From Chloroflexus sp. (GTDB lineage Bacteria > Chloroflexota > Chloroflexia > Chloroflexales > Chloroflexaceae), in NCBI GenBank assembly GCA_025057175.1, contig JANWYE010000004.1, positions 1 through 47,669 on the forward strand: a stretch of DNA of 47,669 nt, in the 5' to 3' direction. The stretch's first letter is position 1, and the number at the start of each line of letters is the position of its first letter. Position numbers and translations under genes: made by a program. This document shows positions 1 through 47,669 of the stretch, one piece after another. Below the pieces are notes generated by a model. It was not told where the DNA came from and searched no databases. It worked only from the letters and a program-made list of their open reading frames with translations.

Positions 1-525
1 AAGCCGGCTCATGCGTTGGGGGCGAGCAGCTAGTGCGACAAAACCAACCAGCGCCACGATGAATAAGGCGCTAAATCCGATGACAAGAGCGCGAAACGCG
101 GCTGGAAGCGGCGCAAAAGGCAACGTGACCGCGACGAAGAGGAGCATGACCAGCCCATCGAATAATCGTTCGAGCACCACAGTCGCTAGCGAAGCGCTCA
201 TCGCAATGCCGCAGTTACGGCGCAGCACATAGCTGCGCAACACCTCTCCGGCGCGCGCCGGGTAGACATTATTACCCATATAGCCGATCACTACGATCGG
301 GAAGAGGTTGCGCAGCGGCACTGGCGCAATGTGGTTGAGCATTGACTGCCAGCGCCATGCCCGCACCCAAACAGTCGCAAAATAGACGGCGATACCCGGC
401 AGCAGCCACCAATAATTCGCCTCGCGCAGCGCTGCCCAAAAATGGGCCAAATCGAGGCCATACAGGGCAACCCCAAGGAAGATCGCGCTAATGATTAAAC
501 CAATCCATAATTTCCAATAACGCAC
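1..525 (-). CDS. UPF0104 / lysylphosphatidylglycerol synthase TM-region membrane protein (3' truncated)
   Basis: Reading leftwards from a GTG at 525, the frame stays open to the window edge, giving 175 residues of a hydrophobic protein. It starts VRYWKLWIGLIISAIFLGVA and contains the stretch GNNVYPARAGEVLRSYVL, which is typical of the UPF0104 / flippase-like domain family (lysylphosphatidylglycerol synthase TM region, AglD-like). These are polytopic membrane proteins, some of which flip or transfer lipid-linked groups. At least three membrane segments are visible in the fragment. GTG was chosen because a GAGGGG sequence lies about six bases upstream; the nearby ATG is out of frame and soon hits a stop. 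The gene lies downstream of a phosphodiester-glycosidase lipoprotein on the same strand. The substrate is not known. Confidence 0.8.
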   Translation of the reverse strand, partial: MRYWKLWIGLIISAIFLGVALYGLDLAHFWAALREANYWWLLPGIAVYFATVWVRAWRWQSMLNHIAPVPLRNLFPIVVIGYMGNNVYPARAGEVLRSYVLRRNCGIAMSASLATVVLERLFDGLVMLLFVAVTLPFAPLPAAFRALVIGFSALFIVALVGFVALAARPQRMSRL

Positions 526-720
526 AAAAATCCCCTCATCCTGTACGGGCACAGCGCTGCTATGCCCACCTCAGGGAACCGCACTGCTTTGCACATATCA
601 GGGCATAGTACAATAGGGCTGCATACCGTGCCGCCCGCTTCGGGAAAGAATACACCAATGACCAAACCAACTCATAACTACCAATAACGCCTCCCGTACA
701 GGCACAGCGTGCTATGCCCC
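490..720. repeat. Decayed direct duplication of the 5' end of the UPF0104 gene
   Basis: The segment at about 491-570 (start region of the membrane-protein gene and its leader) recurs imperfectly at about 658-720. Shared blocks include CCAATAACGC, ACCAA and the end TATGCCC, in the same order. The offset is about 165 bases. The second copy has no open frame of useful length, so it looks like a decaying duplication. Confidence 0.6.
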
Positions 721-753
721 TGACTTGCATCTTAACCTTGCTCTGGCAGCCTG

Positions 754-1566
754 TCAAAGCGGCAACACGAGCAGAGCGAATGGCAGCGGCACAAACGAAT
801 CGATCCGCACGCCGCCATATTCGCTCTGCGCGATCAGGCCAGTTGAGGAACCACCGTCGAGGTTGACAGCGATTTCAATATCGAGATCGGCGCTGGCGAG
901 AAATTGCGACCATTCGGCAAGGCTGAAAGTAGCGCCGGGAGCGACGATCAAGAGCACACGTCCGGCGCGATCAAGCGCAATTGCGCTCCGGCGAGCACGC
1001 TGGCTGTCGTCGCTAGTATAGGCGGCTTTGTTACCCGGACGCACTAGCAACGGCCAGCCTTGGATTGCCTGCGTAAACGGCGTGCCATCGTAGGGCTGAT
1101 CGGCCAGCGACCAGAGATGCGGCATGCCTTGGTCATCAATTGCAAACATGCCGCCTTGATCGACATAACTTTGGCCAATCGCCTGTTGATCGCTGATCAA
1201 TAGCGCCACCGGTTCGCCACGCGCATCAAAAAAGCCGCCATTGATCGCCGCAACCGCGCCATATTGGGCTGCCCAAACGCTGAGCGCGCGCGGCGCGGCG
1301 GGGTCATAGCCAACGACGAACCGCACCTTTGTGGGATCAACTCGAATCACCTGCGCTGGCACTCCCGGCGTATCGAGATGGCGCAATTCGATGCCGGCGG
1401 CCAATTGGCGCCAATCGTTGGTAGATGCCGAGGGTGTTACCGGTTGAGTGGGCATAAGGGTCGGCACGCCAGCTGGAACGTTCATTGGCGCGGCAGCTCC
1501 GGCACAGGCGGTGAGCACGATGAGGCTAATAGAAAGTGTGAGCAGTATGCGTGGCATTGCAGTCAT
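754..1566 (-). CDS. Phosphodiester glycosidase (NAGPA-like) family lipoprotein
   Basis: The 270-residue protein begins with a signal sequence ending in a lipobox (LTAC, Cys at about residue 21), so it should be a membrane-anchored lipoprotein outside the cytoplasmic membrane. The mature part carries the hallmarks of the phosphodiester glycosidase / NAGPA domain (PF09992 type): AAINGGFFD near residue 107, a middle part with GWPLLV and SDDSQRARRSAIALD, and a C-terminal NLDGGSST motif. Members hydrolyse sugar phosphodiester bonds; the bacterial substrates are mostly unknown. An alternative ATG three codons in (1557) gives the more usual MPRILLT signal start; neither start has a clear ribosome binding site. 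A membrane-protein gene follows on the same strand. Confidence 0.85.
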   Translation of the reverse strand: MTAMPRILLTLSISLIVLTACAGAAAPMNVPAGVPTLMPTQPVTPSASTNDWRQLAAGIELRHLDTPGVPAQVIRVDPTKVRFVVGYDPAAPRALSVWAAQYGAVAAINGGFFDARGEPVALLISDQQAIGQSYVDQGGMFAIDDQGMPHLWSLADQPYDGTPFTQAIQGWPLLVRPGNKAAYTSDDSQRARRSAIALDRAGRVLLIVAPGATFSLAEWSQFLASADLDIEIAVNLDGGSSTGLIAQSEYGGVRIDSFVPLPFALLVLPL

Positions 1567-1690
1567 TCATAGCTAGGAGTAAATATTTGTTACTTTTTTC
1601 TGCCGATCCTAGTCGTATGTGGGGGCATTCTTATGTATTTTGAGAATCGTAAGTCGCTCACATCGGTATGATATATCTGTCAGTATAGGA

Positions 1691-2395
1691 TTATTGGCTC
1701 CATTCGAGATGATCAGATGGTATAAGAATAGTTTGGACACGCCATTTTGCTTTTTCTGCTAACTTTGAAAAGCATAAGCGAACCCTAAACTCTTCATTCT
1801 TAGCGTTGCGTCCAGCCTTCCATATTGTCTCTTCTGGATTAGGGTTATACTGGTCTTGCAGCTTTCCATTAGGAACAGCAGCTACTGTGATGCTCTTAAG
1901 AGTTCGACCATCACTTGTTGTTTCTTCGTAGTTGTATTTCACAAGTAGGGTTGTTGTCAAATACTTCTCTGCACCAAAGGTGATTACTTTTGGTAAGGTT
2001 CCAGAAATTTTATACTCTTTATTACGCCGTACTTGCATAACGGTCATGGAAATTTGCGATATTTGTAATGTTGCAGTGTCCTGTGCATTCACTTTCTCTG
2101 CTTTTGAATCCACAAAAAGAGCCTGCTTGATCGCATAGTCCGGTAGGAATAAGTAACAGGCTTGCTTGTAATCCACCTTACCAAACAGACGACGATCAAT
2201 TCTAGGCATGCCTAATCGATCAAGAGCCTCTCGTGTGATATCTTCACCAATATCTGAGACGAGATCGGTTTCTTCACGAAATATCTCAAGCGCAGTTACC
2301 CTGTAGTCAAAGATGGCTTGCGTCACCAGTCGCAGAGTTGCTTTCTCAATGTCTTCGATCTGGTTTGGTGTAAGTCCTTCGGGATCGAGGATCAT
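1691..2395 (-). CDS. SfiI-like type II restriction endonuclease
   Basis: The 234-residue protein resembles the tetrameric restriction enzyme SfiI over most of its length, judged from remembered family sequence. Matching features are an N-terminal helix with IEKATLR, EDITREAL, RRLFGKVDYK and FVDSKAEK, and the C-terminal YNPNPEETIWKAG. Asp75, Asp96 and Lys98 sit at a constant offset of four from the residues I recall as the SfiI active site (Asp79, Asp100, Lys102), so the PD-(D/E)xK site seems intact. SfiI cuts GGCCNNNNNGGCC after bridging two sites; whether specificity is shared here is inference. The gene overlaps the upstream methyltransferase by four bases (ATGA). Its base composition is visibly more AT-rich than its neighbours, which suggests transfer. 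Confidence 0.85.
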   Translation of the reverse strand: MILDPEGLTPNQIEDIEKATLRLVTQAIFDYRVTALEIFREETDLVSDIGEDITREALDRLGMPRIDRRLFGKVDYKQACYLFLPDYAIKQALFVDSKAEKVNAQDTATLQISQISMTVMQVRRNKEYKISGTLPKVITFGAEKYLTTTLLVKYNYEETTSDGRTLKSITVAAVPNGKLQDQYNPNPEETIWKAGRNAKNEEFRVRLCFSKLAEKAKWRVQTILIPSDHLEWSQ

Positions 2396-3432
2396 TGTTG
2401 CCTCTCTATGATAGCTTTTTCGACTGCGACCCTTTGTTGAGCTATACGTACATATTTTTCTAAGATTTCTATCCCAAGATATTGTCTCTGTTCACGGATG
2501 GCAGCGACTGCGGTTGTGCCGCTTCCCATAAAGCAGTCGAGCACAATGTCGCCGGGGTCAGTAAGCAGGCGAATGACTCTCGTGGGTAGTTCTATAGGAA
2601 ACTTAGCTTCGTGATCATCATTTACTCTTACGGAGGGAAAATACCACACTCCTCTAGAACCCCAATCCTTCCATTCATCCGCTGAAAGTCTTTTTCTGTC
2701 AAACTTGGTAATACCTGGTTTCCAAAAGAAGTACAGGTACTCAAACTCATCGACCGACCGGTAAGAGAGATTTGCCCACCGCGAGTTCTCCCAAGCAGCA
2801 TCCTTTACCCAGATTCGCCGATCGTACAGGTAAAATCCAGCGTGTAACGCCCACTCTTCTACAAGACCTCCAACAATTTTGACTCTTGTTTGCGGCTCGT
2901 ACTTTCCACCTCGTATATTGTTTCCATTAAGGCGGCGATCTATAGTCTGTTCACTACACCCAAGGAGTTTAGCTAGCTGGTAACGATTGTAATCAGGATG
3001 TTCAGCCATCGCTTTCAAGATGTCCTCTCGTGTAACAGGTGATCGTTTCCTTGTCACTGCTTCGGCTTGAATACGGGGCATCGAAGGATCTTTGAAGACA
3101 AGAATATCAGCTATGTTGATAACCAAGAATCCTCCTGGCTTAATAATTGGAAAGTGGAGTCGGATGACCGTTTTGAGAAGATCCTGCCAATCTTCAAACG
3201 ATAAGTGCGCCTCGTACTCTTTGCCAACGAAATATGGTGGTGACCATACACTCAAGGCGATGCTGTTGGGTTGTATCTGTGGCAGAAGAACTCTTGCATC
3301 TCCTAAGTAAATCTGATTAGGAAGTAGATATTGAGAATGGTTCTTTCCATGATTATCAGCATAGATTTCTCTGAATTTATCTTGCAAGCTTTTAGGCAGA
3401 CGATCTATCCTGATGTTAATTTCATCCGTCAT
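2392..3432 (-). CDS. Type II DNA methyltransferase (beta class, SPPY; probable N4-cytosine) with internal HTH
   Basis: This 346-residue methyltransferase should protect host sites of the SfiI-like nuclease encoded immediately downstream (4-base ATGA overlap). Motif IV is SPPY at residues 64-67, usual for N4-cytosine enzymes, and the SAM-binding motif DCFMGSGTT lies near residues 299-307. The order (catalytic motif first) makes it a beta-class enzyme. Between them, residues about 134-172 look like a helix-turn-helix (TREDILKAMAEHP ... YQLAKLLGCSEQTIDRRL), resembling Fis-type or resolvase-type HTHs, placed where a target-recognition domain is expected. It may read the DNA target or act as a regulator of the operon. 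A GGAG element lies about 12 bases before the ATG. Composition is AT-rich like the nuclease gene. Confidence 0.88.
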   Translation of the reverse strand: MTDEINIRIDRLPKSLQDKFREIYADNHGKNHSQYLLPNQIYLGDARVLLPQIQPNSIALSVWSPPYFVGKEYEAHLSFEDWQDLLKTVIRLHFPIIKPGGFLVINIADILVFKDPSMPRIQAEAVTRKRSPVTREDILKAMAEHPDYNRYQLAKLLGCSEQTIDRRLNGNNIRGGKYEPQTRVKIVGGLVEEWALHAGFYLYDRRIWVKDAAWENSRWANLSYRSVDEFEYLYFFWKPGITKFDRKRLSADEWKDWGSRGVWYFPSVRVNDDHEAKFPIELPTRVIRLLTDPGDIVLDCFMGSGTTAVAAIREQRQYLGIEILEKYVRIAQQRVAVEKAIIERQQ

Positions 3433-3483
3433 ATTACTTATGACTCTCCTTCGATATAATCGACAACTGCTCTTGTGTCACTG

Positions 3484-3951
3484 TCAGCCCAACTGGTGAT
3501 ACCCAGACCGATAGTACAACAACGGTCTGCCACCGAAGACGCGCGCATCAACCACCTCGCCGACAAAGATGGTGTGGTCGCCGCCGGGTAGGGCGCTATG
3601 CAGCTGGCACTCGATCTGGGCTATCACGCCGTACAGCAACGGCAAGCCACGTGGCGAGATGGTGTAGCTATGCGGAGCAAATTTCTCGCCGTCGTGCATA
3701 GCGAAGCGGCGGGAGAGATACTCTTGATCTTCGGCCAAAATATTGACCGCGAACTGGCCGGCAGCGGCGATCACATCATGGCTGGCAGCGGCATGATCAA
3801 TGCAGATCAGCACCAGCGGCGGATGTAACGAGAGTGAGGCAAATGAACTCACTGTCAAGCCGGCCAGCCGACCCTCGTGAGCGGTCGTTACTACCGTGAC
3901 GCCTGAGGCGAAGTGGCTCATCGTTTGGCGAAAGAGTGATTCGTCGATCAT
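3484..3951 (-). CDS. Flavin reductase-like (FMN-binding split barrel) protein
   Basis: A 155-residue protein of the flavin reductase-like domain family (HpaC/RutF type). It shows the N-terminal FASGVTVVTTAHEGRLAGLTVSSFASLS pattern in part (MSHFASGVTVVTT, then GLTVSSFASLSLHPPLVLICI), the central FAVNILAEDQ, and a C-terminal HTIFVGEVVDARV. Such proteins bind FMN and reduce flavin with NAD(P)H, usually supplying a partner monooxygenase; no oxygenase gene is visible nearby. The ATG overlaps the end of the thioesterase gene by four bases (ATGA), so the two are translationally coupled on the minus strand. Confidence 0.88.
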   Translation of the reverse strand: MIDESLFRQTMSHFASGVTVVTTAHEGRLAGLTVSSFASLSLHPPLVLICIDHAAASHDVIAAAGQFAVNILAEDQEYLSRRFAMHDGEKFAPHSYTISPRGLPLLYGVIAQIECQLHSALPGGDHTIFVGEVVDARVFGGRPLLYYRSGYHQLG

Positions 3952-4445
3952 GATCGTCCTGCGTTACGGCGGGCTGCGATTGCGGCATGAATTTCAGCGC
4001 CAATGGCATGTTCAGCGCGAGCATCGTCATCGAGCAAGAGCAGTTGCGGTACGATCGGTGGTGGGCCGCCATCACGGTTGATTGCGACCATGCTGAAGTA
4101 GCCGGTGGTGCAGAGTCGCCGATCGCCAATGAGGGGATGTTCGGCGAACAGATGCACGCGCACTACCATTGAGCTGCGCCCAACGTAGATAACCCGCGAG
4201 AATGCTTCCACAATCTCGCCTTGCTCAATCGGGGTGCGAAAGTCGAGCCGTTCGGTCGAGGCAGTGACGATTGGTAGCCGGCAGAAGCGTAAGGCGGCGA
4301 TTGCCGCGGCTTTGTCCATTAACGCCATCACATCACCGCCGAACATGGTGCCGTACCCGTTGGTTTGATGGGGCAAGATGATCTCGGCCATCCGTTCTTC
4401 GGCAGCCGGCTTAGCCGGACGGTTTTGCAGTTTGGTGTCATCCAT
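3948..4445 (-). CDS. Acyl-CoA thioesterase, hotdog fold (YciA/BACH-like)
   Basis: A 165-residue single hotdog-domain protein. The conserved section HQTNGYGTMFGGDVMALMDKAAAIAALRF contains the usual N-x-x-G-x-x-F-G-G-x-x-M-x-x-x-D pattern with the catalytic Asp near residue 43; STERLDFRTPIEQGEIVE follows. The family hydrolyses acyl-CoA thioesters in the cytoplasm. The first 20 residues are polar and poorly conserved in the family. It is the first gene of a pair with the flavin reductase-like gene. A 9-bp stem-loop (4467-4488) lies directly upstream. Confidence 0.85.
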   Translation of the reverse strand: MDDTKLQNRPAKPAAEERMAEIILPHQTNGYGTMFGGDVMALMDKAAAIAALRFCRLPIVTASTERLDFRTPIEQGEIVEAFSRVIYVGRSSMVVRVHLFAEHPLIGDRRLCTTGYFSMVAINRDGGPPPIVPQLLLLDDDARAEHAIGAEIHAAIAARRNAGRS

Positions 4446-4758
4446 AGGCGCTCGAAAAGGTAGCTAACGGCGCTCACGCGAGCGCCGTCATTGGCGATAG
4501 TGAAGGATGTGCTGTGCTGTCATGTATGCCGGTATTGTCAATGATCGGGCAGTAATCGCCCTATTATCCCATAGGCGCGATGTTTCGGGCGAGTGTCCGT
4601 TGCGTTGCCGCAGTCTATCACTGGGTTTTCAGTATGCGACATCAGAGCGACATCCGTTCGATGTTATTCGCTGAAGTGCGCAGGCTGCAAAAACTGCCAC
4701 GTCCTACACGAAGAGCATACAGTTACTCGTCACTAGGCCAAACGGCGTTCGCGTCTAG
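4446..4758. other. Intergenic region between thioesterase and nucleoside permease genes
   Basis: About 310 bases with no convincing gene. It holds a stem-loop at 4467-4488 (ACGGCGCTC / GAGCGCCGT with a four-base loop) that lies 3' of the permease operon and 5' of the thioesterase gene on the minus strand; a short C/T-rich run follows it. No second transporter permease, tRNA or recognisable riboswitch was seen here. Confidence 0.5.
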
Positions 4759-5898
4759 CTAACCACCCCACCCCTTCGAGAGCTGGGTCTCTTCACCGGG
4801 TTTGCGTTTGGGCAAGCGATAGAGAAAGCGAACGATCTGGTCAGCGGCGACAAACATGATAATCAGCGCCTGCACAATCTTGATCACGTCAATTGACAGG
4901 CTAGCCCGCACCTGCATCAGGCGCGCGCCGGTGAGCAAGCCGCCCCACAGCAATCCCGAGAAGATAATCCCAACTGGGTTGGCGCGGGCTAGTAAGGCAA
5001 CGGCAATCGCGTCGAAGCCAAGGCCGGAAAAAAAGTCAGCGCTGAGCGCGCCGCGCACCCCCGCCACTTCAATCGCGCCGGCAATGCCGGCCAGCCCGCC
5101 GGCAAAGGCCATTGCCAACACAATCGTGCGTGGCACGCTGATGCCGGCATAACGAGCAGCATTTGGGTTGGTGCCGGCGGTGCGCATCTCGAAGCCGAGG
5201 GTTGTGCGATACAGCAGCCATGCGATGACAAAGACTAGCACGATCGCCAGCGGAATGCCGAGGTGCAAGATGGTTGAGCTTCCGACCTGAATGCCGGGCA
5301 AGCGCGCCGTCTCGGCGATCAAGCGCGACCGCGCGCCAGTCGTATCCGCCGGATCGCCAAGGATGTATGGCGTCTTGCTGCGGATCAACCAATCGGTCAT
5401 GCGCAACGCGATATAGTTGAGCATGATCGTATTAATCACTTCGTGAGCGCCGGTACGGGCTTTGAGAAAGCCGGCAATCGCGGCCCATGCCGCGCCGCCA
5501 AGCGCGCCGGCAATCAGCGTGGCTGGAATATGGAAGATTGCCGGCATCTGCAAGGTGGTGCCAATGACGACGGCAGCGACTGCGCCGGCATAGAGCTGCC
5601 CCTCTGCGCCAATGTTGAACAAGCCGGCTTTAAACGCGAGCGCTACGGCTAATCCGCAGATAATAAACGGTGTTGAACGCACGACTGTATCGGCGATGGC
5701 GCGCGGCGAGCCGAATGCGCCTTCCCACAAACCGATATAAGCGGCTTGCCAGTCGGCGCCGGTAATACCGATAATAAATGCGCCAACGACCAGCGCACTG
5801 AATACAGCAAGGATCGGCACTAAGATGCCTGACCAGCGATCCCATATTTGGCGGAGCGCCGAGGGGTGAACCCCCGTTTCGGTAGCTGCCTGCGCCAT
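4759..5898 (-). CDS. ABC transporter permease, simple sugar/nucleoside type (NupP/YufP-like)
   Basis: A 379-residue inner-membrane permease of the BPD_transp_2 family, the class that imports nucleosides together with Bmp/Med-type lipoproteins. It has about ten hydrophobic segments and the typical GLAVALAFKAGLFNIGAEGQ, INTIMLNYIA and LGFEMRTAGTNPNAARYAGI stretches. The ATG at 5898 was preferred over upstream starts because a GGGAGACGAGC ribosome binding site precedes it and the upstream residues are not family-like. An ATPase gene lies 345 bases upstream on the same strand, preceded by adenosine deaminase, which suggests purine nucleoside uptake. The paired second permease usually found next to this one is absent in the window. 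Confidence 0.9.
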   Translation of the reverse strand: MAQAATETGVHPSALRQIWDRWSGILVPILAVFSALVVGAFIIGITGADWQAAYIGLWEGAFGSPRAIADTVVRSTPFIICGLAVALAFKAGLFNIGAEGQLYAGAVAAVVIGTTLQMPAIFHIPATLIAGALGGAAWAAIAGFLKARTGAHEVINTIMLNYIALRMTDWLIRSKTPYILGDPADTTGARSRLIAETARLPGIQVGSSTILHLGIPLAIVLVFVIAWLLYRTTLGFEMRTAGTNPNAARYAGISVPRTIVLAMAFAGGLAGIAGAIEVAGVRGALSADFFSGLGFDAIAVALLARANPVGIIFSGLLWGGLLTGARLMQVRASLSIDVIKIVQALIIMFVAADQIVRFLYRLPKRKPGEETQLSKGWGG

Positions 5899-6243
5899 GC
5901 TCGTCTCCCTAATCGCGTAAATATGCGCTAACTGCGAATATGTCCGGGAATTCTGCCGATTAGCAAGTAATGCTATTTGGCAAAGAATCCGGATGCCTAA
6001 ATGCACTCTACTTCAATTTCGCTCACATGTAGCGCCGTTACGCCCCTTGTCATTGCAACAGAGTGCAGCCTCGCAGTAATCGTCTGCTTGCGAGAGATTA
6101 CTTTGTCACGCGACTATATGTTCCCCGCTAATGTTTGCCCTCGTGCTGTCACTACGCATATTACAGGGGCGACAACCTCGCAGTAACCCTTCCTGTGCGA
6201 AGCATCTCCTGCTGTCGCATCACCTATGAGCGGGGATAAGCCC
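5899..6243. other. 345-bp intergenic region between ATPase and permease genes
   Basis: An unusually long gap inside what should be one transporter operon. No gene was found. It contains an 11-base direct repeat, CCTCGCAGTAA, at 6069-6079 and again at 6176-6186 (offset 107), and an imperfect stem GTAATC/GATTAC at about 6076-6101. A small GGGG/CCCC hairpin lies just after the ATPase stop (about 6232-6243). No consensus purine riboswitch was recognised. Confidence 0.45.
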
Positions 6244-7809
6244 CTATGCTTCCACCGGGGCCGTGCGATCCAGCTTGGCGCCGGCCATCAGCAGGCCCAA
6301 CTCTTCGCGCGACAGTTCGCCATTTTTGACGGTGGCCACAATTTGGCCGTGGTACATCACTGCGATCCGGTCAGCGAGCGATAAGATCTCATCAAGCTCG
6401 GCTGAGACCAGCAACACTGCGACGCCTTCGTCGCGCTTTTTCACGATCTGATTATGGATAAACTCAATCGAACCGACGTCAATCCCACGGGTAGGTTGTG
6501 ACGCAATCAACAGTTTGAGTTGGCGGGTAAACTCACGGGCGACGATCAGTTTTTGCTGGTTGCCGCCACTGAGCGAACTGGCCGGCACGTGAATGCTAGG
6601 GGTGCGCACATCAAACTCTGCCACCAGCCGGGCGCAATGTTCGTTGATGGCTTGATCATCGCGCACAATGCCACGGGCGAATGGCGGCAGGTAGTACAGT
6701 TCCAACACCGAATTATCGGTCAGTGGGTACGACGTGACCAACCCATCACGCTGGCGATCTTCGGGGATGTGGGCAACTCCCAATTCGCTAATTTGGCGTG
6801 GGGTAGCGTTGGTGGCATCAACGCCAGCGATCCGCACCGTGCCGGCTTCGCTTGGGCGGAGGCCGGTCAGCGCCGCGACCAGCTCGGTCTGGCCGTTGCC
6901 CTGCACGCCGGCAATGCCGAGGATTTCGCCGGCGCGCACTTCCAGATCAATGTCCTTAACGGCCAGCAGCCGGCGATCGTCGCGCACGCGCAAGCCGCGC
7001 ACTTCCAGCACCGGCGCGCCGGGATGAGCCGGTTGCTTTTCAACCTTCAAAATCACCTCACGCCCGACCATCATGGCTGCCAAACTCGCCTCAGTTGCCT
7101 GCGCCGGGGTGGTCTCACCCACAACCTTGCCGCTGCGCAAGACAATGATCCGGTCGGCAACCTCTAATACTTCGCGCAGCTTGTGGGTAATGAAGATGAT
7201 CGAAGTGCCTTGCGCCGTCAGCGTGCGCATCACGCGCACGAGATCGTCGGCCTCTTGCGGGGTCAGCACCGCGGTCGGTTCGTCGAGAATGAGAATGTCA
7301 GCGTTGCGGTAAAGCGCCTTGATAATCTCAACTCGCTGTTGCGCGCCGACGTCAAGATCGGCCACGAGCGCATTCGGATCGACCGGCAACCCATACTGCT
7401 CAGAGATCGCGCGGATTCGTTCGGCAGCCTGTTTGCGGTTAAGGAAAGGGCCGTTCGTCACTTCATTGCCGAGAATAATGTTCTCGGTAACGGTCATCAC
7501 CGGCACGAGCTGGAAGTGTTGGTGAACCATGCCGATGCCGCGGGCAATCGACTCGTGCGGATTAGTAATGCGAATCGGCTCGCCTTTGACAAAGATTTCG
7601 CCTTCGTCTTGATGATACAACCCGTAGAGGATGTTCATCAGGGTTGACTTCCCGGCCCCATTTTCGCCAAGCAGGGCCAAGACTTCACCCTTGTACAGTT
7701 TCAGCGACACGTTGTCGTTAGCAACGACGCCGGGAAAGCGTTTGGTGATACCGCGTGCTTCGAGCACAACTTGGCGTTCTAGGCCATTTTGCGTCACAGG
7801 CGACCTCAT
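6244..7809 (-). CDS. ABC transporter ATP-binding protein, nucleoside/sugar type, two NBDs
   Basis: A 521-residue cytoplasmic ATPase with two fused nucleotide-binding domains, as in NupO/YufO and RbsA-type proteins. Domain 1 has the Walker A GENGAGKS (48-55), Q-loop [11 protein letters not shown], signature [11 protein letters not shown] and Walker [12 protein letters not shown]. Domain 2 has the degenerate [11 protein letters not shown]-loop usual for this class, signature [15 protein letters not shown] and RGIDVGS. It should power nucleoside import through the permease encoded downstream. ATG at 7809 (MRSPVTQNG) was chosen; longer versions add non-family sequence. Adenosine deaminase is encoded 100 bases upstream on the same strand. 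Confidence 0.93.
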
Positions 7810-7909
7810 TGCAAGCGTAGTGCGTCCATCAAACGAGCACAGCCGTCCATTGGCGCTACCGGAGATATACGGTATTGTAGCACATTCTGACCGTTTCGCC
7901 GGCAACTGA

Positions 7910-8950
7910 CTACACACCCAACTCCATACGCAGATGGCGATGGGTTTGTTCGATCGTGGCAAGCAATGCCATCCGTTCGGCAGGTGGCAAGAAGGCGGCT
8001 TGGGCCGCAGTGCGGGTCATGGCGCAGAAATCAGTGGCAGTAAAGCCGAGATAACGCGCGGCGCGGCGGAACTCTTCAGTGATGGTGGTCTCGAAAAAGG
8101 TAGGGTCATCGGAATTAATCGTGACCGGTACGCCAGCATCGTACAGTTGGCGCAACGGATGGTCTCGCCATGAGGTGGCAGCTTTGGTGCGAATATTGCT
8201 GCTCGGGCAGACATCAAGCACAATTCTGCGCGCGGCAAGCGTGGCTAGTAGCTCTGGATCATCAATGCTTCGGATGCCATGACCGACCCGGCTTACTTCA
8301 AGCACATCAATCGCGCCCCAGACGCTCGCCGGGCCGACCACTTCACCGGCATGGGCCATCACGCCGAGGCCGGCAGCGCGGGCGGCGGCAAACAATTCGA
8401 TAAACTCTTCTGGCGGGTGGTCAATCTCATTGCCGCCGATTGACCAGCCGACTACGCCAAGCGAGCGACAAGCGATGGCTGTTTCGAGGATCGGCCACGC
8501 TGCGGCAGCGCCGTATTGGCGGCCATAATCGAGCACCAGCCCCACCCGTGGCCCGCCATGTTGCGCAGCGCGCGCAAAGCCGGCGGCAGCGCCGGCCAAT
8601 GCCTCGCGGAGATCGATACCGCGGCGCACGTGCTGCATCGGCGAGATCATCACCTCGGCGTAGATGACATGTTGTGCTGCTAGTTCCATCCCAAGCTCGA
8701 ACGCTAGCAGCTCAAAATCCTCGCCACGCACAATCGTGGCAGCGAGCGCCATAAACGTGCCTAAAAACGCATGGAAGTCGTGGTAGTGAAAGAGGTCGGC
8801 CAATTCTTGCTCGGTGCGCACCGGCAGCGCGATGCCATTGCGCCGGCTCAGCGCCAGAAAGGTGCGCGGGGCAACGGCACCCTCAAGATGCAGGTGCAAT
8901 TCGACCTTCGGCATCCGTTCGATAAATGTGGCAAGTGCCGGCGTGAGCAT
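7910..8950 (-). CDS. add: Adenosine deaminase
   Basis: A 346-residue member of the adenosine/AMP deaminase family, which deaminates adenosine (or a related purine nucleoside) to inosine. Visible metal and active-site motifs are HLHLEG (19-24), VMAHAGE in the middle, SRVGHGIRSI and the C-terminal NSDDPTFF. The ATG at 8950 was chosen because of the strong GGAGGAAGGCT ribosome binding site in front of it. Some bacterial members act on aminodeoxyfutalosine or adenine instead; the sequence alone does not exclude this. The position upstream of a nucleoside-type ABC ATPase and permease supports purine nucleoside salvage. Confidence 0.9.
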   Translation of the reverse strand: MLTPALATFIERMPKVELHLHLEGAVAPRTFLALSRRNGIALPVRTEQELADLFHYHDFHAFLGTFMALAATIVRGEDFELLAFELGMELAAQHVIYAEVMISPMQHVRRGIDLREALAGAAAGFARAAQHGGPRVGLVLDYGRQYGAAAAWPILETAIACRSLGVVGWSIGGNEIDHPPEEFIELFAAARAAGLGVMAHAGEVVGPASVWGAIDVLEVSRVGHGIRSIDDPELLATLAARRIVLDVCPSSNIRTKAATSWRDHPLRQLYDAGVPVTINSDDPTFFETTITEEFRRAARYLGFTATDFCAMTRTAAQAAFLPPAERMALLATIEQTHRHLRMELGV

Positions 8951-9179
8951 AGCCTTCCTCCTCCACGGCCGGAACGATAGTACGTAGTATTGTAATGGAT
9001 GTTCGCTGATGCGTGGTAGTGGATAAGCGTGTGGGGGCAATGTCGCTGTGCTGGTGAGTTGTTCTACAAACAGGCGATTTGAACACCAGCGTGAGATGGT
9101 AGTAGATAAGGTAATCGAGAATTGGTTACAAACGATCAATAAGCTTTACCTCTGCAAGATAAGACTATGCTCGCTGCAA
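8951..9179. other. Intergenic region upstream of add
   Basis: About 230 bases between the second restriction gene and adenosine deaminase. It should hold the promoter of the add-transporter cluster; TACAAT and TACTAT stretches occur on the minus strand near 8975-8995 but no consensus -35 was seen. A weak 7-bp inverted repeat GCTGGTG/CACCAGC lies at about 9049-9083. No gene is supported. Confidence 0.35.
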
Positions 9180-10124
9180 TTATTTTGATAACCTCCAAAG
9201 GTCTCTTACCAAAAATGACTGAAAATCGCTAATGTAATTGCGTAAGCGATCACTAAAAACAGTCTCCGTGTCTACATAATACACACCGTCTAATTGGTTA
9301 AGGGCGATGGTATAACCGAGAAAATGATTACTTTTAAATGTTGAGTTGACACCAAAATCATTATTTCCGATTCTAGATCGTTGCACGTCATGTAAGAAAA
9401 TTGCCACAACCGGAATGTTTCTGCCTAATAATTTTGTAAGTAAATATTTGTCAAGAAATATTTTATCAATCCGATCTTTACTTGTTGTTTTGACAGATCC
9501 TACAATCTCGTTCGGATTGATAAACCTTGGTTCTGGGTCAACAATAGTATGTTGGCGTGAGAAAACGAGATCAAGTTCATAGGATATGCTAATATCAGGA
9601 TAGTAAGGTATTGGAATGCTAACAGTGCGCGATTCGCACACCCAACCTATCTCTTGGATTATCAGCTTAATGAGCAACTCAAAAAGCTGTCCAACCCGTT
9701 TTCGGGCTTGATTAGGATTGGGTAAGGAGTCGCTAATGCAACCAATAGCTTGCTGAACAGTGTAAACAAGTTTATTGATCGCAGAGGCGCTAAGATACGC
9801 ATTAACGCTAGGCAGGCAAGTAATCTGTTCTTGATAATGGCGCAATTCTGCCAAAAAGAACAAAAATTGTTGCCAAGCATTGTCGAAATCCTGAACTGTT
9901 TCGATAAATAACCTCGTATTAATTGGCCGCGTAATTTGGAAATGGGTTGTTTGATGGTATTGGTAGAATATATAGTTGTTTCGATTTTGTGATACAATTC
10001 GTTGTATTTGAGTTTTAGGAATAAGATCGAGAAATTTTCTGCAAATTTGATAATAATCTTGTAAACTGGTTAATTTTTGAGTATTTTGAATAGCCTCTTG
10101 TAAATCGGCTAGTGCGATGGTCAT
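9180..10124 (-). CDS. Probable type II restriction endonuclease (PD-(D/E)xK), unassigned specificity
   Basis: A 314-residue protein encoded directly behind a DNA methyltransferase with a four-base ATGA overlap, so a restriction partner is the natural reading. The C-terminal half looks like a PD-(D/E)xK nuclease core: SYELDLVFSR (Asp185), then NEIVGSVKTTSKDRIDKIF (Lys212), spaced as a D...(S/E)xK site. Residues 140-165 (RKRVGQLFELLIKLII) look like the helix before the core. The N-terminal 130 residues are helical with no family recognised. I cannot name the recognition sequence. Composition is clearly AT-rich compared with the chromosome around it, which suggests horizontal transfer. Confidence 0.72.
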   Translation of the reverse strand: MTIALADLQEAIQNTQKLTSLQDYYQICRKFLDLIPKTQIQRIVSQNRNNYIFYQYHQTTHFQITRPINTRLFIETVQDFDNAWQQFLFFLAELRHYQEQITCLPSVNAYLSASAINKLVYTVQQAIGCISDSLPNPNQARKRVGQLFELLIKLIIQEIGWVCESRTVSIPIPYYPDISISYELDLVFSRQHTIVDPEPRFINPNEIVGSVKTTSKDRIDKIFLDKYLLTKLLGRNIPVVAIFLHDVQRSRIGNNDFGVNSTFKSNHFLGYTIALNQLDGVYYVDTETVFSDRLRNYISDFQSFLVRDLWRLSK

Positions 10125-11116
10125 CTTATCGACTTCCTTCGTTCAGCATTCTCAAAATCATATTGGATCCACTTCTCAATGGGCCAATCTTCTACTAACT
10201 CGATACGCTCTACTGCCCAGCGGCAGTATTCTAAGGATATATCGCATCCTTTCCAGTTTCGGTGTAATTGTTCAGCAACAACCGCAGTTGTGCCTGAACC
10301 TAGGAAAGGATCGATGACTAAGTCACCTTCGTTTGATACAGCTAAAACCAGCTTGCGTAATAATTCTTCTGGTTTTTGGGTTGGATGTGGGGTTTTTTCA
10401 TGCATGCCGTTGCATGTGGTAGGTATTTCAAGGACGTCACGAGGTTTAGCACCGCGAGCATGCGGTCGCCAAACAGAGGGATTCTTTCTTCCCCGCCCAT
10501 ATTGGCTTGTCTCTGCTTGCGGATGATCGGGATACTTCAGTGTGTGTTTCCCGTAGGGAATACGAATATCATCGATATTGAACGTGAAGTTTTTGCTCTT
10601 TCTAAAATGAAGAATACTTTCATGGGAGCGACCCCAATCTGAACCAAGATTGGCTTTGTTTTTATAATGCCAAATTAGCCAGCGACAACCTGCAAAAAAT
10701 CGTGACGCGGGGAGTTTGATGTCAGCGATGATCTCGGAAAATCCGCAAATAAATAAACTACCTGAAGATTTTAGCACCCGCGCTGCTTCTTGGATCCATA
10801 GCAGTGACCAATCAACATAAGCTGCCTGCGATTCAAATGTGTCCCACTCAGCTTTTTTGATATTGTATGGCGGATCGGCAAATACTACATCAACCGATTC
10901 TGTATCAAGCGAACGCAACCATGCAATGGCGTCACCTACCCAAATTTCACCATGGGGATGAGTGTAGTATAGAGTAGGTCGGTTTGGGTCTAGGTTTGCT
11001 TCTTCAATTGGAATAATTGTTCCTCTTAGCAATGGTTGACCAAAAAAGGAGGGGATCGATGTGTTTCGTCTGGATTCAGCCGTGGGTTTGTCGAGTTTTG
11101 GCATAGCGTCGTCCAT
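10121..11116 (-). CDS. Site-specific DNA methyltransferase (beta class, DPPY; probable N6-adenine)
   Basis: A 331-residue enzyme with the catalytic motif DPPYN at residues 81-85 and the SAM-binding motif DPFLGSGTTAV at 269-279, the beta-class order. The region between (about 185-245, with GRGRKNPSVWRPHARG) should be the target-recognition part. DPPY favours adenine N6 methylation. ATG at 11116 was chosen because AAAGG lies eight bases upstream and it clears the prfA stop by 28 bases; an in-frame start at 11188 would overlap prfA. The nuclease gene follows with a four-base overlap. It sits where prmC often follows prfA in other bacteria. Confidence 0.88.
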   Translation of the reverse strand: MDDAMPKLDKPTAESRRNTSIPSFFGQPLLRGTIIPIEEANLDPNRPTLYYTHPHGEIWVGDAIAWLRSLDTESVDVVFADPPYNIKKAEWDTFESQAAYVDWSLLWIQEAARVLKSSGSLFICGFSEIIADIKLPASRFFAGCRWLIWHYKNKANLGSDWGRSHESILHFRKSKNFTFNIDDIRIPYGKHTLKYPDHPQAETSQYGRGRKNPSVWRPHARGAKPRDVLEIPTTCNGMHEKTPHPTQKPEELLRKLVLAVSNEGDLVIDPFLGSGTTAVVAEQLHRNWKGCDISLEYCRWAVERIELVEDWPIEKWIQYDFENAERRKSIR

Positions 11117-11144
11117 GACAGACCTTTCAATGCTGTCCAGTTCC

Positions 11145-12227
11145 CTAATTATTAATCCCGCTCGCGCGTAGCCGTTCGGCGTTGTCATAGACGATCAGCG
11201 CCTCGATAATCTTGTCGAGTTCGCCGTCGAGCACTGCCGGCAAGTTCGAGAAGTTCTGGCCGATGCGGTGATCGGTAATCCGATCTTGGGGGAAGTTGTA
11301 GGTTCGAATCTTTTCGGCACGCTCACCGCTGCCGACCTGCGCCAAACGCGACGCGCCAATCTCGCGCTGTCGCTTCTCTTGCTCGCGGGCATAGAGGCGA
11401 GCGCGGAGCACGGTCATGGCCCGTTCGCGGTTTTGAATCTGCGAACGCCCGTCTTGACAGGTAACGACAATCTCTTCGGGGGTGCCGGGCTTGTAGACAA
11501 TGCGCACTGCCGAGTCGGTGGTATTGACGCCTTGCCCGCCGTGACCGGCGCTGCGGAAGACATCAATGCGCAGATCTTCCGGCTTGATCTCGATCTCGGT
11601 CTCTTCGACTTCGGGCAGCACGGCCACCGTCGCGGTCGAGGTGTGAATCCGGCCCCGGGCTTCGGTAGCGGGCACGCGCTGCACGCGATGGACGCCGCCC
11701 TCATATTTCAATCGGCTGTACGCGCCCTCGCCATGAATTTGGAAAATCACTTCTTTGATGCCGCCAATGCCATTCTCGGTCAAGCTATCGACTTCGACCT
11801 TCCAGCCCTTCGATTCGGCGAAGCGGGTATACATGCGGAACAGGTCGGCGGCAAAGAGCGCCGCTTCATCGCCACCCTCACCCTGCCGGATCTCCATCAC
11901 CACATCTTTCGAGTCGTTGGGATCGCGCGGCAGCAGCAGCAGCTTAAGCTGCTCTTCGAGTTCGGCGAGACGCTTGCGTTGCGTCTCTAGCTCTTCTTGA
12001 GCCAACGCGCGCAATTCGGGATCGTTCTCGCCCAACATTGCCTCGGCCTCGTCAATCGCGCGCTGGGTCGCCTGATACTCACGGTACGCGGCGACAACAT
12101 CTTCCAACTCGCGCTGTTCGCGGGCATACTGCTGCAAAAGGGTGACGTTGGTTGCCACCTCGGGCTGAGCCATTAATTCGGTGAGTTCATCGTAACGAGC
12201 GGCAACGGCAGCCAGTTTATCGAACAT
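11145..12227 (-). CDS. prfA: Peptide chain release factor 1
   Basis: A 360-residue class I release factor, normal length, that ends translation at UAA and UAG. The peptidyl-tRNA hydrolysis motif GGQ is at residues 230-232 within [18 protein letters not shown]. The codon-recognition loop reads [15 protein letters not shown] (about 186-200), which fits RF1 (P-x-T) and not RF2. The N-terminal part is coiled-coil rich. It lies between rpsU (upstream) and the second restriction-modification pair (29 bases downstream). Confidence 0.97.
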
Positions 12228-12304
12228 ACGAAGTTATTCCATTGGTGTGAGTGTATTACTAATGCCTAGTTCGCACTGTGTATTAGACCAATCGAACATA
12301 ACTA

Positions 12305-12400
12305 GCACAAGCAGTATACCCTATGCTTGTGCCAAGGCTTTGTTTGATAAAGATACTGATGGCACCATGCGCAAACGATAACGCAGCGCATTGTGCCATC
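12305..12400 (-). terminator. Two tandem stem-loops downstream of rpsU
   Basis: Two hairpins lie between rpsU and prfA. The first after rpsU, 12358-12400, has GATGGCAC and ATGCG arms interrupted by one mismatch around a 15-base loop. The second, 12305-12332, is a perfect 9-bp stem GCACAAGCA / TGCTTGTGC with a 10-base loop. On the minus strand both are followed by only modest T content, so they may terminate, attenuate or protect the rpsU transcript. Confidence 0.55.
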
Positions 12401-12413
12401 ATACTTTGTACTG

Positions 12414-12617
12414 TTACAAACCCATTGCGGCAGCTTTGGCCAGCTTCTTGCGGCGATTGCGCTCAGCGCGGCGGCGCTTTTCTTTGCGCTGCTCGCTCTT
12501 TGAAATGAAGTGCATCTTCTCGCGATAGGTCTTGGTGATTCGCTCGGCGACGACACCCTTATTGAAGCGGCGAATGAGTTGCTCAACAGTTTCGCCTTCA
12601 CGACGTTCAACTCGCAT
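12414..12617 (-). CDS. rpsU: 30S ribosomal protein S21
   Basis: A 67-residue basic protein, MRVERREGETVEQLIRRFNK at the N-terminus and a Lys/Arg-rich tail, matching ribosomal protein bS21. bS21 binds the 30S platform near the anti-Shine-Dalgarno end of 16S rRNA. The ATG at 12617 has no ribosome binding site directly in front, but a near-complete anti-SD complement (minus strand AAGGAGGTGATA, 12719-12730) lies about 106 bases upstream; see the regulatory entry for the fold that could connect them. Confidence 0.95.
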   Translation of the reverse strand: MRVERREGETVEQLIRRFNKGVVAERITKTYREKMHFISKSEQRKEKRRRAERNRRKKLAKAAAMGL

Positions 12618-12735
12618 AGCGCTGCTGGATCGGCGGCACGGCGACCGGTATGCGGCACAGAACCGTGAGTTGGCGGGGGGCGACGCCCGGTTCTATGGTC
12701 GTATCCGCGATCCTCTCGTATCACCTCCTTCGCAA
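12618..12735 (-). promoter_or_regulatory. Structured rpsU leader with distant full-length Shine-Dalgarno sequence
   Basis: On the minus strand AAGGAGGTGATA (12719-12730) is complementary to the whole anti-SD tail of 16S rRNA, but no ATG, GTG or TTG lies at a normal distance after it. Downstream, GGATCGCGG (12705-12713) can pair with CCGCCGATCC (12627-12636, one bulged base) and, inside it, AGAACCG (12688-12694) with CGGTTCT (12659-12665). Folding would leave about 19 unpaired bases between the SD and the rpsU ATG. The fold and its role are inferred from base pairing only. Confidence 0.45.
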
Positions 12736-12941
12736 TAGATTTGGTGCGCCCCTAAGCAGCGGCAATGCCGTGATTCCTACACCGAAACTACAGTATACCG
12801 GATGGTGGGTGAATGTGCAAACGGTGAGTGGCCTTGAAAACGCGCTGAACAAGCCGTTTGGCGTTTGCCGGAGAGGGCAGATGGTGGTAGAGTCTGCCCT
12901 CTCTGCGCCTCGGCGGTGCGCTTCACGAATTCAGCCGGCAA
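12736..12941. other. Intergenic region between GH13 gene and rpsU leader, with palindrome
   Basis: With the leader entry this makes up the gap 12618-12941. It holds a perfect 11-bp inverted repeat, GAGAGGGCAGA (12871-12881) and TCTGCCCTCTC (12893-12903), 39 bases after the GH13 stop on the minus strand. It is a likely terminator or mRNA end for the maltodextrin operon; no T-run follows. The rpsU promoter should also lie here. No gene was seen. Confidence 0.5.
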
Positions 12942-14855
12942 TTATCCGTGCCGCAAGATAGCGCCGCCATACGCCGGCAGGAATACGCGCCCGTTGCCGA
13001 TCTCGGCGGTTTGGGTGGCTAACGCTACCTCCCAGCGTCCGGCAGGTAACGGAATAGTGCCTGACTGTGGGGCATTATTGAGCGCCACCAGCCATGTTGC
13101 GCCGTTGGCGGTGCAGGTATAGGCCAACTGGCCGTGCCGATCATCAATGTGCGTAAAGACGCGCTCGCCGCGCCAGATAGTTGTTGTTGCCCGCCGCAGC
13201 GCACCCAATTGCCGGTAAAACTGCAACAGGTCGCGATCTTGATCTTCGCCCCACAGCATTGGCAAGCGCGATTCTTCGGGATGGCCGCTGCCATCGGCGT
13301 GGCGCACATCGAGCCGCTGGCTAACGCCGACCTCAGTGCCGTAATAGAGCACCGGCGGATGCGGCAAGGTATACTGGCAGAGCGCCGCCAACCGCAACCG
13401 GCGCGTATCGCCCCGCGTGACCCACAAAAAGCGATTCATGTCGTGATTGTCGAGGAAGCTGGGCAGCGCAAAGCTGGGTGGGAAGTAGTTGAAGTGCCGG
13501 TTGAGAAAGATGGCGAATGTGCTGGCGCTGATTTCATCAAACGCAAAAAAGCGCCGGATAGCTTGCAAGAGCAGGAAGTCGAGACACCCATCAAGCCGGC
13601 CAACATACGAACGCAAGACCTCGGCGGTATCTACTGCTTCGCCTAGCAGCAAGCAATCCGGTTTTGTCGCCCGCATCGCCGCGCGGAAGGCTGTCCAGAA
13701 GTCATGCGACGGACCGATGGTATAGTCAAGCCGGTAGCCATCAACCCCTTGTTCGAGCCAGTAGCGAGCCGCATCGATCATGTATTGGCGTGCCGGCGGA
13801 TGATCTAGATCGAGCTGCGGTAGCTCAGCCACGCCAAAGAACGAGACATATCGATCGGGATAGTGCGTAAAAATGAACCAATCCCGTTCGGGGCTGTTAG
13901 GATCGGTGATAGCCCGTTGAAAGACCGGATGCCGGCTTGAGAAATGGTTGGCGGTGTAATCGAAGATGACCCGCATCCCGCGGTCGTGGGCAGCGGCGAT
14001 CAAGGTCTGGAGATCGGCCATGGTTCCTAGGCGCGGTTCAACGCCGTAATAGTCGGTCGCATTGTAGCCGTGGTGCGATGGCGAGGGGAAGAGTGGCGAG
14101 AGCCAGATCGCGGTTGTCCCCAGACTGGCGATGTAATCAAGGTTGGCGGTAACGCCGGCCAACGTGCCGCCGTAGATGCCCATGGGCGTGGGCGGATTGG
14201 CAAATTGGCGACCGGGACCGGGGTGGAACCGGTCAATGAAGACGTGGTAAATCAACGCTTCATCAAGCCATGCTGGCGCTCCTTCATCACCGACGCGGTA
14301 GGCACAGGTGCGCGGGCGGCGGAAGAAGGTCAGATTGAACTCGGCACCCATCTCGCGCAGATAGTGGTCGCCGGGGCCGGGCTGACCAACCACGCTACCG
14401 TCGCCTTCGGTTGCGCCGATCACTTCGCTATACCAGAGCGAGCCTTCGCCTTCACTCAGCCATGCCTCGATCCGGTAGCGCACGACAGTGCCAGCCGGTT
14501 GTGGCGGCAGATCGATTGCCCACTCCTCCATGTATCCCCACAGTAAGGTATCCCATCGGCTGGTGAGGCGGTGGCCGTTGGCAGCTGCGCTCCCCGGCGC
14601 AGGCTGGCCGCGCTGCCCGCTTGGTTCACTGCCATCGGTCGTGTAATAGACGCTCACCCGGTCGGCGGTGATTGCTGGGCCAAGGGTGACAAACAGCCGC
14701 ACTGGTTCGCCGGGTCGTGGCGCCGCCGGTTCCATGCGGTACTGGTGAGAAATACCGGCCATTTCGGCGCGCACATACCCTAGCCGGCGGCTGTCCGTCG
14801 CCATCGTGCCAAAGATAAAGTCGGCAGAGACGTGAATCTGTTCCACGGTGAACAA
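12942..14855 (-). CDS. GH13 alpha-amylase family glycosidase (neopullulanase/maltogenic type), cytoplasmic
   Basis: A 637-residue enzyme with an N-terminal beta-sandwich (about 1-185, CBM34-like role) followed by the GH13 barrel. The conserved regions are DYTANH (299-304), GYRLDYT with nucleophile Asp377, LLGEAVD with acid/base Glu406, and FLDNHD ending at Asp472. A C-terminal beta domain ends the protein. There is no signal peptide, so it should act in the cytoplasm on imported maltodextrins. It is the last gene of a cluster with a sugar-binding protein and two permeases, 57 bases after malG. Exact specificity (cyclodextrinase, neopullulanase, maltogenic amylase) cannot be read off. Confidence 0.88.
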   Translation of the reverse strand: MFTVEQIHVSADFIFGTMATDSRRLGYVRAEMAGISHQYRMEPAAPRPGEPVRLFVTLGPAITADRVSVYYTTDGSEPSGQRGQPAPGSAAANGHRLTSRWDTLLWGYMEEWAIDLPPQPAGTVVRYRIEAWLSEGEGSLWYSEVIGATEGDGSVVGQPGPGDHYLREMGAEFNLTFFRRPRTCAYRVGDEGAPAWLDEALIYHVFIDRFHPGPGRQFANPPTPMGIYGGTLAGVTANLDYIASLGTTAIWLSPLFPSPSHHGYNATDYYGVEPRLGTMADLQTLIAAAHDRGMRVIFDYTANHFSSRHPVFQRAITDPNSPERDWFIFTHYPDRYVSFFGVAELPQLDLDHPPARQYMIDAARYWLEQGVDGYRLDYTIGPSHDFWTAFRAAMRATKPDCLLLGEAVDTAEVLRSYVGRLDGCLDFLLLQAIRRFFAFDEISASTFAIFLNRHFNYFPPSFALPSFLDNHDMNRFLWVTRGDTRRLRLAALCQYTLPHPPVLYYGTEVGVSQRLDVRHADGSGHPEESRLPMLWGEDQDRDLLQFYRQLGALRRATTTIWRGERVFTHIDDRHGQLAYTCTANGATWLVALNNAPQSGTIPLPAGRWEVALATQTAEIGNGRVFLPAYGGAILRHG

Positions 14856-14912
14856 TTCCTTTGTTAGTTGGTCAATGATGATGGCAAAAAACGCTGCGTC
14901 AGGTTGCTCGGA

Positions 14913-16010
14913 TCACCCCTTCACCCCGCCCAGCGTCAGGCCGCCAATGATATACCGCTGCAACAACAGGTAGACAATCGCCACCGGCAACGACAGCAAA
15001 ATCGAAAAGGCAGCGAATCGCGACCACGGGATTTGGCCGGCGTATTGGCCGGTCATATTGTAGAGCGACATAGCCAGCGTAAAATCTTTGGGGTCGGTGA
15101 GGAACTGCCACGACAGGAAAAACTCGGTCCAGCCGCCGGTAAAACCGAGAAAGCCAGTGACGGCCAGCGCCGGGGTGGCCAGCGGCAGCACAATCTGGAA
15201 GAAGACCTGATTGGGCGATGCGCCATCGATAATCGCCGCCTCCTCCAGCTCTTTGGGAATAGTATCGAGGTAGCCCTTGAGGTTCCAAATTGCAAACGGC
15301 AGTGCGCCCGACACCATCGCAATGCCCACACCGAGCAATGAATTGCGCAAGACAAAGACCTCGCTGCGCGCAGGGGCAAGGCCGCCATAGATCAAGCCAA
15401 AGCTAATGACCAACCCCACTGCGCCGAAGAAGTAATTGCCCGGCCCGGCTGAACCAAGCCGGATGGCCGGCAAAACTGCAAAGAGCGTGAGACCAAGCAG
15501 CATCAGGCCAGCCAGAATGAGCACAATACTCATAATTGCACTGCTTACGCGGATGCTATTGAGCAGCGCGAAGAGTGGCGCGATGGTGGCCACGCTGGGC
15601 AAGACAGTAATTGCCAGCACTGCAATCATCATAAATTGCCGGCCGGGGAACTTAAAGCGCGAGAAGGCATACGCCGCGCTAACGCCAATCAGCAGGGCAA
15701 AGGCTGACACGCCGCCGGCGAGCCGCAGGCTGTTGAACGCTAGCTCGGCAAACGTCACCGGATTGGCGGTCGGGCGGTCGAGTACCTGCAAATAGGCTTG
15801 CAGTGATGCGCCGGGTGGAATCAGATTCAGCTCGGTTGGGCGCGAAATATTGCGCGGGTCGAGCGACATGCTCACGATCCAGAGCACTGGGAAGAGCACC
15901 GTCGCGGCAATAAAGATGCAGATCGCCTGCAACACCAATTGCTGCCACCACTTCAGCCGGCGGCCGGCGGCGGTGCTACCTGAACGGCGCGGAGCGGTAA
16001 CACTAGACAT
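14913..16010 (-). CDS. ABC sugar permease, MalG type, with extra membrane segments
   Basis: A 365-residue permease. The EAA loop that contacts the ATPase is IPKELEEAAIIDGASPNQVF (251-270), and N- and C-terminal parts match MalG-type maltose/maltodextrin permeases. The family is usually about 280-300 residues; here roughly residues 157-224 form an insertion with two further hydrophobic stretches (about 158-181 and 195-212) in the section that normally leads straight to the EAA loop. The start overlaps the end of malF by eight bases. No ATPase gene is in the window, so it probably shares a MsmX/MalK-like ATPase encoded elsewhere. Confidence 0.9.
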   Translation of the reverse strand: MSSVTAPRRSGSTAAGRRLKWWQQLVLQAICIFIAATVLFPVLWIVSMSLDPRNISRPTELNLIPPGASLQAYLQVLDRPTANPVTFAELAFNSLRLAGGVSAFALLIGVSAAYAFSRFKFPGRQFMMIAVLAITVLPSVATIAPLFALLNSIRVSSAIMSIVLILAGLMLLGLTLFAVLPAIRLGSAGPGNYFFGAVGLVISFGLIYGGLAPARSEVFVLRNSLLGVGIAMVSGALPFAIWNLKGYLDTIPKELEEAAIIDGASPNQVFFQIVLPLATPALAVTGFLGFTGGWTEFFLSWQFLTDPKDFTLAMSLYNMTGQYAGQIPWSRFAAFSILLSLPVAIVYLLLQRYIIGGLTLGGVKG

Positions 16011-17082
16011 CGTAGCTCTCCGTAGCGCGCGAAATCTTGTTGGTGATCAAGAAGATCGGAATTAGCACCAGTGCAATAATCACCGAAAAGGCAGCGGCAA
16101 CGCCGTAGAGCTGGTTGACATTGATCAACTTAAACGCCTGCGTCACCATAATCTCGGTGCGGCCCAACGGCCCGCCGCCGCTCATGAAGTAGATCACGTG
16201 GAAGAGGTTAAAGGTGGTGACGATGCCAACCATCGCTGCCGGTACCATCGCTGGGCGCAACAACGGTAGCGTGATCCGCCAGAACTGTTGCATGCCGGTG
16301 GCGCCATCAATGCTGGCCGCCTCGTACATCTCTTTCGGAATTGATTGCAGCGCGCCGGTGGCAACAATGGTCATAAACGGCCAGCCCAACCAGATGTTGG
16401 CAATCAGCATCGCATAGTAGCTAAGCGGCAAACCAATGCCGGGGATGGGGTCTTGAATCTGGTTAAACCAGCGAATCTGGACCGGATCAAGCCCAAATGG
16501 CGTGATAAATAAATTGATTAACTGGTTAATCGAGCCATACTGATCATCAAACATGTTGCGCCAGACTGTGGCGACCACAATATTGGGCAACACCATTGGC
16601 AAGATATAAATCGCTCGGTAAATTTTGCGCCCCCACAAACCTTCCACATTCAACAAAACGGCAATAATAATCCCGAGCGCAACGTGGAAACCGACGTTCG
16701 AGAAGGTCCACCACAAGTTGAAGGCGAGCAGGCGCCAAAAGTCGAAGTTACCGCCCAGCCGCGCCACAAATTGCGGATTATTGGTAATAATATCAAGATA
16801 GTTTTTGAAACCGACAAACTGGGCCGGCCGATAGTTGGGTGGCGTCGTGCCGCCGGGTCCGAAGGGATTAAGGGTCTGCTTGCCTTCTTCCTTAATGACG
16901 CCATAGTCAGTAAACGACATCCAAACCTGAAATGCCAGCGGATAAAAGGTGACCACCATCATGATCACGAAGGCTGGCAATAAATAGATGATCGGGGTGC
17001 GCAATTGTCTCCACCCCTCACGCAGAGCTGAACGTGTCGCGCGCGCCGTTGGCGAGACCAGCTCTGGATTTGTGGTTGCCAT
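16003..17082 (-). CDS. ABC sugar permease, MalF type
   Basis: A 359-residue inner-membrane permease with six or more hydrophobic segments and the EAA loop IPKEMYEAASIDGATGMQQF. It is the partner of the MalG-type permease, whose gene overlaps its 3' end by eight bases. The periplasmic loop between the first two membrane segments (about residues 58-130) is moderately long, as in many Gram-positive-type MalF proteins. A 13-bp perfect stem-loop lies between the binding-protein gene and this start. Predicted substrate: maltose or maltodextrin, from the co-encoded GH13 enzyme. Confidence 0.92.
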   Translation of the reverse strand: MATTNPELVSPTARATRSALREGWRQLRTPIIYLLPAFVIMMVVTFYPLAFQVWMSFTDYGVIKEEGKQTLNPFGPGGTTPPNYRPAQFVGFKNYLDIITNNPQFVARLGGNFDFWRLLAFNLWWTFSNVGFHVALGIIIAVLLNVEGLWGRKIYRAIYILPMVLPNIVVATVWRNMFDDQYGSINQLINLFITPFGLDPVQIRWFNQIQDPIPGIGLPLSYYAMLIANIWLGWPFMTIVATGALQSIPKEMYEAASIDGATGMQQFWRITLPLLRPAMVPAAMVGIVTTFNLFHVIYFMSGGGPLGRTEIMVTQAFKLINVNQLYGVAAAFSVIIALVLIPIFLITNKISRATESYDV

Positions 17083-17133
17083 GCGGCTTCCTCCCCTGCG
17101 GTTAGCCTGAGTCAGATACTTCGTATGATAACA

Positions 17134-17165
17134 CTGCCAGACCCTCGACAGGGAGGGTCTGGCAG
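17134..17165 (-). terminator. 13-bp stem-loop between sugar-binding protein and malF
   Basis: CTGCCAGACCCTC (17134-17146) and GAGGGTCTGGCAG (17153-17165) form a perfect 13-bp stem with a six-base loop, 12 bases after the binding-protein stop codon. No T-run follows, so partial termination or 3'-end protection of the binding-protein mRNA is the likely role, as known for malE-malF spacers elsewhere. Confidence 0.65.
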
Positions 17166-17177
17166 GAGATGAACTGC

Positions 17178-18416
17178 TTACTTGCCGTTGGCGGTATTCA
17201 TCAGCGCGCAGGCTTCCGTTACTGCGGCCTTGGGGTCGGCGCCGCCATCAAGCACCTTGGTCATCGCATCACCAAACGGGCCCCAGTAGTTGTCGAGTTC
17301 GGGGATCTGCGGGCGTGGCACGCCAGTGGCTGAAGCCTGAGCGAAGGCTTGCACCAGCGGATCGCTGATCTGCACCTTGGTGCTCACCGGCACGTGACCG
17401 GCTTCATCGACGTAGACCTTCATCGACTCGGGGCTGGTCAGGAACATTGCCAATGCGACTGCGCCTGCGACGTTCTGGCTGTTAATGCTGACGTAGAACC
17501 CATCAACACCGGTGAGCGGGCCGGCCGGCTTGGCTGCGCCCGGCATCGGCGCGACACCGAGGTTGTTGCCCAACACGGCGCGGTAATCACCCAGCACCCA
17601 CGGGCCGTTGATGATCATATCAGCCTTTCCATCCTTGAACAGCGAGTCGGCTTGGCCGCCATCGGTCGAGAAGGTAACGGTCGGCACCTCTTTCAGCGCC
17701 TTGAGGTACGCGAACCACTCAGGGCCGCCGGCCTGATCGGCGATGCACTTGCCATTGCTATCCATCAATTGGCCGCCAAAGGCCTGCAACCAGCCGAAGT
17801 TGTGGTAAGCATTCTGATTGAGCACCAGCGTCTTGCCTTCTTTGACCAATGCTAGCAGCTCATCGGTCGTCGCCGGCGGGTTCGCGATCTTGCTCTTGTT
17901 GTAGTAGAGCGCAACTGCCTTGAACGATTCGGGAATGCCGTACAACTTGCCATTGAGCGACATACCGGCCACCCCGGTCGGCGCGACATCGGTCAACATG
18001 CTCTGGTACTCGCTCAGATCGGCCAACACACCGGCGCGGATCTGGCTGCCAAGGCTGTCGTTAGGCGCAATGAACATATCGGGGCCGCCACCTGACGAAA
18101 CTTCGTTGTTGAACTTATTAAAAATCTGGTCGAATGGGATCTGGAGCACATTGATGGTGGCTTGCGGATAGGCGGCGCGTGCCCGATCAATCAGGATATT
18201 GATCGCCTTTTCTTCGGCGCTGCCGGTGCCGTAGGCATGCCAGAGGGTGACGGTGCCGGTAATTGCCATTCCGCCAGCGGCAGGCTGGGCCGGGGCAGCA
18301 GTTGGCTGGGTGGGTGCAGCAGTTGGTTGAGTGGCGGGAGCGGGTTGGCTACAAGCGGCGAGGAGCGTGGCGAACAGGGCCAGCAGCGCAATCAGTGAGA
18401 ATGATAGGCGCTTCAC
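17178..18416 (-). CDS. ABC sugar-binding lipoprotein (maltose/maltodextrin type)
   Basis: A 412-residue extracytoplasmic solute-binding protein (family 1). It starts with a lipoprotein signal (KRLSFSLIALLALFATLLAA, lipobox Cys22) and a Pro/Ala/Thr-rich linker, then binding-protein features such as GTVTLWHAYGTGSAEEKAI, GGGPDMFIAPND and DGKADMIINGPWVLGDYR. The GTG at 18416 is chosen because AAAGGAG stands at a good distance upstream and the signal peptide starts exactly there. It delivers sugar to the MalF/MalG permeases encoded next. A minus-strand TATAAT at 18460-18465 may be its own promoter. Confidence 0.93.
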   Translation of the reverse strand: MKRLSFSLIALLALFATLLAACSQPAPATQPTAAPTQPTAAPAQPAAGGMAITGTVTLWHAYGTGSAEEKAINILIDRARAAYPQATINVLQIPFDQIFNKFNNEVSSGGGPDMFIAPNDSLGSQIRAGVLADLSEYQSMLTDVAPTGVAGMSLNGKLYGIPESFKAVALYYNKSKIANPPATTDELLALVKEGKTLVLNQNAYHNFGWLQAFGGQLMDSNGKCIADQAGGPEWFAYLKALKEVPTVTFSTDGGQADSLFKDGKADMIINGPWVLGDYRAVLGNNLGVAPMPGAAKPAGPLTGVDGFYVSINSQNVAGAVALAMFLTSPESMKVYVDEAGHVPVSTKVQISDPLVQAFAQASATGVPRPQIPELDNYWGPFGDAMTKVLDGGADPKAAVTEACALMNTANGK

Positions 18417-18459
18417 ACGTTTCTCCTTTGGTTGGGGCGACAATGCCCAGTAATCAGGG

Positions 18460-18465
18460 ATTATA
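18460..18465 (-). promoter_or_regulatory. Candidate -10 box for the sugar-transport operon
   Basis: Minus-strand TATAAT, 44 bases upstream of the GTG of the binding-protein gene and in the gap after the MarR gene. No consensus -35 hexamer is at the usual distance. Confidence 0.4.
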
Positions 18466-18497
18466 CCGCAAAAAACGATGATCAGAGCGTTTGCCAA

Positions 18498-18968
18498 TCA
18501 ATCGTTATCGATCGATATTTCACCTCCCTCTGTTCCATGCTGCAATATTGTCAATTCGCGACGGAGTTTGAGCAACAAGCGGGTGAGCAATTCACGCTCA
18601 GGCCCATCTAGCACAGCCCAACGTCGCGCCAGTGATTCGCTATGGGCAGCGCGCACCTTTGCCAAATGGGCACGGCCCTGTGCGGTTAACCCAATTCGCT
18701 GCACGCGCCGGTCGCTCGGATCGGCGATGCGTTCCACCAAACCAAGAGCGCTCAGACGGTCGATGAGACGGGTCGTGCTGCTTTTGTCAATTAACAAATG
18801 GACGCTCAGATCCGACAGCCGCACACCGTGATGCTCGGCCAGCAGCAGCAGCGCCGCGTACTGGGTGGGGTTGAGCTGGAATTGGCGAAGGACACGGCGA
18901 TCGCCATCATCCAGCAAGACGTAAACTTCTTGGATCATACGGTGCTGCTCGGTGCCGGATGGCGTCAT
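18498..18968 (-). CDS. MarR family transcriptional regulator
   Basis: A 156-residue winged-helix regulator. The recognition helix and wing are visible as LSDLSVHLLIDKSSTTRLIDRL and LVERIADPSDRRVQRIGLT, classical MarR features (the DxRxxR wing). It lies just upstream of the sugar-transport operon on the same strand and divergent from the PucR-type gene, so it could control either; this is inference. ATG at 18968 was chosen; no ribosome binding site is obvious, and a longer frame from 19058 adds a Cys/Asn-rich stretch unlike the family. A palindrome GTTGTCAAC lies 19 bases upstream. Confidence 0.88.
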   Translation of the reverse strand: MTPSGTEQHRMIQEVYVLLDDGDRRVLRQFQLNPTQYAALLLLAEHHGVRLSDLSVHLLIDKSSTTRLIDRLSALGLVERIADPSDRRVQRIGLTAQGRAHLAKVRAAHSESLARRWAVLDGPERELLTRLLLKLRRELTILQHGTEGGEISIDND

Positions 18969-18986
18969 AGGTATGCAAATAACTTC

Positions 18987-18995
18987 GTTGTCAAC
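18987..18995. promoter_or_regulatory. Candidate MarR operator palindrome
   Basis: GTTGTCAAC is symmetric about its central base and lies between the divergent MarR and PucR-type genes, close to the MarR start. A related half site AGTTGTAC occurs 15 bases further. MarR proteins often bind such short palindromes in their own promoters; binding here is a guess. Confidence 0.3.
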
Positions 18996-19093
18996 AAAAT
19001 AGTTGTACTTAGAATTGTTGTGTATGAGATTATAGCAGATGCTACAAGTGTTTGTCAAGAGGGTCGGGTGTGACGTTGATCGTCAGAACAATG

Positions 19094-19099
19094 TATAAT
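19094..19099 (+). promoter_or_regulatory. Candidate -10 box for the PucR-type gene
   Basis: TATAAT, 41 bases upstream of the ATG at 19140. No consensus -35 at 16-18 bases; a TTGATC lies only 12 bases away. Confidence 0.4.
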
Positions 19100-19139
19100 A
19101 CGGTCAAATCTCGGTGATAACGGTTTGTGATGCAGCACT

Positions 19140-20696
19140 ATGGTAACTATCACCGTTCGCGATGTCGTGCGACTGGCGTTGCCGGAGGGCACTACGGTCG
19201 TTGCTGGCGCTGCCGGATTGGGGCGTCAGGTCAGTTGGATTGCTACGCTCCGCGCTACGTTGCCGGCCTTTGCCGAACTTCGCGGTGGTGAACTCGCCTT
19301 GCTATCGGTTGAAGCAGCGCGCGCGCTTGATTCGCGCCTGACGTTGGCAGTGTTGGTGCGCCGGTTGGCGCAAGCGCCGGTGCCGATTGCTGGTGTTGTC
19401 GCGCTTGGGGAAATTACCGCCGAAGATCAGCAGGCAGCGGAAGAGGCGCGGTTGCCGTTGCTGCACCTGCCCGATCACGTTGATTTGCGCGAGGTCGAGC
19501 GTGAGATTACGCGCCTTATTACCGACTACGAAGCCCAGTTCGAGCGGCGGGCCGCCCAGCTTTACGATCTACTCACCCAACGCTCGCTGCAAGGTGGCGG
19601 GATTGGCGGGTTGCTTGATATTTTGCACGAGCGCACCGGCCAAAGTGTGGCGTGCTATGCCCCGAACGGTGTGATCCGCGCGCAGCGAGGGCGTGGTCAA
19701 GCGCGGCTGGCCTTGCAGGCCCTGCGCCCAACTGCGCGTGGTGAGACGAGCTTGCTCAATCAGCAGATTTGGGTTGAGCCGATTGGCAATAATAGTTTAC
19801 CGACCGGCTATGTGGCGATTGCCGGCGCGGCGCTTGATGCATGGGATCGCACGGCGGTGCAGCGTGGCGCTCTGGCGCTGGCGCTCGAGTTGGCTAAAGA
19901 GCAGGCGGTGCAGGCAGCCGAAGAGCGGCTGCGCGGCGATTTTATTGCCAGCATCCTGGCCGGCCCGCCCGCCGACATGGCCGCAGCGATCCAGCGTGGC
20001 CAAGAGTTAGGCTACACCCTGAATGTGCCGCATACGGCGTTGCTGGTGCATATTGATGACGCTAGCGCAGCCACGCTTGGCCGGGCAGCGGCGAATATTC
20101 AGAATGAGCTGAAGCGGCTAAATATCAATGCGCCCATCTCGCGCCGCGAAAGTAACGTGCTCTGCATGTTGCCCACGCCTAATGTGAGCCGCGCGCGTGA
20201 GGTGGCCGAGCAATTGCGCGAACGGCTATTGCCCGACCACCCAAATGTCGTAGTTGCTATTGGCACGCCGGCAGCGCACCTCACCGAATGGCGGCGCACC
20301 CTCGAAGAAGCTGAACAGGCGCTGAGTCTCGGTCGTCAGATTTTCGGCAATGATCGGGTGTTGGCGTTTGGTGATCTCGGCGTGTATCGGCTGCTGATCC
20401 GCCTCCGTGAGACGCCGGAGTTGTGGTCGTTTTACCGCGAGACGCTTGCCAGTATTGCCGAGTACGATAAGCGCCAGCATGCCGATCTGATCAAGACGCT
20501 TGAAGCCTATTTCAACCATCTCGGTAACTTGCGCGCTACCTCCGAAGCCTTGCACGTCCATCGCAATACCTTGCTCTACCGTATCGAGCGGATCAAGGAG
20601 ATTAGCGGGATGGATCTCGATAACGCCGAGGAGCATTTTGCGCTCTGGTTAGCCGTGCGCGCCCATCGCATCCTCTCGACGTTGGAGGAGGGGTGA
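19140..20696 (+). CDS. PucR family transcriptional regulator
   Basis: A 518-residue regulator with the PucR N-terminal domain (about 5-125; TVRDVVRLALPEG then GGELALLS), a middle GGDEF-like/CdaR-type sensory section (about 300-420), and the C-terminal HTH_30 domain (about 450-512; YFNHLGNLRATSEALHVHRN followed by TLLYRIERI). PucR proteins often activate purine catabolism or other amino acid/nitrogen pathways. In this window adenosine deaminase and a nucleoside-type transporter (4.8-9.0 kb) are possible but unproven targets. The gene is divergent from MarR. It contains a GGCC-N5-GGCC sequence at 19709-19721. Confidence 0.92.
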   Translation: MVTITVRDVVRLALPEGTTVVAGAAGLGRQVSWIATLRATLPAFAELRGGELALLSVEAARALDSRLTLAVLVRRLAQAPVPIAGVVALGEITAEDQQAAEEARLPLLHLPDHVDLREVEREITRLITDYEAQFERRAAQLYDLLTQRSLQGGGIGGLLDILHERTGQSVACYAPNGVIRAQRGRGQARLALQALRPTARGETSLLNQQIWVEPIGNNSLPTGYVAIAGAALDAWDRTAVQRGALALALELAKEQAVQAAEERLRGDFIASILAGPPADMAAAIQRGQELGYTLNVPHTALLVHIDDASAATLGRAAANIQNELKRLNINAPISRRESNVLCMLPTPNVSRAREVAEQLRERLLPDHPNVVVAIGTPAAHLTEWRRTLEEAEQALSLGRQIFGNDRVLAFGDLGVYRLLIRLRETPELWSFYRETLASIAEYDKRQHADLIKTLEAYFNHLGNLRATSEALHVHRNTLLYRIERIKEISGMDLDNAEEHFALWLAVRAHRILSTLEEG

Positions 20697-20801
20697 ACCG
20701 TGTATATCGGTGTGCTATTCCGTGCCGAAGAGAACACTGAGGCCACACGGGTGAAACGGATACACACGGCTGAGAGAGGCCGATGTGCCGATGGGTCTCG
20801 A

Positions 20802-22235
20802 TCATGGCGCACGATCTTGTCCCAGTATGACCACGATCTCGGCTTCGCTATTCACCCCGGCTGGTGTGCCAACTACTAGCTCTGCGCCGAGCAGTTGGGC
20901 GAGGCGGCGCGCAGTGAATGGCGCATTCCCGGTTTGATAGACTACTGTATGCGGGTAGTTTCCCGGCGGTGCGTCAGCAGGAGCCAGCACGGTAAAACCC
21001 TGCCCGCTTAGCTCTTCACTGGTGCGGCGGGCAAGCCCCACGACGCCGGCGCCGTTGAACACCTGTACCCGCGCTTGCTCGCTCGCTTCTCCCGGCGGTG
21101 TTAACCAACGATTGACCAGCGCCGCTACATCGCCGGCATCCCAGATCAGGTTAGTGCCGTTCTCTTGGACCGCGACACTGCCCGGCTCGATCCGGTACCG
21201 TCCGATCAGGGCTGGATCGAGGTTGGCTGCCAGCCGGCCTATTGCCAGTAGAGTATCGAAGTTGGCGAGTGGCAACGTGGTTAAGATGGCTGGCGTGTCA
21301 CCGGTTTGGGTAACAGCATCGAGCAAGCGCGGCAGCAACAGCATCCGCTCAAACCAATTGCGCTGCCGGATCTCGTTGGCAATCGCTTGCACAACCTGCT
21401 GTTGCCGTTCGGTGCGGCCAAAGTCGTTGTCGGCATGGCGGGTGCGCGCGTAGATCAAGGCACGCTCGCCATCCATACGCTGCGGGCCAGCCTCGAAGAC
21501 CACCTGCATGACGCCGTAGTCGGGGGTAGGGTAGGCGTCATCAACAATCCGCCGCGGCACATCGATAGTGATGCCGCCAAGGGCGTCGATCAGGGCGGCA
21601 AAGCCGTCGAAGTCGATCTGCACCACATAATCGACTCGCATCCCGCGCTGTTCAAAGTTGAGAAACTGGCCCACCGCCTCGGCAGCGTAGGCCATGCCCC
21701 CCTGTTCCGGGGTTACTCCCTCGCCATACAGTGTATTGGCGTGGTGGTAGCCGTAAGCATAAGCGGCGTTGATCTTGCTGGGGCCGCGGTCGGGCAGATC
21801 AACCTGCGTGTCACGCGGGATTGAGAGCAGATTGGCCCAGCCTCCCATCCCATCGAGCCGCACCAACATGAGCGTATCGCTACGCACCCCTTCTTCGGGA
21901 CGGTCACGCCGGATGTCAACCCCAACCACCAGAATATTCGCGCCTAATAATGGCGAAGCAACCGCCGGCCCGCGCGGATCGGCAACCACGATCCGTTGCG
22001 CCAAGCGGTGGATCTGCCAATAACCAAACCCTACTGCCACAACGACGATGGCCACTATCCCCAACGCAATCCAACCTAGCGGCCAACGTCGCCGCTTAGG
22101 AGTGGCGCGGCGCGCTGAGGGGGGTGGTGGCGGTGGAGCGCCACGATGTGCGCTCGCGTGGTTTGGCCGTCGCATCACGAGCGTTTCGCCAGTGTAGGGT
22201 GGGCGAGGTGGTTGGTTGTGTGGATTATTTGACAT
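20802..22235 (-). CDS. LytR-CpsA-Psr (LCP) family cell-envelope protein
   Basis: A 477-residue protein with a Pro-rich cytoplasmic N-terminus (1-50), one membrane anchor (52-73), the LCP domain (about 98-300; ILVVGVDIRRDRP, SDTLMLVRLD, SIPRDTQVDLP, KINAAYAYG, and RTRHADNDFGRTERQQQVVQ with the catalytic-type arginines) and a C-terminal LytR_C domain (about 375-470; VQVFNGAGVVGLARR). LCP enzymes transfer glycopolymers from lipid carriers to the cell wall outside the membrane. The gene converges on the PucR-type gene and is divergent from gnd. Confidence 0.92.
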   Translation of the reverse strand: MSNNPHNQPPRPPYTGETLVMRRPNHASAHRGAPPPPPPSARRATPKRRRWPLGWIALGIVAIVVVAVGFGYWQIHRLAQRIVVADPRGPAVASPLLGANILVVGVDIRRDRPEEGVRSDTLMLVRLDGMGGWANLLSIPRDTQVDLPDRGPSKINAAYAYGYHHANTLYGEGVTPEQGGMAYAAEAVGQFLNFEQRGMRVDYVVQIDFDGFAALIDALGGITIDVPRRIVDDAYPTPDYGVMQVVFEAGPQRMDGERALIYARTRHADNDFGRTERQQQVVQAIANEIRQRNWFERMLLLPRLLDAVTQTGDTPAILTTLPLANFDTLLAIGRLAANLDPALIGRYRIEPGSVAVQENGTNLIWDAGDVAALVNRWLTPPGEASEQARVQVFNGAGVVGLARRTSEELSGQGFTVLAPADAPPGNYPHTVVYQTGNAPFTARRLAQLLGAELVVGTPAGVNSEAEIVVILGQDRAP

Positions 22236-22336
22236 AATAATTTTGTCATCAAGCTATTGTGCGAGAGATTCTCGATAGATTGCTCATTACTTCAACTAGC
22301 ATACCGCATCGCACTCGCGCTGTCATCAGACCGGAG

Positions 22337-22342
22337 TATAAT
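22337..22342 (+). promoter_or_regulatory. Candidate -10 box for gnd
   Basis: TATAAT 54 bases upstream of the gnd ATG in the divergent spacer with the LCP gene. No good -35 hexamer was seen. Confidence 0.4.
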
Positions 22343-22395
22343 GCCTATGAAGGATTGTCAATTGCACACGCAATAGTTAGCTTGAGGAGCGAATT

Positions 22396-23298
22396 ATGGA
22401 AGTGGGTTTGATCGGTCTCGGCCGGATGGGGGCCAATATGGCGATTCGCTTGCGCCGTGGCGGTCACCGGGTGATTGTCTATAACCGCACCGTTGCCAAA
22501 GCGCGTGAATTAGCGGCCGAGCACGATCTGATCGCCGCGGAAGAGCTGGCTGATCTGGTAGCAATGCTCACCCCGCCACGAGTGGTTTGGCTCATGCTGC
22601 CGGCTGGCGCTGCTACCGACGAGCATTTGGCGGCGCTCACGCCATTGCTGGCGCCGGGTGATATTGTGATTGATGGGGCGAATAACAATTACAAAGCTAG
22701 TATCGCGCACGCTGAGCAATTAACGGCGCAAGGCTTGCGGTTTCTTGATATTGGCGTCAGTGGCGGGATTTGGGGCTTGCAGGTCGGCTATTGTATGATG
22801 GTCGGCGGCGATGAAGAGACGTTTCGCCACGTCGAGCCGCTCTTGCAGACGCTGGCGCCGCCAGATGGCTATCTGCTCTGCGGGCCGCACGGGGCCGGTC
22901 ATTTCGTCAAGATGATCCACAACGGAATCGAGTACGGCATGATGCAGGCGTATGCCGAAGGCTTCGAGATTTTGCGCCAGTCGCGCTACGATTTTGATCT
23001 GGCTAAGATCAGCCATCTTTGGAATCAAGGCAGCGTGGTGCGCTCGTGGTTGTTGGAGTTGGCCGAGCGTGCCTTTACCGCCGATGCCGATCTGAGCAGT
23101 ATTCGCGGCTATGTCGAAGATAGCGGCGAGGGGCGATGGACGGTGCAAGAGAGCATTGATCTCGATGTGCCGGCCCCAATCATTACCCTCTCGTTGCAGA
23201 TGCGGTTCCGTTCGCGGCAAGAAGACAGCTTTAGCGCCAAGGTGCTGGCCGCGCTACGCCAGCAGTTTGGCGGCCATGCGGTGAAGAAGGCGGAATAG
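22396..23298 (+). CDS. gnd: 6-phosphogluconate dehydrogenase (decarboxylating), short form
   Basis: A 300-residue enzyme of the short, typically NAD-linked 6-phosphogluconate dehydrogenase group (YqeC/GntZ-like). It shows GLIGLGRMGANM (Rossmann, 5-15), DIGVSGGIWG, and the catalytic HFVKMIHNGIEYGMMQAYAE helix. It converts 6-phosphogluconate to ribulose 5-phosphate and CO2. The long E. coli-type enzyme is about 470 residues, so this is the shorter class, not a truncation. GAGGAG precedes the ATG. zwf and opcA follow, making an oxidative pentose phosphate cluster, although 235 bases with a palindrome separate gnd from zwf. Confidence 0.93.
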   Translation: MEVGLIGLGRMGANMAIRLRRGGHRVIVYNRTVAKARELAAEHDLIAAEELADLVAMLTPPRVVWLMLPAGAATDEHLAALTPLLAPGDIVIDGANNNYKASIAHAEQLTAQGLRFLDIGVSGGIWGLQVGYCMMVGGDEETFRHVEPLLQTLAPPDGYLLCGPHGAGHFVKMIHNGIEYGMMQAYAEGFEILRQSRYDFDLAKISHLWNQGSVVRSWLLELAERAFTADADLSSIRGYVEDSGEGRWTVQESIDLDVPAPIITLSLQMRFRSRQEDSFSAKVLAALRQQFGGHAVKKAE

Positions 23299-23456
23299 AA
23301 GCAGGATGCATTCGTCCTCGCGGCGATCGCCAGCGAGAGGGGCATTCGTAAGGTGCGTCGCCGGTAGGAAATTGCTTTGCTGCGCACGGCCTGCAATGTG
23401 GAGTGCGCGGGGGCGCATCCGGTTGCTATTGCGAGAGGTGGGGATAATCGTGTTTT

Positions 23457-23505
23457 ACCGCAGAGGACGCGGAGGATCAAACCATCACCCGCCGACCTCT
23501 GCGGT
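23457..23505. repeat. Palindromic element between gnd and zwf
   Basis: ACCGCAGAGG (23457-23466) and CCTCTGCGGT (23496-23505) are perfect 10-bp arms around a 29-base loop. The arm sequence resembles interspersed CGCAGAGGACGC-type repeats seen in various bacterial genomes. It may end the gnd transcript or be a small non-autonomous repeat. Confidence 0.5.
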
Positions 23506-23533
23506 CATAAAGATAAGTACGGAGTGAGCGAGC

Positions 23534-25054
23534 ATGGCGACGCCGGTATTGGATAACCCGCTCCGGGCCGGGCTACGTATTGGGCGCACACCCGAACCCT
23601 GCACAATGGTCATTTTTGGCGCTAGCGGCGATCTAACTAGCCGCAAATTAGTGCCGGCCCTCTACAATTTGGCCCGCGAGCGGCGCTTGCCCGGCGGGTT
23701 TTCGGTGGTCGGTTTTGCCCGCCGTGATTGGACCGACGACTATTTCCGTGATCTGCTGCGCGAAGCAGTCAATGCCAATTCGCGGTCGGGGCCGGTCGAT
23801 CCTGAATTGTGGGCCAGCTTCGCCCAAGGCATTCAATACCATCGCGGTAGCTTTGATGAGGCTGATGCCTATACCAGCTTGGCCGAACGATTGGCTGCAA
23901 TCGATGCCGAGCGTGGCACCGGCGGCAATCGCGTCTTCTATTTGGCTACGCCGCCTGAAGCCTACCCGACAATTATTGCCCAACTTGGCGCGCACGGTCT
24001 CGCCCATTCGAATGGGTGGACGCGCATCATCATCGAGAAGCCGTTTGGCCACGATCTGGCTAGCGCGCAGGCGCTTAATGCAGAAGTTTTGTCAGTTTTT
24101 CGCGAAGATCAGGTCTACCGGATCGATCACTATCTTGGCAAGGAGACGGTGCAGAATATCTTGATCTTTCGCTTCGCCAACGGCATCTTCGAGCCGATTT
24201 GGAACCGCAGCCAGATCGATCACATCCAAATCACCGTCGCCGAGACGATTGGCGTAGAGGATCGCGGCGGCTATTACGACACCTCCGGCGCGCTGCGCGA
24301 TATGATTCAAAATCACCTGATGCAGTTGTTGTGTTTGGTGGCGATGGAGCCGCCGGCGTTGTATGATGCCGATGCGGTGCGCGATGAAAAGGTGAAAGTA
24401 TTGCGCGCGGTGCGCCCGTTGTCGGTCAGCGACACGGTGCGCGGCCAATACGGGCCGGGTAGCGCCAGTGGCCGCCCGGTGCGCGGCTACCGTGAGGAGA
24501 AGGGGGTATCGCCCACCTCGCAAACCGAGACGTACGTCGCGCTCAAGTTGTTTATTGACAATTGGCGTTGGGCCGGGGTGCCATTCTATCTGCGCAGCGG
24601 TAAACGCTTGCCGCGGCGGGTGAGCGAGATTGCGATTCAGTTTAAGGCGGCGCCGACGATGATCTTTGCTGATACGCCGCTCAACGATCTCGATCCCAAC
24701 GTTTTGGCAATCAAGATTCAGCCCGATGAAGGGATTTCGCTCAAATTCAGCTCGAAAACTCCCGGCCAACCCCAGATTCGTCCGGTGACGATGGATTTTC
24801 GCTATGGCGCATCGTTCGGCGTCACCTCACCAGAGGCCTACGAGCGGCTGCTGCTAGATTGCATGCTCGGCGATGGCACGCTCTTCACTCGCCGCGACGA
24901 GGTTGAGGCTAGTTGGGCATTGTTGACGCCCATCTTGCAGGCGTGGGCCGAGGGGCCGCCGCAGCCATTTCCTAACTACGAAGCCGGCAGTTGGGGGCCG
25001 GCGGCAGCCGATGAGTTTATCGCTCGCGATGGCCGGTCGTGGCGGCGACTATAA
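23534..25054 (+). CDS. zwf: Glucose-6-phosphate 1-dehydrogenase
   Basis: A 506-residue enzyme of normal length. The NADP-binding fold has FGASGDLTSRKL (28-39) and the catalytic signature RIDHYLGKE (196-204), with IIEKPFGHDL upstream and VPFYLRSGKRLPRRVSEI later. It oxidises glucose 6-phosphate to 6-phosphogluconolactone, the first step of the oxidative pentose phosphate pathway. GGAG lies ten bases before the ATG. opcA follows after 13 bases. Confidence 0.97.
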   Translation: MATPVLDNPLRAGLRIGRTPEPCTMVIFGASGDLTSRKLVPALYNLARERRLPGGFSVVGFARRDWTDDYFRDLLREAVNANSRSGPVDPELWASFAQGIQYHRGSFDEADAYTSLAERLAAIDAERGTGGNRVFYLATPPEAYPTIIAQLGAHGLAHSNGWTRIIIEKPFGHDLASAQALNAEVLSVFREDQVYRIDHYLGKETVQNILIFRFANGIFEPIWNRSQIDHIQITVAETIGVEDRGGYYDTSGALRDMIQNHLMQLLCLVAMEPPALYDADAVRDEKVKVLRAVRPLSVSDTVRGQYGPGSASGRPVRGYREEKGVSPTSQTETYVALKLFIDNWRWAGVPFYLRSGKRLPRRVSEIAIQFKAAPTMIFADTPLNDLDPNVLAIKIQPDEGISLKFSSKTPGQPQIRPVTMDFRYGASFGVTSPEAYERLLLDCMLGDGTLFTRRDEVEASWALLTPILQAWAEGPPQPFPNYEAGSWGPAAADEFIARDGRSWRRL

Positions 25055-25067
25055 CGAGGGAGAGGGT

Positions 25068-26207
25068 ATGAGCGAAGCGGCAATTGACATCAACGCCATC
25101 GAGCGCGAATTGCGCCAGATGTGGCAAGAGCAGGCAACCCATCCCGAAGCCGGTGGGCAGGCAGTGATTCGGGCGTTGACGCTCAATCTGATCGTGCGTG
25201 TGCCCGATGATGCTTGGGCCGAGCAGGTATTGGCAGTCGCTCCAGCCCTGACCGCGCAGCACCCCAACCGCACGGTGCTCGTGATTGACCGGCCCGGTTC
25301 AGCGACCGAACTACAAGCCAATGTGCAGGCGCTCTGCACATTGACCAATGCCGGTCGCACGCAGGTCTGCGGTGAGCAAGTGACGATTAGCGCCCGTGGC
25401 GCGCCGGCTGGGCAACTAGCCAGCCTCATCTTGCCGTTGCTGGTGCCCGATCTGCCGGTGGTGTTGTGGGCGCCGGGGCCGCAGCCCTTTGCCCAGCCAC
25501 TGGTGCAACGGCTCTACCGGCTGTGTGACCGGCTCATCGTTGATTCCACCACCTTTGCCGACCCGGTACGTGAACTGGCCGAATTAGCAGCCTTTGAACA
25601 GACGGCAAACGGCGCACCGGCGGTAAGTGATTTGGGATGGGCGCGGCTGACGCCATGGCGCGAGTTGACGGCCCAGTTCTTCGATACCCGACCCTTCTTG
25701 CCACACCTGCACCGGATCGACGAGATCGTGATCGAGTATGTTGCCGGCACTCACCCCAATCCGGTGGCGGCGCTGCTCTTTGTGGGTTGGTTGGCCAGTT
25801 GTCTCAAGTGGACACCACTGGCAGATGCGGTGGGGATTGAAGGCGAGACCATCCAGCTTTATCTGCGGCGGCCAGCGGTTGGCGTGGGGCCAGCGGCTAT
25901 CCGGCTGGTAAAAGTTGAATTGCGTCCGGTAGCGCTGGCCGGCGTTGAAGGGTTAGTGCGGCTGGCGTTACGAGCGGTTGATAACCAGCAGGCCGAATTC
26001 GTGGTTGAATTGACCGGCGATAGCGGGTATGCCTGCACGCGGGCCACGATTGCCGGCGCCAACCCGATTGAACGCACGGCGACAATTGATCACCCGGCGC
26101 TAGCCGATCTCCTCAACAGCGAATTGCGGCTGCTCAGCCGCGACCGCACGTTTGCCGCGGCGCTCCATCTGGCCGGCGGGTTGGCGCAGCGCTTGGCATT
26201 GCCCTGA
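25068..26207 (+). CDS. opcA: Glucose-6-phosphate dehydrogenase assembly protein OpcA
   Basis: A 379-residue protein of the OpcA/Glc6PD assembly family. Family-like stretches are LTLNLIVRVPDD, PDLPVVLWAPGPQPF, RLIVDSTTFADP, SDLGWARLTPWRELTAQFFD and ALLFVGWLASCLKW. OpcA binds and activates Zwf, best studied in cyanobacteria and actinobacteria. ATG at 25068 follows a GAGGGAGAGGGT ribosome binding site; a frame starting at 25011 overlaps zwf and is less likely. It is certainly co-transcribed with zwf (13-base gap). Confidence 0.93.
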   Translation: MSEAAIDINAIERELRQMWQEQATHPEAGGQAVIRALTLNLIVRVPDDAWAEQVLAVAPALTAQHPNRTVLVIDRPGSATELQANVQALCTLTNAGRTQVCGEQVTISARGAPAGQLASLILPLLVPDLPVVLWAPGPQPFAQPLVQRLYRLCDRLIVDSTTFADPVRELAELAAFEQTANGAPAVSDLGWARLTPWRELTAQFFDTRPFLPHLHRIDEIVIEYVAGTHPNPVAALLFVGWLASCLKWTPLADAVGIEGETIQLYLRRPAVGVGPAAIRLVKVELRPVALAGVEGLVRLALRAVDNQQAEFVVELTGDSGYACTRATIAGANPIERTATIDHPALADLLNSELRLLSRDRTFAAALHLAGGLAQRLALP

Positions 26208-26218
26208 AGAAGATCCGC

Positions 26219-26224
26219 TATAAT
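26219..26224 (+). promoter_or_regulatory. Candidate -10 box for the small membrane protein gene
   Basis: TATAAT, 38 bases upstream of the ATG at 26263 and just after the opcA stop. No ideal -35 hexamer. Confidence 0.35.
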
Positions 26225-26262
26225 GCTGCATCAACCGCGTGTTTGATCTAAGGATCGCGTCA

Positions 26263-26631
26263 ATGTTTCCATTTCAAGAACTCTTCCTCAGCCCGCTTGG
26301 CGTTGGCATCTTGATCCTGATGCTCTTGATCGAGTGGCAAGCAATGGTGCAGATCAAATGGCAACCACTGTTTCGCGCTCTTGGGGATGTGGTGGTGGCC
26401 AGCCTTGTGTCATCGGTAGTCATTGTGCTGTTGAGCCGATTGCTGTTAGCGCTAGAGAACCCGCTCTTCGTGATTGTTGCCGCTTTCGCGGTGGCAGTGG
26501 CCGTCGAGGGATTCGTGTTGATGTTGATTCGCAAACGCAAAGCCGCCGCCAGTTATATGGCGGCGTTGGTGGCGAATGCGGTGTCGTTTATCTTTTTGCT
26601 GATTTTTTATTTGTCGTTTTTGGCGATGTAG
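26263..26631 (+). CDS. Small conserved-looking membrane protein of unknown function
   Basis: A 122-residue hydrophobic protein with about four membrane segments (roughly residues 8-25, 38-60, 62-86 and 94-120) and a short basic loop RKRKAAA. I do not recognise a family. ATG at 26263 is preferred over a GTG eight codons earlier because AAGGA lies nine bases upstream. It follows opcA by 55 bases and converges on secA. The stop codon lies inside a strong hairpin. Confidence 0.65.
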   Translation: MFPFQELFLSPLGVGILILMLLIEWQAMVQIKWQPLFRALGDVVVASLVSSVVIVLLSRLLLALENPLFVIVAAFAVAVAVEGFVLMLIRKRKAAASYMAALVANAVSFIFLLIFYLSFLAM

Positions 26632-26663
26632 GGGAAGGTTTTCGGCTTGTAACCTGCCCCTAC
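26628..26663. terminator. Bidirectional-type hairpin between small membrane protein and secA
   Basis: GTAGGGG-A-AGGTT (26628-26640) pairs with AACCT-G-CCCCTAC (26651-26663), a 12-bp stem with one mismatch that includes the stop codon of the upstream gene. A second hairpin GTGTGCGGCAG/CTGCCACAC follows at 26681-26705. The genes on both sides converge here, so they probably form the transcript ends. Confidence 0.6.
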
Positions 26664-26725
26664 GATGCGCAGAGATGATGGTGTGCGGCAGGGCAACTGC
26701 CACACGGTCTCGCTTCACCTCACCC

Positions 26726-29710
26726 TTACCGCTTCTTCCCCCGTGGCACGGCTTGGGCATTGCGCCCGCGTGGCGTAGTGGGGCCATTTGCCGGCAGTTT
26801 GCCGCTCTCAATCGCGGCTTTGATCTTGGCCGCCTCTTCAGCAATGACCGGGTTAGCCGGACGGGCCATCTTAGCCGGCGTGGGATCAGCCACCGGCGCT
26901 GGGTTGGCGATGCTGGCCAACTCGTGCTCGCGGCCCAAATGGCAGTGCTTGAACTTCTTGCCACTCCCGCACGGGCACGGATCATTGCGCCCAATCTGCG
27001 GCGTCGAGCGGCGTTGCGGTTTGCGCGCTTGCTCAACCTCGCTGCTGCCGCCGGCAACTTGCGCCGTCGCCAAGCGGCGGGCCTGCTCTTCGGCAATTTG
27101 GCGTAGATACGCTTCGTACTGGAACGAGGCCGGAATGATGTTGTACACGATGTCGCGGGCGATATTCTCCTTTAGCTCATCGAACATGCGGAAAGACTCG
27201 CGCTTAAACTCGACCAGCGGGTCTTTTTGCGCGTAAGCTTGCAAGAGAATATTCTGCCGCAACTCATCCATCGCGGTCAGATAATCGACCCACTGGCGGT
27301 CAATCGCGCCCAACATCACCCGCCGCTCGACAGTGCGCATAACTTCAGGCGTAATCGCCTTCTCGCGCTCGGCGTAAGCCGTCTCTAGGTGATCGAGCAA
27401 GAATTGCTCAACCTCCTCCTTCTTCTTGCCTTTTAGCGTCTCAGCAGTGACGGTTGGCGGCAGGGTCGGGTTGATTCGGCGGTAAGCGCGCAAGACCTCG
27501 GTCAATCCTAACTCGTCGGGTTCATCACCTAGATGATCATCGATCTGGCGCTGAATCTCTTCGGCCATCAGATCGAGCACCCGCTCGCGCATATCGGCTT
27601 CATCGAGAATCGCCTTGCGGTCGGCATAGATAATTTGGCGCTGCTTGTTCATCACATCGTCAAACTCGACAGTGTGCTTGCGAGCATCGAAGTTGTACCC
27701 CTCGACGCGGGTCTGCGCGCCTTCGATGGTGCGGTCAAGCAGACCAGCCTGCAACGGCACATCTGAGCCGACATAGCGCTCCATCAATCCCCTGATCCGG
27801 TCAACCGGCCCAAACCGGCGCAGCAATTCATCTTCGAGCGAGAGGAAGAAGCGTGACGAACCGGGGTCGCCTTGGCGTCCGGCGCGTCCGCGCAACTGAT
27901 TGTCAATCCGGCGCGCTTCATGGCGTTCGGTGCCGATCACGTGCAACCCGCCGAGCTTGCGCACCTCTTCGCCTTCGGCTTCGGTCAGCGCCTTGGCCTT
28001 TTCCCACGCTGCCCGTTTCTGTTCGGGCGTAGCCGTCTCGATGGTCAGTCCCTCTTTGCGCAGAAACTCTTCCACCAAACCATCGGGGTTGCCGCCGAGC
28101 AGAATGTCAGTGCCGCGACCGGCCATATTGGTCGCAACCGTCACCGCGCCCTTGCGCCCGGCCTGCGCGACAATCGCCGCCTCGCGCTCGTGGTGCTTGG
28201 CATTGAGCACATTGTGCGGGATGCCGGCCTGCTTCAGCATTGCGCTGATCCGTTCCGAGGTTTCAACCGAGGTGGTGCCGATCAGCACTGGCCGCCCAAT
28301 CTCGTGCATCTCTTGCACTTCGCGCAGCACGGCGTTGAACTTGGCCTCTTCGGTGGCGTAGATCTGATCGGGCAGATCCTCGCGGATCATCGGTTTATGG
28401 GTCGGGATGACCACCACATCGAGGTTATAGATCTTGGCGAACTCTTCCCGCTCGGTGTAAGCCGTACCGGTCATGCCGGCCAGCTTCTTGTACATGCGGA
28501 AGTAGTTCTGGAAGGTAATGGTAGCCAGCGTCACGTTCTCGTTCTTGATCGGCACCCCTTCCTTAGCCTCAATCGCCTGATGGAGGCCATCGCTCCAGCG
28601 CCGGCCCGGCATCGCGCGCCCGGTGAACTCGTCAATGATGACCACCTCGCCGTTGGGTGTCACCATATAGTCGCGGTCACGCTGATAGATAAACTGCGCC
28701 TTGAGCGCATTCTCAACGTAGTGCGTCTTCTCGTAGTGTTCGGGATCGAACAGGCTCTCGCCGGCAGGGATGTTGAGCAGCTTTTCGAGCTTCTCAATCC
28801 CCTTTTCGCTGAGGTAGATGCTCTTCGTGCGCTCATCAACAAAGAAGTCGCCATCCGGCTCTAGCCCCTCTTCCTTCACCTGTTTCGCCGTCACCGACGA
28901 GCGGCGCAACTGGCGCACGAGTTTGGCCATTTGGCGATACAGATCGGACGACTTCTGGGCTGGGCCGGAAATGATCAACGGCGTGCGCGCCTCGTCAATC
29001 AAGATGTTGTCAACCTCGTCAACGATGGCGTAGTGCAGTTCGCGCTGCACGAGCTGCGACTTTTCGTAGGCCATGTTGTCGCGCAGATAGTCGAAGCCAA
29101 ACTCGTTGTTGGTGCCGTAGGTAATGTCGGCCAGATAGGCTTCACGGCGGGTGCAAGGCCGCCAATGAACGAGGCGCTGGTCTTCGGGATTAGCGTTGGG
29201 ATCGATATAATCGGGATCGTACAACGCGCTCTGCTCGTGGGCGATAAATCCGACCGAAAGGCCGAGGAAGTGATAGATCGGCCCCATCCAGCCGGCGCCG
29301 ACCTTGGCCAGATAGTCGTTGACCGTCACCAGATGCGCACCCTTGCCTTCCAGTGCGTTGAGGTAGAGCGGCAAGGTAGCGACGAGCGTCTTGCCTTCGC
29401 CGGTCTTCATTTCGGCGATTTTGCCTTGGTGCAGCACGATACCGCCGATCAACTGCACATCGAAATGGCGCAGCCCAATCGTGCGCGTCGCGGCCTCGCG
29501 CACGGTAGCAAAAGCTTCGGGCAGAATATCATCAAGCGTCTCGCCATCGGCCAAACGCTGGCGGAACTCATCAGTCTTAGCGCGCAGCTCGGCGTCGCTC
29601 AGCTTGGCAAATTCGGGGCCAAGCCGGTTAATCTCATCTACTATTGGCTGGAGCCGGCGTATTTCTTTTTCGTTGCTGTCACCGAGCAACCGCCGGAAAA
29701 AATTCAACAT
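26726..29710 (-). CDS. secA: Preprotein translocase subunit SecA
   Basis: A 994-residue ATP-driven motor that pushes preproteins through SecYEG. Walker A is [11 protein letters not shown] (101-111), the DEAD-like box is [16 protein letters not shown], the second motor domain has [12 protein letters not shown] and [15 protein letters not shown], and a C-terminal SEC-C zinc motif [13 protein letters not shown] sits at 912-924. Unusually, about 70 more residues rich in Pro, Ala and basic residues follow the zinc motif. ATG at 29710 has AAGGAG in front; a longer frame from 29752 runs into a hairpin region. Two similar hairpins lie upstream. Confidence 0.97.
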
Positions 29711-29725
29711 ATCTACTCCTTGGAT

Positions 29726-29780
29726 GGGCGCAGCGGACTGCGCCAAAATCATGCAGGCACGGGCGCAGCGGGCTGCGCCC
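29726..29780. promoter_or_regulatory. Twin hairpins in the secA leader
   Basis: Two nearly identical stem-loops, 29727-29744 (GGCGCAG/CTGCGCC) and 29761-29780 (GGGCGCAGC/GCTGCGCCC), lie in the 80 bases between the HD-GYP gene stop and secA. The nearer one ends five bases before the AAGGAG ribosome binding site of secA. The farther one has TTTT on the plus-strand side. They may end the upstream transcript, regulate secA translation, or be a duplicated repeat element. Confidence 0.5.
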
Positions 29781-29790
29781 TTTTACCATA

Positions 29791-32016
29791 CTACCTCATT
29801 ATATCATCGCTGCCCATTTCGGCGATGACTTGCTCAAACACCGCGACAACCCGCGGATCGAAATGGCGTCCGGCCTGTTCACGGATGTAGGCCAGCGCGC
29901 GTTCACGTGGCCACGCCGCTCGGTAGGGCCGGTCGCTCGTCAGCGCATCGTACACATCAACGACGGCAAAGATGCGGGCGGCAAGCGGAATCTCCTCGCC
30001 GCGCAGGCCACGCGGATAGCCGGTGCCGTCCCATTTTTCGTGGTGGCACCACGGAATATCGAGCGCAGGCGCGAGAAAGGCAATCGGGCGGAGCAGCTCG
30101 ACGGCCAGTGTGGGGTGAGTGCGCATGATCGCCCACTCCTCGTCATTGAGTGGGCCGGGCTTGAGCAAAATCGCGTCAGGGATACCCATCTTACCGATGT
30201 CGTGCAACAGCGCGCCACGGCGCACGTGCAGCAACTCTTCCTCGCTAAACCCCATGCGGGCAGCGATGCGTACCGTCAACTCGGTGACGCGGCGCGAATG
30301 GCCTTCCGTCTCGCGGTCGCGCAAATCGAGGGCGCGTGACCAACCTTCGATCGTTTCATCATAAGCGGCGCGCAACTCGGCATTGGCGGTGCGCAGTTGC
30401 TCAAAAAGATCGGTGCGGTGCAACGCATTGGCGGCGAGATCGGCAATATCGCTCAACAATTCAAGTTCTGATTCACTCAGCGGCGTTGCCCGCTTGAGCA
30501 CAAGCGCGCCGACCAAGCGATTGGCCGTGTTGAGCGGCGCGCCGATCACCGTCTGTTCGGTCTGGTTGAGCAGATCAGAAACGTTAACTGGACCACTGAC
30601 CCGACTAAGCCGATGGCTTAGCGTCATAAGGATATCTGGTTGCTGTTCAAGCGTCGCCAAACAGTTCAACGCAATATCGACGTGTAACATCTCGCCATCG
30701 GGACGCAAGAGGGCAATGCTTTCCGCGGCAAACACTTCGCGCACCTGACCTAGCAAGATCGGCGTCAATTCGGCCCGTGCTTGGGCTGGGCGCAGGGCAG
30801 TCCCGATTGCCATCAGGGTCGCGCGCCGCTGCTCGCGAGCGACCTGCTCGGAGATGTCTTGCTTAATGGCGATAAAGCGACTGATTGCACCATTCTCGTC
30901 AGTTACCGGCGTGATGGTCATCTCTTCATGGTAGAGGCTGCCGTCTTTACGCCGGTTGATCAAGCGGCCCCGCCACGGTTTCCCGGCCAAAATCTGATCC
31001 CAGAGCGCTGCGTAGAAGGCGCGATCTTGTTTGTTGGATCGCAAGATGCGGGTCGATTGGCCAATCGCTTCGCTTACCGAATAACCGGTCAGGGTGGTGA
31101 AGGCCGGATTGACCCACTCGATAATCCCGTTGCGATCGGTTATGACGATCGCGTTAGCGGCATCGTTGAGAGCTTGCGCCTGTACCCGCAAGCGCTCGTG
31201 TTGCTGGTGAAATTGCGCGCGGTAGTAAGCGTTTTCGATGGCAATGGGCAATTGGGCAAGAAAGCCTTCGCGCTTGATGATGTAATCGGCAACACCCAAA
31301 CGCAATGCTTGCAGGGGAAATTCCTCATTGCCCGGCTGGGCCATCACGATCACTGGTTGCGTCAGCCGGCGGAACTGAATCAGCTCTTTCACCAGATCGA
31401 GCATCGCTACGCGCGGTTGGGCGCAGTCGATCAACACAAGATCACCGGCGGATTGGCCTTCGCCTAAAGCTTTCAAAAACGCGCGCCAACTATGCACCGG
31501 CACACAGTGCAGATGGGGTGCAGCGCGTTGCAGATCATGGATTGTTGCCTTGCTATCGGTAGCGCCGAATTCAATATAGGTGACGATAATTGGCCGGCTG
31601 CGCCGCGCCTGCTGTGAGCGAAAGCGCCGGCAAGCCTGCTCGATCAGTGCGCCGATCCGGTCGAGGTAATCATCGCGCTTGATCACATAATCATCGGCGC
31701 CGGCTTTTAACGCGCTAATCACCGTGTGATCGCCGCCGCCACCGGTAAGGATGATAACGGCCAGCGGCAGATGGTGCGCTCGGATGTAGGCAAGGAGATC
31801 GAGACCGTCACCATCGCGGAGGTGGAGATCAAGAATGACTCCGTCGTATGGTAGTGCGTTGGGTGACAAATTGCACAGATGGGCATGAGCTGCTTGATAC
31901 GAATCGACGTGCGTGATCGCACTTGCTGCATCATGGAGCAGCATCGCGCGCCGGAAGAGATCAGCGTCAAATGGATTGTCCTCAATGAGCAGTAGACGAA
32001 GCGGATGCGATGGCAT
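29791..32016 (-). CDS. Response regulator REC-REC-PAS-GAF-HD-GYP (probable c-di-GMP phosphodiesterase)
   Basis: A 741-residue cytoplasmic protein. Domain order: receiver 1 (about 5-125; Asp63 in GVILDLHL, Lys in VIKRD), a second receiver-like domain (about 148-270; DLVLIDCAQ, YIIKREG, more degenerate), PAS/PAC (about 295-420; NAIVITDRNGIIEWVNPAFT), GAF (about 425-565) and HD-GYP (about 570-741; LLHDIGKMGIPD, HHEKWDGTGYP). HD-GYP domains usually hydrolyse cyclic di-GMP, and all key residues are present. The ATG at 32016 has GGAG upstream and overlaps the end of the histidine kinase gene by 35 bases, so the kinase is its probable partner. Confidence 0.93.
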   Translation of the reverse strand: MPSHPLRLLLIEDNPFDADLFRRAMLLHDAASAITHVDSYQAAHAHLCNLSPNALPYDGVILDLHLRDGDGLDLLAYIRAHHLPLAVIILTGGGGDHTVISALKAGADDYVIKRDDYLDRIGALIEQACRRFRSQQARRSRPIIVTYIEFGATDSKATIHDLQRAAPHLHCVPVHSWRAFLKALGEGQSAGDLVLIDCAQPRVAMLDLVKELIQFRRLTQPVIVMAQPGNEEFPLQALRLGVADYIIKREGFLAQLPIAIENAYYRAQFHQQHERLRVQAQALNDAANAIVITDRNGIIEWVNPAFTTLTGYSVSEAIGQSTRILRSNKQDRAFYAALWDQILAGKPWRGRLINRRKDGSLYHEEMTITPVTDENGAISRFIAIKQDISEQVAREQRRATLMAIGTALRPAQARAELTPILLGQVREVFAAESIALLRPDGEMLHVDIALNCLATLEQQPDILMTLSHRLSRVSGPVNVSDLLNQTEQTVIGAPLNTANRLVGALVLKRATPLSESELELLSDIADLAANALHRTDLFEQLRTANAELRAAYDETIEGWSRALDLRDRETEGHSRRVTELTVRIAARMGFSEEELLHVRRGALLHDIGKMGIPDAILLKPGPLNDEEWAIMRTHPTLAVELLRPIAFLAPALDIPWCHHEKWDGTGYPRGLRGEEIPLAARIFAVVDVYDALTSDRPYRAAWPRERALAYIREQAGRHFDPRVVAVFEQVIAEMGSDDIMR

Positions 32017-33031
32017 GCGGGATCTCCAGATAGAAGATTGCGCCAGCACCGGGTTTACTCTCGGCCCAGACCCGGCCACCCATGCGCTCAGCCGCTTTCT
32101 GCACAATCGCTAAGCCAACACCGGAACCGGGATACATATCTTGGGGGTGCAGCCGTTGAAAGATGCCGAAGATTCGGTCGTGGTGGCGCATATCGAACCC
32201 AATCCCGTTGTCTTTGACCCATAGCCGCACCATACTGCCGATGGCTTCGGAACCAATTGCTAGCCGCGGTTGTGGCACATGGGCGCTAAATTTCAGTGCG
32301 TTGTCAATCAAGTTTCGCAAGGCTAAGGTGATACTGGTTTCATCGCCATAGATGATCGCACACTGGAGGTGGCGCTCGATTACAACGCCGCGCGCTGCTA
32401 TTTGATCAGCATGAACGGTTAGAATCTCAGCAATGACGTTTTCGAGATTGATCTCGGCATACTCAAGAACCCTGCGCTCGACGTGAGTATAGGCTAGCAA
32501 GTCGTCAATGAGTTGATTCATTTGTGCAATGGCAAGGTGAATGTTGTTCAGGCATTGCTTGCCGTCATCACTGAGCTGGTGTGCGTGAAAGCGCAAGAGG
32601 AGTTGGTTGTAACCAGCTATCACCCGCAATGGCGCTTTAAGGTCGTGCGAGACGGTGGCGGTAAAGGCCTCTAATTTCTGATTGATTTGGCTTAATTCGG
32701 CATTAGCTGCCTGCAAGGGTGCGGTGCGCTCGGCGATCCGCTGTTCGAGCGAGGCATTCAGGGCGCGCAGTTCGTTATTGATGCGTTGGTATTGGCTGAT
32801 GGTGCGCCAGCGCTCAAATCCGAGCCAAGCAGCCATTGCTAGCACAAACAGCCAACCTTTCATCGTCTGCCAGCCAGTCAGTCCCTCAATGTCGTGGGCC
32901 ATCAACGTGAGCAGACGGTCGGAGAAGGCGATCCACGCTCCGGCAAAGATGGTGTACCAAAACGCTAATCGCAATGCGCTGGGCGCCGGATCGGCGCTAT
33001 GCCATAGGTGACGAAGATACGCGAGCGACAT
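31982..33031 (-). CDS. Membrane sensor histidine kinase
   Basis: A 349-residue kinase with two membrane segments (about 20-45 and 57-73), a coiled-coil linker (80-120), a HisKA domain with phospho-acceptor His129 in SHDLKAPLRVI, and an HATPase domain (NLIDNALKFS, VKDNGIGFDMRHHDRIFGIF, GSGVGLAIVQK). The part after the membrane segments resembles phytochrome-family and cyanobacterial kinases; there is almost no extracytoplasmic loop, so it may sense within the membrane. It is encoded before, and overlaps, a receiver/HD-GYP protein gene. It is divergent from the BNR-repeat gene. Confidence 0.92.
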   Translation of the reverse strand: MSLAYLRHLWHSADPAPSALRLAFWYTIFAGAWIAFSDRLLTLMAHDIEGLTGWQTMKGWLFVLAMAAWLGFERWRTISQYQRINNELRALNASLEQRIAERTAPLQAANAELSQINQKLEAFTATVSHDLKAPLRVIAGYNQLLLRFHAHQLSDDGKQCLNNIHLAIAQMNQLIDDLLAYTHVERRVLEYAEINLENVIAEILTVHADQIAARGVVIERHLQCAIIYGDETSITLALRNLIDNALKFSAHVPQPRLAIGSEAIGSMVRLWVKDNGIGFDMRHHDRIFGIFQRLHPQDMYPGSGVGLAIVQKAAERMGGRVWAESKPGAGAIFYLEIPHAIASASSTAH

Positions 33032-33203
33032 AATCCCATCCCCCAGTCAGGGTACACTAGCAACAATGCGGCACGATCGAACGGGGATGCGCTCCAGTCT
33101 GAGATACTCTATCATCATAGCACAACGCATTCGGCAATGCTATGCTACAATCGCAGTGGTGACGCAGCATGCGCCAGTTTGGCAACTTGGTAGAGGAGGC
33201 GGC

Positions 33204-33818
33204 ATGGCAAAGGCTGGAGTGCTTTACGTTGGCGCCGACGATGGGTTGTACATTTTTAGTGATCCGGGGGGCACGGGGCGTTGGCGCTTGTTGCCCGACG
33301 TGGCCTTGGCTGGCGAGCAAGTATTTGCATTAGTTGCCGCCGATTCGTTGAGCTTGGTGGCGGCAACAAAGCAAGCTTTCTTGCGCAGCGACGACGGTGG
33401 CCGGCAGTGGCGCGAGGCTGATGCCGAGGATCGGGCCTTATTCAATTTTTTGGCCACTGATCGCTTGCCGGTTGCTACAGTACAGGGAATGGGGGTTTGG
33501 CGCAACGCCGATTTGGGTTTGCCGGATGCGGGCTTGCTAGCTGTGTTGTCAGGCAAGCAAGAGGTGTTGTTGGCGGCGGTAGCTGATGGTACGCGCTTGC
33601 TGCGCAGCGAAGATGGCGGCAAGACGTGGCAAGAGGTGGCTGTAGCGTGGCAGGGCGCGCTGAGTGCGTTTGCGCCAAGCACTTACCATATTGATGTGGT
33701 GTGGGCTGGCACCGATCGCGGCCAGATCTGGCGCAGCGATGACCGCGGGCGCACGTGGCAGCAGGTGGGTAGCATTCCCGCGCCTGTGCGCTGCCTCGCC
33801 GCTGTGCGGGTAGCGTAA
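33204..33818 (+). CDS. BNR/Asp-box repeat protein (YCF48/sortilin-like propeller fragment)
   Basis: A 204-residue protein with repeated Asp boxes: RSDDGGRQW, RSEDGGKTW and RSDDRGRTW, roughly 45-90 residues apart, typical of BNR repeats in beta-propellers of the sialidase/YCF48/Vps10 type. No signal peptide is visible, so it may be cytoplasmic. The propeller is short; a full fold may need self-association. GAGGAGGC gives a strong ribosome binding site for the ATG at 33204. It converges on the five-gene cassette to its right. Function unknown. Confidence 0.75.
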   Translation: MAKAGVLYVGADDGLYIFSDPGGTGRWRLLPDVALAGEQVFALVAADSLSLVAATKQAFLRSDDGGRQWREADAEDRALFNFLATDRLPVATVQGMGVWRNADLGLPDAGLLAVLSGKQEVLLAAVADGTRLLRSEDGGKTWQEVAVAWQGALSAFAPSTYHIDVVWAGTDRGQIWRSDDRGRTWQQVGSIPAPVRCLAAVRVA

Positions 33819-33828
33819 TGCTGCCCTA

Positions 33829-35454
33829 TCATCCGTAAAAGTCTGCGTATCCCTCACGGTCGAGCCGGGCAAGCATGTGTTCGAGCCGAGCCGCGCTACG
33901 CGGCAATCGTCCGGCGCATATCGTATGTAGCCCGCGCAGCGCCTGCCGGAAGCGGGGTGTGTCGTCGCCGCGCAGGCGCGGCAGCAGGCGCTGGAGTATC
34001 TGCATATCGAGCGCCTCAAGGGGGTTCATGCCAATCGCCTGCTCGATAAAACGGAGCGTCTCACTCAGTACCCGATAGCCGGGTGGCCGTCCGGCGGCGG
34101 CCATCTGAGTTTGAATAGCTTCTAGTAGCTGCCAAACCTGTTCGTCGATGTCACCCTGATGCGCAGCGCGGAGCGCCGCTAGATCAACGTTGCTGAGTTC
34201 GATCAGGTTGGCTCGATCAAGCACTTTGTCGCTGAGGGTGAAGGTGCTTTCATCAACGTTGACTGTGCCAATCAGGCGGAGGTTGGCCGGTAGCCGCAAC
34301 GGGTTGCGCACAACGCCGCCACCGGCCAGCGGCGTCTCGGCCAGTGGTGTGCCGAGATCGATTAACCCCTCTGCTGTCTCCATCGCCGATAAGATTGGGG
34401 CGAGGTAATACTCCGGTCGCGCTAAATTCATCTCATCGAGGCAGACGATGTACGTCTGGCCCGGATCGGCTGCCGCGCTGAGGAGGTGGCGCAAAAACGG
34501 CGTCGGTTGGTAAAGCCCGGTCAGCGTGTTGTAGTAGCCGAGTAAATCACGGGCGCTATGCCAATCGGGTTGCACGGCGACCAGCAGATAGATTGGGTTG
34601 GGCTGGCCTTCGCCCACGCCGATCAGCGCGTCGGCGTAGAGCCGGGTAAGCCACGTCTTGCCGCTGCCGCTCGGCCCGGCCAAAATGACAAGTGGTCGCG
34701 CTTGCACCGCTAAATGGAATGCGTACAGGGTGCGTTCATCGATTACCATCCCCCGCCGGCGAATGGTGGCAGCGATCTGCTCGATTGGCGGCAATCCCGT
34801 TCGGTAACGTTCAGGCGTTTCGCGCAGCACAGCGGTTGCGCTCAGCTCAACCTCGGCTAATTCCATCAAGGCTTCATTGAGCGGCAACAAGGCGCAAAGG
34901 TCATTGATCAATCGCTCATCCGGCGGTAAGCGCTCCCACGGGTAGACAAAGCCGGCCCACAGATATTGCGCTTGCCGTTGGGCGAGATAGTGATCGATCC
35001 AGCGCATCTCCGGCGCGGGCGGGCGGCGGCTGGCAAACCGCGCCTGTCCTTCGGCCCCGATCCGGTCGATCAGTTCCTCCCACAGCGGGCGCGCTTCGTG
35101 CCAGAGCCGGGCAAGCTGTGGCCGGCGCGCGCCCCACAGTTGCAACCCAACGGCAACGGTGCGCTCGATGCCGCTGACCGTTAGCATCACGCCGGCTCCG
35201 CGTGGTGGCCGGTCGAAGGCAAACCAGTAATCCTCAATCGGATCGCGCCGCCCCTTCCCGCGGTCAATCGCCCGTCGCGCCTTAAAGCTCAACTCATACA
35301 GCGGCCATTGGCGCGGCAAGAGCGTTGCTGCTCGCTCGGCAGCGCGATTAGCCAGCGCCAGCAGTTCTGGGTGCAACAGACGTTGCACCGCTTGCCAGCG
35401 CTCGCTCACACCGGGTTGGAGCAGGGCTTGCAGGGCGGGTAATGAGAAAGGCAT
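33829..35454 (-). CDS. McrB-like AAA+ NTPase
   Basis: A 541-residue protein. The C-terminal half is an McrB/dynein-type AAA_5 domain: Walker A GPSGSGKTW (260-268), QPDWHSARDLLGYYN (295-309), Walker B IVCLDEMNLARPEYY (336-350), and LRLIGTVNVDESTFTLSDKV with LDRANLIEL. The N-terminal 240 residues are unassigned, with a section (52-130) that may be a DNA- or protein-binding domain as in MrcB-type proteins. McrB normally works with the nuclease McrC; none is visible. The ATG overlaps the stop of the preceding gene by one base (TGATG). Last gene of the five-gene minus-strand cassette. Confidence 0.85.
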   Translation of the reverse strand: MPFSLPALQALLQPGVSERWQAVQRLLHPELLALANRAAERAATLLPRQWPLYELSFKARRAIDRGKGRRDPIEDYWFAFDRPPRGAGVMLTVSGIERTVAVGLQLWGARRPQLARLWHEARPLWEELIDRIGAEGQARFASRRPPAPEMRWIDHYLAQRQAQYLWAGFVYPWERLPPDERLINDLCALLPLNEALMELAEVELSATAVLRETPERYRTGLPPIEQIAATIRRRGMVIDERTLYAFHLAVQARPLVILAGPSGSGKTWLTRLYADALIGVGEGQPNPIYLLVAVQPDWHSARDLLGYYNTLTGLYQPTPFLRHLLSAAADPGQTYIVCLDEMNLARPEYYLAPILSAMETAEGLIDLGTPLAETPLAGGGVVRNPLRLPANLRLIGTVNVDESTFTLSDKVLDRANLIELSNVDLAALRAAHQGDIDEQVWQLLEAIQTQMAAAGRPPGYRVLSETLRFIEQAIGMNPLEALDMQILQRLLPRLRGDDTPRFRQALRGLHTICAGRLPRSAARLEHMLARLDREGYADFYG

Positions 35455-36119
35455 CAGGCAGTCGGTGGTCGTAAATAAAACTGCGGATCAAGCGCCGGTT
35501 GGGGATTGCTTGGGGCCGGCTGAAAGACCGTTGCTAAGCGCGGCAACATCTCGTGCAGCTCGCTACTCAGCGCCGCAATCGCTTCTGCTACCGCCTCTGC
35601 GTGCAATTGTTCGATAGGGAAGATCCGAGTCACGGTTAATTGCGCCAACACCGGTGGCTGATCAATCCTCGCCCGCAATACCCCGTTAATCTCAGTATGC
35701 GCTTCAACTTCAGCTTGGCCAGCGAAGATATGGTGCAATTTTGCGGCCAACTGATCAAAATCTGCTGCCTGTTGTTCGTCATCACTCAAGGGCAGAAAAT
35801 AAGTCACATCAAACGCCATCGGGCTAGCGCGCCGCAAGGTGGGCAAGCGCTCGGCAACGATCTGGTTCAGCGCGTCGATAATCGGCTGGCCATGGATCGA
35901 AGCGACAGTGAGTTCTGCCGGCCAGTGGACTCCCACCACGGCGCGCAACGGCGGCTGCGACCATGCCCCGGATTTGTCAACGTTTGGCGGCAGACAGGTC
36001 ACGTGCAGGCTGCGCCCCAGCGTATGCGTGTCGAGTAGTTCTTGAGTGTGGACGATATTAATCTGGTGCTGCTCGAGATGTTCGATCAGCGCGGCGATAA
36101 GCTGCTCATAGGTGAGCAT
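35454..36119 (-). CDS. Unrecognised 221-residue protein of the McrB-like/ATPase cassette
   Basis: I do not recognise this family. The protein is mixed alpha/beta, without membrane segments, signal peptide or Cys-rich motifs; the last 25 residues are Pro-rich and probably disordered. Two sections look alike in pattern (around residues 70-95 and 155-195: beta strands, then a long helix ending in LPTL or LPRL). ATG at 36119 was chosen because AGAGGA lies eight bases before it. It starts 41 bases after the P-loop NTPase gene ends, and its TGA stop shares a base with the McrB-like ATG, so it should be made with McrB-like protein and may be its adaptor. Confidence 0.7.
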   Translation of the reverse strand: MLTYEQLIAALIEHLEQHQINIVHTQELLDTHTLGRSLHVTCLPPNVDKSGAWSQPPLRAVVGVHWPAELTVASIHGQPIIDALNQIVAERLPTLRRASPMAFDVTYFLPLSDDEQQAADFDQLAAKLHHIFAGQAEVEAHTEINGVLRARIDQPPVLAQLTVTRIFPIEQLHAEAVAEAIAALSSELHEMLPRLATVFQPAPSNPQPALDPQFYLRPPTA

Positions 36120-36160
36120 AGCGCATCCTCTGGCGCAGATGGATGACTGATATAAGGGCA

Positions 36161-37603
36161 TTATACCACCGGTTTAATCGGTTTGACCCCACCGCGCCGG
36201 CCTAGCCCAAACCCTATCCGGTAAATGTCGGGCATGTTGATACGACCATCGCTTGTTCGTTCAAAAATGCCAAGGTCGATTAAGTTTTCCCATATGCCTG
36301 ACCATTCAGGACCAGTATTCTTCGGCGGCAGATAGTTGCCACTAATATCGCGCGGCCCGCCCGGAAAGTGTTCTCGCCAACGCTCTTGGATCGTTTCAAA
36401 CGGGCAGGGCACATTCAGCCCGCGTAATGGCTCCATTAGCCGCTTTATCCATGGATAATCTTCGGTGATTTCATGCAAACGGATCTGAGCTGCGTGCTGG
36501 ACGCCGCGTTTGATGCTTTCATAATGGAGGGCAAGTTGATCGTTGGGATACCTGTTCAGTGAGTCTTCAGCCGCAGCCTGCATCGCGGCTAGAAAAGAAC
36601 GGGGCGATACCCGCCCTTTGCCATCGGCTAAGTGACTCACTGACCACACATAAGGGACGCCGCGCCGGCTATCTTTGCCCATTTGATCTCCGGCCAATGC
36701 GGCAAACAGCCTGCGTTGGATAGCTTCATCACGCTTCACTTCATCACTCAACGTCCAAACATCGTCTTCTGCGCGCAATGGCTGGCCGGTGACACGGGTA
36801 TAGATGTCGCGCAGCAATGAGCCATGCTCGCCATCGGCGTTGCAGAGTCGTTGCCAAAGCAGACCGTGGAGATCGTGGCGTTCCCAACTCAATACGGTCT
36901 TGGTGGCTATGAGCTTCGCTGCATCGGGAAAGGTAGAGCCTAATTTATCTAGCTGATCCTCGCGCAAAAAGACTTTGGCGCGCAGTCGTTGGAACTCGGT
37001 CAGCCATAGCGCTACTCGCAAGAGATCAGATACCATCTGGTTAACCGTCTCCCAGCCGGTGCCGGTGCGATCGAGGGCATCGAAGACGAGCAGGCCATAG
37101 CGCTGTTGGTTTGCCAAGCGCTGGTCTGCGGCCTGTGCCATCCGAGCCAATGGTTCAGGGTTTTGGCGCACCCAATCGACTGTCGCTTGCCAAGCAGTTG
37201 TTGGTATGTGCTCGCCGGTGATCGTTGCCAGCCATCGGGCGACAACCGCTCGCCAAATATCATACGGCTCGGCAGCGTTTTGGCGCAATTGGGCCAAAGT
37301 GTCACTGTTGGGAAAAGAGCTAATGTCGGCTTTAGCAGCAAAGCCAATCGATACGGTCGTATGGGCAAGTTTTGGTTCCGCTTGGCCAATAATGGCGCGC
37401 AGCGGTTCGGCGGCAAGAGCTGCTGTCCAGAATGATTTCCCCGCGCCGCGCATGCCAACTACGAGCTGGTTCTCTAGGCGTAACGCTTTCAGATGTGCCG
37501 GCGGTATATACATAAAGCGGCGTTCAGGCGTTTCGCTGCCGGTTGCTGTTGTTACCGGCAACGCCGCGATAATAGCTTGCCGGATACGCTGCGGATTATT
37601 CAT
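36161..37603 (-). CDS. P-loop NTPase of the HEPN/ParA-like cassette (STAND/KAP- or Sll1717-like)
   Basis: A 480-residue protein with Walker A GMRGAGKSFW (50-59) and Walker B YGLLVFDALDR (169-179). The stretch after it, LRAKVFLREDQLDKLGSTFP then KTVLSWERHDLHGLLWQRL, is reminiscent of predicted P-loop ATPases annotated Sll1717-like and, more loosely, of STAND/KAP NTPases; assignment is tentative. The C-terminal 120 residues (WIKRLMEPLRGLNVPCPFE onward, ending with ENLIDLGIFERTSDGRI) look like a winged-helix unit. The ATG at 37603 overlaps the ParA-like gene by eight bases; starts at 37633 or 37636 are possible. None has a clear ribosome binding site, consistent with coupled translation. Confidence 0.78.
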   Translation of the reverse strand: MNNPQRIRQAIIAALPVTTATGSETPERRFMYIPPAHLKALRLENQLVVGMRGAGKSFWTAALAAEPLRAIIGQAEPKLAHTTVSIGFAAKADISSFPNSDTLAQLRQNAAEPYDIWRAVVARWLATITGEHIPTTAWQATVDWVRQNPEPLARMAQAADQRLANQQRYGLLVFDALDRTGTGWETVNQMVSDLLRVALWLTEFQRLRAKVFLREDQLDKLGSTFPDAAKLIATKTVLSWERHDLHGLLWQRLCNADGEHGSLLRDIYTRVTGQPLRAEDDVWTLSDEVKRDEAIQRRLFAALAGDQMGKDSRRGVPYVWSVSHLADGKGRVSPRSFLAAMQAAAEDSLNRYPNDQLALHYESIKRGVQHAAQIRLHEITEDYPWIKRLMEPLRGLNVPCPFETIQERWREHFPGGPRDISGNYLPPKNTGPEWSGIWENLIDLGIFERTSDGRINMPDIYRIGFGLGRRGGVKPIKPVV

Positions 37604-38897
37604 AGTGGTTGTCGATGATTGAATCAATGCCATCAAGCAACGGGCCGAAAATATACTTTACCTCGCTCTGATCTACTTCTTCGAGGCGTCCGTGTAACGA
37701 ATGAACGGTTGCCCAGCCCCGATTCCACCGCACTGCCCACGGCATGTGCGGCGCTTCCTCATCGGCGATGTCAAAACTCCATAGACCTTCAGTCGTTGCT
37801 CCGGCAGGCACTTCATCATAGAGTTCATCTCGGAACACATCCCACGCCTGATCGCGCAATTCTTGCAAATACCGGTTTCGAGCTTCATCTTCCGGTATCA
37901 TCGCACCCACAAGCTGCAATCGTTTACGGATCTCACGAGCTACTGCGTTGCGCCGCCAATGACGGAAGAGGATTTGGTACCCTGCCCATGTCTGCTTACT
38001 GGCGGTAGCAAACAATAACACCAGCGCAGCGCCGAGGTCGGTAACGCACGCCGACGCGATTTCATCAATCCCGGCCCGTGAGTCGATCAAGATAGCGTCT
38101 AGATGGTATTGGTCAAGAGTGTCGATGAGCCGTCGCAGGCGCTGTGACCAACGTTCACGTCGGCCATCACGGTTGATCTTAGGCATCCAGACCCGGCCCA
38201 GTTTGGCGACATACTCCCCCGGATCACGCCCGTGCGCTGGCGCGACATAGATCTCGCCATGGCGGGATAGCAGGCTCGGAACGACAAGATCCTTGATGAC
38301 CGCGTTGCCATTATCCACGAGGTCTTCGACTAGCCAGTCGGTAATGCCATACTTAGGCCCAAATCCGTCAGGCAATAGCGCAGACGAGATGCCCGGTGAC
38401 TCGAGATCGAGGTCAAGCACAAGGACGCGCTTGCCGCGTTGGGCAAGGTTCCACGCTGTCGCAGCTAAAGCGGTAGATCGCCCAACGCCTCCCTTGATGG
38501 AGAAGAACACAATGCGGGGTGCGCCGGTCGCCGGCAGCGCGATGGCTGTCCAATTGCTTTCGGTCACGAGCCGATCAACGACCCGAATGTTCGCCAAGCT
38601 CTCAAGGGTAAGGGTAAAAGATGGCAGGGAGTTACGCTTTAGCTCATCTTCGGTTTCAAACAGCACTGCCTGCTCGCTGGGGAAGGCGTGCGGCCCTAAC
38701 TTTTCATACATCTGACCCGCGATGGCGTGCAAGATGTCTTGCGCCTCTGGGTCTTCGCGTAGGGTCTCGGCCACAATGAGCCGAATTCGCCCATTGAGGT
38801 CACGGTTAACCAGCATTGTGCCGAATTGGGCTACTGTTGCGGAATACTGGCTGAAGATTTCGTTCAAGATGGGCACGATCTGGTCAAAGGTGGTCAT
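37596..38897 (-). CDS. ParA/MinD-like ATPase with KGGVGR Walker A variant
   Basis: A 433-residue protein. Residues 1-125 are a separate helical domain (LNGRIRLIVAETLREDPEAQ) of unknown family. The ATPase domain begins IVFFSIKGGVGRSTALAATA: the deviant Walker A has its signature Lys135, but the canonical Lys is Arg140. Other features are VLVLDLDLESPGISS and AILIDSRAGIDEIA. Proteins of this kind appear in databases as KGGVGR-motif variant ATPases (from memory). ParA/MinD relatives are dimerising switches, so this one may form a weakly hydrolysing switch. The start overlaps the HEPN-like gene by four bases (ATGA) and the end overlaps the next NTPase by eight. Confidence 0.85.
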   Translation of the reverse strand: MTTFDQIVPILNEIFSQYSATVAQFGTMLVNRDLNGRIRLIVAETLREDPEAQDILHAIAGQMYEKLGPHAFPSEQAVLFETEDELKRNSLPSFTLTLESLANIRVVDRLVTESNWTAIALPATGAPRIVFFSIKGGVGRSTALAATAWNLAQRGKRVLVLDLDLESPGISSALLPDGFGPKYGITDWLVEDLVDNGNAVIKDLVVPSLLSRHGEIYVAPAHGRDPGEYVAKLGRVWMPKINRDGRRERWSQRLRRLIDTLDQYHLDAILIDSRAGIDEIASACVTDLGAALVLLFATASKQTWAGYQILFRHWRRNAVAREIRKRLQLVGAMIPEDEARNRYLQELRDQAWDVFRDELYDEVPAGATTEGLWSFDIADEEAPHMPWAVRWNRGWATVHSLHGRLEEVDQSEVKYIFGPLLDGIDSIIDNHYE

Positions 38898-39316
38898 ATC
38901 CAGCCGTCTTTCACTGCTTCCTCGATCAGGTTACGCACCTCGTCTGCGCCCTTGCGGTGAGCTTGCGCCCGTGTTCCATTGAAGTTAGCTCGATTGGCAT
39001 ACCGTTGCCCAATACGCCAATCGTCAAATGGGTTGGAGCCAGAGAGCGTGTACTTGGCGTTGCCATGACCGGATTGGTACGTTTCATATCGAACCCAAGC
39101 CTGATCGGCATGCACGCGATCTATGGTTAGAGCTGGGGCGCCACTGCTGTTAACCGGCATCCCGAAGACGATCATCAGTCGTTTTAACCCGCATTCGGCG
39201 GCCAAACCGTAGAGGTGATCCGCATTGGCCCAGCGCGATTGTTGTAAAAGAAGTTCAGCGTCTTCCCAATGCCGGTGAAAGGCATCAAGAAAGTCGGTAT
39301 CCATTGCGCTGCTCAT
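38894..39316 (-). CDS. HEPN-like small helical protein
   Basis: A 140-residue helical protein. The segment HWEDAELLLQQSRWANADHL then YGLAAECGLKRLMIVFG is typical of HEPN-fold proteins (related to the SAV2148-type group, tentative). HEPN proteins often are RNases or toxins in conflict systems. The usual catalytic RX4-6H motif is not clear: the C-terminal helix has RAQAH (R-x3-H), preceded by RYANRANFNGTR, so activity is uncertain. Starts at 39334, 39316 and 39304 are all possible and lack ribosome binding sites; a TATGCT -10-like box lies about 15 bases upstream of 39316, which would fit a nearly leaderless transcript. First gene of the cassette, divergent from dnaX. Confidence 0.68.
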   Translation of the reverse strand: MSSAMDTDFLDAFHRHWEDAELLLQQSRWANADHLYGLAAECGLKRLMIVFGMPVNSSGAPALTIDRVHADQAWVRYETYQSGHGNAKYTLSGSNPFDDWRIGQRYANRANFNGTRAQAHRKGADEVRNLIEEAVKDGWI

Positions 39317-39436
39317 GTTGTTTGATCGTAGCATAATCGAGTGTAGAAGCGATTAGCTCCTCTATCATACCATGCTATCGCGCGGGCGCGTAAGGCGCGA
39401 GGCAGTGGGTATACAGCGTTGCCGGCCTTCCTCTGG

Positions 39437-39442
39437 TATAAT
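39437..39442 (+). promoter_or_regulatory. Candidate -10 box for dnaX
   Basis: TATAAT, 35 bases before the dnaX ATG in the spacer shared with the divergent HEPN-like gene. A TTGCCG lies 12 bases upstream of it, closer than a normal -35. Confidence 0.45.
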
Positions 39443-39476
39443 ACCTTCTGCTGTGTAACCAACACCTGAAAGCGCG

Positions 39477-41282
39477 ATGGCAGTTCAGTCACTCTACCGC
39501 AAATGGCGTTCCCAGACCTTTGCCGAGCTGGTGGGGCAAGAGCATGTGGTGCAGACGCTGCGCAATGCGATTGCCGAAGACCGGGTCGGCCATGCCTATC
39601 TCTTTACCGGCCCGCGTGGCGTCGGTAAAACGACGATGGCCCGGTTGTTGGCCAAGGCGGTGAATTGTCTCCATCCCGACCCAGCGGCGCGCCCATGCGG
39701 GGTGTGCGAGATGTGTACCGCCATTGCCGAGGGGCGCGCGGTTGATGTGATCGAGATGGATGCCGCTTCCCACACGAGCGTGGAGGATGCGCGCGAGATT
39801 ATCGAGCGGGTGCAGTTTCGCCCGAGCGTCGCCCGCATGAAGGTCTACATCATCGACGAAACCCACATGCTTTCGACCGCGGCCTTCAATGCCCTGCTGA
39901 AGACGCTCGAAGAGCCGCCCGATCACGCGCTCTTTATTCTTGCTACCACCGAAGTGCATAAGGTGCCGGCAACAATTCTGTCGCGCTGCCAGCGCTTTAC
40001 CTTTGTGCGCCATAGCGTGACGTCGATGGCAGCCCACCTGCGCCGGATCGCCGCCGCCGAGGGGATTGCGCTGGCCGATGGCGCGCCCGAAGCGATTGCC
40101 CGCGCTGCGACCGGCAGTATGCGCGATGCGCTCGGTATCCTCGAACAGTTGGCCTCGTTCGTCGAGGGGCCAATTACGCTGCACCATGTGCAGAGCCTGT
40201 TAGGCATGACCGCCGCCGCTGAAGTGGATGCATTGATCGCGGCGTTGCTCGCCGCCGATCTGACCGCTGCGCTGCGCGCCGTTAATGCAGTAGCGAATCA
40301 AGGCGCCGATCTGCGCCAGTTCGCCCGCGATCTCGTCGAGCGGCTGCGCGCCGTGATGCTGCTCAAAGCGACTGGCGATCGCGCGTTGCTCGATCTTGGC
40401 GACGATGAGGTGGCGCAGTTGGCGCAGTGGGCGCAGCAGGCCGAGATGGCGGCGCTGGTGCAGTGGGTGAAGCTGTTTAGCAATCTCGATTATCAGTTGC
40501 GCACCACGCCCTACGGCCATCTGCCGCTCGAAGTGGCGGTGGTCGAAGCGTTGCTAGCTCCCGCTCCCGCTACTCAACCGGTGGCCCCACGCCCGCAACC
40601 GGCCCGCCCCTTGCCCAGCGCGCCGGTGATGGCGCCCCGCCCGCAGCCCGTCGTTCCGGCTGAGCCAGCGCGTTCCATATATATGTCGTTCGTTACGGCT
40701 GGTATGTTACACCCACAGCCCGTCGTTCCGACTGAGCCGGCGCGTCCGCCGGTTGCCGAGCAACCAACCCCTGCCGCTGAGCCGGTTGAACCGGCAGCGC
40801 CTGCGCCTGCCGATCCGCCGCCACCGCCGCCAGCGGCATGGGCTGCGGCCCAGCATGCTCGCCCGCCCGCTGACCCGGCAGCAGCGCGGGCCGCCGCTGC
40901 CGATCTGTCGCTGCTCGAACAGCTCGAAGCGACGTGGGAGGATTTTAAGCGCGATGTCCGCCCGCGCAGCCCGACGGTGCAGGCGCTGCTCAATAGCGCC
41001 CGCCCGTATGATGTCGAGGGGAATACCATCGTCTTGTTGGTGAGTTCGGCGTTTCACAAAGAGCGGCTGGAAGAGCCGAAAAATCGGGCGATTATCGAAG
41101 AGGTGCTGCGCCGCCGGTTAGGAAAGGCCTATGCCGTGCGTTGCACGATCGAGGAAAAATCGGTCGAACCCACCGATCTGCGCGGCAAGATTCGCGAGGC
41201 GCGTAAAGACGAATTGGTGCGCGCTGCGCTTAACATCTTCGATGCCCATATCGTGGATATTGAGCCGCTCGAACCAGAATGA
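39477..41282 (+). CDS. dnaX: DNA polymerase III subunit gamma/tau
   Basis: A 601-residue clamp-loader ATPase. Walker A GPRGVGKTT (45-53), four zinc Cys (64, 74, 77, 80), Walker B VYIIDETHML and sensor ATTEVHKVPATILSRCQRF are intact. A Pro/Ala-rich linker (about 360-475) contains an in-frame duplication with a 72-base offset, so QPVVPAEPAR and QPVVPTEPAR flank an odd SIYMSFVTAGML stretch. The tau-like C-terminus (LLEQLEATWEDFKRDVRPRS) follows. No convincing A6G-type slippery site for a shorter gamma product was seen. ybaB and recR follow, the usual arrangement. Confidence 0.96.
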   Translation: MAVQSLYRKWRSQTFAELVGQEHVVQTLRNAIAEDRVGHAYLFTGPRGVGKTTMARLLAKAVNCLHPDPAARPCGVCEMCTAIAEGRAVDVIEMDAASHTSVEDAREIIERVQFRPSVARMKVYIIDETHMLSTAAFNALLKTLEEPPDHALFILATTEVHKVPATILSRCQRFTFVRHSVTSMAAHLRRIAAAEGIALADGAPEAIARAATGSMRDALGILEQLASFVEGPITLHHVQSLLGMTAAAEVDALIAALLAADLTAALRAVNAVANQGADLRQFARDLVERLRAVMLLKATGDRALLDLGDDEVAQLAQWAQQAEMAALVQWVKLFSNLDYQLRTTPYGHLPLEVAVVEALLAPAPATQPVAPRPQPARPLPSAPVMAPRPQPVVPAEPARSIYMSFVTAGMLHPQPVVPTEPARPPVAEQPTPAAEPVEPAAPAPADPPPPPPAAWAAAQHARPPADPAAARAAAADLSLLEQLEATWEDFKRDVRPRSPTVQALLNSARPYDVEGNTIVLLVSSAFHKERLEEPKNRAIIEEVLRRRLGKAYAVRCTIEEKSVEPTDLRGKIREARKDELVRAALNIFDAHIVDIEPLEPE

Positions 41283-41362
41283 TCGCTGTACAATCGGCGC
41301 GCAGTATGGTACCCTGTGTATACGGAAAAATAACGCTGTGCGCGTAAACGAGCTGTTGCAGG

Positions 41363-41368
41363 TATAAT
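41363..41368 (+). promoter_or_regulatory. Candidate -10 box upstream of ybaB
   Basis: TATAAT in the 257-base spacer between dnaX and the YbaB gene, suggesting a separate promoter for ybaB-recR. It lies 172 bases before the ATG, so a long leader containing two small stem-loops (about 41382-41396 and 41414-41427) would be transcribed. Confidence 0.35.
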
Positions 41369-41403
41369 CGGCGTTTGTGGCGCGCGGCTGCCGCGCCTCG
41401 CAA

Positions 41404-41440
41404 CCAGTATGGAGTGCGGCAGCGAAGCTGCAGCGTCGCA
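41404..41440. repeat. GTATGGAGTGCGGCAGC repeat copy
   Basis: The sequence TATGGAGTGCGGCAGC followed by GAAGCTGC resembles one arm of the palindrome at 42991-43023 (TATGGAATGCGGCAGC). The flanking block CGCAACCAGT occurs on both sides of it. This looks like a member of an interspersed repeat family. Confidence 0.45.
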
Positions 41441-41539
41441 ACCAGTTCAGTGTAGCGCCTCTCGTTTAAGTGTCGAGTTTGCGCAAGAGCATGTTCATAG
41501 GCCAAACCTCATTGCCCGCGCGTGAAAGGAGCAGAACTC

Positions 41540-41842
41540 ATGAATCAACGCCAACTTATGCAAATGGCTCAGCAGATGCAGCGCCAGATGCAGAAGGTGC
41601 AGGAAGAATTAGCCGCAACCATTGTTGAGGGCACTGCCGGTGGCGGCGCGATTACGGTCAAGATGAACGGCCACCGCGAAGTGCAGTCAATCACGATTTC
41701 GCCCGAAGTCGTTGACCCCAACGATGTTGATATGCTGCAAGACCTCTTGCTGGTTGCGATTAACGATGCCTCGCGCAAAGCTCAACAGTTGGCCGAAGAG
41801 CGCATGCAGCCGCTCACCGGCGGGCTTAAGGGTCTGTTCTAA
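41540..41842 (+). CDS. YbaB/EbfC nucleoid-associated protein
   Basis: A 100-residue DNA-binding protein of the YbaB/EbfC family, a homodimer that binds the nucleoid. The N-terminal Gln/Met-rich helix (MNQRQLMQMAQQMQRQMQKV), the strand VEGTAGGGAITVKMNGHREV and the C-terminal NDASRKAQQL helix are typical. ATG at 41540 has AAAGGAG eight bases upstream. Located between dnaX and recR as in most bacteria. Confidence 0.95.
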   Translation: MNQRQLMQMAQQMQRQMQKVQEELAATIVEGTAGGGAITVKMNGHREVQSITISPEVVDPNDVDMLQDLLLVAINDASRKAQQLAEERMQPLTGGLKGLF

Positions 41843-41859
41843 GCCGTGACGGGGAAGGT

Positions 41860-42477
41860 ATGGCCGTTCATCCAGAACATACATTGATCGCGGCGCCGGT
41901 GGCGCGCTTGATCGAGGAGTTTGCCAAGCTGCCCGGCATTGGCCCCAAGACTGCTTCCCGCCTGACCTTTTTTTTGCTGCGGGCTGAGCCGAAGCAGGCA
42001 CAGGCCTTGGCGCAGGCGATTCTTGATGTCAAAGAGCAGGTAGGCTATTGCCGGCGCTGCTTCAACATTACGGTCGGCGAGTTATGCCCAATCTGCCGCG
42101 ATCCGGCCCGCGATCAGACCAAGATCTGTGTGGTTGAAGAGCCGCTCGATGTGCTGGCGATCGAGCGCACTGGCGCTTACCGCGGCCTTTATCATGTGTT
42201 GCACGGCCATATCGCCCCGCTCGAAGGCATCTACCGCGAAGACCTTAAGATTGACGAGCTGTTGGCTCGGGTGCGCAGCGAGCCGGTCAATGAGGTGATT
42301 CTCGCTACCAACCCCAATACAGAGGGGGAAGCAACGGCCTTCTTGCTGTTGCGTGATCTGGCGCCGCTTGGCGTGCGGGTGACACGCCCGGCTCGCGGTC
42401 TGCCCACCGGTGGCGATCTTGAATGGGCCGATCCCGAAACGCTCGGTTCGGCGCTGGAAGGCCGGCGTGAATTGTAA
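41860..42477 (+). CDS. recR: Recombination mediator RecR
   Basis: A 205-residue protein of normal length that acts with RecO/RecF to load RecA at gaps. It has the N-terminal HhH (FAKLPGIGPKTASRLTF), the zinc finger Cys64, 67, 76, 79 (CRRCFNITVGELCPIC), a Toprim domain (ICVVEEPLDVLAIE, then VNEVILATNPNTEGEATA) and the C-terminal Walker-B-like section VTRPARGLPTGGDLEWADPE in part. It starts 17 bases after the YbaB gene. Confidence 0.97.
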   Translation: MAVHPEHTLIAAPVARLIEEFAKLPGIGPKTASRLTFFLLRAEPKQAQALAQAILDVKEQVGYCRRCFNITVGELCPICRDPARDQTKICVVEEPLDVLAIERTGAYRGLYHVLHGHIAPLEGIYREDLKIDELLARVRSEPVNEVILATNPNTEGEATAFLLLRDLAPLGVRVTRPARGLPTGGDLEWADPETLGSALEGRREL

Positions 42478-42567
42478 GCGCGGCAGTTCGTGGCTGTAGC
42501 ATTGCTTCCGCAGGCGCGCAACCGGCAACTGGCACGAGTCTCTTTGCAATGACCTATCAACCTTCTT

Positions 42568-42939
42568 ATGAACGTCACCGCGATCCTCAACGACACCATC
42601 GCTAGCGTCAAAGGCGCGCAGTTTGCCGGCATTGTCGGCACTGATGGTCTTAGCGTAGCGATGGCCTACCATCCCGCTGCCACCGAACTCGATCTCGATG
42701 TCGAGCTAGCCGAACTCGAATTGGCCGAACTCACCTCGCGGGCAACGGCGGCAGCCGGCCGGATCGGCGCCGGCTATATGCGCGATCTGGTGATCGAAAC
42801 TGATGCTTTGCTGATGCTGGCGACGCAGATTATACCCGGTTATTATGGCGTGCTCGGTGTGTTGAGCGAGATTGCCAATCTGGGCAAGGCGCGGTTTGCT
42901 TTGCAGGCAATGATTGAGCGGGTGCGCACCGAGTTGTAA
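42568..42939 (+). CDS. Roadblock/LC7 domain protein
   Basis: A 123-residue single-domain protein of the roadblock/LC7 (MglB-like) family: FAGIVGTDGLSVAMAYHP, then LTSRATAAAGRIGAGYMRDL and ALLMLATQIIPGYYGVLGVL. Such proteins bind or regulate small Ras-like GTPases in bacteria. No GTPase gene is adjacent. It lies 90 bases after recR and may be co-transcribed; a perfect 15-bp palindrome lies 51 bases downstream. Confidence 0.85.
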   Translation: MNVTAILNDTIASVKGAQFAGIVGTDGLSVAMAYHPAATELDLDVELAELELAELTSRATAAAGRIGAGYMRDLVIETDALLMLATQIIPGYYGVLGVLSEIANLGKARFALQAMIERVRTEL

Positions 42940-42990
42940 GCCGGTTGCTGAGAGTTGCTTGCCGCTTGCGTGCTGCACAGCGCGACCGGT

Positions 42991-43023
42991 ATGGAATGCG
43001 GCAGCAACGCTGCCGCATTCCAT
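42991..43023. terminator. Perfect 15-bp palindrome between roadblock and DUF3037 genes
   Basis: ATGGAATGCGGCAGC and GCTGCCGCATTCCAT form a perfect 15-bp stem with a three-base AAC loop. It separates convergent genes, so it can end both transcripts. One arm also occurs imperfectly near 41408, which suggests a mobile or amplified repeat family. No T-run. Confidence 0.65.
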
Positions 43024-43050
43024 GATGGCCTATCTGCCTATTCACCTGCC

Positions 43051-43503
43051 TTATTGCCCCAATGCTTTTTGGGCCTCATTGTGGCTATTCTCTCCTATCT
43101 CCTCCGCCGCGACCCCGCTTGGCACCAGCACCATCTCGGCAAAGATGTGCGCAAGCATTGCCGCTGCCTGCTCACAGAGACCGCAATGCACCGCTGAAGG
43201 CTGAATGATCGTGCTCCGTGTCGCTGTCAGCCAGCGAAACCGCTCGTAGATCGGCAGTTCGCCGATTGGCCCCGCCGCCGCGCCACCGGCGCAAACCAAT
43301 TCAAACGCCGCCAGTTGCTCGCGCACCGGCTCAAGATCGAGATCGGGCCAGAGCGCAGCAATCCGCCCCTCGTCGAGCTGCGCGCGCATGCCGAGAAACC
43401 GTTGTTGCCGGCAGAGCAGCACCACGCCAATGTTGATCTGCTCGCCACGCTCGACGCGCGGCACTAGCCGCAACAAAGCATACTCAAAGGCGCTCGCGGG
43501 CAT
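43051..43503 (-). CDS. DUF3037 family protein
   Basis: A 150-residue protein of the DUF3037 family, recognised by the N-terminal FEYALLRLVPRVERGEQINI and GVVLLCRQQRFLGMRAQLD. The biochemical role is unknown. The family is often encoded next to HipA-like kinases; here its gene overlaps the upstream HipA-like gene by 20 bases, so the two are translated together. The ATG at 43503 lies inside the 3' end of the kinase gene. Confidence 0.8.
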   Translation of the reverse strand: MPASAFEYALLRLVPRVERGEQINIGVVLLCRQQRFLGMRAQLDEGRIAALWPDLDLEPVREQLAAFELVCAGGAAAGPIGELPIYERFRWLTATRSTIIQPSAVHCGLCEQAAAMLAHIFAEMVLVPSGVAAEEIGENSHNEAQKALGQ

Positions 43504-44260
43504 GGATCGCCTCCTGTACGAACGCGCGCGGCGCTTCTAGCCGCAGACTCAGGTATTCAACATAAGCTGCGCGATGCGCTTCAATGGAAGGAAAACGCGG
43601 ATCATCGAGCCATTCAGCCGGCACCTGTGCCATAATGTCCCACAGCAGTTCTCGGGTAATCTGGCGCGCCAGCGCCTCATCGACCGCAGCGAGTTCGGTG
43701 GCTGCCGGCAAGAGCACATGCTCGCGAATCTGGCTGAACGGCGCGCGGGCCCGGTTTTGATAATCGTGCCATGTGTAGTGCATGTAGAGCGCCGCGCCAT
43801 GGTCGATCAGAAAGAGCCGCCGGTGCCACCAGAGCAGATTGGTGTTGCGCGGCGTGCGATCAACGTTGGTGATAAACGCATCAAACCAGACAATTAACGA
43901 GGCTAACTCGCGGTTAATGGTACGGATGGCGGTTGGCTCGAATGCCAGCGCGCCGGGCAAGAAGTCAACCGCTAGATTCAGTCCGGCGCTGGCCGTCACT
44001 AAATCCTGTATCTCGCCGTCGGGTTCGTTGCGTCCAAGCGCCGGATCTACCTCAATCAGCGCTAGTTCTGGCGCTGGCAAGCCGAGCGCGCGGGCCAACT
44101 CGCCGCAGATTAGCTCGGCAACCAATACCTTCGGCCCTTGCCCTGCGCCGCGAAACTTGACCACGTACAAGCCGTCGTCGTCGGCTTCGACAATCGCCGG
44201 CAACGAGCCGCCTTCGCGGAGTGGGGCCACATAACGAGTTGCAGTCACTCGACGTAACAT
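43484..44260 (-). CDS. HipA-like kinase domain protein
   Basis: A 258-residue protein resembling the stand-alone HipA-like kinase domain (HipA_2 type). The nucleotide-binding Lys is in YVVKFRG, with the helix LVAELICGELARALGLPAPEL after it; the catalytic loop FDAFITNVDRTPRNTNLL and metal-binding LFLIDHGAALY are intact. HipA kinases phosphorylate protein targets such as tRNA synthetases, but members of this short group are uncharacterised. Its ATG shares one base with the stop of the alpha-amylase gene (TAATG), and the DUF3037 gene overlaps its end by 20 bases. No HipB-type antitoxin gene is adjacent. Confidence 0.82.
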   Translation of the reverse strand: MLRRVTATRYVAPLREGGSLPAIVEADDDGLYVVKFRGAGQGPKVLVAELICGELARALGLPAPELALIEVDPALGRNEPDGEIQDLVTASAGLNLAVDFLPGALAFEPTAIRTINRELASLIVWFDAFITNVDRTPRNTNLLWWHRRLFLIDHGAALYMHYTWHDYQNRARAPFSQIREHVLLPAATELAAVDEALARQITRELLWDIMAQVPAEWLDDPRFPSIEAHRAAYVEYLSLRLEAPRAFVQEAIHARERL

Positions 44261-46008
44261 TAGCGCTCCAACTTCAAGATATACCCCGTCTGCGCCGGGA
44301 TTTCGGTGAATGGTTGATACTCAGCAATGGCGCCATTGCTAATGGTCAACGGCGCTGCCGGCGCCGGCGGCGTGCCATAGAGCGAGGTAAGCTGGTAGGT
44401 GCCATCCGGCAGATCGCTTCCGCTTAACGAAAGCGTAAACGGCTCAGTCGGGAGGGCGTCAAAATTGATGATCACTATCACTATATCATCACCGCTGCGC
44501 CGGAGGTAGGCGGCAATGTCATCGCCTTTGGCCTGCAACGGGATAAAGTCGCCGGTGGCCAGTGCCGGTGTGTTGATGTGCAAATGGATCAATTGCCGGT
44601 ACGCATTGAGCAGCGAATCCGGGTCTTCGTCTTGCAACATGACATTTTTGGTTGGATAGTCGAGCTGTGGTGATTGCCATGGGTAGCCGGCAGTGAAGCC
44701 GCCAAACTCCTCTTTCGTCCATTGCATGGGCGTGCGGATGCGCTCGTCGGGCTTCACGCCAAGCATGCCAATCTCTTCGCCGTAGTAAATAAACGGCAAT
44801 CCCGGCATGGTCAACAACGCCAGCGCCGCTAGCTTTGCTTTGGCAAAGTCATTGCCGAGCACCGACATCACCCGGTTCTGGTCGTGATTGGTCAAGAACG
44901 GCGCCCACCGCTGGTATGGCAGTTTGGTGTACGCATCTTGCGCAGCCTGCATAAACAGCTTGGCGAGACCGGTATTGGCCGCGCCAACAATCTGCTTGGC
45001 GACTTCAAACTCGAAGTAGTAGTCGAGCTGGTCGGGGTAATACGCGGCCAAGGTGCGCGGGTTGCCGTTGAACACTTCGCCGACCGTAAAGGTGCCCGGT
45101 ACCTCGCGGTCAAGGAAGCGGCGAAACTCGCGCAGCCATGCAAATGTCTCGGCAGTGTCTTCTTGCAGGGTGTAGTACTCGATCAGATGCTTGATCGCAT
45201 CGAGCCGGAAGCCGGCCACTCCCATCTCTTCTACCCAGAAGCGGGCGATCTTGTAGGCTTCGGCGGTCACAGCGGGATTACGGTAATTCAGATCGGGCAT
45301 TCCACCCCAGAAGACGCCATAGTAGTATTCGTCACGGATTGGCGATTTGTGCCAAACGACGTTATTGCCAAACGGGCCGCGGTAGCCGGGATCGATCGCC
45401 GACCAGAGGTACCAATCGCGATAAGGTGAATTGGGGTCGCGCAATGCTTCTTGAAACCATGGGTGCTGTGTACTGGTGTGATTGAGCACTAAGTCAATAA
45501 TGATCTTGATCCCGCGCTTATCGGCTTCAGCCACCAGCCGCTTGAAATCGTCATTGGTGCCGTAGTCTTTTTCCACCGTGTAGTAGTCAATCGTATCGTA
45601 ACCGTGGTAACTAGCCGCCTCGGCCACCGGCATCAGCCAGATGCAGTTGATGCCCAAATCGCGAGTGGTCGCCGGGTCGCCGTCGTTCAGATAATCCAGC
45701 TTGGCGATAATCCCATTGAGGTCGCCAATCCCATCGCCATCGCTATCGTAAAACGAGCGCACAAAGATCTCATAGCAGACCGCGCCGTCCCACCAGCCGG
45801 CTTGGAGCGGGAACGGCGTTGCGGTAGGGCCGGGGGTGATGCGGGGCGGCAGGGTCGGCAGCCGCGGATCGCGCGTTGGCGTGGGTGGGCGGGAATTAGT
45901 AGGGGTCGCTGCAGCGGGTGTCGCAGTGGGGGTGGGTGGCGTAGCCGCTGGCAACCCGCACGCTACCAAGAGAATGGCTATCAGCAGGAAGAGGGTTAAT
46001 CGGTGCAT
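44260..46008 (-). CDS. Secreted alpha-amylase family lipoprotein (GH13)
   Basis: A 582-residue extracytoplasmic enzyme: signal peptide with lipobox LVAC (Cys17), a Pro/Thr-rich linker (20-65), then GH13 with VCYEIFVRSFYDSDGDGIGD (78-97), IDLVLNH (171-177), GFRLDAIK (nucleophile Asp270), VGEVFNG (acid/base Glu311) and FLTNHDQNR (Asp376). It should hydrolyse starch or maltodextrins outside the cell and feed the import system at 13-18 kb. ATG at 46008 starts the signal peptide; a TTG seven codons earlier is also possible. A minus-strand TATAAT lies at 46048-46053. The HipA-like gene is coupled to its stop codon. Confidence 0.92.
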   Translation of the reverse strand: MHRLTLFLLIAILLVACGLPAATPPTPTATPAAATPTNSRPPTPTRDPRLPTLPPRITPGPTATPFPLQAGWWDGAVCYEIFVRSFYDSDGDGIGDLNGIIAKLDYLNDGDPATTRDLGINCIWLMPVAEAASYHGYDTIDYYTVEKDYGTNDDFKRLVAEADKRGIKIIIDLVLNHTSTQHPWFQEALRDPNSPYRDWYLWSAIDPGYRGPFGNNVVWHKSPIRDEYYYGVFWGGMPDLNYRNPAVTAEAYKIARFWVEEMGVAGFRLDAIKHLIEYYTLQEDTAETFAWLREFRRFLDREVPGTFTVGEVFNGNPRTLAAYYPDQLDYYFEFEVAKQIVGAANTGLAKLFMQAAQDAYTKLPYQRWAPFLTNHDQNRVMSVLGNDFAKAKLAALALLTMPGLPFIYYGEEIGMLGVKPDERIRTPMQWTKEEFGGFTAGYPWQSPQLDYPTKNVMLQDEDPDSLLNAYRQLIHLHINTPALATGDFIPLQAKGDDIAAYLRRSGDDIVIVIINFDALPTEPFTLSLSGSDLPDGTYQLTSLYGTPPAPAAPLTISNGAIAEYQPFTEIPAQTGYILKLER

Positions 46009-46047
46009 AGGAAACCATTTCGTTGTCAATTAGTTTCGGCTGTCTGC

Positions 46048-46053
46048 ATTATA
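46048..46053 (-). promoter_or_regulatory. Candidate -10 box for the amylase-HipA-DUF3037 operon
   Basis: Minus-strand TATAAT, 40 bases upstream of the amylase ATG. A TTGGCA hexamer is 12 bases further upstream, which is too close for a standard -35. Confidence 0.45.
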
Positions 46054-46163
46054 GCAAATCTCTCTTGCCAAGGCGCGGAGCAGTTGTAAGGGACGAGGCG
46101 GCAAGTCAGTGGTTGGGAGTAATGCCGTGATGCGGGTGCGTAAGGAAGCAGCGCACTGCCTCC

Positions 46164-46877
46164 CTACGCCTTGCTTCCGCTGCGATGGCCCAATTGTTCG
46201 CAGACATACCGCAACCCCTCGGCAAACTGGCGCGCGCCGCCCTGAGCCGGATGGCGCACGGCAGTATGCACAATCCCAAGCTGGGCTAACGCTTGGCTGG
46301 CGATGCGGCCCATCGCTACCACCGGGCAGCCGGCAAAGAGGGCGCAGGCGCGGGCCAATAATGGCAAACCGAGCGCCAGCTCGCTTGAGCGCGGGGTACG
46401 GTTGCTCTGGGGCTTGCCGGGTTGATGCGGGTGAAGCGGGAAGGCATTCCAGCCAACTGCAAACCGGTTGAGCGCCGCCAACTCGCGATAGACAATGGTC
46501 GCCGTCGGTTCGCGCGAAATGCGTCCATCGCTAGTTGCTCGTTGAAAGCCGCGCGCCGTGCCGAATTGGCCGAGCGGTTCGATGCCGTCAAGTAAAATCT
46601 GTTCGCTGGTGAACGGCACGCCAGTGCGGCGCGCGCCGTTGTAACCGGGAGCTTCGCCGATCAGCACGAGATCAGGGCCACGCTGATATGCCAATTGGAG
46701 CGCTAATGCCAGATTTGCCCGCCGAATCGCATTGCCCTGCCGTTGCTCGTCATCAGCAGCATCCCACGCATACATATTGATGGTATTTGGCGGGGCTGGC
46801 AGCGCTGCTAAATCGGCGATCAGTTCAGCAATTACTTCACTCTCCAATCCCCTGCTTCCTGCTTGCAATAATGACAT
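46164..46877 (-). CDS. Uracil-DNA glycosylase superfamily protein
   Basis: A 237-residue protein of the uracil-DNA glycosylase superfamily. Motif 1 is LVLIGEAPGYNGARRTGVPF (71-90); the middle has GWNAFPLHPH and the C-terminal motif region reads RHPAQGG. No four-Cys iron-sulphur pattern of family 4/5 enzymes is visible (only two Cys near the C-terminal third), so it may be a separate group; catalytic activity is not certain. It should remove uracil or related damaged bases from DNA. It is divergent from the alpha/beta hydrolase gene. Confidence 0.85.
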   Translation of the reverse strand: MSLLQAGSRGLESEVIAELIADLAALPAPPNTINMYAWDAADDEQRQGNAIRRANLALALQLAYQRGPDLVLIGEAPGYNGARRTGVPFTSEQILLDGIEPLGQFGTARGFQRATSDGRISREPTATIVYRELAALNRFAVGWNAFPLHPHQPGKPQSNRTPRSSELALGLPLLARACALFAGCPVVAMGRIASQALAQLGIVHTAVRHPAQGGARQFAEGLRYVCEQLGHRSGSKA

Positions 46878-46961
46878 ATCTGTCAGCCGCTACGCATTGT
46901 TTGACAGCCCTCTGTAACTGCTTGGGATTATAGTGGATCTAGCGAACAGAGGAGGTTTGCC

Positions 46962-47669
46962 ATGCCAACGTCGCCAACGCTCTGGGAAATTGAGAGTCCG
47001 CTTGGCCCAGTCGCATTTCGGGTTTCTGGTCAGGGACGACCGCTTATTTTTTTGCATGGTTGGGGTGGTTCGAGTCGCTATTGGCAAGCCGCGCCAGCCT
47101 TTTTGCCCAACCGGCGCTTGATCGCGATCGATTTGCCGGGATGCGGCGCCTCGCCAGCGCCGATCGAACCGGTGACGCTAGCGTCGTGTGCGCGCGCGGT
47201 ATTAGCAGTGGCCGATGCGCTCGATATTGATCGGTTTGCGCTGGTGGGCCATTCACTCGGCGCCGCGATTGCGCTAGCGGTTGCCGATCTGGCCTGTGAA
47301 CGGGTCGAGCGGTTGGGGTTGGTGAGTTTTGGATTCAGCGCCAATTTGTATGAAGATAGCCTAGTCACGATTGCCGGCGCGCAATGGCAGATAGCTGCGG
47401 CCTATTGGCGACCGTGGTTAATCTGGTGGCGGCCATGGTGGGGTGTGACGCAGCAATGGCGGCAGGCGTGGTGGACGATGCCTCCCACTCCTGATCTGCT
47501 AGCCCGTCCAATGGTGCGTCGCCCGCTCGATAGCTCATTGTTAGCGCAGGGAGTCGCCGATCTGGTAGCGATGGATCCGCTGGTAGCGATCGAAGCGGCA
47601 GCTATTATGGGGCATCCACAGCTCAAGCGTGCCGTACAGCACCCGTTGCCGCCAGTTTTGTTGATCAGC
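46962..47669 (+). CDS. Alpha/beta hydrolase (3' truncated by the window)
   Basis: From the ATG at 46962, after a strong AGAGGAGG ribosome binding site, the frame stays open for 236 codons to the edge. It is an alpha/beta hydrolase: LIFLHGWGGSSRYW (oxyanion hole), IAIDLPGCGASPAP and the nucleophile elbow ALVGHSLGAA (Ser98). A Trp-rich cap section (YWRPWLIWWRPWW) follows. The catalytic Asp and His lie at or beyond the edge. Substrate cannot be predicted. A TTGACA at 46901-46906 may belong to its promoter, although no -10 is at ideal distance. Confidence 0.9.
   Translation, partial: MPTSPTLWEIESPLGPVAFRVSGQGRPLIFLHGWGGSSRYWQAAPAFLPNRRLIAIDLPGCGASPAPIEPVTLASCARAVLAVADALDIDRFALVGHSLGAAIALAVADLACERVERLGLVSFGFSANLYEDSLVTIAGAQWQIAAAYWRPWLIWWRPWWGVTQQWRQAWWTMPPTPDLLARPMVRRPLDSSLLAQGVADLVAMDPLVAIEAAAIMGHPQLKRAVQHPLPPVLLIS

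What the first reader, a model, noticed from the sequence alone, without database searches (positions are those of the whole stretch)
12618..12735. rpsU start may use a distant Shine-Dalgarno sequence brought near by RNA folding
The minus strand has AAGGAGGTGATA, pairing with the full anti-SD, about 106 bases upstream of rpsU and with no start codon at usual distance. Nested complementary segments (12705-12713 with 12627-12636; 12688-12694 with 12659-12665) would loop out about 87 bases and leave about 19 between SD and ATG. bS21 binds beside the anti-SD on the 30S, so this could be an autoregulatory device sensing bS21-deficient ribosomes.
Basis: partly seen in the sequence, partly recalled or inferred. 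Interest (0 to 1): 0.6.

Follow-up and report, generated by a model that had tools for sequence, protein, structure and literature searches.

The report
Folded leader splits rpsU ribosome-binding site
In green non-sulfur bacteria (Chloroflexales), the gene for ribosomal protein bS21 has its very strong ribosome-docking sequence about 50-110 bases before the start codon, and an evolutionarily conserved RNA fold loops out the bases between, which may let ribosomes lacking bS21 boost its production.

Summary
Window 12730-12720(-) carries AAGGAGGTGAT, an 11-bp match to the genome's own 16S 3' end. It lies 102 nt before the rpsU ATG, with no SD at normal spacing. Both stems described are real: in 8 Chloroflexus genomes 98% of pair cells are kept, with 7 doubly changed pairs (0 of 500 shuffles). 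They belong to a larger fold: a three-way junction plus an unnoticed, covarying pseudoknot (12752-12747 with loop 12682-12677). A promoter conserved upstream of the SD puts the predicted transcript start near 12785. The arrangement (strong SD, hairpin, ATG) occurs in 29 genera from all four families sampled of the order Chloroflexales, with few exceptions. In other orders and 40 other Chloroflexota loci the SD is almost always at normal distance, so this is a derived trait. Sister species differ by a GAAA-capped mini-hairpin that leaves effective spacing at 7-9 nt. It works like the T4 gene 25/38 split ribosome-binding sites. Regulation by bS21-deficient ribosomes, as in Flavobacterium, is plausible but untested. 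No Rfam family matches. Best call: new variant of a known kind.

The parts
12792..12820 (-). Predicted sigma-70-type promoter TTGCAC-N17-TATACT; transcript start inferred near 12785
   Evidence: same promoter about 180 nt before the ATG in nearly all Chloroflexaceae; an 8-of-12 promoter match upstream of the SD in 57 of 59 relatives
12747..12752 (-). 5' strand of pseudoknot, GGGGCG
   Evidence: covaries with P3 loop (GGGGT/ACCCC, GAGGC/GCCTC, GGGAC/GTCCC in other genera); 6 of 20000 permutations as good
12738..12746 (-). Near-invariant CACCAAATC element; could pair with the SD's GGTG as an alternative (sequestering) hairpin
   Evidence: conserved in Chloroflexaceae; role unknown
12720..12730 (-). 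Extended Shine-Dalgarno AAGGAGGTGAT
   Evidence: 11 contiguous pairs with own 16S 3' end, -19.2 kcal/mol; invariant in 8 Chloroflexus
12705..12713 (-). P1 5' strand GGATCGCGG
12700..12703 (-). P1b 5' strand TACG
12688..12697 (-). P2 5' strand CATAGAACCG
   Evidence: 4 of 10 pairs with changes on both sides within the genus
12672..12687 (-). P3 hairpin GGCG-loop-CGCC
   Evidence: two compensated pairs in G002 (GGTA/TACC)
12677..12682 (-). 3' strand of pseudoknot in the P3 loop, CGCCCC
12656..12665 (-). P2 3' strand CGGTTCTGTG
12645..12655 (-). P4 hairpin, third arm of the junction (CCG-CATAC-CGG)
   Evidence: weakest helix, variable in length
12637..12640 (-). P1b 3' strand CGTG
12627..12636 (-). 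P1 3' strand CCGCCGATCC (one bulged C)
12414..12617 (-). rpsU, ribosomal protein bS21, 67 aa
   Evidence: PF01165, E 5e-10; start Met conserved

Best explanation
The rpsU mRNA of Chloroflexales has a split ribosome-binding site. Its leader (about 168 nt in this genome) carries an extended SD that pairs with the 16S tail. A stable fold (a simple hairpin in most families; a three-way junction tied by a pseudoknot in most Chloroflexaceae) takes up the bases between SD and AUG, so that one 30S subunit can hold the SD and place the AUG in the P site. Shown here by comparison: the extended SD, its distance, the stems, the pseudoknot and their conservation. Inferred: that the SD is the initiation site, and that the arrangement is an autogenous control. 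In the proposed control, bS21 sits on the platform beside the anti-SD, so 30S subunits lacking bS21 bind the extended SD and accommodate the folded spacer best, and rpsU is translated most when bS21 is short. I put about 0.75 on the split-site initiation step and about 0.45 on the bS21-sensing step.
For: Extended SD 50-140 nt before the ATG and none at normal distance in 29 genera of four families. Flanks of the spacer pair within species far better than when swapped between genera: summed energy -573.5 against -365 +/- 17.8, permutation minimum -434.6. Within Chloroflexus 98.2% of pair cells kept, 7 doubly changed pairs, 0 of 500 shuffles. Pseudoknot covariation, 6 of 20000 permutations. Sister species L045 and L048 differ by a 10-nt indel that makes a GAAA-capped hairpin and keeps effective spacing at 7-9 nt. 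Promoter upstream of the SD. Other orders and families have the rpsU SD at normal spacing. Structural precedent T4 genes 25 and 38 (PMC3014915); regulatory precedent F. johnsoniae rpsU (PMC9976891).
Against: In Chloroflexaceae about 16 nt remain unpaired between SD and AUG even after looping out, more than the usual 5-10. No transcript, probing or translation data. Chloroflexus starts show a moderate SD signal (51% against 31% control at -8 kcal/mol), so the anti-SD is not evidently occluded as in Bacteroidia. The pseudoknot is not found outside Chloroflexaceae, so it is not needed for the basic arrangement.
Confidence: 0.6

Rival explanations
1. Classical autogenous ribosomal-protein leader: free bS21 (or another factor) binds the folded leader and represses, with the junction and pseudoknot as binding site. 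The distal SD simply lies inside the operator, as in the E. coli rpsO pseudoknot entrapment (from general knowledge).
For: Elaborate, conserved fold with a pseudoknot next to the SD and a near-invariant CACCAAAT in Chloroflexaceae; r-protein leaders are common (PMC7247131).
Against: Outside Chloroflexaceae the fold is a variable hairpin with little sequence conservation, which suits a spacer better than a protein site. No bS21 r-leader was found in the literature searched.
Confidence: 0.2
2. Standby site: the 30S docks on the single-stranded extended SD, then the fold opens and the AUG is found without SD pairing; the hairpin keeps the start region closed until a 30S is docked.
For: About 16 unpaired nt remain in Chloroflexaceae; the SD lies between two structured elements.
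Against: Most Roseiflexaceae and both Herpetosiphonaceae loci keep 7-11 nt effective spacing, and the g21 indel keeps 7-9 nt, which looping out predicts and a standby site does not.
Confidence: 0.12
3. The distant SD serves a leader peptide or another element, not rpsU; rpsU itself starts without an SD.
For: Five of eight Chloroflexus have an ATG directly after the SD (GGTGATG).
Against: An ATG within 13 nt of the SD core occurs in only 7 of 59 relatives, 0-1 nt after GGTG and so too close to use; no conserved start codon. In the window it is ATA. Relatives without the hairpin use the same strong SD directly for rpsU.
Confidence: 0.05
4. Chance 11-mer and chance stems.
For: Sites of -16 kcal/mol or better occur about once per 9 kb per strand in a sister genome; single-sequence folding scores are only modest (z about -1 for the window).
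Against: Conserved arrangement in 29 genera with covariation.
Confidence: 0.01

Closest known systems
T4 phage gene 25 and gene 38 split ribosome-binding sites (PMC3014915)
   Same: Over-long SD-AUG spacing brought to a working distance by an RNA hairpin between them; conserved in a clade and absent outside it.
   Different: T4 spacings are 22-27 nt with short hairpins; here about 30-140 nt, with a three-way junction and pseudoknot in Chloroflexaceae, a chromosomal r-protein gene and a far stronger SD. T4 cases were tested by mutation; this one is not.
Extended-SD autoregulation of rpsU in Flavobacterium johnsoniae and other Bacteroidota (PMC9976891)
   Same: The gene is rpsU, with an unusually strong SD pairing with the whole 16S tail.
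   Different: There no split or fold is described (the native leader is 25 nt) and the anti-SD is occluded in most ribosomes; here the SD is about 100 nt away behind a fold and other genes show a moderate SD signal.
Structured r-protein leaders (survey PMC7247131; E. coli rpsO pseudoknot from general knowledge)
   Same: Structured leader with a pseudoknot around the ribosome-binding site of an r-protein gene.
   Different: No Rfam match; no bS21 leader named in the main text of that survey; ligand unknown.

Membership tests
Split ribosome-binding site (T4 gene 25/38 type) | SD too far from the start codon, none at normal distance | tested here: met
Split ribosome-binding site (T4 gene 25/38 type) | Stable RNA structure between SD and AUG supported by phylogeny | tested here: met
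Split ribosome-binding site (T4 gene 25/38 type) | Effective spacing returns to about 5-11 nt | tested here: inconclusive
   7-11 nt in most Roseiflexaceae and in the two Herpetosiphonaceae loci, about 16 nt in Chloroflexus
Split ribosome-binding site (T4 gene 25/38 type) | Destabilising the structure lowers initiation | not testable with these tools
   Needs mutants or toeprinting
rpsU extended-SD autoregulation (Bacteroidota type) | SD pairing stronger than -13 kcal/mol and among the strongest in the genome | tested here: met
   -19.2; energy scheme differs from the paper's; 11-mer at only two possible start sites in the genome
rpsU extended-SD autoregulation (Bacteroidota type) | Anti-SD occluded in normal ribosomes, other genes SD-less | tested here: not met
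   moderate SD signal in a sister genome; the occlusion itself is not testable here
rpsU extended-SD autoregulation (Bacteroidota type) | bS21-lacking ribosomes initiate better on rpsU | not testable with these tools
   Needs biochemistry
r-protein leader | Conserved covarying structure directly upstream of an r-protein gene only | tested here: met
   one copy in the genome (E 1e-34; next 0.7), before rpsU
r-protein leader | Binding of the encoded protein | not testable with these tools
   Needs binding assay
Known Rfam r-protein leader families | Match to a curated covariance model | tested here: not met
   no hit at gathering score; only chance-level hits at E up to 10

The most novel reading that the evidence does not exclude
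The folded spacer is a ribosome-composition sensor: the hairpin or pseudoknot and bS21 compete for the same space on the 30S platform beside the SD/anti-SD helix, so only bS21-lacking 30S subunits hold the split site well. That would be an mRNA structure that reads the presence of one ribosomal protein inside the ribosome.
Probability: 0.3. Interest if true: 0.85.

Novelty: new variant of a known kind. Interest (0 to 1): 0.63.

Why it matters
It is a clade-wide, chromosomally encoded split ribosome-binding site supported by covariation (no other turned up in the literature searched here), and a candidate bS21 leader absent from Rfam. It joins two known phenomena, loop-out SDs and extended-SD control of rpsU, in a phylum where I found neither described. 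Natural pairs of species with and without the hairpin allow direct tests of how far an SD may lie from its AUG and whether bS21 gates initiation.

Tried and rejected
Chance: rejected by conservation, covariation and permutation. Known Rfam family: none. tRNA or tmRNA: none. Upstream ORF using the SD: not conserved. Transcription start between SD and ATG: 8-of-12 promoter-like sites there in 8 of 59, none conserved. A covariance model from the MAFFT alignment (R1) recovered four Chloroflexaceae loci outside its training set (E 1e-15 to 3e-6), but P1 stayed misregistered in several rows, so it was not used for pair counts; alignment-free flank swapping and genus-only counts were used instead. 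RNAalifold on the same alignment found mainly a CACC/GGTG pairing, a possible SD-sequestering hairpin that I could not separate from conservation for other reasons. The Roseiflexus alignment was only inspected. Simple scans did not confirm the terminator-like T-runs of some relatives.

Full report
What was checked. The finding concerns the minus strand upstream of rpsU (12617-12414, Pfam Ribosomal_S21), followed downstream by prfA. The sequence is as described: AAGGAGGTGAT at 12730-12720, ATG at 12617, no SD between. The draft genome's 16S rRNA ends in GGATCACCTCCTTT (L093), so the SD makes 11 contiguous Watson-Crick pairs. Sister records retrieved with the same protein are named Chloroflexus.

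Conservation of the distant SD. rpsU upstream regions were taken from the order (82 genomes searched, 71 with a match). In f1 (Chloroflexaceae), f4 (Roseiflexaceae), f2 and two loci of f3 (Herpetosiphonaceae) the best match to the 16S tail is -16 to -19 kcal/mol. It sits mostly 50-140 nt before a conserved ATG (about 30 nt in part of genus g21), with no comparable SD at normal distance (in L062 a G-rich stem strand before the ATG also scores, -14). Exceptions are few. L040 (KatS3mg057) and some members of g21 (L048, L068-L070) have the same strong SD directly before the ATG. Herpetosiphon has a divergent bS21 with a normal SD. In 19 loci from other orders of the class the strong SD, where there is one, is near the start, with a few unclear cases. 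In 40 loci from other Chloroflexota families 29 have their best SD near the start and only one (L211) has a strong distant one. The strong rpsU SD is therefore probably older than the split, and the split is a derived trait of Chloroflexales.

Chance. In 400 kb of a sister Chloroflexus genome, both strands, there are 89 sites at -16 kcal/mol or better, so one in the 150 nt before a given gene has a chance of about 2%. The same arrangement across 29 genera cannot be chance.

Structure. In the window the spacer folds as P1 (12713-12705 with 12636-12627) continued by P1b, then P2 (12697-12688 with 12665-12656) capped by P3 (12687-12684 with 12675-12672), and a third arm P4 (12655-12645). Pair counts over eight Chloroflexus genomes, for these stems together with the pseudoknot: 98.2% of cells paired, seven pairs with changes on both sides (shuffled 2.2 +/- 1.1, none of 500 shuffles as high), slid controls 30-49%. 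The double changes are in P1, P2 and P3. Across 29 genera the spacers are too diverged to align well, so I compared pairing of each species' own flanks with pairing of flanks swapped between genera: summed duplex energy -573.5 against -365 +/- 17.8, best of 2000 permutations -434.6. That test does not model phylogeny or base composition, and the shortest spacer (L045) is uninformative in it.

Pseudoknot. In most Chloroflexaceae GGGGC lies just 5' of a near-invariant CACCAAAT, and the 8-nt P3 loop carries GCCCC. Variants covary: GGGGT/ACCCC in genus g5, GAGGC/GCCTC in g17, GGGAC/GTCCC in g7, and the flanking base often follows (C/G, T/A). Six of 20000 permutations among ten genera reach the observed pairing. 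Within Chloroflexus this helix hardly varies, so its support comes from the wider family. The SD thus lies in the linker between the pseudoknot strand and P1. An alternative pairing of CACC with the SD's GGTG is possible and could be an off state; that is speculation.

Effective spacing. In most Roseiflexaceae and the two Herpetosiphonaceae loci 7-11 nt remain unpaired between the SD's GTGA and the AUG, which is normal; f2 is less uniform. In Chloroflexaceae about 16 nt remain if only P1 is counted. In genus g21, L045 has GGTGA-AAGGGGAAAC-CCTACGCGC-ATG and L048 has GGTGA-CCTACGCGC-ATG: one 10-nt indel adds or removes an AGGG-GAAA-CCCT hairpin and effective spacing stays at 7-9 nt. This is the clearest natural evidence for looping out.

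Transcription. A promoter of the form TTGC..-N17-TATACT or TATAAT stands upstream of the SD in nearly all relatives; an 8-of-12 match is found there in 57 of 59. In the window it is at 12820-12792, implying a start near 12785 and a leader of about 168 nt. This is prediction, not mapping.

Mechanism. The best reading is a split ribosome-binding site, as in T4 genes 25 and 38, where spacings of 22-27 nt are reduced to 5-11 by structure and tested by mutation (PMC3014915). The regulatory reading borrows from Flavobacterium johnsoniae, where ribosomes lacking bS21 translate rpsU through an extended SD (PMC9976891). Sampled Chloroflexus starts show a moderate SD signal and rarely reach -16 kcal/mol, so rpsU is an outlier in strength; but nothing here shows anti-SD occlusion or a response to bS21. 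The idea that the fold and bS21 compete for space on the platform is my inference. Rivals are a conventional free-protein leader and a standby site; both remain possible.

Known or new. No Rfam family matches, and the model built here finds one good copy in the genome. The survey of 20 new r-protein leaders does not mention S21 or Chloroflexi in its main text (PMC7247131), and in a review of r-protein regulation the bS21 section covers Flavobacterium and Francisella (PMC10931766). Further literature searches found no report of this leader, within an open-access library only. I file it as a new variant of a known kind: it works like a split ribosome-binding site, while the regulatory half of the claim awaits experiment.

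Noticed in passing
L050/L054 (G044) and L051/L053 (G057), Herpetosiphonaceae: Two bS21 genes per genome: a Chloroflexales-type copy with a hairpin-split SD and a Herpetosiphon-type copy with a normally spaced SD.
   Followed up: partly
L015, L020, L024 upstream of rpsU: GC-rich hairpin followed by T6-T7 shortly before the ATG, terminator-like, partly overlapping the P1 3' strand; possible attenuation variant of the leader. A simple scan did not flag it in L024.
   Followed up: partly
L034, L036, L049 (Roseiflexus-type leaders): A further hairpin upstream of the SD seems to covary by eye (GGTGC/GCACC, GGTGTG/CACACC, GGCGC/GCGCC), so the SD may sit between two hairpins there too.
   Followed up: no
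L211 (G174, another Chloroflexota family with two bS21 copies): The only one of 40 loci outside the class with a strong SD-like site far (-38) from the start of a bS21 gene.
   Followed up: no
L130, L138, L170: Public MAG records titled Singulisphaera, Gracilibacteria and Thermoflexus carry Chloroflexales-type rpsU; probably mislabelled bins.
   Followed up: no
window 10121-11188 and 9180-10124, minus strand: DNA methylase (PF01555) next to a 314-aa ORF without Pfam match; possible restriction-modification pair.
   Followed up: no
L094 about 1501-1560 (own genome, contig C208): The only other AAGGAGGTGAT directly before a start codon found in the genome, AAGGAGGTGATGCCCATG, begins a 14-codon ORF near a contig end.
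   Followed up: no
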